DNA from: Burkholderiaceae bacterium
GTDB lineage: Bacteria; Pseudomonadota; Gammaproteobacteria; Burkholderiales; Burkholderiaceae_F
Reading direction: 5' to 3'
DNA length: 53,783 bases
Assembly (NCBI GenBank): GCA_017646335.1
Contig: JAGCMT010000052.1
Coordinates: 1 to 53,783 of the forward strand
Both the position numbers and the translations under genes were made by a program. Below, in pieces: positions 1 to 53,783 of this stretch. How positions within the stretch are numbered: the first letter of the stretch is position 1; each line of letters opens with the position of its first letter. The notes under the pieces were generated by a model. That model saw only the letters and a list, made by a program, of their open reading frames with translations, was not told the origin of the DNA and ran no database searches.

Positions 1-1620
1 CCCATCGATGAAACGTTCATCAGTTACGGCTACACGCTCGACATCACCGATTCGCTCGCCTTCAAACGCGACCCGAACGCCATTTTGCGAGGCTTCTATA
101 TTCTCGAGAGCACGCCCACGTTAAAGCGCTTGGGTTCACGTTTTTTGCGTGCATTGTGGCATGCTCGCAAATTAGTCAATGCCCAATACCGTGAAGATCC
201 GAAGAATAAAGCGACCTTCATGGAAATCATCAAGATGAAGCATGGCGTCAGCCACGCGCTCTTGGACTTGAACCAATGGGGCATCTTGGGGCTTTTCATC
301 CCCGCTTTCCAACACATCGTGGGCCAAATGCAGCATGACCTTTTCCATGCTTACACGGTCGATCAACACACGATGCGTGTCGTGCGAAATATCCGCTACT
401 TTACCCGTAGTGAATACGCGCACGAATACCCGCTTTGTACCCGCTTGATGCAAACGTTGCCGAAGAATTGGCGTTTGGTTTTAGCGGCGCTTTTCCATGA
501 TATCGGTAAGGGTCGAGGCGGAAACCACGAAGAAGTGGGGGCAGAAATCGTTCGCGAATACTGCGAACATTTCGGTCTGTCGCACAAAGAAACCGATTTT
601 GTGACGTTTTTGGTGCGAGAGCATTTGACGATGAGCTTGGTGGCTCAAAAGAAGGACATCTCCGACCCGGAAGTCATCAAGGAATTTGCTCAACGCGTCG
701 GCACGGAAAAGCGACTCAATGCCCTTTATTTGCTCACGGTCTGTGACATTCGCGCCACGAGCCCCAAGGTTTGGAATAACTGGAAAGCCCAACTCTTGGA
801 AGAACTCTATCGCCAAACGCTCCCCTTGGTTCAAGATAAAGAAATGCTTGAAACCGACACGGACGACTGGATGCAAGAGCGTCAAAATGAAGCCAAAGAA
901 AAGATTCTTGCCGCCGGCGTCAGTGAACGAGCTTGCCAAAAATTCTGGCGACGACTGTCTTTGGTCCACTTCTTGCGTAATTCTTCCGATGCCATTGCCT
1001 GGCAGACGATCGAATTACACAATCATATGAACGAAGACGGCGCGGTCGTTCGTGCACGACCGTTGAAAAAAGAAGGCGGTTTGGAAGTTTTGGTTTATGT
1101 GCCCGACCAACCGTTACTTTTTGCTCGCATCTTGGCGTTCTTACAAAAGAAACGCTTTAGCGTGATGGATGCTCGCATCTACACGACACAGGACGAAAAG
1201 GCACTCAATACCTTTATCGTGAGCGATAACGGTGATCGCGATCCGGAAGCGCTGATTCAAGAAGTCGAAGAAGGTTTAACGGATTGGCTCAATAACCCGC
1301 AACCGTTACCGAAAACCCGACCGACACGCTTGTCTCGTCGCTCTCGTATGTTCCCGATTCGACCGCTCGTGCGAATCGTGGCCGACGATTCCGGTCAACG
1401 CTACATTCTTTCCGTCACCTGTACGGACCGCATCGGTTTGCTCTACGATATCGCTCAAGTTCTCAATCGTTACGGCATCAATTTGCAAACGGCCAAGATT
1501 ATGACGATGGGCGAGCGCGTGGAAGACGTTTTCTTGATCGACGGTCCGATTCTCGGTGATATCACGCAAACCGTCGAATTGGAAAAGGACCTCTTAGAGG
1601 TCCTTACACCGACCGTTTGA
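1..1620 (+). CDS. glnD: [Protein-PII] uridylyltransferase / uridylyl-removing enzyme, C-terminal part
   Basis: GlnD adds and removes UMP on PII according to glutamine level, so it is the nitrogen sensor of the cell. The reading frame is open from the first base of the window, so the 5' end with the nucleotidyltransferase domain lies outside; 539 residues are visible. An HD domain for UMP removal is clear (a conserved His near visible residue 117, then the FHDIGKG motif near 165-171). Two ACT domains that bind glutamine follow, at about 1075-1220 and 1370-1550. Its substrate, PII, is encoded here by the separate glnB at 42.1 kb. The gene converges on the mtiP operon with only four bases between the stop codons, and a terminator-like hairpin for the other strand lies inside its 3' end. 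Identification is firm. Confidence 0.95.
   Translation, partial: PIDETFISYGYTLDITDSLAFKRDPNAILRGFYILESTPTLKRLGSRFLRALWHARKLVNAQYREDPKNKATFMEIIKMKHGVSHALLDLNQWGILGLFIPAFQHIVGQMQHDLFHAYTVDQHTMRVVRNIRYFTRSEYAHEYPLCTRLMQTLPKNWRLVLAALFHDIGKGRGGNHEEVGAEIVREYCEHFGLSHKETDFVTFLVREHLTMSLVAQKKDISDPEVIKEFAQRVGTEKRLNALYLLTVCDIRATSPKVWNNWKAQLLEELYRQTLPLVQDKEMLETDTDDWMQERQNEAKEKILAAGVSERACQKFWRRLSLVHFLRNSSDAIAWQTIELHNHMNEDGAVVRARPLKKEGGLEVLVYVPDQPLLFARILAFLQKKRFSVMDARIYTTQDEKALNTFIVSDNGDRDPEALIQEVEEGLTDWLNNPQPLPKTRPTRLSRRSRMFPIRPLVRIVADDSGQRYILSVTCTDRIGLLYDIAQVLNRYGINLQTAKIMTMGERVEDVFLIDGPILGDITQTVELEKDLLEVLTPTV
1583..1605 (-). terminator. Intrinsic terminator of the smc-zipA-ligA-mtiP operon, nested inside the 3' end of glnD
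   Basis: A perfect 9-bp stem (1585-1593 with 1597-1605) has a 3-base loop. Read on the minus strand it is followed by TTTT. It begins 20 bases after the mtiP stop, but it lies inside the last codons of glnD on the other strand. Function is inferred from shape only. Confidence 0.6.
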
Positions 1621-1624
1621 TCGG

Positions 1625-2355
1625 TTACTGATCCAATGCATGGATGGCCGGAATGATCACATTTTTCATGTGACCGGCCACCTGTTGCATCACCAATTGG
1701 ATTTGTTCAAAATCCAAGGCCTTATCGGCCAGGCCGGCACCCCAATTCACACTACCGCACAACAAGGCATACGGCAAACCGGCTTCTCGTGCCAGTCCTG
1801 CCTCGGGCATGGCCGTCATACCGACCATGTCGCAACCGTCCATGATCAAACGACGAATCTCGGCGGCCGTTTCCAAACGCGGGCCTTGCGTACAAGCATA
1901 GGTACCCCGATTGAAAAGATAGACTTTCGCTTCTTTACCCGCTTCTAAAAGGGCCTCGCGCACCTTCGCATCAAAGGGCTCGGTAAAGTCCACGTGAATC
2001 GGCGTCGGATGTGCCGCATCCCAAAAGGTATTCTCGCGCCCCGACGTGTAATCGATGATTTGATCGGGCACCGTCAAATGACCCGGTTCATTATCGGCCG
2101 AAAGACCGCCCACCGTCGCCGTTGCAATCACCGCTTTCACACACAATTCTTTCAACGCCGCAATTTGTGCGCGCGAGGGCACCATGTGCGGAGCATAACG
2201 ATGGTCAGCACCATGTCGATAAATCGACGCCACGCGCGTATTGTCCAACAACCCGATCACGACTTCGGCCTCACCGTAAGCCGTGTCGATCACTTGGGTG
2301 CGACTTTGTTCCAACGGAAAGTCATTAAAACCACTACCAACGATTAAACCGATCA

Positions 2356-2356
<1 letters not shown>
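1625..2356 (-). CDS. mtiP: S-methyl-5'-thioinosine phosphorylase (MTAP/PNP family)
   Basis: This 243-residue enzyme belongs to the purine nucleoside phosphorylase / MTA phosphorylase family. It should split methylthioinosine (or methylthioadenosine) with phosphate, salvaging the by-product of polyamine synthesis. Visible family motifs are an N-terminal GSG phosphate loop, RHG near residue 50, IDYTSGRE, YACTQGPRLET and VGMTAMPEA. The whole resembles, from memory, the Pseudomonas methylthioinosine phosphorylase more than mammalian-type MTAP. The start chosen is the ATG at 2356, whose A is also the last base of the ligA TGA (TGATG), which suggests translational coupling; a TTG one codon upstream is the only alternative. 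It is the last gene of the smc-zipA-ligA group. The exact substrate, thioinosine or thioadenosine, is not settled by sequence. Confidence 0.8.
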
Positions 2357-4477
<2,121 letters not shown>

Positions 4478-4490
4478 CAATTGTCTTCGA

Positions 4491-5804
4491 TCAGCCTTCG
4501 CGGGTGAAAAGCACGCGAGCTTGTTGGCTACCCGGTTCGATCTTCGCCGCCTGCATTTGGCTGTAGTAATCGGCCAATTGGCGGAAGATCATTTGAGCGG
4601 CTGCCGTATTGATCGGCGTACCCTTCGAGTCTTGCAATTCCATATCCAAGCGAGAGCACAGATCATTGGCTACGCTAAAGAATTGATGCAAGGGCTTGTT
4701 GTTCGGGACAGCCAACGGCGCATCCAACAACAAGTACAAGTAGCGGACGTCAAATTCGTCATGGCGCAAGAAAATCGTGGCTTCGCCGATTTGCTTGGCA
4801 CTACCGAAAACGTAACGGGTACTATTGAGTTGGGTAAAACCGGCCAAACGAGCCGCTTCATTCACAGCCGTGGATTTCACAGCCGAACGAGCGGACAAAA
4901 CGACCGACAATTGAACGTCCAAACGCTTCACGTTTTCATGAAGCTCACGGGCACGTTCCATGATCGACATCGTGGATTCGGATTCACTATCGGCTTCCAA
5001 AGCGATACCCACTTGTTGGATACCCATCGCAAAACGGCTGGCGTCCATTTCATCGATCACCATCAAACGATTGGCAAGCAAGAGTACCACGGCCATTTCG
5101 GTATACATCCCTTCATTGGACGGGGCATACCAACGCTTATTGTCAGCACGACGAACGTAGACGCGAATGGGCAAACCGAGTTTTTTGAGGTTGTTGGCCA
5201 TTTCCAACATCAAAGAACCCAAAATCGGCTTCGTGGCATGAATCATCCCCACCGTTTCCATCAAAGGATCGACTTCAAACGTCTTCAAGCCTTCTTTCGG
5301 AATCACCGGCGTCGGCGCAACGACTTCCTCGTCTTCTTTTTCTTCATCGTCATTCATGGCGACAAACGGCAACACTTCTTGCTCAGGCTTCGGTGCTTCG
5401 ACAGGCTTAGCCACAGGTTCCGCTTTGGGAGCGGCAAACTGGACAACCGGAGCCACGGATTCGGGCTTTTGAACGACAGGCTCAACCGGCTTTTCTTCAA
5501 CCGGTGCTTGAGCGGGAGCGGGTTGGACAACCTCTTCTTTGACTTCAGGCGCCGTCATCACGACCGCTTCTTGAAGCTTTTCTTGCTTTTCATCGACAAG
5601 ACCGATACGGGCGTTTGCCTCCGTCGGTTGAGACTGAGGCTTGATCATCGACTGAATATTGTCATAGAGCTTTTTCGTCGATACTTTACTCAAACCCGGT
5701 GCCTGAGCCTTTTCACCCTTGTTGGTCTGCGTGTGATTCCACACAAAAAGACCCACCAAAACGATGGCGGCGATGGCCACTAAAATCAAAACGATGTCGT
5801 TCAT
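4491..5804 (-). CDS. zipA: Cell division protein ZipA (FtsZ-binding membrane anchor)
   Basis: ZipA tethers FtsZ to the inner membrane. The 437-residue product has one N-terminal membrane segment (about residues 4-24, then WNHTQ) and a long linker rich in Pro, Glu, Val and Ala (about 60-165). The C-terminal globular region of about 240 residues fits the ZipA C-terminal FtsZ-binding domain in its diverged betaproteobacterial form. Recognition rests on this architecture and on its place between smc and ligA, where betaproteobacterial zipA is usually found, more than on sequence identity. It follows smc by 17 bases and is probably co-transcribed with it. Confidence 0.82.
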   Translation of the reverse strand: MNDIVLILVAIAAIVLVGLFVWNHTQTNKGEKAQAPGLSKVSTKKLYDNIQSMIKPQSQPTEANARIGLVDEKQEKLQEAVVMTAPEVKEEVVQPAPAQAPVEEKPVEPVVQKPESVAPVVQFAAPKAEPVAKPVEAPKPEQEVLPFVAMNDDEEKEDEEVVAPTPVIPKEGLKTFEVDPLMETVGMIHATKPILGSLMLEMANNLKKLGLPIRVYVRRADNKRWYAPSNEGMYTEMAVVLLLANRLMVIDEMDASRFAMGIQQVGIALEADSESESTMSIMERARELHENVKRLDVQLSVVLSARSAVKSTAVNEAARLAGFTQLNSTRYVFGSAKQIGEATIFLRHDEFDVRYLYLLLDAPLAVPNNKPLHQFFSVANDLCSRLDMELQDSKGTPINTAAAQMIFRQLADYYSQMQAAKIEPGSQQARVLFTREG

Positions 5805-5821
5805 TCGTTATCCCCTAAGAC

Positions 5822-8800
5822 TCAAGCCTTTTGTACGTATTGAGCAGCTTCTTTAAAGTCCACCGAAACCACTCGAGACACCCCGCGTTCCTTCATGGTC
5901 ACACCGATCATCTGGTTGGTGTGTTCCATCGTCACACGATGGTGCGTAATCATCATAAATTGTGTATTGGCGCTCATCGATCCGATAAGACCCGCCAGAC
6001 GTGCCTGATTGGCTTCGTCAAGCGGTGCATCGACTTCGTCAAGTAAACAGAACGGTGCCGGGTTGAGCGTAAAGAACGCAAACACCAATGCCGTCGCCGT
6101 CAAAGCCAACTCGCCGCCGGAGAGTTGACGGATGGAGTGATTGTGCTTACCCGGGGGATTGGCGTACATCTCAAGCCCCGCCTCAAGCACATCATCGCTC
6201 GTCATCTCCAAACGAGCCTGACCGCCGCCAAAAAGCTTCACAAACATGTCGTTGAAAGCCTTGTTGACACGGTTGTAGGTATCCATCAAAAGCGAGCGGG
6301 TTTCACTATCGATGCGCGTAATGGCCGCCTCAATCGTTTGGATCGCCTTTTGAAGATCCTCAACTTCGGCATCGATGCGTTCCACTTCACGTTTTTCGAT
6401 CGTGAGTTGCTCCAGCGCCGCATGATTGACCGCACCTAACGCGGCCATGGCTCGAGCCAAACGTTCGACCTCCGCACGCAAAGCCGAAGGCTTCGGGCGC
6501 TCCAATTCGTAGCGCTCGCGCAATTCCCCTTCATCGTACATCATCTCATCGAGACGCGTTTTGACAGTCGCCAATTGGACTTCAAATTGTTGTCGACGCG
6601 TGATGAAGTCACCCATACGATGTTGCTCGGCACGCTTACCTTCCTCAATGGCCTGGCGTTGGGCTTCCAGCTCCCCTTCTTGACGCTCAATCAGAGTTAG
6701 CGCTTCTTGAGCCGCAAGCAACGCCGCTTGCGCCTCATCGCGAGTCGTTAACAATCGAGCCAATCCTTCACGCTCGGAATTTTCATCCAACGCTTGAAGC
6801 TCGGCGGTAATTTGCTCAAGCTTCTTTTGCATCTCTTCGTGTTCGCTTTGAGCGACCAACTCGGCGCGTTGCGCTTCTTGAAGACGTTCCGTCAACGTTT
6901 TGATCGTCAGTGCGATTTCACGTTGCGTGTAATTGAACACATTCAAATTCTGTTCGGCTTGGCGAAGAGCTTCAGCCTTCACTTCCCATGCGAGCTTGGC
7001 TTCTTGCGCCTCATCTTGCAATCGAGCCAAATTTTCATCCATCTCACCAAAGCGTTCATCGGCCTCTTCGAGCGCGATTTGAACGTCTTCGTATTGGACC
7101 TGCGTTTCCTCGAGCCATTGACCCAATTCGTCACTACGGCGTTTAAACGCATCAATGGCAGCCTGAAGTCGCGTCACTTCAACCGCAATCTTGGAAGTCT
7201 GAGTACGAAGCGCATCGCATTGCGTCGAGCACTGGCGAACGGTCTCAGAGGCGTACGTCACCTTCAATCGATGGTTACCGACTTCCTCATGTAAGACTTC
7301 CAAACGACGACGCTCGGCCTCTTCGGCTTCTTGCAATTGATGCAATTCGGCACGACGAGCCAAATGACCCGATTGATCATCGTCGGCCCAGAAATTGATA
7401 CTCACGCGATCGAGCACATGACCTTCTGGGGTCACATAACGCCATCCGTCAGGCAGTTGATCGACGGACTTCAAAGCCTCTTGTACGGAATCGATCACGG
7501 CAAAACCGTACAACCATTGAGAAACCACGGGCTCAATGTTGTCGTTAAAGACATCAAAACGTACTTTCTCAGACAAGGCCACCAAGCCCGTCGGCACGTC
7601 CAGGGCCTTCGGAGCGAGTGCGTTGGAATAGAACGTCAACTTCACCGGAGGCGGTACGAGCGAAAAAGCACCGGCCATCGACAAACGAGAAATGCCCAAG
7701 GCATTGACGCGTTCACGAAGCACCGCTTCAACGGCACGTGCCCATTGAGGCTCGACATCCAAAAGTTCAAACAACTTTTGAAGGCTTCCCAAACCTTGCT
7801 TATCAAGCCAACCCGTTAATTTGTCACCGGCAACGGCTTTTTCTTCCAAATCTCGCAAAGCCAAAAGACGAGCGGTCGTTTTGGCGTGCTTTTGTTCTTC
7901 CAATCGAAGTGCGGCTTGAGACGCAGTCAATGCTTCATTGGATTCCTCCAACTGTGCCTGCGCTTCTTCTCGCTCAGCCAAGCACTCTTCCAATTCGGCT
8001 TCCAAGGCACTGGCTTCTTCTTTCAATTCCAAGTAATGCGCTTCGTCAGGCGCATCGGCTTGTGCCAATTCGCGCTTGAAACGATCGATGCGGGCACGTA
8101 GATCGTCTTTGGACTTCGCCAACCGTGCAATCTCGGAAGACAATAACGTGGAGTCTTTTTCAATTTGGGCGGCTCGAGCTTGCGCAGCATCGCTCTTTAA
8201 ACGTAGCGTTTCCGCTTCGCTTTCGGCCATTTCGATGATTTCTTCCAATTGCGCTTGACGCTCGTCGGCCGTGGCGATCAACTCTTCCTTTTCTTCAAGT
8301 TCTCGACGCATCTTTGCCATGCGCAAGCGTTGATTGTGCGCTTCATCGTCACGCGTGGCGACCAAGGACTTGTAGCTTTCAATCTGAGCTTGCATGAGCG
8401 CACGACGCTCGATGATGGAACGAATGTTGCCTTCAACCGCCGAAATATCACGATCGATCGCCGCCAAACTTTGGGTACGACCCAAAACCGTAATGTTGGC
8501 ATCGCTTAATTGTTTGCGAAGCGACTCAAGGTTTTCGACCGTTTGACGTAATTCTCGATCGAATTGATTGGCCTTGGCTTCGGCTTCGGCCACTTGTGTG
8601 TTGATACGATCGATATTGTCTTGAGAGTCCACACACTGCACGAACCACCAAAGGGTTTCTTGTGCGGTACGCTCGGCTTGCAATGCTTGATAACGACGAG
8701 CGACTTCCGCCTCGGCTTCAAGACGCTTGATGCCTTCGCGACGCGTGATTTGAAGGTCGCTCACTCGTTCGAGATTGGCACGCGTGCGAGCCAAATTGCT

Positions 8801-9343
8801 TTCGGCTTCACGACGGCGCTTTTTGTATTTGGAAACGCCCGCGGCTTCTTCCAAGTATTCACGACGTTTTTCAGGCGTATCCTTGGCAAATTCCGTCACC
8901 ATCCCCTGACTGATGATGGCATAGGAATTGGCACCCAGACCGGTTCCCATAAAAAGTTCACGAACGTCGGTCGCGCGGACTTGTTGATTGTTGATGAGAT
9001 AAGAACTCGTATTGTCACGAGTCAACAATCGCTTGACGGAAATTTCAGAGTAAGCGCCCCAAGGACCGCTCAAACTGTGGTCCGAATTATCAAACACCAA
9101 TTCGACCATGGCGCGACCGGCTTGTTTGCGCGTGTCACTACCGGCAAAGATCAATTCGCTCATGCTCTTGCAGCGAAGATCCGACGCTTTTCCCTCACCC
9201 AATGCCCAACGAACGGCCTCAATCACGTTGGATTTACCGCAACCGTTCGGACCGACGATCCCAATGATCGAAGACGGGATATCGATCGTCGTCAAATCGG
9301 CAAACGATTTAAAGCCGCTGATACGAATCTGGCGTAAACGCAC
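5822..9343 (-). CDS. smc: Chromosome segregation ATPase SMC
   Basis: SMC is the core of the bacterial condensin that organises and segregates the chromosome. At 1173 residues it is of normal length. Walker A (GPNGCGKS, residues 31-38) is at the N-terminus. Two long coiled-coil arms rich in Glu, Gln, Ala and Arg follow, separated by a hinge at about 510-660. The C-terminal head carries the LSGGE signature and the Walker B run LLDEVDAPLDEAN. The start is GTG at 9343, preceded by AAAGGA seven bases upstream. It is the first gene of the minus-strand operon and is divergent from carA. Confidence 0.97.
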   Translation of the reverse strand: MRLRQIRISGFKSFADLTTIDIPSSIIGIVGPNGCGKSNVIEAVRWALGEGKASDLRCKSMSELIFAGSDTRKQAGRAMVELVFDNSDHSLSGPWGAYSEISVKRLLTRDNTSSYLINNQQVRATDVRELFMGTGLGANSYAIISQGMVTEFAKDTPEKRREYLEEAAGVSKYKKRRREAESNLARTRANLERVSDLQITRREGIKRLEAEAEVARRYQALQAERTAQETLWWFVQCVDSQDNIDRINTQVAEAEAKANQFDRELRQTVENLESLRKQLSDANITVLGRTQSLAAIDRDISAVEGNIRSIIERRALMQAQIESYKSLVATRDDEAHNQRLRMAKMRRELEEKEELIATADERQAQLEEIIEMAESEAETLRLKSDAAQARAAQIEKDSTLLSSEIARLAKSKDDLRARIDRFKRELAQADAPDEAHYLELKEEASALEAELEECLAEREEAQAQLEESNEALTASQAALRLEEQKHAKTTARLLALRDLEEKAVAGDKLTGWLDKQGLGSLQKLFELLDVEPQWARAVEAVLRERVNALGISRLSMAGAFSLVPPPVKLTFYSNALAPKALDVPTGLVALSEKVRFDVFNDNIEPVVSQWLYGFAVIDSVQEALKSVDQLPDGWRYVTPEGHVLDRVSINFWADDDQSGHLARRAELHQLQEAEEAERRRLEVLHEEVGNHRLKVTYASETVRQCSTQCDALRTQTSKIAVEVTRLQAAIDAFKRRSDELGQWLEETQVQYEDVQIALEEADERFGEMDENLARLQDEAQEAKLAWEVKAEALRQAEQNLNVFNYTQREIALTIKTLTERLQEAQRAELVAQSEHEEMQKKLEQITAELQALDENSEREGLARLLTTRDEAQAALLAAQEALTLIERQEGELEAQRQAIEEGKRAEQHRMGDFITRRQQFEVQLATVKTRLDEMMYDEGELRERYELERPKPSALRAEVERLARAMAALGAVNHAALEQLTIEKREVERIDAEVEDLQKAIQTIEAAITRIDSETRSLLMDTYNRVNKAFNDMFVKLFGGGQARLEMTSDDVLEAGLEMYANPPGKHNHSIRQLSGGELALTATALVFAFFTLNPAPFCLLDEVDAPLDEANQARLAGLIGSMSANTQFMMITHHRVTMEHTNQMIGVTMKERGVSRVVSVDFKEAAQYVQKA

Positions 9344-9658
9344 GGGGGCATCCTTTGGTAAAAATAGTCTAAAAGGCTTGAAAAATCAGCCAAAAATTAA
9401 CTGATGAATTTTAGCAGAAAGCGACTTTCTCTCTGCGTTTTCTCGACAATTTCGAAGCGTTTGTTCACATAAAAACAATCGTCTATGAGCATTGCCTTAG
9501 CCGAAAACAAAAAAATCATTTTTCTCGAGCATTGTTAGGCAAAAATGCTTAAGGGATAAATTTTGTCGGCAAATTCCCCGACCTATAATTTTTGAAAAAT
9601 TTTTTACTCAAACGACCTATCAGTGTCCCTGTCGATCATCTGAGAATTGGAGACTAAG
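9344..9658. promoter_or_regulatory. Divergent smc / carA intergenic region with carA promoter
   Basis: This 315-base A+T-rich stretch carries no gene. A perfect -10 box (TATAAT, 9584-9589) faces carA; the -35 is poor (TTGTCG at 9563-9568 is 15 bases away). A short inverted repeat GTCGG/CCGAC overlaps this promoter and could be an operator. The 8-mer GAGCATTG occurs twice about 45 bases apart further upstream (near 9487 and 9530). Facing smc, TTGGCT-16-TAGACT on the minus strand near 9365-9395 is a weak candidate. The carA ribosome-binding site GGAGA is at 9649-9653. Confidence 0.5.
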
Positions 9659-10153
9659 TTGAGTTCGATCATTCAAGACAAACGCCCGCATGCCGTCTTG
9701 GTTTTAGCCGACGGAACGACCTTCTTCGGTCACGGCATTGGAGAAATCGGTTCGGTCACCACACCGATCGTTTACAACACCGATGTCATGGGGTATCAGG
9801 AAACGTTGACAAACATCGCCCATAGCGGACAAATCGTTGCCTTTGCTTATCCGCACATCGGCAATGTCGGTGTCAACAATGACGATAACACGAGCGATCT
9901 TGTGCAAGCCGCCGGCATCGTGATTCGTACGGAAACCCCCGTCGTCAGTAACTTCCGAGCCACTGACAGCTTGAACGCTTTTTTGAAAAATGCGGGCGTG
10001 GTCGGCATCGCCGACATCGACACCCGCCAATTGGTTCGTCATTTGCGAGACCATGGTCCGATGGTCGCTACGATCCTCTCCACCGAAGGCGAGCTGACTG
10101 AAGAAGCACTTCAGAAAGCCCACATGGCCACGCAAGTGATCGACCTTTCGTAA
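9659..10153 (+). CDS. carA: Carbamoyl-phosphate synthase small subunit, N-terminal domain only (no glutaminase domain)
   Basis: Normal CarA, about 380 residues, has an N-terminal domain that binds CarB and a C-terminal class I glutamine amidotransferase domain that feeds ammonia to CarB. Here only the first domain exists. 164 residues match E. coli CarA residues 1 to about 153, including DGTTFFGHGIGEIG, NTDVMGYQETLTN, YPHIGNVG and IADIDTRQLVRHLRD. The frame then stops, and carB starts 21 bases later. No Cys-His-Glu amidotransferase sequence is found in any frame of the gap, so this is a clean deletion and not a frameshift. The start is TTG at 9659, five bases after GGAGA; another TTG twelve bases upstream overlaps that site and is less likely. 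Inference: the enzyme works with free ammonia, or a glutaminase is supplied from elsewhere. Confidence 0.9.
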   Translation: MSSIIQDKRPHAVLVLADGTTFFGHGIGEIGSVTTPIVYNTDVMGYQETLTNIAHSGQIVAFAYPHIGNVGVNNDDNTSDLVQAAGIVIRTETPVVSNFRATDSLNAFLKNAGVVGIADIDTRQLVRHLRDHGPMVATILSTEGELTEEALQKAHMATQVIDLS

Positions 10154-10174
10154 CCCTTTGATAGTGAAAGCATC

Positions 10175-13100
10175 ATGCCTAAACGCACAGATATTCAATC
10201 CGTCATGATCCTCGGTGCCGGTCCGATCGTTATCGGTCAGGCTTGTGAATTCGACTACTCCGGCGCTCAAGCTTGTAAAGCATTACGTGAAGAGGGTTAC
10301 CGCGTCATCTTGGTCAACTCCAACCCGGCCACGATCATGACCGACCCGGATACGGCCGATGTCACCTACATTGAGCCCTTAAACAGCAAAGTGGTCGAGC
10401 GCATCATCGATAAAGAACGCCCCGATGCCATTTTGCCGACTATGGGCGGCCAAACCGCCTTGAATTTGGCTCTTGAATTGGAAAATTCGGGCATCTTGGC
10501 CCAATACGGCGTCGAATTGATCGGTGCCTCGCCCGATGCCATCGACAAAGCGGAAGATCGTCAACGCTTCAAAGAAGCCATGGCTAAAATCGGCCTTGAG
10601 AATCCCCGCTCCGGCATTGCCTATAACATGGATGAAGCCTTGGCGCTTCAAAAAGAAATGGGCTTCCCGACAGTGATCCGCCCCTCCTTCACCTTGGGCG
10701 GCACGGGCGGTGGCGTTGCTTTCAACATGGAAGAATTCATCGAGATTTGCAATCGCGGTCTGATTCTTTCGCCCACTCATGAACTCTTGATCGAAGAATC
10801 GCTTCTCGGTTGGAAAGAAATCGAGATGGAAGTGATTCGTGACAAGAACGATCACTGCATCATTATCTGTTCGATCGAAAACTTGGATCCGATGGGTATC
10901 CATACGGGCGACTCGATTACCGTCGCGCCGGCACAAACCTTGACGGCACGCGAATACGAAAAAGTTCGCGACGCAACCTTTGCCGTGATCCGAGAAATCG
11001 GTGTAGCGGCGGGCGGCAGTAACGTGCAATTTGCCATCAATCCGGAAAACGGTCGCTTGGTTGTCATCGAAATGAATCCCCGCGTGTCACGCTCTTCGGC
11101 ATTGGCTTCCAAAGCAACGGGCTTTCCGATCGCCAAAATTTCGACCAAATTGGCCGTCGGCTACACTCTCGACGAATTGCAAAACGACATGACGGGTGGC
11201 GCCCTGTCGGCCGCCGTCGAACCCACGGTCGACTACGTCGTCACCAAGGTGCCTCGCTTTGCCTTTGAAAAATTCCCGCAAGCCAACGATCGTTTAACGA
11301 CACAAATGAAGTCCGTCGGCGAAGTTATGGCCATCGGTTCGACTTTCCAAGAATCGTTACAAAAAGCCCTTCGTGGTTTGGAAACCGGCAAAGACGGTTT
11401 AACTCCGATTTCCAACGATCTCGAGAAAATCATTCGTGAGATCTCCGAACCCGGTGCCGAACGCCTCTTTTATTTGGCCGATGCGATGCGTCAGGGCATG
11501 AGCGATCAGGAATTGAGTGAAATCACCGCGATCGATCCGTGGTTCCTTGCCCAAATCCGTGAATTGGTTGAAATCGAAAAGCGTGTTCAAGATAGTGACT
11601 TTGAAACCATCACCGAAGAGGAAATGCTTTTCCTGAAAAAGAAAGGCTTCTCGGATAAGCGCTTGGCTACCCTTCTTGGCGTACAAGAAGAGGCCGTGCG
11701 CGGTCTTCGTCAAGAGATGGATATTCGCCCGGTCTACAAGCGCGTCGACACCTGTGGCGGTCGTCACGAAACCCCGCAAGCATACTTTTATTCGACGTAT
11801 CAAAACGAATGCGAAGCCCGTCCGACGGATAAAAAGAAAATCGTTGTGCTGGGCGGCGGTCCGAACCGAATCGGTCAAGGGATCGAATTCGATTACTGCT
11901 GTGTGCATGCAGCGATGGCGATGCGTGAAGACGGTTACGAAACGATCATGATCAACTGTAACCCTGAAACAGTCTCGACCGATTACGACACGTCCGATCG
12001 ACTCTATTTCGAACCCGTCACGCTCGAAGACGTTTTGGAAATTTGCCACATTGAAAAACCCGAAGGCGTCATCGTTCAATACGGCGGTCAAACACCGTTG
12101 AAGATTTGTCGCGCTTTGGAAGCGGCCGGCATCCCGATCGTGGGCACGACGCCCGATGCGATCGACTGCGCTGAAGACCGTGAACGCTTCCAAAAACTCA
12201 TCAATGATTTGGGCCTTCGTCAACCGCCCAATCGTACGGCTCGCACTGAAGAAGATGCTCTTCGTTTGGCCGAAGAAATCGGCTATCCGCTCGTGGTTCG
12301 TCCGAGCTACGTTTTGGGTGGTCGTGCAATGGACATCGTGCATAACGCCAAGGAACTTCAACGCTACATGCATGAAGCCATTGTCGTCAGTAACGATAGC
12401 CCCGTCCTTCTGGATCGGTTCTTAGACGATGCAATCGAAATGGACGTCGACGCCATTTGTGATGGCACCGAGGTTCAAATCGGTGGGCTCATGCAACACA
12501 TTGAAGCCGCCGGCGTTCACTCCGGTGACTCCGCTTGTTCGTTGCCCCCGTACAGTCTTCGTCAGGACATTTTGGATGAAGTCAAACGCCAAACGGCACT
12601 CATGGCCAAAGCGTTGGGCGTCGTGGGCTTGATGAACGTGCAATTTGCCATTCAAGGCGCCGTCACGGAGGAGCCCGTGATCTATGTCTTGGAAGTCAAC
12701 CCGCGCGCAAGCCGCACGGTCCCCTTCGTCTCCAAGGCTACGGGGGTTCCGTTAGCAAAGATTGCCGCTCGTTGCATGGTGGGTCAAACCCTTGCTGACC
12801 AAGAAGTCAACGTGGAAGTTCAACCCAAACAAATCTGCGTCAAGGAAGCTGTCTTCCCCTTTACGAAGTTCTTGGGCGTCGACCCGGTCTTAGGGCCGGA
12901 AATGCGCTCCACGGGCGAAGTGATGGGCGTGGGACGCACCTTTGGTGAAGCACTCTTTAAGAGCCAAATGGCGGCAGGCGATACGTTACCCGAAACCGGC
13001 ACGGTCTTCTTCTCGGTTCGTGATGAAGATAAGCTCAAGGCCATTGTGGCGGCTGCCAAGTTCGAGCAATCGGGCTACAAGATCGTCGCCACGCGCGGCA

Positions 13101-13396
13101 CGGCAGCGGCTTTTGCCGCAGCGGGCATCGAATGCAAACGCGTCAAGAAAGTCAGTGACGGTCGCCCCAATGTGATCGATATGATCAAAAATCAAGAGAT
13201 CCAATTGGTCGTGACAACAAGTAACGAAGTACGCGGAGAAATGAATGATGCGCGTGACATTCGTATGGCGGCTTTGGCCAGTCGCGTCACTTACCATACG
13301 ACGATTGCCGGCGGTTGTGCCGCCGTGGAAGGCATCCGTCATATGAAAGACGCACAAGTCTACGCCTTGCAAGACATGCACAAAGATGCTTGCTAA
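10175..13396 (+). CDS. carB: Carbamoyl-phosphate synthase large subunit
   Basis: CarB makes carbamoyl phosphate for arginine and pyrimidine synthesis from bicarbonate, ammonia and two ATP. All 1073 residues look intact. There are two homologous ATP-grasp halves, each opening with a [13 protein letters not shown] nucleotide-binding motif (near residue 15 and near 560), and a C-terminal MGS-like allosteric domain (about 935-1073). No key residue is obviously missing. It lies 21 bases after the truncated carA and is clearly in the same transcript. The large subunit of this family can use ammonia directly, so it may remain active without a glutaminase partner. A strong terminator follows. The greA gene that often follows carB in relatives is absent. 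Confidence 0.97.
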
Positions 13397-13418
13397 TTAG
13401 CCTTTGACCGACAAAAAC

Positions 13419-13459
13419 GAACATCGCCGTGGAATCTTCTCAACGGCGATGTTCTTTTT
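13419..13459 (+). terminator. Intrinsic terminator after carAB
   Basis: A perfect 12-bp stem (13419-13430 with 13443-13454) is followed by five T, 22 bases after the carB stop. Confidence 0.9.
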
Positions 13460-13467
13460 ACCTAAAG

Positions 13468-13504
13468 AAAAAGACTTCGAAGGCATGACCCACGAAGTCT
13501 TTTT
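13468..13504 (-). terminator. Terminator of the TRIC channel gene, possibly bidirectional
   Basis: A perfect 12-bp stem (13468-13479 with 13493-13504) has A and T runs at its ends, so it can work on both strands. It lies 15 bases after the stop of the minus-strand TRIC gene and back to back with the carB terminator. Confidence 0.85.
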
Positions 13505-13519
13505 ACTTAGCAAACCGAA

Positions 13520-14230
13520 TTACTTACCTTGAGCACGGTCACGTTCCGTTTCAGGCGAATGATCTTCCTTGTAGAACTGATCGTGGTAAGCAATGCGCCA
13601 ATCCTTGTAGTAACACCACATACGAAGCGCCACGATAAAGATCGAAGACACCCAAATGGACACGGTGGCATCGATACCCATTTCCACCATGAACACGTAC
13701 AAGAAGCTACCGACGAACGCCACAGAAGCATAGGGTTGGTGGTCATAGATCACGCCCGGCTTCACGTTCAAGAACGTGTCACGGCACAAACCACCGAACA
13801 CACCGGTTGCCACACCGCAAATCACACTCGAAAGGGACGGAACACCCAATTGAATACCCAAGTGCGTACCGACGGCCGCAAAGAAGCCCAAACCGATGGC
13901 GTCACTCCAAACGAAGAGGTCGTACGTGAGGTGCTTCTTGTAGAAGCGGAAAAGCATCGGCGTAAAGATGGCGATAAAGAGCACCAACCAAACGAGTTCT
14001 TGGTTAGCGATCCAGTACATCGGACGACGGTCGATCATCAAGTCACGGAAGATCCCACCACCGAAAGCCGTGGAGAATGCCAACACGAAAATACCGACCG
14101 GGTCAACCTTCATACGTACGCCGATCAACACACCGGCGAAAGCGAAAGCGATGATACCGATCACGTCGGTCAAATATAAAAGGTCTACTTTAGCAATGAA
14201 AGTCGTAAACCAAGCATTGATAGCGTCCAT
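13520..14230 (-). CDS. TRIC-type trimeric cation channel family membrane protein (YicG/UPF0126-like)
   Basis: This is a 236-residue inner membrane protein with about seven membrane segments. It shows the internal repeat of the bacterial TRIC/UPF0126 family: the first unit has IGIIAFAFAGVLIG and FGGGIFRD, the second has DAIGLGFFAAVGT and FGGLCRD. Family members are proposed monovalent cation channels. The last 25 residues are charged and probably cytoplasmic. The ATG at 14230 is preferred over the GTG three codons upstream because AGGTG stands six bases before it. The gene has its own terminator and sits between carB and the purA cluster; no functional link to them is evident. Confidence 0.85.
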   Translation of the reverse strand: MDAINAWFTTFIAKVDLLYLTDVIGIIAFAFAGVLIGVRMKVDPVGIFVLAFSTAFGGGIFRDLMIDRRPMYWIANQELVWLVLFIAIFTPMLFRFYKKHLTYDLFVWSDAIGLGFFAAVGTHLGIQLGVPSLSSVICGVATGVFGGLCRDTFLNVKPGVIYDHQPYASVAFVGSFLYVFMVEMGIDATVSIWVSSIFIVALRMWCYYKDWRIAYHDQFYKEDHSPETERDRAQGK

Positions 14231-14314
14231 TACAAACACCTGAAATATCGAAAAAGTTGCCCCATTGTAAAACTAGCGAGGAGCAAAGACAAGCCATGGG
14301 CGACATCCTCAAAC

Positions 14315-14339
14315 GAAAACCACCTCACAAAGAGGTGGT
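14315..14339 (-). terminator. Terminator after the phosphoribosyltransferase gene
   Basis: An 8-bp stem (14319-14326 with 14332-14339) and five-base loop are followed by TTTT on the minus strand, 11 bases after the stop. Confidence 0.8.
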
Positions 14340-14350
14340 CATCGTTGAGA

Positions 14351-14860
14351 TCATTCACCGCGTTTCTTGCGAAGATCGGCGATGCCTAAATCGTCGTAGA
14401 TTTCAAACGGTTGATGAATCCAAGGATTGTCTTCCAAATAATCGATGTGATAATCGGGTTTGAAGACCGAATGGCTCTTCCACCAAAGCACGGCAACACG
14501 AACGTCCGTCACGGCCGGATAAGCCTTCTTCAAATGCTCGACCACCTTAACGATCGTCTTGCCGGAATCGACCATATCATCGACCAACAAGAGCTTGCCG
14601 GCAATCTCACCGCCGGTCTTCGTGATAAAAGCGGCGATGTCCAAGTCGCCTTGCACACGACCGGCTTCTTCACGATAAGAGCTCGTGGCCATCACGGCCA
14701 ACGGCACATTGTGGACGCGAGAGAAAAGATCGCCGATGCGCATACCACCGCGAGCCAAACACAAAAGCGAATCGAATTCATAACCATCATCGGCTACCTT
14801 GAGGATCAAGCGCTCGATCATGTCATTGTATTCTTGGTCATTAACGCGTAAATGTTTCAT
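14351..14860 (-). CDS. Purine-type phosphoribosyltransferase
   Basis: This 169-residue type I phosphoribosyltransferase carries the PRPP loop LLLVDDMVDSGKT (residues about 91-102). A hydrophobic N-terminal strand followed by CLARGGM (about 34-40) is typical of short hypoxanthine/xanthine-guanine enzymes. It should join a free purine base to PRPP for salvage, but the base cannot be named from the sequence. It lies directly downstream of purA on the same strand, as in many Betaproteobacteria, which supports a purine role. A terminator between the two suggests partial uncoupling. Confidence 0.85.
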   Translation of the reverse strand: MKHLRVNDQEYNDMIERLILKVADDGYEFDSLLCLARGGMRIGDLFSRVHNVPLAVMATSSYREEAGRVQGDLDIAAFITKTGGEIAGKLLLVDDMVDSGKTIVKVVEHLKKAYPAVTDVRVAVLWWKSHSVFKPDYHIDYLEDNPWIHQPFEIYDDLGIADLRKKRGE

Positions 14861-14871
14861 AGCTTATTCAC

Positions 14872-14898
14872 GAAAAGGCGAACCGACAAGGTTCGCCT
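14872..14898 (-). terminator. Terminator between purA and the phosphoribosyltransferase gene
   Basis: A perfect 9-bp stem (14876-14884 with 14890-14898) and five-base loop are followed by TTTT on the minus strand, 24 bases after the purA stop. Confidence 0.85.
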
Positions 14899-14922
14899 CT
14901 TTGAGTCCTGATGATTTAATTA

Positions 14923-16215
14923 TCAAGCAAAGGGGTTGTCCAAGAGGATCGTTTGAGAGCGATCCGGACCCGTGGAAACCACGGCGATCGGGCAACCGGC
15001 CACTTCGGACAAACGAGCGAGATAACGCTTAGCGGTTTCGGGCAAATCTTCCCACTTCGTCACGCCGAACGTGTTTTCCTTCCAACCCGGGAAATCTTCA
15101 TAGATGACTTCGCACTTCGCGCAAGCATCGGCACCGTACGGCATCACTTCGATTTCTTCGCCGTTGTACTTGTAGCCAACGCCCAAGCGAACCGTGTCCA
15201 TACCATCCAAAACGTCCAACTTCATCACGGCCAATGCACTCAAACCGTTCGTTTGAACAGCGCGACGCATTGCAGCACCGTCGAACCAACCGCAACGACG
15301 CGGACGACCCGTCACAGCACCGTATTCACCACCCTTGTCACGCATGTATTGACCGATTTCGTTGTCGAGTTCGGTCGGGAACGGACCTTCGCCAACGCGC
15401 GTGCAATAAGCCTTCGTGATACCCAAGACATAACCGACATCACGTGCACCGACACCGGCACCGGAGCAAACTGCACCGGCAACGACGTTAGAGCTCGTCA
15501 CATACGGATACGTACCGTGGTCGATGTCGAGCATGCAACCTTGTGCACCTTCGAAGAGGAAGCGCTTGCCTTCAGCCATCAACTTGTTGAGCGTGTAAGA
15601 CACGTCCGTGATCATCGGGCGAATGCGATCGGCATAAGCGAGCGTACCGTCGATCACTTCATTGACATCAAGCGCTTGAGCGCCCAAATGCTTCGTCAAA
15701 ACGAAATTGTGAAGATCCATGGCATCGCGAACGCGTTCGGAGAAGCGAGCTTCGTCCAAGAGGTCAGACACACGAACACCGCGACGAGCAACCTTGTCTT
15801 CATACGTCGGACCGATACCGCGACCCGTCGTACCGATCTTCTTGGAACCGGCAGCGGCTTCACGAGCGTGGTCAAGCGCAACGTGGTACGGCATCACCAA
15901 AGCGGCGTTACCGGAAACACGCATACGATGCTCGGCTTCACAACCGGCTTCGCTCAAAGATTGCAATTCGCCAAAGAATGCTTGCGGGCTAACGACAACG
16001 CCGTTACCCAAATAACACGTCATCGTCGGGTGCATAACACCGGACGGAATCAAACGCAAAACCGTCTTCTTACCGTTGATCACCAAGGTGTGACCGGCAT
16101 TGTGACCGCCATTGAAGCGAACCACACCGTCGACTTGTTCGGTCAACCAGTCAACGACCTTGCCCTTACCTTCGTCACCCCATTGGGCACCCACTACAAC
16201 AACATTTTTAGCCAT
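14923..16215 (-). CDS. purA: Adenylosuccinate synthetase
   Basis: PurA joins IMP and aspartate with GTP to give adenylosuccinate, the first committed step to AMP. The 430-residue product has the N-terminal GDEGKGK GTP loop and the GGHNAGHT motif, [15 protein letters not shown] in the middle, and [11 protein letters not shown] near the C-terminus. Length is normal. It is a standard member of the hflK-hflC-purA neighbourhood; the hisZ gene often found just upstream is absent. A 6-bp hairpin in the leader (16255-16277) lies 40 bases upstream of the start. Confidence 0.97.
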
Positions 16216-16366
16216 TGGATATCCCCAAATCTAAAAAACATGAATCCCTGAAAAGTCCGCAAAAAGTCCATGCGGACACGACCTGTTAATTATGGCTGAC
16301 TTTGCCTATTTTTGGTAGTTACACGAACACGATTTGTGTCAAGAGTACAGCTTTTTTTCGACTTTA

Positions 16367-16403
16367 CAAAAAGCCCCGTTGACTCTTAAAAATCAACGGG
16401 GCT
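16367..16403 (-). terminator. Terminator after hflK-hflC-DUF2065
   Basis: A perfect 11-bp stem (16372-16382 with 16393-16403) is followed by TTTTG on the minus strand, 25 bases after the DUF2065 stop. It separates the hfl operon from purA, so purA needs its own promoter in 16216-16366. Confidence 0.85.
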
Positions 16404-16428
16404 CATTGTATTTTTTCGCGATCAATCT

Positions 16429-16623
16429 TTAGATCGAGACCAGCCAGATTACGGCGACACCAATCATCAAGAGGATCAAACCGATCTTTCGGACGACCTC
16501 GGGTTTGGCTTTATTACCGACCTCACGAACCGACTCGATCCATGTCTTCGGGGCCACAAAAGGAATGAGGCCCTCGAAGATGAAAAGCAGTGCGATCGCA
16601 AGGATCCAGACCTTCCAAGTCAT
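16429..16623 (-). CDS. Small inner membrane protein, DUF2065 (YjeT-like)
   Basis: This 64-residue protein has two hydrophobic segments (about 5-24 and 47-64) joined by a short charged stretch, the layout of the YjeT/DUF2065 family that follows hflC in many Proteobacteria. Its function is unknown. The ATG shares one base with the hflC stop codon (TAATG), so translation is probably coupled to hflC. Confidence 0.85.
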   Translation of the reverse strand: MTWKVWILAIALLFIFEGLIPFVAPKTWIESVREVGNKAKPEVVRKIGLILLMIGVAVIWLVSI

Positions 16624-17495
16624 TACTTACCTTCGGGCTTTTTCATGTACTTAAAGAAGTCGGCCGACGGATCCATCACCATCACGTCGCTCTTACCGGC
16701 AAAGCTCGAACGATAGGCTTCGAGGTTACGATAAAAACGAGCGAATTCCGGATTGCGACCGAAAGCTTCTGCGTACGTGGCGTTCGCGGTAGCGTCGCCT
16801 TCACCCTTCAATTGTTGAGCGTGGTTGTAGGCTTGAGCCAAGATCACTTCGCGTTGACGATCGGCATCGGCACGGATCTTTTCTGCTTCTGCGGCACCCG
16901 TAGAACGTTCTTCAGAAGCCACGCGCTTACGTTCGGCTTCCATACGACGATAGACGGATTCGGAAATTTCCGGCGTGAAGTCCACACGCTTCAAACGCAC
17001 GTCAACGATGTCGACACCGACGTCCTTGACGCGTTGTTGAAGGCCCGTCTTGATTTCCGTCATTGCAAGGTCACGTTCACGAGACGTGATGGCGTTGACC
17101 GTACGCTTATTGACCGTTTGGTTCAATGCGTCACGCAACAAGGCGGAAATACGATCGTTGGCAGCACGCTCGTTACCTTGGAAAGAAACCCAATACTTGC
17201 GCGGATCGGAAATCTTCCACTTCACGAAAGAGTCGATCAAAAGGTTCTTCTTTTCACTCGTTTGAACGAGGTCGGCAACCGGCGTATCCAACGTCAAAAT
17301 ACGCTTATCCAAATAAACCACGTTTTGGAAAGGCGGCGGGAGCTTGAAATGAAGGCCCGGTTCGGATTGCACTTCCTTCAATTCACCCAAAGCGAACACC
17401 AAAGCGTGTTCACGTTCGCCAACGGTGTACAAACACATTTTTGCTGCGCCCAAAGCCACCACCACGGCAAGAGCAAGCGTCGTAAATTTTTTCAT
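16623..17495 (-). CDS. hflC: HflC, membrane regulator of FtsH protease
   Basis: HflC forms with HflK a large membrane cage around the FtsH protease. The 290-residue product has an N-terminal membrane anchor (about 4-22) and a periplasmic SPFH/prohibitin domain (about 23-200), followed by an Ala/Glu-rich helix with the family run RADADRQREVILAQAY. It follows hflK by 20 bases. Confidence 0.95.
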   Translation of the reverse strand: MKKFTTLALAVVVALGAAKMCLYTVGEREHALVFALGELKEVQSEPGLHFKLPPPFQNVVYLDKRILTLDTPVADLVQTSEKKNLLIDSFVKWKISDPRKYWVSFQGNERAANDRISALLRDALNQTVNKRTVNAITSRERDLAMTEIKTGLQQRVKDVGVDIVDVRLKRVDFTPEISESVYRRMEAERKRVASEERSTGAAEAEKIRADADRQREVILAQAYNHAQQLKGEGDATANATYAEAFGRNPEFARFYRNLEAYRSSFAGKSDVMVMDPSADFFKYMKKPEGK

Positions 17496-17515
17496 GACTG
17501 TTCTCTCCTACCTGA

Positions 17516-18916
17516 TTAGCGACCGCGATTACGCAACAATTGACGAGCGTCGAGCGTGTCTTGTACTTCCGTATTCACGTTCGTAGCGGGCACATTCGTC
17601 ACCGTCGTCGGTGCGGGAACCGTTGCAGCGGGCGTCACGCCGGCTCGACTTTGATCCATCAACTTATCAAACGGCAAATAGAGCAAATTGTTGCCGTCCT
17701 TCGTATCAACATAGACCTTGGTCGTGTTTTCCAAGATTTGTTGCATCGTGTCGATGTACATACGATCACGCGTGACTTCCGGCGCCTTTTGGTATTGAGC
17801 GAGCACTTGCTTGAAGCGAACGGCGTCACCCTTAGCGGTTTCGACCACACGAGCCTTGTAACCTTCAGCTTCTTGAGACAAACGAGCAGCCATACCGCGA
17901 GCCTTCGGGATCACGTCATTGGCGTAAGCTTGACCTTCGTTGATTTGACGTTCGCGGTCTTGACCGGCCTTCACGGCATCGTTAAAGGCTGCTTGCACCG
18001 GTTGCGGCGGTTGAGCGTTTTGGATAGCCACGCTCATCACTTCGATACCCGTTTCATAGCGATCGAGCATCTCTTGCATCAACTTCTTGACGTCTTCTGC
18101 AATTTCTTGCTTGCTTTCAAAAAGCACGCTGTCCATTGCCTTACGACCGACCACTTCACGCATCGCACTTTCAGCTGCTTGCGTCACGGCCGTATTCGGT
18201 TCGCGAGACTTAAAGAGGTACTGCATTGCGCCTTCACCCGGCTTGATGCGGTATTGAACGTTAAAGCGAACGTCAACGATGTTTTCGTCATCGGTCAACA
18301 TCAAAGCTTCGCGTTCGCGATCAACACGACCGGCCGTACCGATCTCTGCGGTACGAACGGAACTCACGTCAACGATTTCCACCCCTTGAATCGGGTACGG
18401 AAGATGCCAACGGAAACCCGGTTGCGTCGTTTCGGTGTACTTACCGAACGTCGTCACGATACCGGACTGACCTTCAGGAACGATGTAAAAACCGGTAGCG
18501 GCCCATGCACCCAAAGCAACGATCGTGGCAAACAAAACGCCCTTACCATTGGCCTTCGGCGTCTTAAAAGAAGGCTTCATGGATTCAAAGCGTTGACGGA
18601 ACTCTTGTTCCTTTTCTGCAAACACGTCTTTTGCGGGGCGATCGTCAACATGTTCACGATCATCGCGAGCATTTTGATTACGGCCCATGTCCGGACGTTG
18701 GCCGAGCATACCGCCTAAAGCACGATTGAATTCGTCCCAAAGACGATCGAGGTCGTCTTTGTCATCACGACGCGGGTCACGATCCTGATTGGCTTGACGA
18801 TCGTCGTCACGATGGTCATTGGCATGGTTTTGAGGATCTTGACGGGAATCGGCGTCTTTCTTCTTTTCGTCGTCTTGCGGATTACCGCGGCCCCATTGAG
18901 GGTCATTAAGAGACAT
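17516..18916 (-). CDS. hflK: HflK, membrane regulator of FtsH protease
   Basis: HflK is the partner of HflC in the FtsH-controlling SPFH complex. The 466-residue product begins with an unusually long cytoplasmic tail of about 130 residues, very rich in Asp, Arg, Asn and Gln. A membrane segment (about 128-148, ATIVALGAWAATGFYIV), an SPFH domain and a coiled-coil region with AAEGYKARVVETAKGDA-like helices follow. The C-terminal 40 residues are rich in Pro, Thr and Val. The start ATG has AGGAG upstream. hflX, normally just upstream, is here 4.4 kb away beyond a plus-strand cassette. Confidence 0.95.
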   Translation of the reverse strand: MSLNDPQWGRGNPQDDEKKKDADSRQDPQNHANDHRDDDRQANQDRDPRRDDKDDLDRLWDEFNRALGGMLGQRPDMGRNQNARDDREHVDDRPAKDVFAEKEQEFRQRFESMKPSFKTPKANGKGVLFATIVALGAWAATGFYIVPEGQSGIVTTFGKYTETTQPGFRWHLPYPIQGVEIVDVSSVRTAEIGTAGRVDREREALMLTDDENIVDVRFNVQYRIKPGEGAMQYLFKSREPNTAVTQAAESAMREVVGRKAMDSVLFESKQEIAEDVKKLMQEMLDRYETGIEVMSVAIQNAQPPQPVQAAFNDAVKAGQDRERQINEGQAYANDVIPKARGMAARLSQEAEGYKARVVETAKGDAVRFKQVLAQYQKAPEVTRDRMYIDTMQQILENTTKVYVDTKDGNNLLYLPFDKLMDQSRAGVTPAATVPAPTTVTNVPATNVNTEVQDTLDARQLLRNRGR

Positions 18917-19231
18917 TCACAACTCCTGTTTCACAAAGCGCTTGGAAAGGGAGAATCCAACGCTTTTTTCTTATATATAAGTAGTAGCCGAAAGTGTATC
19001 GAAACTGACAAAAAAATCGATTGAATTTTCACAGAATTTTGCAATTCGACCGTTGTGAAGCACAATCTATAGAAGAAATTGCCTATTTAATAAGAAAGTA
19101 GGTAATGAGAATCCCTAGAAATAAGGGTTTACACTTATGACTATGTTAATAGGATTGGGTAATATGCGAGGAAGTGTTTTTTCCCTCTAGGAAAAATCGC
19201 GATTCTTTTGTTTTTTACGAGGATTTTTGCT
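18917..19231. promoter_or_regulatory. Divergent hflK / yjiH intergenic region
   Basis: No gene is seen in this 315-base A+T-rich stretch. Facing yjiH there are two overlapping promoter candidates: TTTACA (19128)-16-TAGGAT (19150), and ATGACT (19137)-17-TAATAT (19160). An imperfect inverted repeat ATTGCCTA/TAGGTAAT lies at about 19079-19106 and could be an operator. In the hflK leader there is a hairpin (18935-18966) whose T run points to the plus strand. The yjiH ribosome-binding site AGGA is at 19220-19223. Confidence 0.45.
18935..18969 (+). terminator. Terminator-like hairpin in the hflK leader, plus-strand orientation
   Basis: The stem AAAGCG-C-TTGG / CCAACGCTTT (one bulged C) is followed by TTT on the plus strand. 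No plus-strand gene precedes it, so it would stop antisense or divergent transcripts, or act as structure in the hflK 5' leader. Confidence 0.4.
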
Positions 19232-19924
19232 ATGTCTGAACAAGTAAAAACCGAAGAGAAGGTTGGCATTGGCGGTTATATCGCCTTGATCTTTGCTATC
19301 GTTTTCTTCTCTGGCATGCTTGCCGGCGCTAACCACTGGTACGGCATTTTTGACTTCTCCACGTTGAACGGTGCTTTCGGTAAGTTGATCTCCGGCGTTA
19401 CGTTCGACGGTGAAGCTGTCAAGACGGCTGCTACGACGTTCCGCGGTAAGGGCGGTACGGGTGCTATCGACGGTTTCGCTTTCGCATTGGGTTTGGTCCC
19501 GACCGTGATGTTTGCTTTGGCAATGGTTACGGTTCTTGACCACTACGGTGCTTTGCGCGCTGCTCGCCAACTCTTGACCCCGATCCTCCGTCCGTTGATG
19601 GGCGTTCCGGGTTCCTGCTCCCTCGCTTTGATCGCTTCCTTGCAATCCACCGACGGTGGCGCTGCTTTGACGCGTCAATTGTTGGATGCTGGTGAAATCA
19701 CCGAAGACGAAGGCGACATCTTCGCTATGTTCCAATTGTCTGCTGACGCAGCAATCACGAACTTCATGGGCGCTGGTGTTGTTCTCCTTTCCTTGACGTC
19801 CGCTACCGGTGAAACGGTTCCGGCTTCTATCGGCTTGTGCTTGGGCTTGATGCTCGTCATGAAGGTGGTCGGTGCTAACATCGTCCGCTTCTTGAAGGTC
19901 TTCCGCGCCAAGAAGGCTGCCTAA
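19232..19924 (+). CDS. yjiH: YjiH-like nucleoside-recognition (Gate) membrane protein
   Basis: This 230-residue inner membrane protein pairs with the next gene as E. coli YjiH pairs with YjiG. Both belong to the SpmA/SpmB, nucleoside-recognition (Gate) group, thought to be halves of a transporter. Several hydrophobic segments are seen (about 14-34, 85-105, 125-145 and 180-215). The ATG at 19232 has AGGA eight bases upstream; an open frame extends further upstream without support. Lys is mostly AAG and Thr mostly ACG, as in argH here, which suggests high expression. The substrate is unknown; the linked peptidase suggests a peptide or amino-acid derivative. The pair assignment is strong, the transport role is inference. 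Confidence 0.78.
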   Translation: MSEQVKTEEKVGIGGYIALIFAIVFFSGMLAGANHWYGIFDFSTLNGAFGKLISGVTFDGEAVKTAATTFRGKGGTGAIDGFAFALGLVPTVMFALAMVTVLDHYGALRAARQLLTPILRPLMGVPGSCSLALIASLQSTDGGAALTRQLLDAGEITEDEGDIFAMFQLSADAAITNFMGAGVVLLSLTSATGETVPASIGLCLGLMLVMKVVGANIVRFLKVFRAKKAA

Positions 19925-19944
19925 TACGTTGGAGGAATTGAAAC

Positions 19945-20409
19945 ATGTCTCATGAAAATGCTAAGCCGATGGTGACCGACGTTTTCGTCAAGGGCGCTAT
20001 CCAAGGTTGGAACATTGCTACGCACTCCACGATTCCGAACGTGTTGATGGCCTTCGTGATCATCCGCGCTTTGAACGTTTCTGGTGCTCTTCCCCTTATT
20101 GGTGATCTCTTCTCCCCGTTGATGGCTCTCTTCGGCCTCCCGGGTGAAGCAGCTGCCGTTTTGGTCGCTGGTTGGATGTCCATGGGTGGCGGTGTTGGCG
20201 TTGCTTGTGCTTTGTTTGACCAAGGCGCCATCACGCTCCAAGACTGCGCTGTGATGGCTCCGGCTATCTACTTGATGGGTTCCCAATTGCAATACATGGG
20301 TCGCTGCTTGGGCGTTATCGGTACGCGCGGCTCCATGATCCCGGTCTTGCTCGGTATCTCCGTCTTGAACGCTTTCATCGCTATGTTCATCATGAACATC
20401 ATCTGCTAA
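19945..20409 (+). CDS. yjiG: YjiG-like (SpmB family) membrane protein
   Basis: 154 residues closely follow E. coli YjiG in motif order: an N-terminal VFVKGA-type start, IPNVLMAFVIIRAL, PLMALFGLPGEAA, MSMGGGVGVA, PAIYLMGSQLQYMGRCLG. About four membrane segments are seen. It starts 20 bases after yjiH with GGAGG upstream and shares its strong codon bias, so the two are one expression unit. A strong terminator follows. In E. coli yjiHG neighbours iadA, an isoaspartyl dipeptidase; here a metallopeptidase follows, so the tie to peptide breakdown recurs. Confidence 0.85.
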   Translation: MSHENAKPMVTDVFVKGAIQGWNIATHSTIPNVLMAFVIIRALNVSGALPLIGDLFSPLMALFGLPGEAAAVLVAGWMSMGGGVGVACALFDQGAITLQDCAVMAPAIYLMGSQLQYMGRCLGVIGTRGSMIPVLLGISVLNAFIAMFIMNIIC

Positions 20410-20437
20410 TTCGTTAGTTGCGATTAAGTCGTTCATA

Positions 20438-20470
20438 AAAGGGTTAAACCTAAGGGTTTAGCCCTTTTTT
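20438..20470 (+). terminator. Terminator after yjiHG
   Basis: A 12-bp stem with one G-U pair (20439-20450 with 20454-20465, loop TAA) is followed by a run of T, about 30 bases after the yjiG stop. Confidence 0.85.
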
Positions 20471-20566
20471 CATGCCCTTTTTTAGTGGGTATCCATTACA
20501 ATCTCTAAGACTGACGTTTTGATCAAAAGACGTTGTTTTTCAACAAATTTTGAAAGGAATACTCCA

Positions 20567-21688
20567 ATGGTTCAACAATATCTCGAGGACCTCAAAGAAG
20601 TTGTTAACGTTGACTGCGGCACGGCTTGCATCGAAGGCGTGAAGACGGTTGCACAAACGTTCGTGCGTCACTTGGAAGAAATCGGCTTTACGGCTGAATT
20701 GGTGCACTTGGCTGACGACGTCGGCCCCGCCGTTTACGCTACGAACAAGCCGGGTGCTGAACGCTTTGACGTGATGCTCAACGGTCACTTGGATACGGTT
20801 TTCCAAGCCGGTACGGTTGCTGAACGTCCGATGACGATCAACGGTGACCGCGCTTACGGTCCGGGCGTTTTGGACTGCAAGGCCGGTTTGATGACGGTTA
20901 TCCACGCTTTGAAGAAGTTGCCGAAGGAAACGTTGGACAAGTTGGCTATCTTGGTCGCTTTCAACCCGGACGAAGAAACGGGTTCCGTTCGCTCCCACCA
21001 CTGGTTGGAAGAATGCGCTGCCAAGTCTGACCGCGCTTTGATCTTCGAACCGGCTCGTGAAGGCGGTGAATTGGTTTGCGCTCGTAAGGGTTCCTCCGTT
21101 TACAACGCTACGTTCCATGGCGTTTCCGCTCACGCCGGTAACAACCCGGAACGCGGTTGCGACGCTAACCTCGCTATGATGAAGTTCTTGCTCGCTGTGA
21201 AGGAACTCCACGACTGGGATCGCGGTATCACGATCAACCCGGGTTTCATCCACGGTGGTACGGTTGCTAACGTTGTTTCTGACTCCGCTAAGTGCGCTAT
21301 CGACTTGCGCGTCTGGCAAGACGAAGACTACAACGAAGTCCATGCCAAGATCATGGAACTCGCTAAGCAAGAATGGGTTCCGGGTGTGACGCAAGAAATC
21401 GTTGAAGCCAACCACCACGCTGCTATGCCGTTGTCCGAATCCACCAAGGCTATGGCCGGTGACATCGAAGAAGCTGCTCGTCTCGAAGGTTACGACATTG
21501 CTTGGATGAAGGCCGGTGGCGCTTCCGACGGTAACACGACGGCCGGTATGGGCGTCCCGACGTTGGACGGTCTCGGTCCTGTCGGCGGTGGCATGCACTG
21601 CGACAAGGAATACTTGGAAATCAACTCCATCGAAAAGCACATCAAGGTTGCAATGCGCTTCTTCACGTTGATCGCTGAACGCAAGTAA
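20567..21688 (+). CDS. M20 family metallopeptidase (glutamate carboxypeptidase / CPG2-like)
   Basis: This 373-residue zinc hydrolase has every M20 motif: GHLDTV with the first metal ligand, GPGVLDCKAG with the bridging Asp, NPDEETGS with the catalytic Glu pair, the third metal ligand region at FEPAREGG, and the last His in GGMHCDKEY. A dimerisation domain (about residues 170-285, with HGVSAHAG) lies inside the catalytic domain. The closest recognisable group is carboxypeptidase G2, which removes C-terminal glutamate from peptides or folates. No signal peptide is seen, so it should act in the cytoplasm. The ATG at 20567 has AAAGGA upstream; an upstream extension of the frame is not supported. 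Codon bias is very strong, suggesting abundant product. With yjiHG it may import and split a glutamyl compound (inference). Confidence 0.85.
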   Translation: MVQQYLEDLKEVVNVDCGTACIEGVKTVAQTFVRHLEEIGFTAELVHLADDVGPAVYATNKPGAERFDVMLNGHLDTVFQAGTVAERPMTINGDRAYGPGVLDCKAGLMTVIHALKKLPKETLDKLAILVAFNPDEETGSVRSHHWLEECAAKSDRALIFEPAREGGELVCARKGSSVYNATFHGVSAHAGNNPERGCDANLAMMKFLLAVKELHDWDRGITINPGFIHGGTVANVVSDSAKCAIDLRVWQDEDYNEVHAKIMELAKQEWVPGVTQEIVEANHHAAMPLSESTKAMAGDIEEAARLEGYDIAWMKAGGASDGNTTAGMGVPTLDGLGPVGGGMHCDKEYLEINSIEKHIKVAMRFFTLIAERK

Positions 21689-21712
21689 TCCTCTACTTCT
21701 ATTGAAGTCATT

Positions 21713-21743
21713 AAACCCGACTCGATGAGTCGGGTTTATTTTT
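21713..21743 (+). terminator. Terminator after the M20 peptidase
   Basis: A perfect 11-bp stem (21713-21723 with 21727-21737) and 3-base loop are followed by a T-rich tract. Confidence 0.9.
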
Positions 21744-21810
21744 TCACAAAATAGGCAAAAGACTTTATATATCCGTGAATTACTCAAGCACCGACCGAGC
21801 GATTCTGTCA

Positions 21811-21816
21811 TACTAT
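21811..21816 (+). promoter_or_regulatory. Candidate -10 box for the trp leader
   Basis: TACTAT stands 40 bases before the leader ATG. No good -35 is seen at 16-18 bases, so the promoter may be weak or need an activator. An overlapping TATAGT at 21814-21819 is an alternative. Confidence 0.3.
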
Positions 21817-21855
21817 AGTCATCTCTCCTAGTTATGTTTCTCTGGAGACAGGGAT

Positions 21856-21909
21856 ATGCTCCTTTTCGTACAACACCAATTTTTCAGCTGGCGCTGGCGC
21901 ATCCGATAA
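21856..21909 (+). CDS. trpL: trp leader peptide (17 residues, two Trp codons)
   Basis: The short frame MLLFVQHQFFSWRWRIR has Trp at positions 12 and 14, a ribosome-binding site GGAGA seven bases upstream, and a TAA stop that runs directly into the first arm of an attenuator. Two Trp codons close together just before a regulatory hairpin upstream of trpB are the hallmark of ribosome-mediated attenuation, as in enteric trpL (WW). The sequence itself is not related to E. coli TrpL. The product has no role beyond sensing charged tRNA-Trp. Confidence 0.88.
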   Translation: MLLFVQHQFFSWRWRIR

Positions 21910-21981
21910 AGCGGGTGTGTAGATTGTTGTTGCTACGAAAACTCTTTACCCGCTTTCGAAGTCTAAAGCGGGTTTTCTTTT
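21908..21981 (+). promoter_or_regulatory. Three-segment transcription attenuator controlling trpB
   Basis: The 9-mer AAAGCGGGT occurs twice (21908-21916 and 21965-21973) and its exact complement ACCCGCTTT once between them (21948-21956). Pairing of the complement with the second copy makes a 9-bp intrinsic terminator followed by TTTCTTTT. Pairing with the first copy destroys it. The first copy overlaps the leader stop codon. A ribosome that finishes the leader (Trp plentiful) should mask it and allow termination, while one stalled on the Trp codons 11-19 bases upstream should leave it free and cause read-through. The layout is seen in the sequence; the mechanism is established for trp operons. 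Confidence 0.88.
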
Positions 21982-22046
21982 GAACGCCACCAAGCTTCAC
22001 CAACGATCCGCTTCAGACCAAGGTTAATTTTTTTGGACGGATCATC

Positions 22047-23297
22047 ATGACGAAACTCAACGCTTACTTCGGTCAATTCGGCGGTCAATTCGTAGACCCC
22101 GCATTAAAGCCTGCACTCGATGAATTGGAAGCCACCTTTGTTGAAGCACAAAACGATCCGGCTTTCCAAAAAGAACTCACGAACCTTTTGAATAATTTCG
22201 GCGGGCGCCCCACTCCCTTGACGCTTTGCCGCAATTTAACCCAAGGCACGCAAACCACGCTTTACCTCAAGCGCGAAGATTTGATGCACGGCGGCGCTCA
22301 TAAAACCAATCAAGTCTTGGGCCAAGCCCTGCTCGCCAAACGCATGAAAAAGACCCGTATCATCGCTGAAACGGGCGCCGGACAACATGGGGTCGCGACG
22401 GCATTGGCTTGCGCCTTAATGGGTTTTGAATGCGTGATTTACATGGGTGCAAAAGACATCGAACGACAAAAGCCCAACGTCTTTCGAATGGAATTGATGG
22501 GAGCGGAAGTTCGTGCCGTCACGGACGGTTCCGCTACACTCAAAGAAGCGTGCGATGCCGCCCTCAAAGACTGGGTTGAAAATCATGAAACAACGCACTA
22601 TATGATCGGTACGGCAGCCGGTCCTCACCCGTTCCCGACCCTTGTGCGCGAATTCCAAAAGGTCATTGGCGAAGAAGCCAAGCGTCAATTCGTAGAATTT
22701 GAAAAAGAATTGCCCGATGCCGTCATCGCTTGCGTGGGCGGCGGCTCCAATGCCATCGGTCTATTCAATGACTTCATCCCGGAAGAAACGGTTCAATTGA
22801 TCGGGGTCGAACCGGCCGGTCTCGGTATGAATACGCCGATGCACGGTGCCACCCTTCAAACCGGTAAAGAAGGCGTTTTCTTCGGTGCCAATTCGCTCAA
22901 TATGCAAAACGAAAAGGGCGAAATCGAAGAGTCTTATTCGATTGCAGCCGGTTTGGATTTCCCATCCGTGGGTCCGCAACATGCTTACCTTCAATCGATC
23001 GGTCGTGCCCAATACGTCGGCGTCACCGACGCAGAAGCCTTAGAAGCCTTTATGCTCTTGTCGTTGAAGGAAGGCATCATCCCCGCCTTGGAAAGCGCTC
23101 ATGCGCTCGCCTACGCGCTTAAAATGATGAAGGAAAATCCGGACAAGCCACAAAAGTTGATCGTCAATCTTTCCGGTCGCGGTGACAAAGACATTTTCCA
23201 AGTACGTGAACGCTTCGTTGAAGACGACGTGATGGTTAACGGTCATTTGACTGCGGAATCTCTTGAGCTCTTCCGCAAAAAGTTTTTCCAAAACTAA
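22047..23297 (+). CDS. trpB: Tryptophan synthase beta subunit, stand-alone, enteric-like
   Basis: TrpB condenses indole with serine to tryptophan using PLP. The 416-residue product has the PLP lysine in [20 protein letters not shown] (K86), the GAGQHG and GGGSNAIG loops, and the C-terminal GRGDKD motif. Its wording follows the E. coli/enteric type (for example HGGAHKTNQ where betaproteobacterial TrpB reads HTGAHKVNN, and [11 protein letters not shown]). The C-terminal tail, about 20 residues after GRGDKDIF, is longer and different. No trpA or other trp gene is adjacent. It is preceded by its own leader peptide and attenuator and followed by a strong terminator, so it is a monocistronic unit. 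Inference: indole scavenging, with the gene acquired from an enteric-like donor. Confidence 0.95.
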
Positions 23298-23308
23298 GCG
23301 CTAATTGA

Positions 23309-23343
23309 GCAAAAAGGGCACGAGATTTTCGTGCCCTTTTTGC
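23309..23343 (+). terminator. Bidirectional terminator between trpB and hflX
   Basis: A perfect 15-bp stem (23309-23323 with 23329-23343) and 5-base loop with A and T runs on the two arms lie between the convergent stops of trpB and hflX. Confidence 0.92.
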
Positions 23344-23345
23344 TA

Positions 23346-24512
23346 TTACTCGACTTCGTATTCCCACTGTTCGGGTTCACGAGGAACGCTCTTATTTTGT
23401 TCCTTGATTTCACGAGCCTTTTCAAGGATCGCTTCGCGAAGCAAATCCAAACCGATATTTTTGAGTGCCGACACACGCACGGCTTCGATTTCGCCGTGCG
23501 CATTACGAAGGATCTCCGGTTCCAAATCCGTTTGGTCGATCTTGTTCAAAACGATAATCGCCGGAATCTCATGCGCATCGATTTCCGCCAACACCTTATT
23601 GACTTCAACGATTTGATCGTCCTTGGCAATGCTCGAGGCATCCACCACATGCAAAAGGATATCGGCATGCACCGTTTCGTCCAACGTCGATTTAAAGGCT
23701 TCGACCAATTGGTGAGGCAAGCCGCGAATGAAACCCACGGTATCGCTTAAAACCACACTCTCCCCGTCACCCACGTAGCAGCGTCGTGCTGTCGTATCAA
23801 GCGTAGCAAAGAGTTGGTTTTCCGCATAAACGGCCGATTTCGTCAACGTATTGAAAAGGGTGGATTTACCGGCATTGGTGTAACCCACGATCGACAAACT
23901 GACGATTTCACCGCGATGACGGCTCTTTCTTTGGGTGTCGCGTTGGCGAGAAAGCTTCTTTAACTGCTCGCGCAACTGTTTGATGCGAACACCGATCATA
24001 CGGCGGTCCAATTCGATCTGCTTTTCACCCGGGCCGCCCGTTTTACTCAAACCACCTCGTTGACGTTCCAAGTGAGTCCAACCGCGAACCAAACGCGTGG
24101 AGAGGTGTTCAAGGCGAGCCAATTCCACCTGCAAGCGACCTTCTTTACTGCGTGCACGGCGCTGAAAGATCTCCAAAATCAACTGCGTTCGATCCAGAAT
24201 CGGCACGCCGACCGCGCGCTCGATGTTACGTTGTTGAGCAGCCGTCAATGCCACATCAAACACCACCAGACCGGCCGCACACTCTTCGACTTCGAACTTC
24301 AGCTCTTCGATCTTACCGCTACCTAAATACGTCGCTGGATCGGGTTTATCGCGCTTAGCGAGCATCATACCCACGGGATCCAAGCCGTCGCTTCGAACGA
24401 GCTCGGTTAACTCTTCCGGTGCATCCGGGTGGCTCTCACGCCCCGTGGCGACACAAACCAAATAAGCTCGCGGTGAGACTTCTTTGGCTTGATCGATTTG
24501 AAAAACTGTCAT
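23346..24512 (-). CDS. hflX: GTPase HflX (ribosome rescue/splitting)
   Basis: HflX is an Obg-like GTPase that splits stalled 70S ribosomes. The 388-residue product has the N-terminal HflX domain with the glycine-rich segment RGGLSKTGGPGEKQIELDRR. The G domain follows with G1 GYTNAGKST, G3 DTVGFIRGLP and G4 NKID. The ATG at 24512 is preferred; a TTG eight codons upstream extends the frame without support. It follows hfq as usual, but hflK does not come next: the convergent plus-strand trpB does. Confidence 0.95.
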   Translation of the reverse strand: MTVFQIDQAKEVSPRAYLVCVATGRESHPDAPEELTELVRSDGLDPVGMMLAKRDKPDPATYLGSGKIEELKFEVEECAAGLVVFDVALTAAQQRNIERAVGVPILDRTQLILEIFQRRARSKEGRLQVELARLEHLSTRLVRGWTHLERQRGGLSKTGGPGEKQIELDRRMIGVRIKQLREQLKKLSRQRDTQRKSRHRGEIVSLSIVGYTNAGKSTLFNTLTKSAVYAENQLFATLDTTARRCYVGDGESVVLSDTVGFIRGLPHQLVEAFKSTLDETVHADILLHVVDASSIAKDDQIVEVNKVLAEIDAHEIPAIIVLNKIDQTDLEPEILRNAHGEIEAVRVSALKNIGLDLLREAILEKAREIKEQNKSVPREPEQWEYEVE

Positions 24513-24534
24513 GAAATTTCTTTCGTAAAAAGAC

Positions 24535-24575
24535 AAAAGAGTGCGTCAACGCATCCCTGCCCGACACACTCTTTT
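24535..24575 (-). terminator. Terminator between hfq and hflX
   Basis: A 9-bp stem (24535-24543 with 24567-24575) encloses a 23-base loop that can pair further (GTC/GAC). On the minus strand it ends in TTTTG, 24 bases after the hfq stop. It would reduce read-through into hflX. Confidence 0.6.
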
Positions 24576-24598
24576 CACTCAACTAATGAGACAACGAA

Positions 24599-24838
24599 TT
24601 ACTCTTCGTCGTGCATCATGTTGGGCATGTTCACCGGCTTGGTCGGAACGACCGTGCTGATGGCATGCTTGTAAACCATTTGCGTGACCGTGTTGCGCAA
24701 AAGAACAACGTATTGGTCAAAAGATTCAACTTGGCCTTGGAGCTTGATACCGTTCACCAAGTAGATGGACACAGGGATGTGTTCCTTACGAAGGATGTTC
24801 AAGAACGGATCTTGTAAGAGTTGGCCTTTATTCGTCAT
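24599..24838 (-). CDS. hfq: RNA chaperone Hfq
   Basis: Hfq is the hexameric Sm-like chaperone that pairs small RNAs with mRNAs. The 79-residue product has Sm1 ([27 protein letters not shown]) and Sm2 (with VYKHAIST) and a very short Met/Pro-containing tail. GAGGA precedes the ATG. It lies between der and hflX in the standard order. Confidence 0.98.
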
Positions 24839-24882
24839 TTTTATTATCCTCTGAGCGCTTTTGATTCGCGCTTCTTGTTGTT

Positions 24883-24930
24883 GGCGGGAAAATAGTCCCG
24901 CCGGCTATCAGTACACGTGCGTAGTGTACA
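24883..24930 (-). other. Two small hairpins between der and hfq
   Basis: A 7-bp stem GGCGGGA/TCCCGCC (24883-24902) and a 6-bp stem GTACAC/GTGTAC (24912-24930) lie in the 100-base gap. Neither has a T run on the minus strand, so they are not clear terminators. They may be leader structure for hfq or weak termination after der. Confidence 0.35.
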
Positions 24931-24938
24931 CAAAAAAA

Positions 24939-26276
24939 TTACTTATCCACATAGGGGTTATGGTTAATCTTGAATTCGATTCGCAACGGCGTACCGGCCA
25001 AATCGAATTTATCACGGAACCAACCTTCCAAGTAGCGACGATAACTGTCGGGCACGGCTTGGAGAGCATTACCGTGGATAACCACCACCGGGGGATTCTG
25101 ACCGCCTTGGTGAGCATAACGCAACTTCGGACGGATACCCTTCACACGCGGAGGCGATTGACGTTCAACGGCTTCAATCAAAGCGCGCGTCAACTTCGGC
25201 GTGGAGAGCTTCGTAAAGGCAGCGGCGTGAGCATCCGAGACCGCCTTCATCAAGTGGTTCAAACCGTTACGCTTCAATGCGGAGATACGGATTTGACGAG
25301 CCCAATTCAAGAAGTAGAGCTTGTGTTCCAATTCCTCATCGATGCGGCTACGTTCGTAGCTATCGAGCATTTCCCACTTATTGATGGCAACGACCAAAGC
25401 ACGACCGCTCTCGAGCACGTAACCGGCGATGTGAGCGTCATGTTCCGTGATCCCTTCGATGGCATCCAACACAAGAATCACCACGTTGGCATCGGCAATG
25501 GCTTGCAACGTTTTCACCACGGAGAACTTTTCGATGGCTTCAAAAACCTTGCCCTTGCGACGAAGACCGGCCGTATCAATCAAGCAATAATCACGACCTT
25601 CGTAGTCGAAGTCCACACGAATGGCGTCACGGGTGGTACCGGCCATATCGAAAGCGATCAAGCGTTCTTCACCGAGCAAAGCGTTGATCAACGTGCTCTT
25701 ACCGGCGTTCGGGCGACCGGCAACGGCCACCTTCACCTTCGGAAGCTTGCCTTCTTCAAGTTCTTCTTCCGGTTCATCTTCTTGTTCCGGGCACTTACCC
25801 AAAGCCAATTCGATCAAACCGTGCACGCCATGACCGTGAGAGGCGGAGATCAAAAGCGGCTCGCCCATCGACAATTCATAGAATTCGCTTGCGACAATCG
25901 CATCCAAACCTTCAGCCTTGTTGACGGCCAAGATAACCGGGCGATTGGCACGGCGCAAACGTTGAGCGATGCGTTGATCATGCGGGGTCAAACCGGTACG
26001 AGCATCGGTGACAAAAATCACGACATCGGCTTCTTCAATGGCAAGCTCGGCTTGGCTAGCCATTTCCTTGACGATACCTTGGCTCTTAACGGGTTCAAAA
26101 CCGCCCGTATCAATCACGATATAAGGACGAGGACCGACGCGACCTTCACCGTATTGGCGGTCACGGGTCAAGCCCGGAAAGTCTGCAACCAAGGCGTCAC
26201 GGGAACGCGTCAATCGGTTAAAAAGGGTCGACTTACCCACATTGGGGCGACCGACTAAAGCAACAACAGGTAACAT
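24939..26276 (-). CDS. der: GTPase Der (EngA), ribosome assembly
   Basis: Der matures the 50S subunit. The 445-residue product has two tandem G domains, with G1 motifs GRPNVGKST (residues 9-17) and GRPNAGKST (near 190), and a C-terminal KH-like domain. An acidic linker ([14 protein letters not shown]) separates the G domains. It starts two bases after bamB and is the tail of the long operon that begins at ndk or rlmN. Confidence 0.97.
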
Positions 26277-26278
26277 CG

Positions 26279-27388
26279 TTAGCGCACCTTAATGTAAGCA
26301 ACTTCCCCTTCTTCAGTTTGGAAGATTGCACCTTGTTCATAGGGTTGAGGCGTCGAAACGATCGCGCCGTCCAAATCCGTACGGCCGATCACTTCACCGC
26401 TTTCCGGATTCACGAAGTGGACATAGCCTTCTTGGTCCGTCACGGCCAACACACCGGCAAACGGCAACATGGCACGAACACCGCGCCACTTAAACGTATC
26501 GGCACGCCACACCGGAATACCGCGATTACGTTCGAAAGTGATAATTTCACTGGCGGTGTTACCGACGTACACAAAGCGATCGTCAGCCACCGGCGGTGTC
26601 ATCGCCGTCACGTCGTGAGTCCAACGCAATTGACCGTTTTGGCTATCCATACAAACCAAGCGACCTTGGAAAGCGGATGCACAAAGCAAATCGCCATTGG
26701 CCATCGGCTCACCCAAGATGTCGACCAAGCGTTCGACTTCCGTAATACCACGAGCTTCGGAAATCAAAGCTTGCCAAATCGGGCGACCTTGCGGATTGAG
26801 ACCCAAGATAAAACCGTTGGATTGACCGACCAAAATCATCGGACCGAAGAACTTCATTTGAGAAGCGTTCTTCACCGTCAAGGACGGTGCTTGGCGTTGA
26901 TAGCGCCAGCGTTGTTCACCGGTCACGGCATCGAATGCCGTCACACGCGTGTCAGCCGTACGAACGATCACCAAACCGTTACCGACCAACGGCACGGCAT
27001 CGATTTCGCTCGTCATGAATTGAGACCAGAGGCGTTGACCGTCGGCATTCAAAACCACCAACTCGCCCTTTTCCGTCCCAACGGCCACCGTATAACCGTC
27101 ACTACCGACACCGGCAGAGATCGGAGCGTCCACTTCGAAGCTCCAGATTTCATCGCCGTCTTCCGCATTCAAGCGATACACTTGATCGCCACCGGCTACA
27201 TAAACGGATTGACCGACAACGGCGGGCACCAAGAAATTCGTCAAGCTTTCGCCGACACTCGTACTCCAAACCACTTCCGGTTCAGCAATCGAGTGGTACT
27301 TCTCAAGTTCTTTCGGAATCTGAGAACTCGGAGAGCTGCAAGCAGCTAACAACACGGCGCTCGAAAGAGCCAACAGAGCTTTTTTCAT
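26279..27388 (-). CDS. bamB: Outer membrane assembly lipoprotein BamB
   Basis: BamB is the beta-propeller lipoprotein of the BAM complex that inserts outer membrane proteins. A lipoprotein signal peptide is clear ([17 protein letters not shown], lipidated Cys17). Repeats of the PQQ-like type follow, with W and G at regular spacing (for example [48 protein letters not shown]). Length and neighbours (yfgM upstream, der downstream) are standard. Confidence 0.95.
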
Positions 27389-27400
27389 ATATCAAAACCC

Positions 27401-28042
27401 TTACTTTTGAATTTCAGGTAACGCTTGAAGCTTCAAGTTCACAAAACCGGCCAACGTTTGATCAATCGGTTGTGCCATCGCGGCTTCCCATTGGGCACGA
27501 GCGTTAGCCACATCACCCTTGGCAAAATAGATGTCACCCATACGGTCCTTGACCATGGCCACTTCCTTGGCTGCCGGCTTGGCATCGTTTAACAACTTTA
27601 ATGCCTCGTCAAAGCGCTTTTGATCGATCATCAAACCGGCCATACGCACGCGAGCAATCGTGTTGTATTCGCTGCGATCGCTTTGATTGATCACCCACGT
27701 CAAATACTTGCCGGCCTTGGCCGTATCGCCCAACGATTCCATGTGCTTGGCTGCACTCAAAGCGCCCAAAGCCGCATAAACCGTGCTACCCGTATCGGCC
27801 AACATCTTGTCGGCAATGTTTTCGATTTGGGCCACGTCGGCGCGACGAATGATCGAGTCTTGCAACGAAGAGTAAGCCACAGCAGCTTCGGCGGCTTGAG
27901 AGCGTTGATACCACTTCCAACCGTTATGAGCCGCAAAACCGATACAAACGATCGTCACGGCCGTCATCGTGAGCGTACCCCACTTGTCCCACCACGCCTT
28001 TAACTCGTCTAAGGACTCTTGTTCTTGTAAATCGTATGCCAT
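27401..28042 (-). CDS. yfgM: YfgM-type ancillary SecYEG translocon subunit (TPR protein)
   Basis: This 213-residue protein has a short cytoplasmic N-terminus containing the family motif DLQEQESLDELKAWWDKWG, one membrane segment (about 25-41) and a periplasmic TPR region. This is the YfgM architecture; YfgM links the translocon with periplasmic chaperones. It lies between hisS and bamB as in E. coli. Confidence 0.92.
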   Translation of the reverse strand: MAYDLQEQESLDELKAWWDKWGTLTMTAVTIVCIGFAAHNGWKWYQRSQAAEAAVAYSSLQDSIIRRADVAQIENIADKMLADTGSTVYAALGALSAAKHMESLGDTAKAGKYLTWVINQSDRSEYNTIARVRMAGLMIDQKRFDEALKLLNDAKPAAKEVAMVKDRMGDIYFAKGDVANARAQWEAAMAQPIDQTLAGFVNLKLQALPEIQK

Positions 28043-28047
28043 CGCGA

Positions 28048-29352
28048 TTATTCCTCAACTTCGAGATCGTCGATATCGACAAAGAAGCGAATGGCGTCTT
28101 CCAACGCGATCGTTTCTTGTTGCATGAAGCGCTCACCCTCTTCACCGAACATGCGCTTGACGGTGACCTTGTGGTTAGCCGTTTCGTCTTCACCGCAAAT
28201 CAAAGCGAACGTGGCACCGCTGGCGTCAGCCTTCTTCATTTGAGACTTGAAGCTACCGGAACCGGCATGAACGATAACGTCGTAACCGGCATCACGCATG
28301 ATTTCACCCAAGTTCATGGCGTAGAGCTGAGAATCGCCACCGGAGTGCATCACATAAAGTTCGGTATCGGGATCGTTATTTTCGTAACCCATTTCACGCA
28401 TCACTTCGAGGATACGCTCGACGCCCATGGCGAAACCGACGCCCGGCGTGGCACGACCGCCCAACATTTCAACGAGCGGGTCATAACGACCGCCACCGCA
28501 AACCGTGGCTTGTGCACCCAACTTATCCGTGACCCATTCGTAAACCGTGTGGTTGTAATAGTCCAAACCGCGAACCAAACGCGGATTGATGCTGTATTCA
28601 ACACCGGCCGTCGAGAGCATTTGTTCCAAACGCTTCAAGAAAGCCAAGGAGTCATCCTTCCAGTAGTCGAGCAAACGCGGAGCGGCTTCGACCATGGCTT
28701 GCATTTCAGGATTCTTCGTATCCAAAATGCGCAACGGGTTCGTGTAGAGACGACGCTTGGCATCTTCATCCAAGATATCTTGGTGAGATTCGAAGTATTG
28801 GATCAACGCTTCGCGGTGAGCCTTGCGTTCGTCAGCATTGCCGAGAGAATTCAATTCGAGCTTGAGCGGCAAAATGCCCAACTCGTCAAACATACGACGA
28901 GCCATCAAGATTTGTTCGACGTCAACGTCCGGACCGCCGAAACCCAAGGCTTCCACGCCCAATTGGTGGAATTGACGATAACGACCGCGTTGGGGACGTT
29001 CGTGGCGGAACATCGGACCGAAGTACCACAAGCGTTGCGGAGCGTTGTAGCAGAGATTGTGTTCAATCACGCTACGAACGACACCGGCCGTGTTTTCCGG
29101 GCGCAAAGCCAATTGCTCACCGTTCAATGAATCGGTGAAACAATACATTTCCTTTTCAACGATGTCGGTCACTTCACCGATACCGCGCTTGAAAAGCGGC
29201 GTTTGTTCGAGAATCGGCGTACGGATTTGCTTGTAACCGTACATTGCCAATACGTCTTGTGCCACGCCTTCAAATTCTGCCCAGATGGGAGCATCGGCAG
29301 GCAAAATGTCGTTCATACCGCGAACGCCGTTAATCTTTTGTGCTTTTGCCAT
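28048..29352 (-). CDS. hisS: Histidyl-tRNA synthetase
   Basis: HisS charges tRNA-His. The class II core is visible: motif 1 near [15 protein letters not shown], motif 2 with [20 protein letters not shown], the histidine motif [14 protein letters not shown], motif 3 [11 protein letters not shown], and a C-terminal anticodon-binding domain. The ATG at 29352 gives 434 residues and the usual N-terminus [18 protein letters not shown]; a GTG or similar start further upstream would overlap the ispG-hisS gap and is not needed. Confidence 0.97.
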
Positions 29353-29391
29353 GGTTCTACTTCTTTCTTTTAAGTCAATCTTCACCAAACA

Positions 29392-30636
29392 TTACTTCGC
29401 GTAATGCGTCTTCACGTAGTCGTCGATCATTGCATGGAATCGCGTTGAAAGTGCGCTTGCATCTTGCGCATCCCCCTTGATCGTGCCGACCTTTTCCCCG
29501 TCCATAAAGACGGGAGCGACAGGTGCTTCACCTGCGCCGGGTAAACTGATACCGATATTGGCGTGACGGCTTTCTCCGGGGCCATTGACAACACAGCCCA
29601 TCACAGCCACCGTCATCGCCTCAAAACCCGGATTATTTTCACGCCAAACGGGCGTCATCTCACGCAAATAACTTTGCGTGGAAGCGGCCAATTCTTGGAA
29701 AAGCGTACTCGTGGTACGACCGCAGCCCGGGCAAGAAACCACCATCGGCATAAAGGATCGCAAACCCATCGTTTGGAGCAGTTCCTGCGCCACCACGACT
29801 TCTTCCGTACGAGCCTTGCCGGGCATCGGCGTCAAGCTCACACGGATCGTATCGCCGATCCCTTCGGCCAACGTAATCCCCATTGCGGCGGAACTGGCCA
29901 CAATGCCCTTGGAGCCGATACCGGCCTCGGTCAAACCCAAGTGCAAAGCGTATTGACAAGACGCGGCCAATTCACGATACACGGCAATCAACGATTGCAC
30001 GCCGCTGACCTTTGCACTCAAAACGATTTTGTCCGCGCCCAAACCGAACTTTTCGGCCATCTTGGCGCTCTCCACGGCAGACAACACCATGGCATGACGC
30101 AAAATCGCTTCCGGGCTTTCCGGTTCGCTCTTCGTTAAATTCTCATCCATCAATCGAGCCAAAATCGCTTGGTCAAGAGAACCGCCGTTCACGCCAATAC
30201 GAACGGGACGATCATTGGCAATGGCCACTTCAATCATCTTGGCGAAATTCTCGATACCACGCTCGCCCTTACCGACGTTGCCCGGATTGATGCGATATTT
30301 GGAAAGGGCTTGTGCACACTCGCCCACTTCCGTCAAAAGCTTATGGCCGTTGTAATGGAAGTCACCGACCAAGGGAACATCACAACCCTTGGCATCCAAG
30401 GCTTCACGAATCGCCACGACAGCGCGCGCTGCCTCGGGCGTATTCACCGTCAAACGGACCAATTCACTGCCGGCACGAGCCAGTTGCAACACTTGCTCAA
30501 CCGTCGACTCCACATCCACCGTGGACGTATTGGTCATCGACTGCACGCGAATCGGAGCGCCGCCGCCAATCGTGACCACACGATCGCCATAACGAACGGC
30601 GACAGGGTGGGTTTGATGTCGAGTCTTAAAAATCAT
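29392..30636 (-). CDS. ispG: 4-hydroxy-3-methylbut-2-enyl diphosphate synthase (IspG)
   Basis: IspG is the iron-sulfur enzyme of the MEP isoprenoid route. The 414-residue product has the N-terminal TIM-barrel (VRVQSMTNT-type start, [17 protein letters not shown]) and the C-terminal 4Fe-4S domain with Cys ligands in SCPGCGR and in CVVNGPGES. It starts four bases after rlmN. The rodZ and pilW/pilF genes often found between rlmN and ispG are missing. Confidence 0.97.
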
Positions 30637-30640
30637 CTGT

Positions 30641-31777
30641 TTATTCCTTTTTCATCAAGAACGTGGCTTGTGCTTTTTGTTGAACCAAACGTTCTGCACG
30701 ACGCGTCTTGTCCTTGACGTTACCGGCCAACTGACCGCACGCGGCATCGATATCATCACCGCGCGTCTTACGAACAGTCGTCACGATCCCGGCCTTCATC
30801 AGATAGTCTTGGAATGCCTTCACGTCTTCTGCCTTCGGCTTTTTCAAATCGCTATCCGGGAAAGGATTAAACGGGATCAAATTAAACTTGCACGACACGC
30901 CCTTGACCAATTTCACCAAGCCCTTGGCGTGTTCGATTTGATCGTTCACGCCACCCAACATCACGTATTCGAACGTGATGTAATCGCGCGGAGCGTGAGC
31001 GAGATAGCGCTTACAAGCAGCCATCAATTCATTCAAAGGATGCTTGCGATTGATCGGCATGATCATGTCGCGAAGTTCATCCGTCGGTGCATGCAAAGAC
31101 ACGGCCAATGCCACCGGTACGGCAGCGGCAAGCTTATCCATTTGCAACACCAAACCGCACGTCGAGAGCGTTACACGACGACGGCTCAAACCGTAGGAGT
31201 TGTCATCGAGCATCAACTTCAACGCCGGGATGACATTGTCCAAGTTTTGCAACGGTTCACCCATACCCATCAACACTACGTTGCTGATCACTCGATCATT
31301 GGGGTCAGTGACACCGAGGCTGGCACGCAACTCACGTTCGGCATGCCACAATTGGCCGATCACTTCTGCGGCCGTCAAATTGCGATTAAAGCCTTGCTTG
31401 CCCGTCGAGCAGAAAAGGCAACCCATCGCACAACCGGCTTGCGTCGAGATACACAACGTACCGCGATCGTCTTCCGGAATAAAAACCGTTTCTACGGCAT
31501 TACCGTTACCGACATCAAAAAGCCACTTACGGGTGCCGTCCATCGAGACCTTGTCCCAGATGGGTTGCGGCGCACGAATCTCACACTTGTCTTGAAGTTT
31601 TGCTCGAAAACTCTTGGCAAGGTCAGTCATGTTCTCAAAGTCACCTTCACAGTGACGATGAATCCAGCGTTGCAATTGAATCGCACGGAACTTCTTCTCA
31701 CCCAAGCTTTCGCAATAGGCGATCAAACCGTCACGATCCAGACCCAACAAATTTACACGTGCGCCGCTATCTGTCAT
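30641..31777 (-). CDS. rlmN: Dual-specificity RNA methyltransferase RlmN
   Basis: RlmN is a radical SAM enzyme that methylates A2503 of 23S rRNA and A37 of some tRNAs. The 378-residue product has the CxxxCxxC cluster motif in [13 protein letters not shown], the [11 protein letters not shown]-binding motif and a resolving Cys near the C-terminus (DIDAACGQL). It is the second gene of the ndk operon. Confidence 0.97.
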
Positions 31778-31812
31778 TTTTTATCGATGCTTATCGTTAA
31801 ATGTGGACAGAA

Positions 31813-32265
31813 TTATTCGCCGCAGCAGCAACCGCAGCACTTGCGTTCGCAGATAGCCATCGTCGGGAAGAAGTAGGCGATTTCAACAGCTGCCGTTTCC
31901 GGAGCGTCGGAACCGTGAACAGCGTTAGCGTCGATGGATTGAGCGAAGTCAGCGCGGATCGTGCCCGGAGCTGCCTTCTTCGGATCCGTTGCGCCCATCA
32001 ATTCGCGGTTCTTCAAGATAGCGCCTTCACCTTCCAAAACTTGGATCATGACCGGACCGGACGTCATGAAAGCAACGAGGTCCTTGAAGAAGGGACGTTC
32101 CTTGTGAACAGCGTAGAAGCCTTCAGCTTCAGCTTGGGAGAGTTGACGCATTTGAGCAGCAACGATCTTCAAACCAGCGTTTTCGAAACGCGTGTAGATT
32201 TGACCGATCACGTTCTTAGCAACTGCATCGGGCTTGATGATGGAAAGAGTGCGTTCAAGAGCCAT
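31813..32265 (-). CDS. ndk: Nucleoside diphosphate kinase with a Cys-rich C-terminal tail
   Basis: Ndk balances nucleoside triphosphates by phosphate transfer through a histidine. 150 residues: the core is normal, with the catalytic His117 in NAVHGSD and the usual end EIAYFFP. The family normally stops at about 141-143 residues. Here the last twelve residues contain six Cys (139, 143, 144, 146, 147, 148) in the pattern [12 protein letters not shown]. This resembles a metal-binding or disulfide tail and is not part of the kinase fold. The tail is read from clean codons up to TAA, so it is not a frameshift artefact visible here. Confidence 0.96.
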
Positions 32266-32312
32266 TTTAATTCCCCTAAAAGGTGTAAATAAATCAATAC
32301 GTTAAACATCAC

Positions 32313-32344
32313 AAAAGCTCTCAGGGCCAACTTGACCGTGAGAG
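32313..32344 (-). other. Hairpin upstream of ndk
   Basis: A 9-position stem CTCTCACGG/CCCTGAGAG with one mismatch is followed by CTTTTG on the minus strand, 48 bases before the ndk start. It may be leader structure or a weak terminator of transcripts coming from tatD. Confidence 0.35.
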
Positions 32345-32417
32345 GATTGGCGAAGTTAACGAGTTTTCATCGGGTCAAAGGACCTCGCAAGGCCCCAAGA
32401 TTAGTGCAGATTCTAGC

Positions 32418-32456
32418 AGAAAACCACCTCAGACTTCTCGATAAATCAAGGTGTTT
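32418..32456 (-). terminator. Terminator after tatD
   Basis: On the minus strand an 8-bp stem with one bulged base (32449-32456 with 32421-32429) ends in TTTTC, about 30 bases after the tatD stop. Confidence 0.5.
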
Positions 32457-32485
32457 GGCGCATTTTGAGGAGAGAAGACATCGCG

Positions 32486-33271
32486 TTAGGAAAGAAGATT
32501 CGCCAAGCGCGGAAAGACGTTCAAACTATTGGCAAAGGTGGCCTGACTCACCGACTCGAGCGACTCGCCTCGAAGTTGGGCGACACAAGCCGCATAGGTC
32601 GCGATATCGGCCGGATAAGAGCGACGATCCACACGTTCGAAAGGTGCCATGTCCGGGCAATCCGTCTCTAAAACCAAGGCCTCAATCGGAACGTAACGAA
32701 CGACATCATGCAAGCGTTTACTGCCCGGATAAGTCACCGCACCGCCCACGCCGATTTTCCATCCAAGATCGATGACTTGGCGAGCTTCTTCTTTGGATCC
32801 GGGAAAAGCGTGAATAACCCCGCGAACATCAGGAAATTGTTTGATAATCGCCATCACGCGAAAGAGCGCCCGACGCGCATGAACGGAGACCGAAAGAGCG
32901 TACTTTTGAGCCAATCGCATCTGTTCGACAAAGAACATTTCTTGGCGGATTTTGTCGGGATTCTCAATGTAAAAATCCAAACCGATTTCACCGACGGCCA
33001 CTAATCGGAAATCGTCCACGGATGAGGCAAGTGATTGATCCAGCAGTTGAAGTTCATCATCTTCAACCCCATCGACAAACATCGGATGCACCCCGAAGCC
33101 ATAGCCCCAACCGACGCGATGGGCGCACTGCAGCGCGGCGTTAAATCCACGAGAATCACCCGTCGTAATCAGACCGCATTTCACACCCGCATCACGTCCC
33201 GCCGCGAGCCATTTTTCAAAATCCGGCTCCGGTGCCAACACGTCAAGATGGGAATGCGTATCGATGTACAT
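32486..33271 (-). CDS. tatD: TatD family metal-dependent hydrolase (DNase)
   Basis: This 261-residue TIM-barrel hydrolase has metal ligands in YIDTHSHLD (N-terminus), GEIGLDFY, HAR, HAFPG and ETDCPDMAP. TatD-type enzymes act as 3'-5' DNases or on related phosphodiesters. The ATG at 33271 shares one base with the lolD stop (TGATG). A frame running 14 codons further upstream overlaps lolD and is rejected. Confidence 0.93.
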   Translation of the reverse strand: MYIDTHSHLDVLAPEPDFEKWLAAGRDAGVKCGLITTGDSRGFNAALQCAHRVGWGYGFGVHPMFVDGVEDDELQLLDQSLASSVDDFRLVAVGEIGLDFYIENPDKIRQEMFFVEQMRLAQKYALSVSVHARRALFRVMAIIKQFPDVRGVIHAFPGSKEEARQVIDLGWKIGVGGAVTYPGSKRLHDVVRYVPIEALVLETDCPDMAPFERVDRRSYPADIATYAACVAQLRGESLESVSQATFANSLNVFPRLANLLS

Positions 33272-33945
33272 CAGTCGATTTTGCCGTTCGTGAGCGTTAA
33301 AACACGATCGCAAAGTGCAGCCAACTGTTGATCATGAGTCACGATCACCGTGGCCGTTCCATGCAAACGGGCCAATTCCAAAAACTTTTCAAAAACGGCT
33401 TTGGCCGTGGTTTGGTCAAGATTGCCGGTCGGCTCGTCGGCGAGAATACAAGCCGGATCCGTCACCATGGCGCGAGCGATGGCACAACGTTGGCGCTCCC
33501 CGCCCGACATCTGTGCGGGGCGATGCGTCAAACGATGACCCAATCCCAAACTTTCCAAAACACCTCGAGCTTTGGAAAGCGCGAGAGATCGATCCATACG
33601 ACGAATCATCAAGGGCATCGCCACGTTTTCTTCGGCGGTAAATTCAGGCAACAGATGATGAAACTGATACACAAAGCCCAACTTTTCATTACGAAGTCGA
33701 CCGCGCGTTTTTTCATCCAACGTATGAACGGCCAAACCGGCCACTTCAACACTTCCCTCATCGATCGTATCCAAGCCGCCCAGCACATGTAAAAGCGTGC
33801 TTTTACCGGAACCCGAAGCACCGACAATGGCAACGGTTTCCCCGGCGGCGACTTGCATCGTCACACCATTCAAAACGGGTACCGCTTCAGCCCCGTCACG
33901 ATAAGCCTTACGAACCTCACGGGCATCGATCACCCAATTACTCAT
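33271..33945 (-). CDS. lolD: Lipoprotein-releasing ABC transporter ATP-binding protein LolD
   Basis: LolD powers extraction of lipoproteins from the inner membrane to LolA. The 224-residue product has Walker [10 protein letters not shown] (43-51), the LolD-specific stretch [14 protein letters not shown], signature MSGGERQR and Walker [12 protein letters not shown]. It lies between lolC and tatD with overlaps typical of one operon. Confidence 0.96.
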
Positions 33946-33956
33946 CTCTTACCCCT

Positions 33957-35213
33957 TTATTCGTAACGTAACGCTTCAGCCGGTTTGGTTTTCGCCGCAC
34001 GCCAACTCGGATAGATTGTTGCCAATAACGACAACACCAACGAGAAAATTGCGATCGGCACGATATCACTCATGCGGGGATCCGACGGCAACGAGCTGAT
34101 GAAATAGATTTCCTTAGGCAAGAATTGGAATCCCAAAGCCGACTCGATGGCCGGCACAATCACATCCAAGTTATAGGCCAAGCCAAGGCCCAAACCGACA
34201 CCGACCGTCACACCGACGACGCCGACAATCGCCCCTTGGATCATAAAGATCGACATGATGGAGGCAGGCGACGCCCCTAACGTGCGCAGAATCGCAATAT
34301 CACTTTGCTTTTCCGTCACCGTCATCACCATGCTGGAAACCAAGCCGAAAGCCCCCACCAACACGATCAAGAAAAGGATGATCGACATCATGCGTTTTTC
34401 GACTTGAACGGCTGCAAACCACGTGCGATTTTGGCGAGACCAGTCGCTCACCGCATAGGTCGGCGGCAACGCTTGCATGATCTCGTAGGCAATCAGCGGC
34501 GCTTCATTCATGTCATCGACTCGAACGCGAAGCCCCGTAGGACCGGTTTGACGGAAAAGCGTTTGACCGTCTTCAAGACTGATCAAGGCCATCGTACTAT
34601 CGAATTCATAGTGTCCCGACGAGAAAACCCCCGTCAACGTAAATGCTCGCATACGCGGCACGATGCCGGCGGGCGTCGCACGGCCTTGCGGAATCATGAC
34701 ATTGACTTTATCTCCCGGACGAACTCGCAAAAGACGAGCCAAATCTTGACCCAAAATAATGCCGTAACGATCGTTATTTAAATCGGTCAACTTGCCGTAA
34801 ACCATCTGCTTGGCAATGTCGCTGACCAACGGTTCACGCTCCGGATCGATCCCGCGAACCAAAACGCCGCGCACGTTGGAACCCGTACTTAAAAGACCTT
34901 GCCCCGAGACATAAGGGGCAACACCCAAAACATGATCATTTTTCTTGACGGTCTCGGCTTGGGACTCCCAATCCGCAATCGCCCCGTCATAATTCATCAC
35001 TTCAATGTGAGGAATCACGGACAGCATGCGATCGCGCACTTCTTTCTGAAAACCGTTCATCACGGACAAAACCACGATGAGCGCCATCACACCCACGGCA
35101 ATGGACGCCACACTCATCACCGAAATAAACGAGATGAAGCCGTTTTTCTTGCCCGCTTTCTTACTTTGACGGGTGTATCGCCAACCGATACTGAATTCAA
35201 AAGGCCAAGCCAC
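33957..35213 (-). CDS. lolC: Lipoprotein-releasing ABC transporter permease LolC/LolE
   Basis: This 418-residue permease is paired with LolD. It has one N-terminal membrane segment (about 28-50), a periplasmic domain (about 50-270), and three C-terminal membrane segments in an FtsX fold. The family opening with FIGWRYTR-type wording and SVASIAVGVMALIVVLSVMNGF is present. Only one permease is encoded here, so it probably acts as a homodimer or the second partner lies elsewhere. The start is GTG at 35213. Confidence 0.93.
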   Translation of the reverse strand: MAWPFEFSIGWRYTRQSKKAGKKNGFISFISVMSVASIAVGVMALIVVLSVMNGFQKEVRDRMLSVIPHIEVMNYDGAIADWESQAETVKKNDHVLGVAPYVSGQGLLSTGSNVRGVLVRGIDPEREPLVSDIAKQMVYGKLTDLNNDRYGIILGQDLARLLRVRPGDKVNVMIPQGRATPAGIVPRMRAFTLTGVFSSGHYEFDSTMALISLEDGQTLFRQTGPTGLRVRVDDMNEAPLIAYEIMQALPPTYAVSDWSRQNRTWFAAVQVEKRMMSIILFLIVLVGAFGLVSSMVMTVTEKQSDIAILRTLGASPASIMSIFMIQGAIVGVVGVTVGVGLGLGLAYNLDVIVPAIESALGFQFLPKEIYFISSLPSDPRMSDIVPIAIFSLVLSLLATIYPSWRAAKTKPAEALRYE

Positions 35214-35280
35214 AGTCGTACGTACCTAAACAAAAACTTGAAAGACTCTTGGATTGTATCGTTTTTCGAAAAATCCATGT

Positions 35281-35310
35281 AAAAGAGCGTTGAGATTGCT
35301 CTCAACGCTC
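35281..35310 (-). terminator. Terminator after argG
   Basis: A perfect 10-bp stem (35285-35294 with 35301-35310) and 6-base loop are followed by TTTT on the minus strand, 25 bases after the argG stop. Confidence 0.88.
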
Positions 35311-35335
35311 CGAGTTATTTAACCGTCTTTCGGAA

Positions 35336-36703
<1,368 letters not shown>

Positions 36704-36736
36704 TCACCAATTGTTCTTTGAATCGCAATCAAAGAG

Positions 36737-36789
36737 AACGCTCCTGACACTATAAGGCAAGCCAAAAGCCTTTGTCAGGAGCGTTTTTT
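36737..36789 (+). terminator. Strong hairpin with T run upstream of argG, plus-strand orientation
   Basis: A perfect 13-bp stem (36737-36749 with 36773-36785) encloses a loop that can form a second stem AAGGC/GCCTT, and TTTT follows on the plus strand. No plus-strand gene lies upstream of it. On the minus strand it is downstream of the Nudix gene and in the argG leader, with only CTCTTTG after it. It could end a plus-strand RNA, end Nudix transcripts weakly, or structure the argG leader. Confidence 0.5.
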
Positions 36790-36897
36790 GAGTTAAATCA
36801 AATCAAAAATTAGTTAACAAAATCCACAAATTGCCGACAAGTAAGCATTATTGTGTAGTCGCTAAGTACTTGTATTTAGAGAACTAAGCGATTGTAA

Positions 36898-37482
36898 TTA
36901 GAGTGACTTCACCGGCATCTCGCCTTTGAGCCACTTCTCCAACCAATAAGCACCGATCAAGGTTTTCACATCGGTGATCTCGCCATTGAGAGCCATTTCA
37001 AAAACCTCTTTGACCGGAACTCGTTTGACCGACAAACATTCCCCGTCATCGAGTGCTTGATCGCCCGTCGTCAAACCTCGAGCCAAATACAACTCGATCT
37101 TTTCATCGCTATAACCGATGGCATTATGGATACGTCCCAAGTAGACCCAGTCGGTTGCCGAATAACCGGTTTCTTCTTTGAGTTCGCGCTTGGCACATAC
37201 GAGCGGATCTTCATTGGGATCGAGCTTGCCGGCCGGGAATTCCAAGAATGCCGATTCACAAGGTTGACGCCATTGGTATTCCAAAAGGGTCGTCTCGTCA
37301 TCGAAAAGATAAATGATGGCGGCAGCTCCCGGGTGATTGATGTACTCACGGGAACGGATTTTGCCGTTTGCCGTCTTGACCGTATCACGCGTCAAGTGCA
37401 AGAAATTACCGTCGAACGCCTTTTCGCGAGCGATCAACTCTTCTTTGATTTCAGGTAAATGTTGAATAAATTCGTCACGCAT
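36898..37482 (-). CDS. Nudix hydrolase, ADP-ribose pyrophosphatase type
   Basis: This 194-residue protein has a perfect Nudix box from G85 to G106 (G-x5-E-x7-RE-x2-EE-x-G). An N-terminal beta segment and the LEYQWRQPCESAFLEFPAG run before the box match the ADP-ribose/NudF group, which splits ADP-ribose to AMP and ribose phosphate. Substrate choice is by similarity. The adjacent non-coding stretches (36674-36897 and 37483-37609) hold the hairpin described separately and otherwise only A+T-rich sequence. Confidence 0.88.
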   Translation of the reverse strand: MRDEFIQHLPEIKEELIAREKAFDGNFLHLTRDTVKTANGKIRSREYINHPGAAAIIYLFDDETTLLEYQWRQPCESAFLEFPAGKLDPNEDPLVCAKRELKEETGYSATDWVYLGRIHNAIGYSDEKIELYLARGLTTGDQALDDGECLSVKRVPVKEVFEMALNGEITDVKTLIGAYWLEKWLKGEMPVKSL

Positions 37483-37609
37483 GAACTTTTCCTCGACAAT
37501 TAATGCGTTAATTGTAGGTTATTTTCTCTTTTTCTTATTCGAATCAACGTATTTGCGCTAGACTTACAAGACAAAAGATCTCCCTTATTTTTCTACGAAA
37601 TTTTCCCCT

Positions 37610-38830
37610 ATGGTCAGCTTACGCGATCGATTCGACATCATCATTCGCTTGCTCTGTGGCGCAGCGGTGGCTGTCGGTTGTTACTATGTTGTCTCGCCCT
37701 TCCTGACAGCAATTCTCTTGGCCGCCATTTTGACGGTGGTCACGTGGCCTCTTTATCGTCGCATTGAAAATTCCATGGGCGACCGCCCCACGCCGGCTGC
37801 CATTTTGATGGTGGCGCTTTTGATGGTCTGCGTGATTATCCCGTTGTCGTTTTTATCGGCGGCCGTCGCTCAACAGTTACCCGATGCCATCCGTGGCATC
37901 TCGGGCGCCATCACGACGTTTACCGTTCCTTTGTGGTTAAACGACATCCCGGGCATCGGCTCCTGGCTCTTTGAGCAAGCCACCGAACTGTTCCAACCGA
38001 AGGCCATGGCCGAACTTTTGGAACGTTTGATCAACCCCTTGAGTCGTCAAGTGGTATCGATTGCCATGATGCTCGGTAACGGTTTGGTTCAGCTGCTTTT
38101 GGTCGCCTTGATTGCTTTCTTCTTTTACCGTGACGGCAATTACTTGGCTCGTAAAGTCGGTGAATTGGTCGAGCGCATCTCGGGTGATTTAAGTGACGAA
38201 TTCTCGTACATCATTGTGAGCACCACGCGTAGCGTCGTTTATGGCATCGTCGGTACGGCCGCCGGCCAAGCCATGGTTGCTTGCGTCGGCTTTATGATCG
38301 TGGGCGCACCGAGCACGCTTTTGTTGTCGGTTGCCGTCTTTGTGCTTTCCGTCGTTCCGGTCGGTCCTCCCTTGGTATGGGGGCCGGTCGCCATTTGGCT
38401 CTACGGTCAAGGTGAAATCGGCATGGCCGTTTTCATGATCGCTTGGGGTTTGTTGGCTATTGCCAGCGTCGATAATTTCTTAAAGCCCTTGTTGATTGCT
38501 CGCGGTACGCCCCTTCCGATTTCGCTCGTCTTTTTGGGCGTCTTCGGTGGCGTGATCGCTTTCGGTTTCTTGGGCCTGATTTTGGGTCCGGTCCTTTTGG
38601 CCATCGGTGTTGCCATGATGAAGACGTGGCTTTCGAGCAAAAACCGTAAGCGAATCGCTCGACATGTCGCTAGCATCACGCACGTGGCTCCCAAGCCTCA
38701 ACCGGCCGTTCGCCAAGTCAATACCGCATCGCTCGATCCGGCCAAGTCGATCAGTACGTTGACGAACACGCATCAAGGCGCCCCGCGCCGTGATCATCCG
38801 AAGACCAAACCTCAAGGTCGTCAACACTAA
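37610..38830 (+). CDS. AI-2E family transporter (PerM/YdiK-like permease)
   Basis: This 406-residue inner membrane protein has about eight membrane segments and the family pattern. There is an N-terminal pair of helices with LLAAILTVVTWPLYRRIE, a soluble insert rich in amphipathic helix (about 85-140), and a C-terminal block with PVGPPLVWGPVAIWL, DNFLKPLLI and FGFLGLILGPVLLAIG. Members export diverse solutes; the substrate is unknown. The last 70 residues are hydrophilic and rich in Pro, Arg, His and Thr, longer than usual. Confidence 0.88.
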   Translation: MVSLRDRFDIIIRLLCGAAVAVGCYYVVSPFLTAILLAAILTVVTWPLYRRIENSMGDRPTPAAILMVALLMVCVIIPLSFLSAAVAQQLPDAIRGISGAITTFTVPLWLNDIPGIGSWLFEQATELFQPKAMAELLERLINPLSRQVVSIAMMLGNGLVQLLLVALIAFFFYRDGNYLARKVGELVERISGDLSDEFSYIIVSTTRSVVYGIVGTAAGQAMVACVGFMIVGAPSTLLLSVAVFVLSVVPVGPPLVWGPVAIWLYGQGEIGMAVFMIAWGLLAIASVDNFLKPLLIARGTPLPISLVFLGVFGGVIAFGFLGLILGPVLLAIGVAMMKTWLSSKNRKRIARHVASITHVAPKPQPAVRQVNTASLDPAKSISTLTNTHQGAPRRDHPKTKPQGRQH

Positions 38831-38843
38831 GTCCAAAACTACA

Positions 38844-38874
38844 AAAGGCCGTTTCCAACAAAGAAACGGCCTTT
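38844..38874. terminator. Bidirectional terminator between the AI-2E permease and the phosphoesterase
   Basis: A perfect 12-bp stem (38844-38855 with 38863-38874) with A and T runs lies between convergent stops. Confidence 0.8.
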
Positions 38875-38895
38875 CAGTTACCAAGTCAATTTTCT

Positions 38896-39747
38896 TTAGC
38901 CCAAACGTTTTAACGGCATCGAAGACCAGCTCATGGGCGGCTTTTCCTCATAAGCCTCCACTTCACGCGGATCGATTTGAGCGGGCACGACATCGTCCCC
39001 CTTCAAGGTCACGATACCGCGGTAGCCGACACCACGCGGGGTAAATCCGAAGTAAGACGGATAGTGACGATCTTCATGTTGATGGCCATGGAAGATGTAC
39101 TTCACTTCCAAGTTTTTGGCCAATTGATCGACAGCCAAAAAACCTTTGCGATGACAGCCCGGCGCTTCATGCGTCACAAGAACGTCGGCTTTCTGCGTGA
39201 GCAAATTGTCATACGTCGACGGGAAAATCGACGTACGGTGACGACGCGGTAAACCGCCTCGCCACATATTGCCGCGACCGATTCGGCGAATGAAAGAACC
39301 CGCCGAGGTGTAATTCGGCGACAACGGCGGCATCCAAATTTGACCGCGGAAGACGCCGCCAAGACCGGCAATGCGTAAACCGTTGACCAAAGCCACACGA
39401 CCGTGGAGATTATGAGACGCGAGCTCACTACGCCACAAACGATCGTAGAAATAATCGTTATCGGTGTCGTGATTGCCCGGAATCCACCAAACATCCACAA
39501 AGCTCAAAATGTCTTCCAACACCTCATGCAACGGTGCCGGCGGTTGAAGGTCTCCCAAAATCACCATCGCCTTAGGACGGTGCTCTTGAGCGGCTTTCAA
39601 AATGTGATCGAAATAACCGTGCGGATCTCCGCAAAAGAAGATCTCTTCGCTAGCACGCTCGATCTCGGCGGATTCCGGCGCTTTTAAAACCGGTTCCTTA
39701 TTGACCTTGCGGCGATACGGATGGTTGTGACGATGAAAGTAAGACAC
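38896..39747 (-). CDS. Metallophosphoesterase (calcineurin-like)
   Basis: The 283-residue product has all calcineurin-type metal motifs in order: CGDPHGYFD (D41, H43), LGDL, PGNHD, VTHEAPG and HGHQHED. An N-terminal tail of about 30 basic residues precedes the domain. The substrate cannot be told. It follows the WYL regulator by 12 bases and is likely its partner in one transcript. Confidence 0.85.
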   Translation of the reverse strand: MSYFHRHNHPYRRKVNKEPVLKAPESAEIERASEEIFFCGDPHGYFDHILKAAQEHRPKAMVILGDLQPPAPLHEVLEDILSFVDVWWIPGNHDTDNDYFYDRLWRSELASHNLHGRVALVNGLRIAGLGGVFRGQIWMPPLSPNYTSAGSFIRRIGRGNMWRGGLPRRHRTSIFPSTYDNLLTQKADVLVTHEAPGCHRKGFLAVDQLAKNLEVKYIFHGHQHEDRHYPSYFGFTPRGVGYRGIVTLKGDDVVPAQIDPREVEAYEEKPPMSWSSMPLKRLG

Positions 39748-39759
39748 AACGATCCTTTC

Positions 39760-40749
39760 TTAGTAATTCTTCAAAGTGGCGTTCAATGCCTTCTTGACAT
39801 CTTCTTGCAAAGAGGCCGGCTCCATGACCTTGGCCATCGGACCATAGCGCAAGATATCTCCCACGATTTCAGGGCTACCCTTGGCATACGGCACCATCAA
39901 TTCGTAAAGATCGTCGCTTAACCACTTGTCGCTTTGATCAACGTGCCAAATTTCCTTGCTGACCAACTTAGCGGCAATGCCGGTGAATCGAATGCGAGCC
40001 CATTGGACTTCTTCACCACGGTACATACCGTACAAAGAGTCAAGTTCGGCGCACACTTGCTTCATCGGAACGATCTTGACGGCCATGTCCATGATATCGG
40101 CATGACGAATATTTTCGACATTGAAGCTACGTAAAGCACCGCGCTCATGGCACCAAGCGTCCAGGTACCAACGGCTACGATAGAAGGTCAGGCGCATGGG
40201 ACTGACGACACGACGCGTCTCTTCGCGCTTGTGATCGGAGTAATAGACCAAGCGAACGCGCTTACGACGGATAAGACCTTGACCGATCACAGCAAAATAG
40301 TCATTCGTGATGGGCTTGCGCTTCGGGATATTGATTTTGACACGCTTGGTTAATTCATCGGCATTGGCTTGATCGGAGAACATGCTGGTGCGCAAACGAG
40401 CAGCCAATTGGCGCATATCTTTGGTGAGGTAACCTTGGCGATTCTTTTCCAATTCGGCAAAGTTCTCCAAAGTCGTCACCATCGTGAAGAGCTCTTCGGG
40501 GGTAAACCATGCGGCTTGACGTTCATAGAAATCGGCACGCAATGCTTCTTTGCGGTTCTTGGCAAAAAGATAACCGCCACGAGAACGCGAATACGTAATC
40601 GGTGCCTTCAATTCGTTGCGCATGTAGCTGATCTCACGCTTGAGCGTGGCGGGCGAAGCGCCCGTTGCGCGCAACAAATCCTCAAACGTCACGATGCCTC
40701 GCTCCGTGATCGCTTGATCGATTTTCATAATACGTACGTTGAAATCCAT
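39760..40749 (-). CDS. WYL-domain transcriptional regulator
   Basis: The 329-residue product has an N-terminal winged helix-turn-helix of the DeoR/HTH_11 kind (about 8-60, with TFEDLLRATGASPATLKREISYMR). A WYL domain follows at about 150-220 that contains the literal motif in SRWYLDAW, then a C-terminal WCX-like region. WYL domains sense nucleic-acid or nucleotide ligands and act as repressors or activators. It probably controls itself and the phosphoesterase behind it. Confidence 0.88.
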   Translation of the reverse strand: MDFNVRIMKIDQAITERGIVTFEDLLRATGASPATLKREISYMRNELKAPITYSRSRGGYLFAKNRKEALRADFYERQAAWFTPEELFTMVTTLENFAELEKNRQGYLTKDMRQLAARLRTSMFSDQANADELTKRVKINIPKRKPITNDYFAVIGQGLIRRKRVRLVYYSDHKREETRRVVSPMRLTFYRSRWYLDAWCHERGALRSFNVENIRHADIMDMAVKIVPMKQVCAELDSLYGMYRGEEVQWARIRFTGIAAKLVSKEIWHVDQSDKWLSDDLYELMVPYAKGSPEIVGDILRYGPMAKVMEPASLQEDVKKALNATLKNY

Positions 40750-40838
40750 GATTTCTAAACCCTAAAAGCTCATTTGAAACCTTGAAATTCTATCAACTTT
40801 TGATCCTTAATGATTTAAGTTGTAGGACCACCCCTCCC

Positions 40839-40862
40839 AAAAGCCCTACATTTAGGGCTTTT
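40839..40862 (-). terminator. Terminator after the unrecognised gene at 40882
   Basis: A perfect 10-bp stem (40839-40848 with 40853-40862) with a 4-base loop lies 19 bases after the stop. The stem arms end in A and T runs, but the sequence beyond is not T-rich. Confidence 0.7.
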
Positions 40863-40881
40863 GAGGAAAACGCTTCGTGAT

Positions 40882-41814
40882 CTACACAAAAAACGGCAAA
40901 TCCATCGATTCACAGTTGAAGCTCATTTTCGGTACGGGGCGAGGTTCGACGGCAACCGAAGAATCGACTCTTTTTGCCCCAAAAGACTCGTCGTTAACGA
41001 GGGCGATATCCTTGAGCACATCGTCGGCTACCTCCAAGCGTTTCGTAATCGTCTCGCCAATGCAAGTCATGCGTGACCAAAATTCATCCAAACGAAGACC
41101 GTATAACGACGTTCCATCTCGCGGAAACAATCGACAAGCATCGGCAAATTTCGCGTAGAGTTTGTCGTATTGCCGATCGATCCCCAAGTACTGACCCATT
41201 TTCTTGAGATAAAACTCATACCGAATAAATCGATGCGCCGGCATGATGTCTCTGTCGACGGGATAGCGTGCCAAGCGCTCAAAAACGATTTCCTGCATTT
41301 CATGCACAAGCCGCAATGAAAAGGCCTCGTCACACTCGCCGTCAAAAGGCACAATCTCCCAGTGAAAATAGAGTTGTCCCAAGACCCGTCGCGTGACATG
41401 AAAAGCGGCCGACGTGGCTTTTTCTTGGTTTGACAGCAACGAGAGAAAACGAGGATCACGTTTAAAAAGTGCTAACAACGCACGATCGAGCTCTTTGGCA
41501 AAAACACCGTTTCGAATCGAGAGATACCGCGTTTTGGCTTCGATTAGGAGTTTTTTCATATCGCACTCAAGCGTACGATCGAAGACCCATCGACCATGAC
41601 GACCAATCGCATAACTTTTTAAATCGCGTTGCAATTGCGTGCCAACCAATGCAAAAAGCATTTTTGAAGGAACTTCGGCAAGAACGGCATCGGTCACTTC
41701 TTGCCAAGTGCGTCCGTCGGGCGTAGCCAAATTCGGCGAAGTGGGAACCACCAAGGCGCGATGATTAACGTGTGCAAGAACGAAGGAGGCTTCTAAAAGA
41801 CGAGGCGATGACAT
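40882..41814 (-). CDS. Unrecognised protein, 310 residues
   Basis: I do not recognise this family. The product is soluble, with no signal peptide or membrane segment, and rich in Arg, Phe, Leu and Asp. It has amphipathic helices and no repeated motif or nucleotide loop. It opens with MSSPRLLEASFVLAHVNHRALVV and ends in a Pro/Val stretch and FFV. It is monocistronic: a terminator follows, and the glnB terminator lies 220 bases upstream. Third-base use is more mixed than in its neighbours. The 271-base gap upstream (41815-42085) is A+T-rich, holds the glnB terminator and presumably its promoter, and nothing else was seen there. Being coding is supported by length, a clean start and the terminator only. 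Confidence 0.7.
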   Translation of the reverse strand: MSSPRLLEASFVLAHVNHRALVVPTSPNLATPDGRTWQEVTDAVLAEVPSKMLFALVGTQLQRDLKSYAIGRHGRWVFDRTLECDMKKLLIEAKTRYLSIRNGVFAKELDRALLALFKRDPRFLSLLSNQEKATSAAFHVTRRVLGQLYFHWEIVPFDGECDEAFSLRLVHEMQEIVFERLARYPVDRDIMPAHRFIRYEFYLKKMGQYLGIDRQYDKLYAKFADACRLFPRDGTSLYGLRLDEFWSRMTCIGETITKRLEVADDVLKDIALVNDESFGAKRVDSSVAVEPRPVPKMSFNCESMDLPFFV

Positions 41815-42035
41815 GATTTCTTCTTATCCCAAAATTCGATTCGGATTTTTTAAGAAGAACATCAGAGTGAGACGGTTGAAGTGATGCTACAACAAACTCT
41901 GCTTGGAACATTTGACCCATATCGACTTAAAAACCCCAATCAACGATTTAACCCAAATAAACAACCTTAAGCAGCATCGATATTAATTATAGAGACATTT
42001 TCAGAATCGTCAAATGAGCCATTTCATTTTAATGT

Positions 42036-42066
42036 AAAAAAAGGAGACCCATTTTTCTGAGTCTCC
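42036..42066 (-). terminator. Terminator after nadE-glnB
   Basis: An 8-bp stem with one G-U pair (42043-42050 with 42059-42066) and 8-base loop are followed by seven T on the minus strand, 19 bases after the glnB stop. Confidence 0.88.
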
Positions 42067-42085
42067 CGTTATCGAGCGATCCGAC

Positions 42086-42436
<351 letters not shown>

Positions 42437-43837
42437 TTAGAAAAAATCATTATTCGTTACTTGGCTCAACGGCTTGGTAGTCAACTTGACCCCTTGAGCC
42501 GCTTGTTCGCGCTTAAATTGAGCGCCTTTGACTAATTTCCAAATACGAGCAGCCAACTCCGCGCCATGGCGCTTCTTTAACTTATTGAGCGAGAAACCTC
42601 GTTCGATCATGTTCTTTAAAACGGCATCCAATTGGGGATACGGCGGCAACGAATCTTCGTCCTTTTGGTCTTCACGTAGTTCGGCCGTGGGCGCCTTGGT
42701 CAAAATATTTTTCGGAATAACGCGACGCAAATAGTCATCGTCTTCGCAAAGCTTATAAAGTTCGGACTTGTAAATATCGGATAAGAGCGCCAAGCCGCCG
42801 ACCATGTCTCCGTAAAGCGTGCAATATCCTACGGCACACTCACTCTTATTGCCGGTGGTGAGCACCAACGAGCCGTCGACATTACTCAAACTCATCAACA
42901 GCAAACCGCGTGCGCGAGCTTGGAGATTTTCCGCCATCAACGCCGTCGAACGCCCCTCGGGCAAATGCGGCGTCACCGAATCAAACGCAGTCTTCACGGT
43001 CGGCATGATGTCGATGGCTTGAAGCTTCAAACCTAAATTGGTTGCCAAATCTTCCGCATCTTGCCAACTTTCTTCACTAGTGAAGCGACTCGGCAACACG
43101 TAAGCATGGACATTGTCCGCCCCAACGACATCGGCAGCAATGGCAGCAACCACCGCGCTATCCAAACCACCCGACAACCCTAACGTGACGGCCTTAAAGC
43201 CATAACGTTTAAGGTAACACTTCAATGCCACTTTCAGCGCTTGAACCTTTACCGTCGCTTCATCGCAACGACAGACATGAGCCATGGCGATATCGAATGC
43301 GGAGTCCGGTGCCAAATAATTGGCCTTCAATTTCCCGTTTTGTACGACACGGCATTGACCGGCAAATACGCGGCCGTCATGGAACGTTTGGCTGTCAACG
43401 ATCACATAATGGCTCGCACTCCAAGCGGCAAACGGCTCAGCCACGTCCGCCGTACGGAACACCAAATCGTGCGTAGTGCCCAACACATCTTTGAGCACCA
43501 CCAAGCCACCTACCGTTTCAAACATCGGCAACACATCGGCAACACCGTCATGGATCAAATGCACGCCAAGCCCACGCGAAACCATGGCGGGCAACACGAG
43601 TTTGACACCGGTCTTTTTCGTGGCTTTGGCAATCTTGGCAATCGACGCCTCGATCACTTCCTTGGTATCGGCCGAAAGGGATTCAAAGGTATGTACCGCT
43701 CCCGTCATCGCGTGCAAGGCAAATACCAAGGTGTCACCCGGAGAGCGACGCTTCGATTTTGCACAGTCAATGATGTGCTTGGTATTGGCTTCAATATCAC
43801 CCCAAGTAAAGGGATAGGCGTAAACAATGGTGGCCAT
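42437..43837 (-). CDS. nadE: NAD+ synthetase with degenerate, shortened glutaminase domain
   Basis: NadE amidates deamido-NAD. The synthetase domain (from about residue 195) looks intact: SGGLDS (222-227), TTGNKSE, CTLYGD, and LREDQKDEDSLPPY. Glutamine-using relatives are about 540 residues and carry a nitrilase-fold domain with a Glu-Lys-Cys triad. This product has 466 residues. Its first 190 still align with both ends of that domain (WGDIEANT at the start; HYVIVDSQTFHDGRVFAGQ matching YVNxVGGQDELVFDGGS at 143-161). However, the catalytic Glu in the FPELALTGY motif is replaced (FALHAMTGA, Leu41), and about 80 residues with the Lys and the ICED Cys are gone. Inference: ammonia-dependent enzyme with a remnant structural domain. 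Confidence 0.9.
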   Translation of the reverse strand: MATIVYAYPFTWGDIEANTKHIIDCAKSKRRSPGDTLVFALHAMTGAVHTFESLSADTKEVIEASIAKIAKATKKTGVKLVLPAMVSRGLGVHLIHDGVADVLPMFETVGGLVVLKDVLGTTHDLVFRTADVAEPFAAWSASHYVIVDSQTFHDGRVFAGQCRVVQNGKLKANYLAPDSAFDIAMAHVCRCDEATVKVQALKVALKCYLKRYGFKAVTLGLSGGLDSAVVAAIAADVVGADNVHAYVLPSRFTSEESWQDAEDLATNLGLKLQAIDIMPTVKTAFDSVTPHLPEGRSTALMAENLQARARGLLLMSLSNVDGSLVLTTGNKSECAVGYCTLYGDMVGGLALLSDIYKSELYKLCEDDDYLRRVIPKNILTKAPTAELREDQKDEDSLPPYPQLDAVLKNMIERGFSLNKLKKRHGAELAARIWKLVKGAQFKREQAAQGVKLTTKPLSQVTNNDFF

Positions 43838-43882
43838 GAATCAAATACGACAAAAATGGTTAACAAAGATTAATTGTAAAAG

Positions 43883-43918
43883 AAAAGGACCGAATACCTC
43901 ACGATACTCAGTCCTTTT
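43883..43918 (-). terminator. Terminator after ppaC
   Basis: A 16-position stem with a few G-U pairs and a GTGA loop on the minus strand is followed by TTTTCTTTT, 18 bases after the ppaC stop. Confidence 0.88.
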
Positions 43919-43935
43919 GTAGCAATCAGTAACGA

Positions 43936-44865
43936 TTAGCCACGGAATGCAGCTTCAAGAGCCGGAACCACTTGCTTCTTACGGCTCATGACACCCGGCA
44001 ACCACAAATTACCTTCTGCCAACTTGGCCGGATCTTGACCGAAAGCTTGAGCAATCTTGGCGGCGTCATCGCTGGCCATCATGAGTTCGCTGCCTTCTTG
44101 CATGATATCCGTCAAGAGGAACATGGCCGTGTGACGGCCTTCTGCCTTCACGCGTTCGAGTTCGGCTTGAATGTCAGCCTTCATGTCAGCGACCAATTCC
44201 AAGGAGACCAATTCCAATTGACCGACGCCAACCGTGGAGCCGTTCATGTTGAAGTCCTTGAAATCGCGGAAAATCAAATCACGCGGAGCCGTACCGGCAA
44301 CAGCGCTCTTAGCCTTGAAGAGATCCATACCCAAAGCTTGGATGTCTTCGATACCGGCGATAGCAGCCAATTCTTCAGCCACCTTCTTGTCCATTTCCGT
44401 GCACGTCGGAGACTTGAAGATCACCGTGTCGGAGAGGATGGCGCAAAGCATGGCACCGGCCAAACCGGCCGGAATCGTGTAACCCATGTAGTCGAACATG
44501 CGCTTGATGATCGTGTTCGTGCAACCGACCGTCCAGATGATGGCTTCGATCGGAGAGGAGCTCGTCATGTCACCGAGCTTGTGGTGGTCAACGATACCCA
44601 TCAAGTTGGCTTCGTCGATATCGGCCGGAGCTTGAGCCTTGTCGGAGAAGTCGACGAGATAGATGTCACGACCGGCAACGCTCGTAACGACTTCCGGAGC
44701 CGTCAAGCCAAAGCGTTCCAAAACATAAGCCGTTTCCGGAGCCGGCGTACCTTGAGCGGCAGCCACGACGTCCAAACCGCGTTCACGGTAGAGGTGAGCG
44801 CAAGCAAGTGCAGCAATGATGCTGTCGGAGTCAGGGTTCTTGTGACCGAGAATGATTGCGGACAT
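43936..44865 (-). CDS. ppaC: Manganese-dependent inorganic pyrophosphatase (family II)
   Basis: The enzyme hydrolyses pyrophosphate. The 309-residue product has the DHH-family motifs GHKNPDSDS (7-15), VDF, DHH (93-95) and the C-terminal SRKKQ signature of family II enzymes. It replaces or adds to the usual family I Ppa of Betaproteobacteria. It is single-gene and divergent from the EamA permease; the 164-base gap (44866-45029) is A+T-rich and should hold both promoters. Confidence 0.96.
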   Translation of the reverse strand: MSAIILGHKNPDSDSIIAALACAHLYRERGLDVVAAAQGTPAPETAYVLERFGLTAPEVVTSVAGRDIYLVDFSDKAQAPADIDEANLMGIVDHHKLGDMTSSSPIEAIIWTVGCTNTIIKRMFDYMGYTIPAGLAGAMLCAILSDTVIFKSPTCTEMDKKVAEELAAIAGIEDIQALGMDLFKAKSAVAGTAPRDLIFRDFKDFNMNGSTVGVGQLELVSLELVADMKADIQAELERVKAEGRHTAMFLLTDIMQEGSELMMASDDAAKIAQAFGQDPAKLAEGNLWLPGVMSRKKQVVPALEAAFRG

Positions 44866-45029
44866 GTTTGTTTGATCCTAAAAAATTAAGTCAGAATTTT
44901 TTAATTTTAGCGCGGGAAATGTTCTTACGCGAGGACTTACCCTTGATTTTGTTCACAAGTGAAAAATTTTCTCCCGATTTTCCCCTTCCGGCTAGGTATC
45001 ATTGAGTTTTCTATCCACGGTTATCGAGC

Positions 45030-45863
45030 ATGTTCTCTCTTTTTTTGGCCATCGTTTGCGGAGCGCTGACCTCAATCGTTATGCGATTGAGCACTTCGCG
45101 TGCCGTCAACATCAACGGCATGGTGGCCTTCAATTATTTGGCTTGCTTGATTTGTGCCCTCGCCCTCAGTGGAACCGACTCCCTTTTGAGTGCCACCACG
45201 GGCTTTTCCACTGCTCTTTCTTTAGGGTGCCTCAACGGTCTTCTTTACGTCACGGGCATGCTTTTGATGCAACAAAACATGCGTGATTCGGGCGTCATCT
45301 TGACAACGGCCTTCGCCAAATTGGGTGTGTTGATTCCCATCTTTTTTGCCGCCTTCGTTTTCCAAGAAATCCCCACGCCCCTTCAAATCGTCGGTGTCAT
45401 CCTCTCGATCATCGGGATCGTCATGATCAAAGCCAATCCTTCCGATCGAGTCCGTTTTCGCTTCTCGCTCATCACGTTATTGTTGGTGACGGGCGGCGTC
45501 TCAACCGTCTTAAAAATCTATACCGAAGTGGGCATCGCCTCCCTGTCGAACGTCTTTTTACTCATTGCTTTCGCAGTGGCCTTCTTCATCGCCTTGGCAT
45601 TAGCTTGGTGGAAAAAAGAACGTCTTGGCGTAACGGAATTCATGTGGGGGATGATGCTTGGACTTCCGAATTTCTTTACCTCTCGCTTCATTCTCGATGC
45701 ACTCGAAGCGATTCCTGCTGTCATCGTTTATCCCACACGTGGCGTGGCGACCATTTTGCTCGTCACGGTCGTCGGCATCGCCCTTTTCAAGGAATACCTC
45801 AATACCCGTCAATGGGTTGCTTTTGCCACGATCCTGATTGCCCTTTCATTCTTAAACATCTAA
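45030..45863 (+). CDS. EamA/DMT family permease
   Basis: This 277-residue protein has about ten hydrophobic segments in two EamA-like halves (about 1-132 and 145-277), as in drug/metabolite transporters. Each half ends in an FxExPTxxQIxGxxLIxxGI-like pattern (FQEIPTPLQIVGVILSIIGIV and LFKEYLNTRQWVAFATILIALSFL). The substrate is unknown. The upstream ribosome-binding site is weak. Confidence 0.85.
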   Translation: MFSLFLAIVCGALTSIVMRLSTSRAVNINGMVAFNYLACLICALALSGTDSLLSATTGFSTALSLGCLNGLLYVTGMLLMQQNMRDSGVILTTAFAKLGVLIPIFFAAFVFQEIPTPLQIVGVILSIIGIVMIKANPSDRVRFRFSLITLLLVTGGVSTVLKIYTEVGIASLSNVFLLIAFAVAFFIALALAWWKKERLGVTEFMWGMMLGLPNFFTSRFILDALEAIPAVIVYPTRGVATILLVTVVGIALFKEYLNTRQWVAFATILIALSFLNI

Positions 45864-45941
45864 TGGGGGTAATACCAAGACTGCTGCCAAGCCGTCTTGA
45901 TTACAATGATTCTCGTATCACTTAAATACGGGAGTCTTATC

Positions 45942-46784
45942 ATGGATCACTTTGCCACTTATCCCTTATTGAACGGTTTGACGATTCCTCAAGTCGGTTT
46001 CGGTACGTCGCAAATCGCCGATGGCGAACCCACGGCAGAGGCTGTTGTTGCCGCCGTAAAAGCCGGTTATCGCTTAATCGATACGGCTGCACGTTACAAC
46101 AATGAAACCGGTGTCGGTATGGGTGTTCGTCGTTGCGGCTTGGATCGTTCGGAACTCTTCATTACCAGTAAAGTCTGGGGAACGGAACGTGGCTATGACA
46201 AGACGATGGCTTCATTCGAAGCCTCGATGGATCGTTTGGGCTTGGATTATTTGGACTTGTTCTTGATCCACTGGCCGGCTTGTGAATCCAAGTACACCGA
46301 TTGGAAAGAGCAAAACTTGGGTTCTTGGCGTGCATTGAAGGAACTTTATGCTGCCGGCCGCGTCAAGGCGATCGGTGTGGCCAACTTTATGCCCAAGTAC
46401 CTCCAACCGTTGATGGATGACGGCATGGTCCCCATGGTCAATCAAATCGAATTCCATCCGGGTTACATGCAAAAAGAGTGCGTGGATTTCTGCCAAGCCA
46501 ACGGCATCGTTGTTGAAGCTTGGAGTCCGTTGGGCCGTCGCCGTGTTTTGGACCACCCGCTCTTGGTTGAATTGGCCGCCAAGTACGACAAATCCGTCGC
46601 ACAAATTTGCTTGCGTTGGTGCTTGCAACACAACGTGTTAGCGATTCCGAAGACGGTCAACCCCGAACGTTTGGCACAAAACCTCGACCTCTACGGTTTC
46701 GAAATTGCAGCCGACGACATGGCTCGTATCGATGCGATGCCCGAATACGGTTATTCCGGTATTGATCCGGAAGTTTTCGGTTAA
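45942..46784 (+). CDS. Aldo-keto reductase
   Basis: This 280-residue NADPH-type (beta/alpha)8 reductase has the full tetrad: Asp and Tyr in IDTAARYNNE, Lys in ITSKVWG, His in LIHWP. It resembles the 2,5-diketo-gluconate reductase / AKR5 group that reduces small aldehydes and ketones. The ATG at 45942 is chosen because GGGAG stands seven bases before it; the open frame 15 codons upstream is not supported. A TACAAT box at 45902-45907 may be its -10. The next gene starts five bases after its stop. Confidence 0.88.
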   Translation: MDHFATYPLLNGLTIPQVGFGTSQIADGEPTAEAVVAAVKAGYRLIDTAARYNNETGVGMGVRRCGLDRSELFITSKVWGTERGYDKTMASFEASMDRLGLDYLDLFLIHWPACESKYTDWKEQNLGSWRALKELYAAGRVKAIGVANFMPKYLQPLMDDGMVPMVNQIEFHPGYMQKECVDFCQANGIVVEAWSPLGRRRVLDHPLLVELAAKYDKSVAQICLRWCLQHNVLAIPKTVNPERLAQNLDLYGFEIAADDMARIDAMPEYGYSGIDPEVFG

Positions 46785-46789
46785 GACGT

Positions 46790-47545
46790 ATGACTAAAAC
46801 CGTTTTTATACCGCCTGCAAACCCTGAGGCTAAACCCGTTACCTTCATTTGGCTACACGCCATGGGAACGAATGTGGCCAAAGGCAAGGTTTTGCACCAA
46901 GATCTTTTACGTTTCGCCGGTTTGGACAACATCAATTTGGTATTGCCCAGCGCTCCGCAACGTTTGGTCACCACGGTACAAAAATGGTTGCCGGCTTGGT
47001 ACGACCTCTATCACGAAACATTGCACCAACATACTCAAGAAGATATCGAAGGTATGAATGACGCGATGGCGGCCGTCCAAGCCGTGATCGACGAAGAACG
47101 TCGTAAAAATCCCGACACCCCAATCGTGTTGGGCGGATTCTCGCAAGGCGGCGTCGTGGCTCTGTTGTCCGGTCTGGCTCAGACGGTTCCCCTTTTGGCC
47201 ATCGTGGTTTTCTCCGGTCATACCCCTGATCATCCACGATTCATCGAATTGTCCGACCAAGCCCGTGAAACGCCGATTTTTGTTTGCCACGGCACCCTCG
47301 ACCCATTGATTCCCATCCTCAAAGTCGAAGAAGGAGTCAGCGCTTTGATCAATTCCAAGGCTAATGTGGAATTTCGACGTTATCCGATCATGCACGAAGT
47401 CAGCCCGGACGAATTCAAAGATTTGGGTGAATTCTTACGCGCTCATTTTGAAAACTATTGGGCCAAAGACGACAGCCATCGTTTGATTGCAACGGCCTCG
47501 TTGGAAGAATCCTTCCATACGACTCGTGGCAAAACGCAACTCTAA
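46790..47545 (+). CDS. Carboxylesterase / phospholipase family alpha/beta hydrolase
   Basis: This 251-residue serine hydrolase has the nucleophile motif GGFSQGG, the acid in GTLDPLIP and a likely His in IMHEVSP, in the order of the Estb/acyl-protein thioesterase family; WLHAMGTN forms the oxyanion region. No signal peptide is seen. The 30-residue tail after the last helix is unusual and polar. It lies five bases after the aldo-keto reductase and is part of its transcript. Confidence 0.86.
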   Translation: MTKTVFIPPANPEAKPVTFIWLHAMGTNVAKGKVLHQDLLRFAGLDNINLVLPSAPQRLVTTVQKWLPAWYDLYHETLHQHTQEDIEGMNDAMAAVQAVIDEERRKNPDTPIVLGGFSQGGVVALLSGLAQTVPLLAIVVFSGHTPDHPRFIELSDQARETPIFVCHGTLDPLIPILKVEEGVSALINSKANVEFRRYPIMHEVSPDEFKDLGEFLRAHFENYWAKDDSHRLIATASLEESFHTTRGKTQL

Positions 47546-47562
47546 ACCTGTGATTAAAAAGA

Positions 47563-47594
47563 AAAAAGCCAACTGACGCAGCAGTTGGCTTTTT
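47563..47594. terminator. Bidirectional terminator between the esterase and hemD
   Basis: A perfect 13-bp stem (47563-47575 with 47582-47594) with A and T runs lies between convergent stops. Confidence 0.9.
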
Positions 47595-47607
47595 GCTCAT
47601 ATGGCGA

Positions 47608-48393
47608 TTAGAAGGTCGTACGATTTAAACGCTTCAAAATCTCTTCCGTCACCTCTTCGTCCTTAGCGGAAACGATGCCGGGATTTTCGAAACCGACATC
47701 CTCCAGTTGTGCTTGAGGGCGCGGATGAATGGTAATGGCGTCACCCTTGAGAATCCACTCACGAGCACCACGAATCCCCTTGACGGCATGTAAAAGTACG
47801 CCGACGGCATCGGTACTCGTCACATAAATGATCGGAGCGGGCCCCATCAACGAGGAGCGCAATTGAGACAATTGCTCGGTCGTCAATTCAAGAGGCGAAC
47901 GTTGATAAGCCGGCAACACTTCCACGTCGGTACCGTGAGCGATCAATTGTTCACGCAACCACTCACGACCGACTTGACCGCGCACGATCAACACGCGAGC
48001 CGGGAAACCACGGCTCTTTAAGATTTCAAATAATTTTTCGGAACCCGAATCGGTGGAATCGCCGGACGGGGCCACAATGTGCGTCTCTTCACCCCAAACC
48101 GCACGGATGGCGCGAGCGGTTCCTTGACCGATCGTTGCCAACGTAATGTGCTCGGGCCATTGACGAACGTGCACGGCGGCCGCTGCCACGGCCGCGGGGC
48201 TAGCCAACATCACCATGTCAAAGCATTCCAAATGGCTCAAGCGTTGTTGAACGCGTTCGGAATCCTCAGGCGGCAAAATCGTAAATGCCGGCCACTTCCA
48301 GACATTTAAGCCGAGATTGGTCAAACGACCGCCCAAACGGTCGTTGGCGGCACCCGGTCGCATCAAAATCACAGGACGGACAAATGATTGCAT
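47608..48393 (-). CDS. hemD: Uroporphyrinogen-III synthase
   Basis: HemD closes and inverts hydroxymethylbilane to uroporphyrinogen III. The 261-residue product belongs to a poorly conserved family; the two-domain pattern, LASPAAV, TIGQGTARA, LIVRGQVGREWL and YVTSTDAV fit. Its position five bases after hemC settles the call. The hemX and hemY genes often following are absent. Confidence 0.92.
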   Translation of the reverse strand: MQSFVRPVILMRPGAANDRLGGRLTNLGLNVWKWPAFTILPPEDSERVQQRLSHLECFDMVMLASPAAVAAAAVHVRQWPEHITLATIGQGTARAIRAVWGEETHIVAPSGDSTDSGSEKLFEILKSRGFPARVLIVRGQVGREWLREQLIAHGTDVEVLPAYQRSPLELTTEQLSQLRSSLMGPAPIIYVTSTDAVGVLLHAVKGIRGAREWILKGDAITIHPRPQAQLEDVGFENPGIVSAKDEEVTEEILKRLNRTTF

Positions 48394-48398
48394 ATGTC

Positions 48399-49325
48399 TT
48401 ACTTTCCTAAGATCTTATCGAGATAGGTCTGTGCGCCTTGATCCATCAAGCTCTTCACGGCTTGATGAGCCATTTCCACACCCGTGGTCCACGGACCACG
48501 AAGCTCGGTCGTCACCATCTCACCCGTGGTGTGATCACCGATCAAAGCACGAAGGCGCATTTCTTCACCGTCGATCGTCGCGTAGGCTGCCAACGGCACT
48601 TGGCAAGAGCCGCCCAACAAACGACTGACCGTGCGCTCGGCTGCCGTACAGGCGGCCGTCTTCGGGTCATTTAAAAACTGAACGGCTGCAATCGTTGCTT
48701 CGTCACCGGCGCAACACTCGATACCCAAAGCACCTTGCCCCGGGCTAGGCAAAGAAACTTCATCACTGATCACGGCACGGATGCGCTCCTGAAGCTTCAA
48801 GCGCTTCAAGCCGGCAGCCGCCATCACCAAGGCGTCATATTCACCGCTATCCAACTTTTTCAAACGCGTACCGACATTACCGCGAATGGGTTTGACGACC
48901 AAATGCGGATAGCGAGAACGGACCATCAATTCGCGACGAAGACTGGCCGTACCGACCACGGCACCGGCGGGCATCTCATCCAACGAAGCGTAACGCGGAC
49001 TCACGAAGGCATCACGCGGATCTTCGCGCTCGCTCACGGCTGCCAATACGAACTCTTCAGGCAATACCATCGGCACATCCTTCAACGAGTGGACGGCCAA
49101 ATGCGCAGCACCTTCCATCATGGCCACTTCGAGTTCTTTGACAAATAAACCCTTGCCCCCGATCTTCGAGAGCGTCTTATCCAAGATTTGGTCACCGCGC
49201 GTGGTCATACCCAAAAGTTCAACGGAGCATTGCGGGTATTGATTTTGCAAAAGTGCTTGAACGTGCTCTGCTTGCCACATGGCCAACGGACTCTCACGCG
49301 TGGCAATCACCAAACGATCAGACAT
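48399..49325 (-). CDS. hemC: Hydroxymethylbilane synthase (porphobilinogen deaminase)
   Basis: HemC joins four porphobilinogens for haem and sirohaem. The 308-residue product has the N-terminal [13 protein letters not shown], the VHSLKDVP motif, [13 protein letters not shown] and the dipyrromethane-carrying Cys in [14 protein letters not shown]. Length is normal. It is divergent from argH. Confidence 0.97.
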
Positions 49326-49508
49326 GGAATTTTTCCCTTATATCAACGGCCCTTTGCAGGGCACATCTATGTAAATTTCAACAAAAACAATTGACGGAAG
49401 TGAGTATACCGCACCTACCGTTAACATTGGTTAATTTCAGTGCCTTCAACGGTCATATCGGTTTTCCGAATTTTTTTGACATACCACCAATCCCCCCTCA
49501 CATTTCCC

Positions 49509-49537
49509 TTGAGCGAGACTAGCAATTTCCTTAAAAT
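49509..49537 (+). promoter_or_regulatory. argH: Sigma-70-like promoter of argH
   Basis: TTGAGC (49509-49514), a 17-base spacer and TAAAAT (49532-49537) stand 41 bases before the chosen argH start. The spacing and both boxes are close to consensus, which fits the strong codon bias of argH. A second TTGACA lies at about 49477. Confidence 0.55.
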
Positions 49538-49577
49538 GAAATGATTATTTAACCTCTTTTTTATGAGAGATACTCCA

Positions 49578-51050
49578 ATGAACACTCCTGTTACCGAAAA
49601 TCTCGATCCTTTGGCTCAGAAGAGCAAGGCTTGGTCCGGTCGTTTCTCCGAACCGGTCGCTGATTTCGTGCTCCGCTACACGGCTAGCGTCGACTTCGAC
49701 AAGCGCATGGCCATGCAAGACATCACGGGTTCCGTTGCCCACGCTACGATGCTCAACAAGTCCGGCGTCCTGAGCGATCAAGACTTGGCTGACATCAAGC
49801 GCGGTATGGCTCAAATCGTCGAAGAAATCCGTTCCGGCGTGTTCCAATGGAAGCTCGAACTCGAAGACGTGCACTTGAACATCGAAGCTCGCTTGACGCA
49901 ATTGGTCGGCGATGCCGGTAAGCGTTTGCACACGGGCCGTTCCCGTAATGACCAAGTCTGCACGGACATGCGCCTTTACATGCGTGACGAAATCGACGTC
50001 ATCATCGAACTCTTGAGCAACTTGCAAGAAGTTTTGGTTGCTAAGGCCGGTGAAGAAGCCGACACGATCATGCCGGGCTTTACGCACATGCAAGTCGCAC
50101 AACCGGTGACGCTCGGTCACCACTTGCTCGCTTACGTCGAAATGTTCGAACGTGACCGCGCTCGCTTGATCGACATCCGCCGTCGCGTGAACGTGAGCCC
50201 GTTGGGTTCTGCCGCTTTGGCCGGTACGACGTACCCGATCCAACGCGAACTCTCCGCTCAATTGCTCGGTTTCGAAGGCGTTACGCAAAACTCCTTGGAC
50301 GCCGTTAGCGATCGTGACTTCTGCATCGAGTTCTGCTCTGCCGCTTCCTTGATCATGGTCCACATCTCTCGCTTGTCCGAAGAGTTGATTTATTGGATGT
50401 GCCAACGCTTCAAGTTCATGATGTTGCCCGACCGCTTCACGACGGGTTCCTCCATCATGCCGCAAAAGAAGAATCCGGACGTGGCCGAAACGGCTCGCGG
50501 TAAGGCCGGTCGCGTTTGCGGTGACTTGATCAGCTTGGTCGTTTTGATGAAGGGCTTGCCCTTGGCTTACAACAAGGATAGCCAAGAAGACAAGGAACCG
50601 GTCTTTGACGCTATTGACACGGTGAAGGATACGTTGCGCGGCTTCGTTGACATGATGCCGGGTATGGAACCGAATCGTGCCGAAATGTTGAAGGCTGCTC
50701 AAGCCGGCTTCCCGACCGCTACGGACTTGGCCGACTACTTGACGAAGAAGGGTCTCCCCTTCCGTGAATCTCACGACGTCGTCGGTAGCGTGGTCCGCCT
50801 CGCTAGCGAACGTGACTGCGACTTGGCAGAACTTCCGCTCGAAGAATTGCGCAGCTTCACGAAGTTGATCGAAGAAGACGTTTACGAAAAGGCTTTGAAG
50901 CTTGAATCTTGCGTCGCCGCTCGTGACCACGTCGGTGGTACGGCTCCGAACCAAGTCCGCTTCCAAGTCGCTCGTTGGAACGACATCTTCGAAGCTCGTC
51001 ACGCTGAGCCGAAGCCCTATAACGCATTGAATGCTTTGTTGGGTCTCTAA
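49578..51050 (+). CDS. argH: Argininosuccinate lyase
   Basis: ArgH splits argininosuccinate to arginine and fumarate. The 490-residue product has the family signature [12 protein letters not shown], the TGRSRNDQV stretch and [16 protein letters not shown]. The ATG at 49578 is preferred over the ATG five codons upstream because GAGAGA then sits seven bases before it, as in the M20 peptidase leader, which has the same TACTCCAATG context. Lys is mostly AAG, and Gly and Ala are mostly GGT and GCT, as in the yjiHG cassette, suggesting high expression. The N-terminus has about 12 extra residues. Confidence 0.97.
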
Positions 51051-51080
51051 TCCCTCCTAGCAAAATCATTGGCGACAAAC

Positions 51081-51116
51081 ACGCCTCGAATCATTGATTC
51101 GAGGCGTTTTCTTTTC
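51081..51116 (+). terminator. Terminator after argH
   Basis: A perfect 12-bp stem (51081-51092 with 51096-51107) with a 3-base loop is followed by TTTCTTTTC. Confidence 0.92.
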
Positions 51117-51152
51117 TCGTAAAACCTAAGTAGGACTCGTTAGTCAGAGCAA

Positions 51153-51211
51153 ATTGTTACCCCCCTTTAGGCAGTTTCGCTTAGATGTCGGTTTGGCCTT
51201 TTTGTAACAAT
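51153..51211. promoter_or_regulatory. Inverted repeat upstream of the aminotransferase
   Basis: ATTGTTAC (51153-51160) and its exact complement GTAACAAT (51204-51211) flank 43 bases, 45 bases before the aminotransferase start. They may be operator half-sites or the base of an RNA stem. Confidence 0.35.
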
Positions 51212-51255
51212 GATTTCATTCACTGGAAAACTCATTCGTTTGAAAGGAAATTGTT

Positions 51256-52446
51256 ATGTCGTGCGAATGCAAAGGCCCTACACCCCGTTGGTCAACGTTG
51301 GCTTCAAAGCCTGCCAGTTCCGTCATCCGTGATTTGTTGAAATTGGCGGCGCGCCCCGAAGTCATCTCTTTTGCCGGCGGCTTGCCCAGTCCCGAAGGTT
51401 TCCCCGTTGAAGCCGTCGCCAAGGCGTGTCAGGAAGTCTTAGCAACGCAAGGCAAACAAGCCCTTCAATACTCGATGGTCGAAGGTGAAATGATCCTTCG
51501 CGAACAAATCGCCAAGCGCGAAACCATGAAGGGTATCCCCACCACGGCCGATCAAGTCTATATCGTGTCCGGTTCTCAACAAGCGCTTGACCTTTTAGCT
51601 CGTGTCTTCTTGGATCCGGGCGATAAGGTTTTGGTCGAAAGCCCCACCTACATGGGCGCCTTGCAAGCCTTCGATTTGGTGGGTCCCCGTTACGTCGAAC
51701 TCAATTGCGATGAAAAGGGTCTTAATCCCGCCGCTTTCGGTGAAGAATGTCGCAATGCGAAATTTGCTTACGTGATGCCCACAGCCGCCAATCCGACCGG
51801 CTTGACGATCGACGAAGACCGTCGTGCCCTCTTGGCTCAAAAGGCCCGTGAGTACGACATGTGGCTCGTTGAAGACGACCCGTACGGTGAACTATGGTAC
51901 GAAGTCGAACCGCCCAAATCGCTTCGCTATTGGGCGCCGGAGCGCACGATCCGTTTGGGTACGCTCTCCAAGATCTTGGCTCCCGGCTTCCGCTTAGGTT
52001 ATGTCATTGCCCCGGCTGACGTGCTCGACAAATTTGCCAGCATGAAGCAAGCCATCGACCTTTGCACCGCCGCCTTCACGCAACGCGTGGCCGGTCAAAC
52101 CTTTAGCGATGACGTGCTCGTCGAACACCTCCCGAACGTCCGTGCTCGCTACGCCAAGCACGCTCATGCGATGTTGGATGCATTGGCTGAATTTATGCCC
52201 GAAGGCGTCACCTGGACCAACCCCATCGGCGGTATGTTCATTTGGGTCACCTTACCCGAACACATGAATGCCACGACACTTATGCAAGACGTGTTGGCAC
52301 AAAACGTGGCTTACGTTCCCGGCGAACCCTTCTATGCCAACAAACCCGAAGTCAATCACTTCCGATTGTCGTTCGTCACGGTCGACCCCGAAGTGATTCG
52401 CGAAGGGGTTCGACGCTTAGCTTCCGTTATCAAGGCACACATTTGA
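51256..52446 (+). CDS. PLP-dependent aminotransferase (class I/II, aminoadipate/MocR-like type)
   Basis: This 396-residue fold type I aminotransferase has PLP Lys239 in TLSKILAPGFRLGY, the ANPTG loop (178-182), EDDPYGEL and a substrate-Arg region near FRLSFV. It resembles 2-aminoadipate / aromatic / branched-chain aminotransferases of the LysN type, but the amino acid is not decided by sequence. The N-terminus MSCECKGPTPRW carries two Cys close together, unusual for the family. It is probably transcribed alone; a G+C-rich hairpin follows. Confidence 0.88.
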   Translation: MSCECKGPTPRWSTLASKPASSVIRDLLKLAARPEVISFAGGLPSPEGFPVEAVAKACQEVLATQGKQALQYSMVEGEMILREQIAKRETMKGIPTTADQVYIVSGSQQALDLLARVFLDPGDKVLVESPTYMGALQAFDLVGPRYVELNCDEKGLNPAAFGEECRNAKFAYVMPTAANPTGLTIDEDRRALLAQKAREYDMWLVEDDPYGELWYEVEPPKSLRYWAPERTIRLGTLSKILAPGFRLGYVIAPADVLDKFASMKQAIDLCTAAFTQRVAGQTFSDDVLVEHLPNVRARYAKHAHAMLDALAEFMPEGVTWTNPIGGMFIWVTLPEHMNATTLMQDVLAQNVAYVPGEPFYANKPEVNHFRLSFVTVDPEVIREGVRRLASVIKAHI

Positions 52447-52455
52447 TGCGTCTTT

Positions 52456-52477
52456 CGGGGCGTTGAATAACGCCCCG
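52456..52477 (+). terminator. G+C-rich hairpin after the aminotransferase
   Basis: A perfect 9-bp stem (52456-52464 with 52469-52477) with a GAAT loop lies ten bases after the stop. No T run follows, so it may be a weak or Rho-assisted terminator. Confidence 0.4.
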
Positions 52478-52568
52478 AGCAGACCCAATCAATCGATAAC
52501 GGACAACAGATACGGTTTCCTTACGTTTTTTTACTCTCCCTATTGTTTTATTCAGAAAGGTCCTTGCT

Positions 52569-53783
52569 ATGAATGGCTTAACTATTCTCGCGATCGCCAT
52601 CGTTGCGCTTTTCTTCGGTTATCGCGGCTATGCAAAATGGCTTGAATACACCTGGGGCGTAGACCCCAAGGCCAAAACCCCGGCTCAATTGATGAATGAC
52701 GGTCGAGACTACACGCCCGCCTCCAAGTGGACGGTCTTCTCTCACCAATTCACCTCCATCACGGGCGCAGGCCCCGTCACGGGTCCGATCATTGCCGCCA
52801 TGTTCGGTTGGTTGCCCGCTTTGCTTTGGATGATCTTCGGTTGCATCTTCTTTGGCGCCGTTCAAGACTTCACAGCCCTTTACGCTTCCGTTAAAAACGG
52901 CGGTAAGTCCATGGGCATGATGATCGAGCAATACATCGGCCGTACCGGTCGCCAAATGTTCTTGCTCTTTTGCTGGCTCTTTACGTTGCTTGTGATCGCC
53001 GCCTTCTGCGACATGGTTGCCGGTACGTTTAACGGCTTTACGAAGACGGGCGAACAAATCGTTCCGAACGCTGCCGCCGCTTCCATCTCCATGATTTACA
53101 TGGCCGGTGCCGTCGCATTCGGTCTTTACTTGAAGTACCGTAAGCCCTCCAATATCGAACAATTGGTCGTCGGTATCGCTTTGATGGTCCTCATGCTTTG
53201 GGCCGGTATCGAAAATCCGATGTACGCCGATTCGATCACGTGGCGCTATGTCGTCTTTGCTTATCTGTTTGCGGCTGCCGTGATGCCGATGTGGCTGTTG
53301 AAGCAACCGCGTGACTATTTGAGCATGTTCTTGCTCTTGGGCATGATCTTGGGCGGTGTGATCGGCGTGTTCGTGAAGAACCCCTCGATCAACATGCCGG
53401 CTTTCGTCGGTTGGAACGTCAAGGGCATGGACCTCTTCCCGATGCTCTTTGTAACGATTGCTTGCGGTGCTGTTTCCGGTTTCCACAGCCTTGTGTCTTC
53501 CGGTACGTCTTCCAAGATGGTTGCCAATGAACAAGACTGCCGCTTGGTGGGTTACGGTTCTATGTGTGTGGAAACGGTCTTGGGCGTCGTCGCTTTGATC
53601 GTGGTCTGTGCTGCCGCTTCCGACGGTGTGTTGCCCAAGGGTACGCCCTTCCAACTCTTCTCGGGTTCGATCGCCGGCTTTATGACTGAAATCTTCGGCT
53701 TCTCCACCAATGTGGCCGCTTGCGTGATGACGATGTGCGTGTCCGCTTTGGCATTGACGAGTGTGGACGCTGTGGCTCGTATC
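52569..53783 (+). CDS. cstA: CstA family carbon-starvation permease, N-terminal part
   Basis: CstA-type proteins import pyruvate or peptides. The frame is open to the end of the window (405 codons), so the 3' end is outside. Multiple membrane segments begin at residue 3. The family stretch HQFTSITGAGPVTGPIIAAMFGW is clear near residues 60-82, and SGFHSLVSSGTSSKM follows later. The ATG has AGAAAGG eight bases upstream. Codon bias is fairly strong. The antisense frames through this gene are shadows. It may use peptide-derived or amino-acid-derived carbon with the peptidase cassette (inference). Confidence 0.9.
   Translation, partial: MNGLTILAIAIVALFFGYRGYAKWLEYTWGVDPKAKTPAQLMNDGRDYTPASKWTVFSHQFTSITGAGPVTGPIIAAMFGWLPALLWMIFGCIFFGAVQDFTALYASVKNGGKSMGMMIEQYIGRTGRQMFLLFCWLFTLLVIAAFCDMVAGTFNGFTKTGEQIVPNAAAASISMIYMAGAVAFGLYLKYRKPSNIEQLVVGIALMVLMLWAGIENPMYADSITWRYVVFAYLFAAAVMPMWLLKQPRDYLSMFLLLGMILGGVIGVFVKNPSINMPAFVGWNVKGMDLFPMLFVTIACGAVSGFHSLVSSGTSSKMVANEQDCRLVGYGSMCVETVLGVVALIVVCAAASDGVLPKGTPFQLFSGSIAGFMTEIFGFSTNVAACVMTMCVSALALTSVDAVARI

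Follow-up and report, generated by a model that had tools for sequence, protein, structure and literature searches.

Known Carbamoyl-Phosphate Synthases

Carbamoyl-phosphate synthase (CPS) is a textbook case of the channelling of ammonia from a glutaminase. In the E. coli enzyme the small subunit contacts the carboxyphosphate and oligomerization domains (PMC6245113), and CPS of the E. coli type can use ammonia (PMC3017870). Human CPS1 uses ammonia only; a possible external path is described for it, which follows the interface between its CarA-like and CarB-like parts and bypasses the dead glutaminase site (PMC4655335). The forms named in PMC6022934 are glutaminase-fused CPS, two-subunit CPS, the split CPS of Aquifex, and a carbamate-kinase-like enzyme, and none of those named has a small subunit without a glutaminase. 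Table 1 of PMC3376133 counts synthetases that lack a glutaminase, which were recorded for nadE in 44% of 886 genomes, for guaA in 0 of 730, and for carAB in 0 of 600. No earlier description of a bacterial CPS with a glutaminase-less small subunit was found in the open-licence literature. A previous claim about the locus described below, that no bacterial CPS of this form has been described, agrees with that table and with this literature. As far as these searches show, ammonia-dependent CPS is known, and what is new is the architecture of the small subunit (here called CarA′) and its bacterial setting.

The window (the whole stretch of DNA that was analyzed, 53,783 nucleotides) is contig 29 of the draft genome G000 (1.48 Mb in 113 contigs, 82.8% complete, 2% contamination). 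With bacterial CarAB of the E. coli type (TIGR01368 and TIGR01369) its locus shares the CarA N-terminal domain, a full CarB, and the adjacency of the two genes. Identity to CarAB of the same family is 54–57% for the CarA N-terminal domain (best relatives) and about 80% for CarB. It differs from these enzymes in that CarA′ is without the whole class I glutaminase domain and scores 146 with TIGR01368 against a cut-off of 307. Vertebrate mitochondrial CPS I has a CarA-like N-terminal domain as well; it has no glutaminase activity and is expected to take external ammonia (PMC4655335), which may also be so for CarA′–CarB, since by sequence the glutaminase is absent. CPS I, however, still carries its glutaminase domain in an inactive state, combines both parts in a single chain, and depends on N-acetylglutamate. 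The bacterial locus described here has lost the domain and encodes two separate chains. CarA′–CarB is probably an ammonia-dependent CPS, and one of at least four amidotransferases that appear to have turned from glutamine to ammonia.

A Small Subunit Gene Confined to the N-Terminal Domain

The carA′ gene (9659..10153, + strand) encodes 164 amino acids corresponding to the N-terminal domain of the CPS small subunit alone. The open frame around it spans 9647–10153 (+), and the likely start is a TTG at 9659 with GGAG six bases before it. PF00988 covers CarA′ from end to end (1–126 of 126, 139.6 bits). TIGR01368 covers it at positions 1–148 of 361 only, and the 146.3 bits obtained fall below the cut-off of 307.35. 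In the alignment with E. coli CarA, residues 5–148 of that protein match residues 12–155 of CarA′, so that CarA′ stops close to where the glutaminase domain would begin. The class I glutaminase domain with its Cys-His-Glu triad is absent from CarA′, as the frame stops before it. Measured against the glutamine-hydrolyzing CarA family (TIGR01368), the locus therefore has the N-terminal domain and an intact partner CarB and lacks both the glutaminase domain and the whole-protein score.

A spacer of 21 bases (10154..10174, +) follows, and then carB (10175..13396, +), which encodes a full-length large subunit of 1073 amino acids (NF003671, 1–1057 of 1058, 1702.6 bits). The two genes form an operon-like pair, and their G+C content at the three codon positions is similar (0.57, 0.40, and 0.63 in carA′; 0.59, 0.40, and 0.60 in carB). 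A frameshift, or a second piece of CarA downstream, was considered and ruled out, since the spacer leads directly into full-length carB. The earlier note had claimed that CarA is without its whole glutaminase domain and that no remnant of it lies between the genes. Both statements stand: the frame of 164 residues holds the N-terminal, CarB-contacting domain, carB begins 21 bases on, and a gap of 21 bases is too short for a glutaminase remnant. The extent given for the feature, 9659..10174, is to be corrected at its end, since coding stops at 10153 and positions 10154–10174 are the spacer.

CarA and CarB Among Relatives

A first search of relatives found PF00988 in 50 of 61 genomes, and among genomes of the family it is present in 50 of 67, G000 included. 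Apart from G000, 49 family genomes have a match, and none of them has a short CarA comparable to CarA′, which answers the earlier proposal that CarA of related genomes be compared. Three apparent candidates were rejected: a frame of 277 amino acids in G016 has a run of N inside it, one of 300 amino acids in G061 stops near a contig end (as inferred from coordinates), and one of 209 amino acids in G019 is a partial second hit. In a survey of the phylum with the CarA model, 377 of 397 genomes scored over the cut-off, 17 below it (including G000), and three were without a match. No CarA′ was found in viral contigs.

The genus is represented by nine genomes (G000–G008), of which only G000 and G005 have carB. 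Over residues 383–1073 the two CarB proteins are 94% identical. The G005 contig ends within carB at residue 383, and CarA′ is thus seen in one draft assembly. Both carA and carB are absent from the other seven genomes (G001–G004 and G006–G008), which show only a 22–23% match of about 255 residues. The genus apart from G000 and G005 has lost this step of the pathway.

Eight relatives were inspected for the arrangement of the two genes. In six of them (L129, L132, L137, L138, L140, and L143) a gene of about 200 codons separates carA and carB, and in the other two the genes are adjacent. The intervening gene of L129, the one tested, encodes a SIS-domain protein and is by its looks presumably gmhA. 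Because both the glutaminase half of carA and the intervening gene are gone from G000, a single deletion of about 1.3 kb may account for both losses.

A full-length CarA with a dead-looking glutaminase was seen in Ruminococcaceae bacterium UBA1404 (L111:4980–6083), where the motif GICLGHQ reads GIGLGHQ (Cys to Gly), as in an enzyme like CPS I. It resembles CarA′ in being a bacterial CarA with an apparently dead glutaminase, and differs from it in that the domain is kept; the two are not close (47% identity in the N-terminal domain). CarA of L021 did not fit the catalytic-motif pattern that was used. CarA of Subdoligranulum was rejected as a dead enzyme, as GICLGHQ is kept.

Sequence Change in CarA′ and CarB

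CarA′ and CarB were compared with a set of 21 Pseudomonadota, made up of 20 of the 49 family genomes and E. coli. Identity to this set is 42–57% for the N-terminal domain of CarA′ and 66–81% for CarB. CarA′ is about 0.13 less alike than the CarB identity predicts (residual −0.132; residual standard deviation 0.039). Averaged by genome, the residuals of all the others fall in the range −0.045 to +0.036. At 13 of the 46 positions that are invariant in the 21 Pseudomonadota CarA′ differs, and 33 are kept; in a leave-one-out control, each of the 21 CarA proteins departs at 0 to 3 invariant positions. CarB of G000 departs at 20 of 496 invariant positions, compared with 0 to 11 in the family genomes (n = 20) and 30 of 526 in E. 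coli.

Near-invariant CarA positions were scored against 23 relatives (the 21 together with L111 and L112). CarA′ keeps 36 of 45 such columns, one of which is an alignment artefact at the tail. The nine altered positions are, in E. coli CarA, E29, F32, T37, D45, P46, S47, Y48, T56, and E71. Five of the 11 near-invariant positions within E. coli 37–48 are changed, against four of 34 elsewhere (one-sided Fisher p 0.03, with the region picked post hoc). In E. coli CarA, we take Ser47 to contact bound glutamine and Thr37 to line the tunnel. An origin of CarA′ outside the family was rejected, as its best matches are CarA proteins of the same family (57% for L140 and 56% for L138), against 47% and 45% for the two matches from a wider contig scan. 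To judge from these comparisons, CarA′ is a native protein that has been altered where the glutaminase was.

That the retained domain has taken on another role, for instance in regulating or assembling CarB, instead of shaping an ammonia path would be in keeping with two observations: it is the part that lies next to CarB, and its sequence is changing fast. The concentration of changes at the former glutaminase contact (the post hoc region 37–48) speaks against such a role, which we regard as improbable.

CarB keeps its gate and catalytic residues: it retains C232, A251, and A314, which in E. coli numbering we take to form the ammonia gate, together with ten of 11 further positions that were examined. 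The remaining one, N1015, is replaced by T at a position that is variable among relatives. The human equivalents of C232, A251, and A314 are named as the gate in which the ammonia tunnel ends (PMC4655335). The changed CarB positions include two clusters, 323–352 and 533–540, which may mark the surface that faces the small subunit. Six CarB changes can be compared in G005 (533, 535, 536, 540, 599, and 659), and all six are common to both genomes; at 263 invariant positions, a single additional change is private to G005 CarB. Because G005 has all six comparable changes, the change in CarA would seem to be older than the split of the two species.

These data also bear on whether the true carA is full length and a deletion or chimera arose during metagenome assembly. 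CarA′ comes from a single assembly, a draft of 113 contigs with 2% contamination, and the contig of G005, which ends in carB, cannot confirm carA. However, the stop codon falls at the domain boundary and is followed by a spacer of 21 bases, and the glutaminase-facing positions of CarA′ are changed throughout, which a fresh artefact would not bring about. In addition, G005 has the same CarB changes, and GuaA is without its glutaminase domain in both genomes (see below). An assembly artefact is therefore highly unlikely.

Glutaminases in the Rest of the Genome

PF00988 has a single match in draft genome G000, and the full CarA model has two (best E 1.8e-42). PF00117 also has a single match (E up to 1), which is HisH (TIGR01855, 217 bits); its gene lies in the his operon between hisB, identified by eye, and hisA. 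No PF00117 gene other than hisH was found in G000 or in G005 (about 93% complete). The earlier note had asked for a second carA and for a separate class I glutaminase: there is no second carA in the G000 draft (82.8% complete, 113 contigs), and the only PF00117 glutaminase in it is HisH.

Moreover, GuaA, PurF, and NadE of this lineage appear from their sequences to have lost glutaminase function too, and this strengthens the ammonia reading of CarA′–CarB. GuaA of G000 (L086:802–1782) and of G005 (L085:802–1782) has 326 amino acids and no glutaminase domain, and both begin at the same ATG behind AGGAG. In six other members of the genus the GuaA frames have 523–541 amino acids, and PF00958 was not found in G007. 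The shortened protein, GuaA′, is 52% identical to native GuaA of two genus members, 80–82% to proteins of gut Clostridia, and 72–73% to GuaA of Parabacteroides and Bacteroides. Its closest relatives, from gut Clostridia and Bacteroidales (L122, L123, L125, L126, and L154), have 429–435 amino acids and a degenerate glutaminase without the nucleophile segment; in the three that were scanned, PF00117 matches only at positions 1–76 of 190. These relatives keep the remnant that GuaA′ of G000 and G005 has shed. Because identity to the proteins of gut Clostridia is so much higher than to native GuaA of the genus, GuaA′ is best read as having arrived by horizontal transfer and then shed the remnant.

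The sole PurF found besides GlmS in G000 (L121:1495–2919) and G005 (L120) is diverged and lies in a purE-purC-purF cluster. Its N-terminus is MGGFFG in place of the usual MCGI, so that the nucleophile Cys is Gly. The same Gly is found in relatives from Peptoclostridium (55%) and from Bacteroides finegoldii and Parabacteroides (47%), and the Cys is kept in E. coli PurF and in native PurF of G008. PurF proteins of the Gly type would be expected to make phosphoribosylamine from ammonia. No counterpart of this PurF′ was found in viral contigs, and a weak PF13522 match at G000:C101, considered as a decayed PurF, proved to be TolB.

The window itself holds nadE (42437..43837, − strand), which encodes a glutamine-dependent type of NAD synthetase in which the nitrilase part is shortened (466 amino acids; PF02540 at 198–446; NF010588 at 263–528 of 546). 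Its N-terminal part has 197 amino acids, and no CN_hydrolase match was found in G000 NadE up to E = 10. In an alignment of the G000 protein with three relatives, the nitrilase triad is gone (Glu to Leu, Lys lost, Cys to Leu). The nitrilase domain with Glu-Lys-Cys that characterizes two-domain glutamine-dependent NAD synthetases is thus absent. Like NH3-dependent NAD synthetases, this NadE would carry out amidation without a working glutaminase, and it differs from them in being a decayed protein of the two-domain glutamine type, not of the short type.

A general loss of glutaminases was rejected, since HisH, PurL, and GlmS of G000 retain their catalytic residues, as do HisH and PurL of G005; GlmS of G005 was seen as a match. 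PyrG, or CTP synthase (PF06418), was considered as a further converted enzyme and dropped, as none was found in G000, G005, or G008 (three of the nine genomes of the genus, including one that is 98% complete).

Archaeal GMP synthases that are split, with a separate glutaminase subunit, are known. With this precedent (subunit B entries 2dpl and 6jp9), and with 83% of the G000 genome at hand, ammonia could be fed to CarA′–CarB in trans, either by a free glutaminase subunit encoded in the missing part or by HisH. No such PF00117 gene is present in G000 or in the more complete G005, however, and HisH sits in its usual operon. Conservation has been lost at the CarA positions close to the glutaminase, and the class II and nitrilase losses lie beyond replacement by one class I subunit. 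Supply in trans is thus very improbable.

A Putative Ammonia-Dependent Carbamoyl-Phosphate Synthase

The earlier note had proposed an ammonia-dependent CPS that keeps only the CarB-binding domain of its small subunit. This is held to be the best reading, as the checks of the genome and of relatives were favourable and GuaA, PurF, and NadE show apparent parallel losses. In the proposed mechanism, a deletion at the domain boundary removed the glutaminase half of CarA. The N-terminal domain would have been retained for its packing against CarB and its part in a protected path that leads external ammonia to the carboxyphosphate site. CarB would take ammonia from the medium, with CarA′ serving as a wall of the entry path and as the partner of CarB. 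The deletion would be part of a wider shift in the lineage, in which the domain of GuaA went, the Cys of PurF became Gly, and the triad of NadE was lost, with HisH, PurL, and GlmS spared. From the sequences we infer the use of ammonia, the binding of CarA′ to CarB, the ammonia path, and an ammonia-rich habitat, such as the gut, as the cause.

Several findings stand against this reading. Decay, too, could account for the fast evolution of CarA′, and neither carA nor carB is present in the seven remaining genomes of the genus. Glutamine is still used by HisH, PurL, and GlmS, and the missing 17% of the G000 genome could hide a glutaminase. In addition, cells that possess glutamine synthetase are said to contain little free ammonia (PMC3376133).

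In its broadest form the ammonia reading would extend to the nitrogen metabolism of the lineage, and we consider this wider proposal somewhat better supported than not. It holds that, in a host-associated lineage of Burkholderiales, free ammonia has replaced glutamine in much of the amide-nitrogen chemistry. At least four enzymes with three unrelated glutaminase folds would be involved (class I in CarA and GuaA, class II in PurF, and nitrilase in NadE). The change would have come about by native decay in CarA and probably NadE, and by uptake of ammonia-type genes from gut Clostridia or Bacteroidales in the case of GuaA and PurF. On this view CarA′–CarB would be a minimal CPS of a new, ammonia-dependent kind, in which the small subunit has no catalytic function and serves to scaffold the ammonia path.

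If so, CarA′–CarB offers a direct test of the role of the neighbouring domain, of the entry of external ammonia, and of the need for a long tunnel. The apparent losses in GuaA, PurF, and NadE suggest that the rule of glutamine as donor can be dropped when ammonia is plentiful. Several proteins of this kind are annotated as glutamine-hydrolyzing in public records, among them the second guaA of Parabacteroides, and metabolic models of gut bacteria may for this reason assign the wrong nitrogen donor. The degenerate-glutaminase guaA genes annotated in this way are those of Parabacteroides distasonis (L126:560–3439) and Bacteroides finegoldii (L154); in P. distasonis the degenerate gene lies directly behind a normal guaA.

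Selection and Pathway Context

Between G000 and G005, dN/dS is 0.029 for guaA′, 0.059 for purF′, and 0.044 for carB (691 codons), and 0.022–0.063 for six other genes that were compared. As their values of 0.03–0.06 are like those of the six other genes, guaA′, purF′, and carB are working genes under purifying selection.

The genes that would act on the product of CarA′–CarB are also in place. Carbamoyl phosphate would pass to ornithine carbamoyltransferase and then, by way of ArgG and ArgH, to arginine. The gene for ornithine carbamoyltransferase adjoins guaA′ in both G000 and G005, and the window contains argG (argininosuccinate synthase; 35336..36673, −; NF003779, 867 bits) and argH (argininosuccinate lyase; 49563..51050, +; TIGR00838, 607.5 bits). 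The arginine genes downstream of carbamoyl phosphate are intact.

These results bear on the view that CarA′ is a functionless relic, with CarB using ammonia alone or with the pathway being lost as it was elsewhere in the genus. Both genes are missing from all seven other genus members, and 13 of 46 positions that are invariant elsewhere have changed in CarA′, as might be seen in a relic. On the other hand, CarA′ is complete over the 126 positions of PF00988, its frame and start site are intact, and it retains the other 33 invariant positions; carB is under strong purifying selection, and the downstream arginine genes are undamaged. A relic is accordingly unlikely, and CarA′ as a working part of an ammonia-dependent CPS is the reading we prefer.

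Two genes of the PII system were also found in the window. A glnB-type PII regulator (42086..42424, −; PF00543) adjoins nadE; it scores 194.1 bits with PRK10858, just below the cut-off of 202, and 184.8 with PRK10665, over the cut-off of 181. The C-terminal part of glnD, encoding PII uridylyltransferase (85..1620, +; NF002837 at 352–855 of 857), is cut by the start of the contig.

Across nine gene pairs, dS between G000 and G005 varies about tenfold, from 0.16 in guaA′, 0.18 in purC, and 0.21 in purL to 1.1 in carB and 1.6 in hisH. Because it is so much lower in guaA′, purC, and purL than in carB and hisH, the two lineages would appear to have exchanged purine genes recently.
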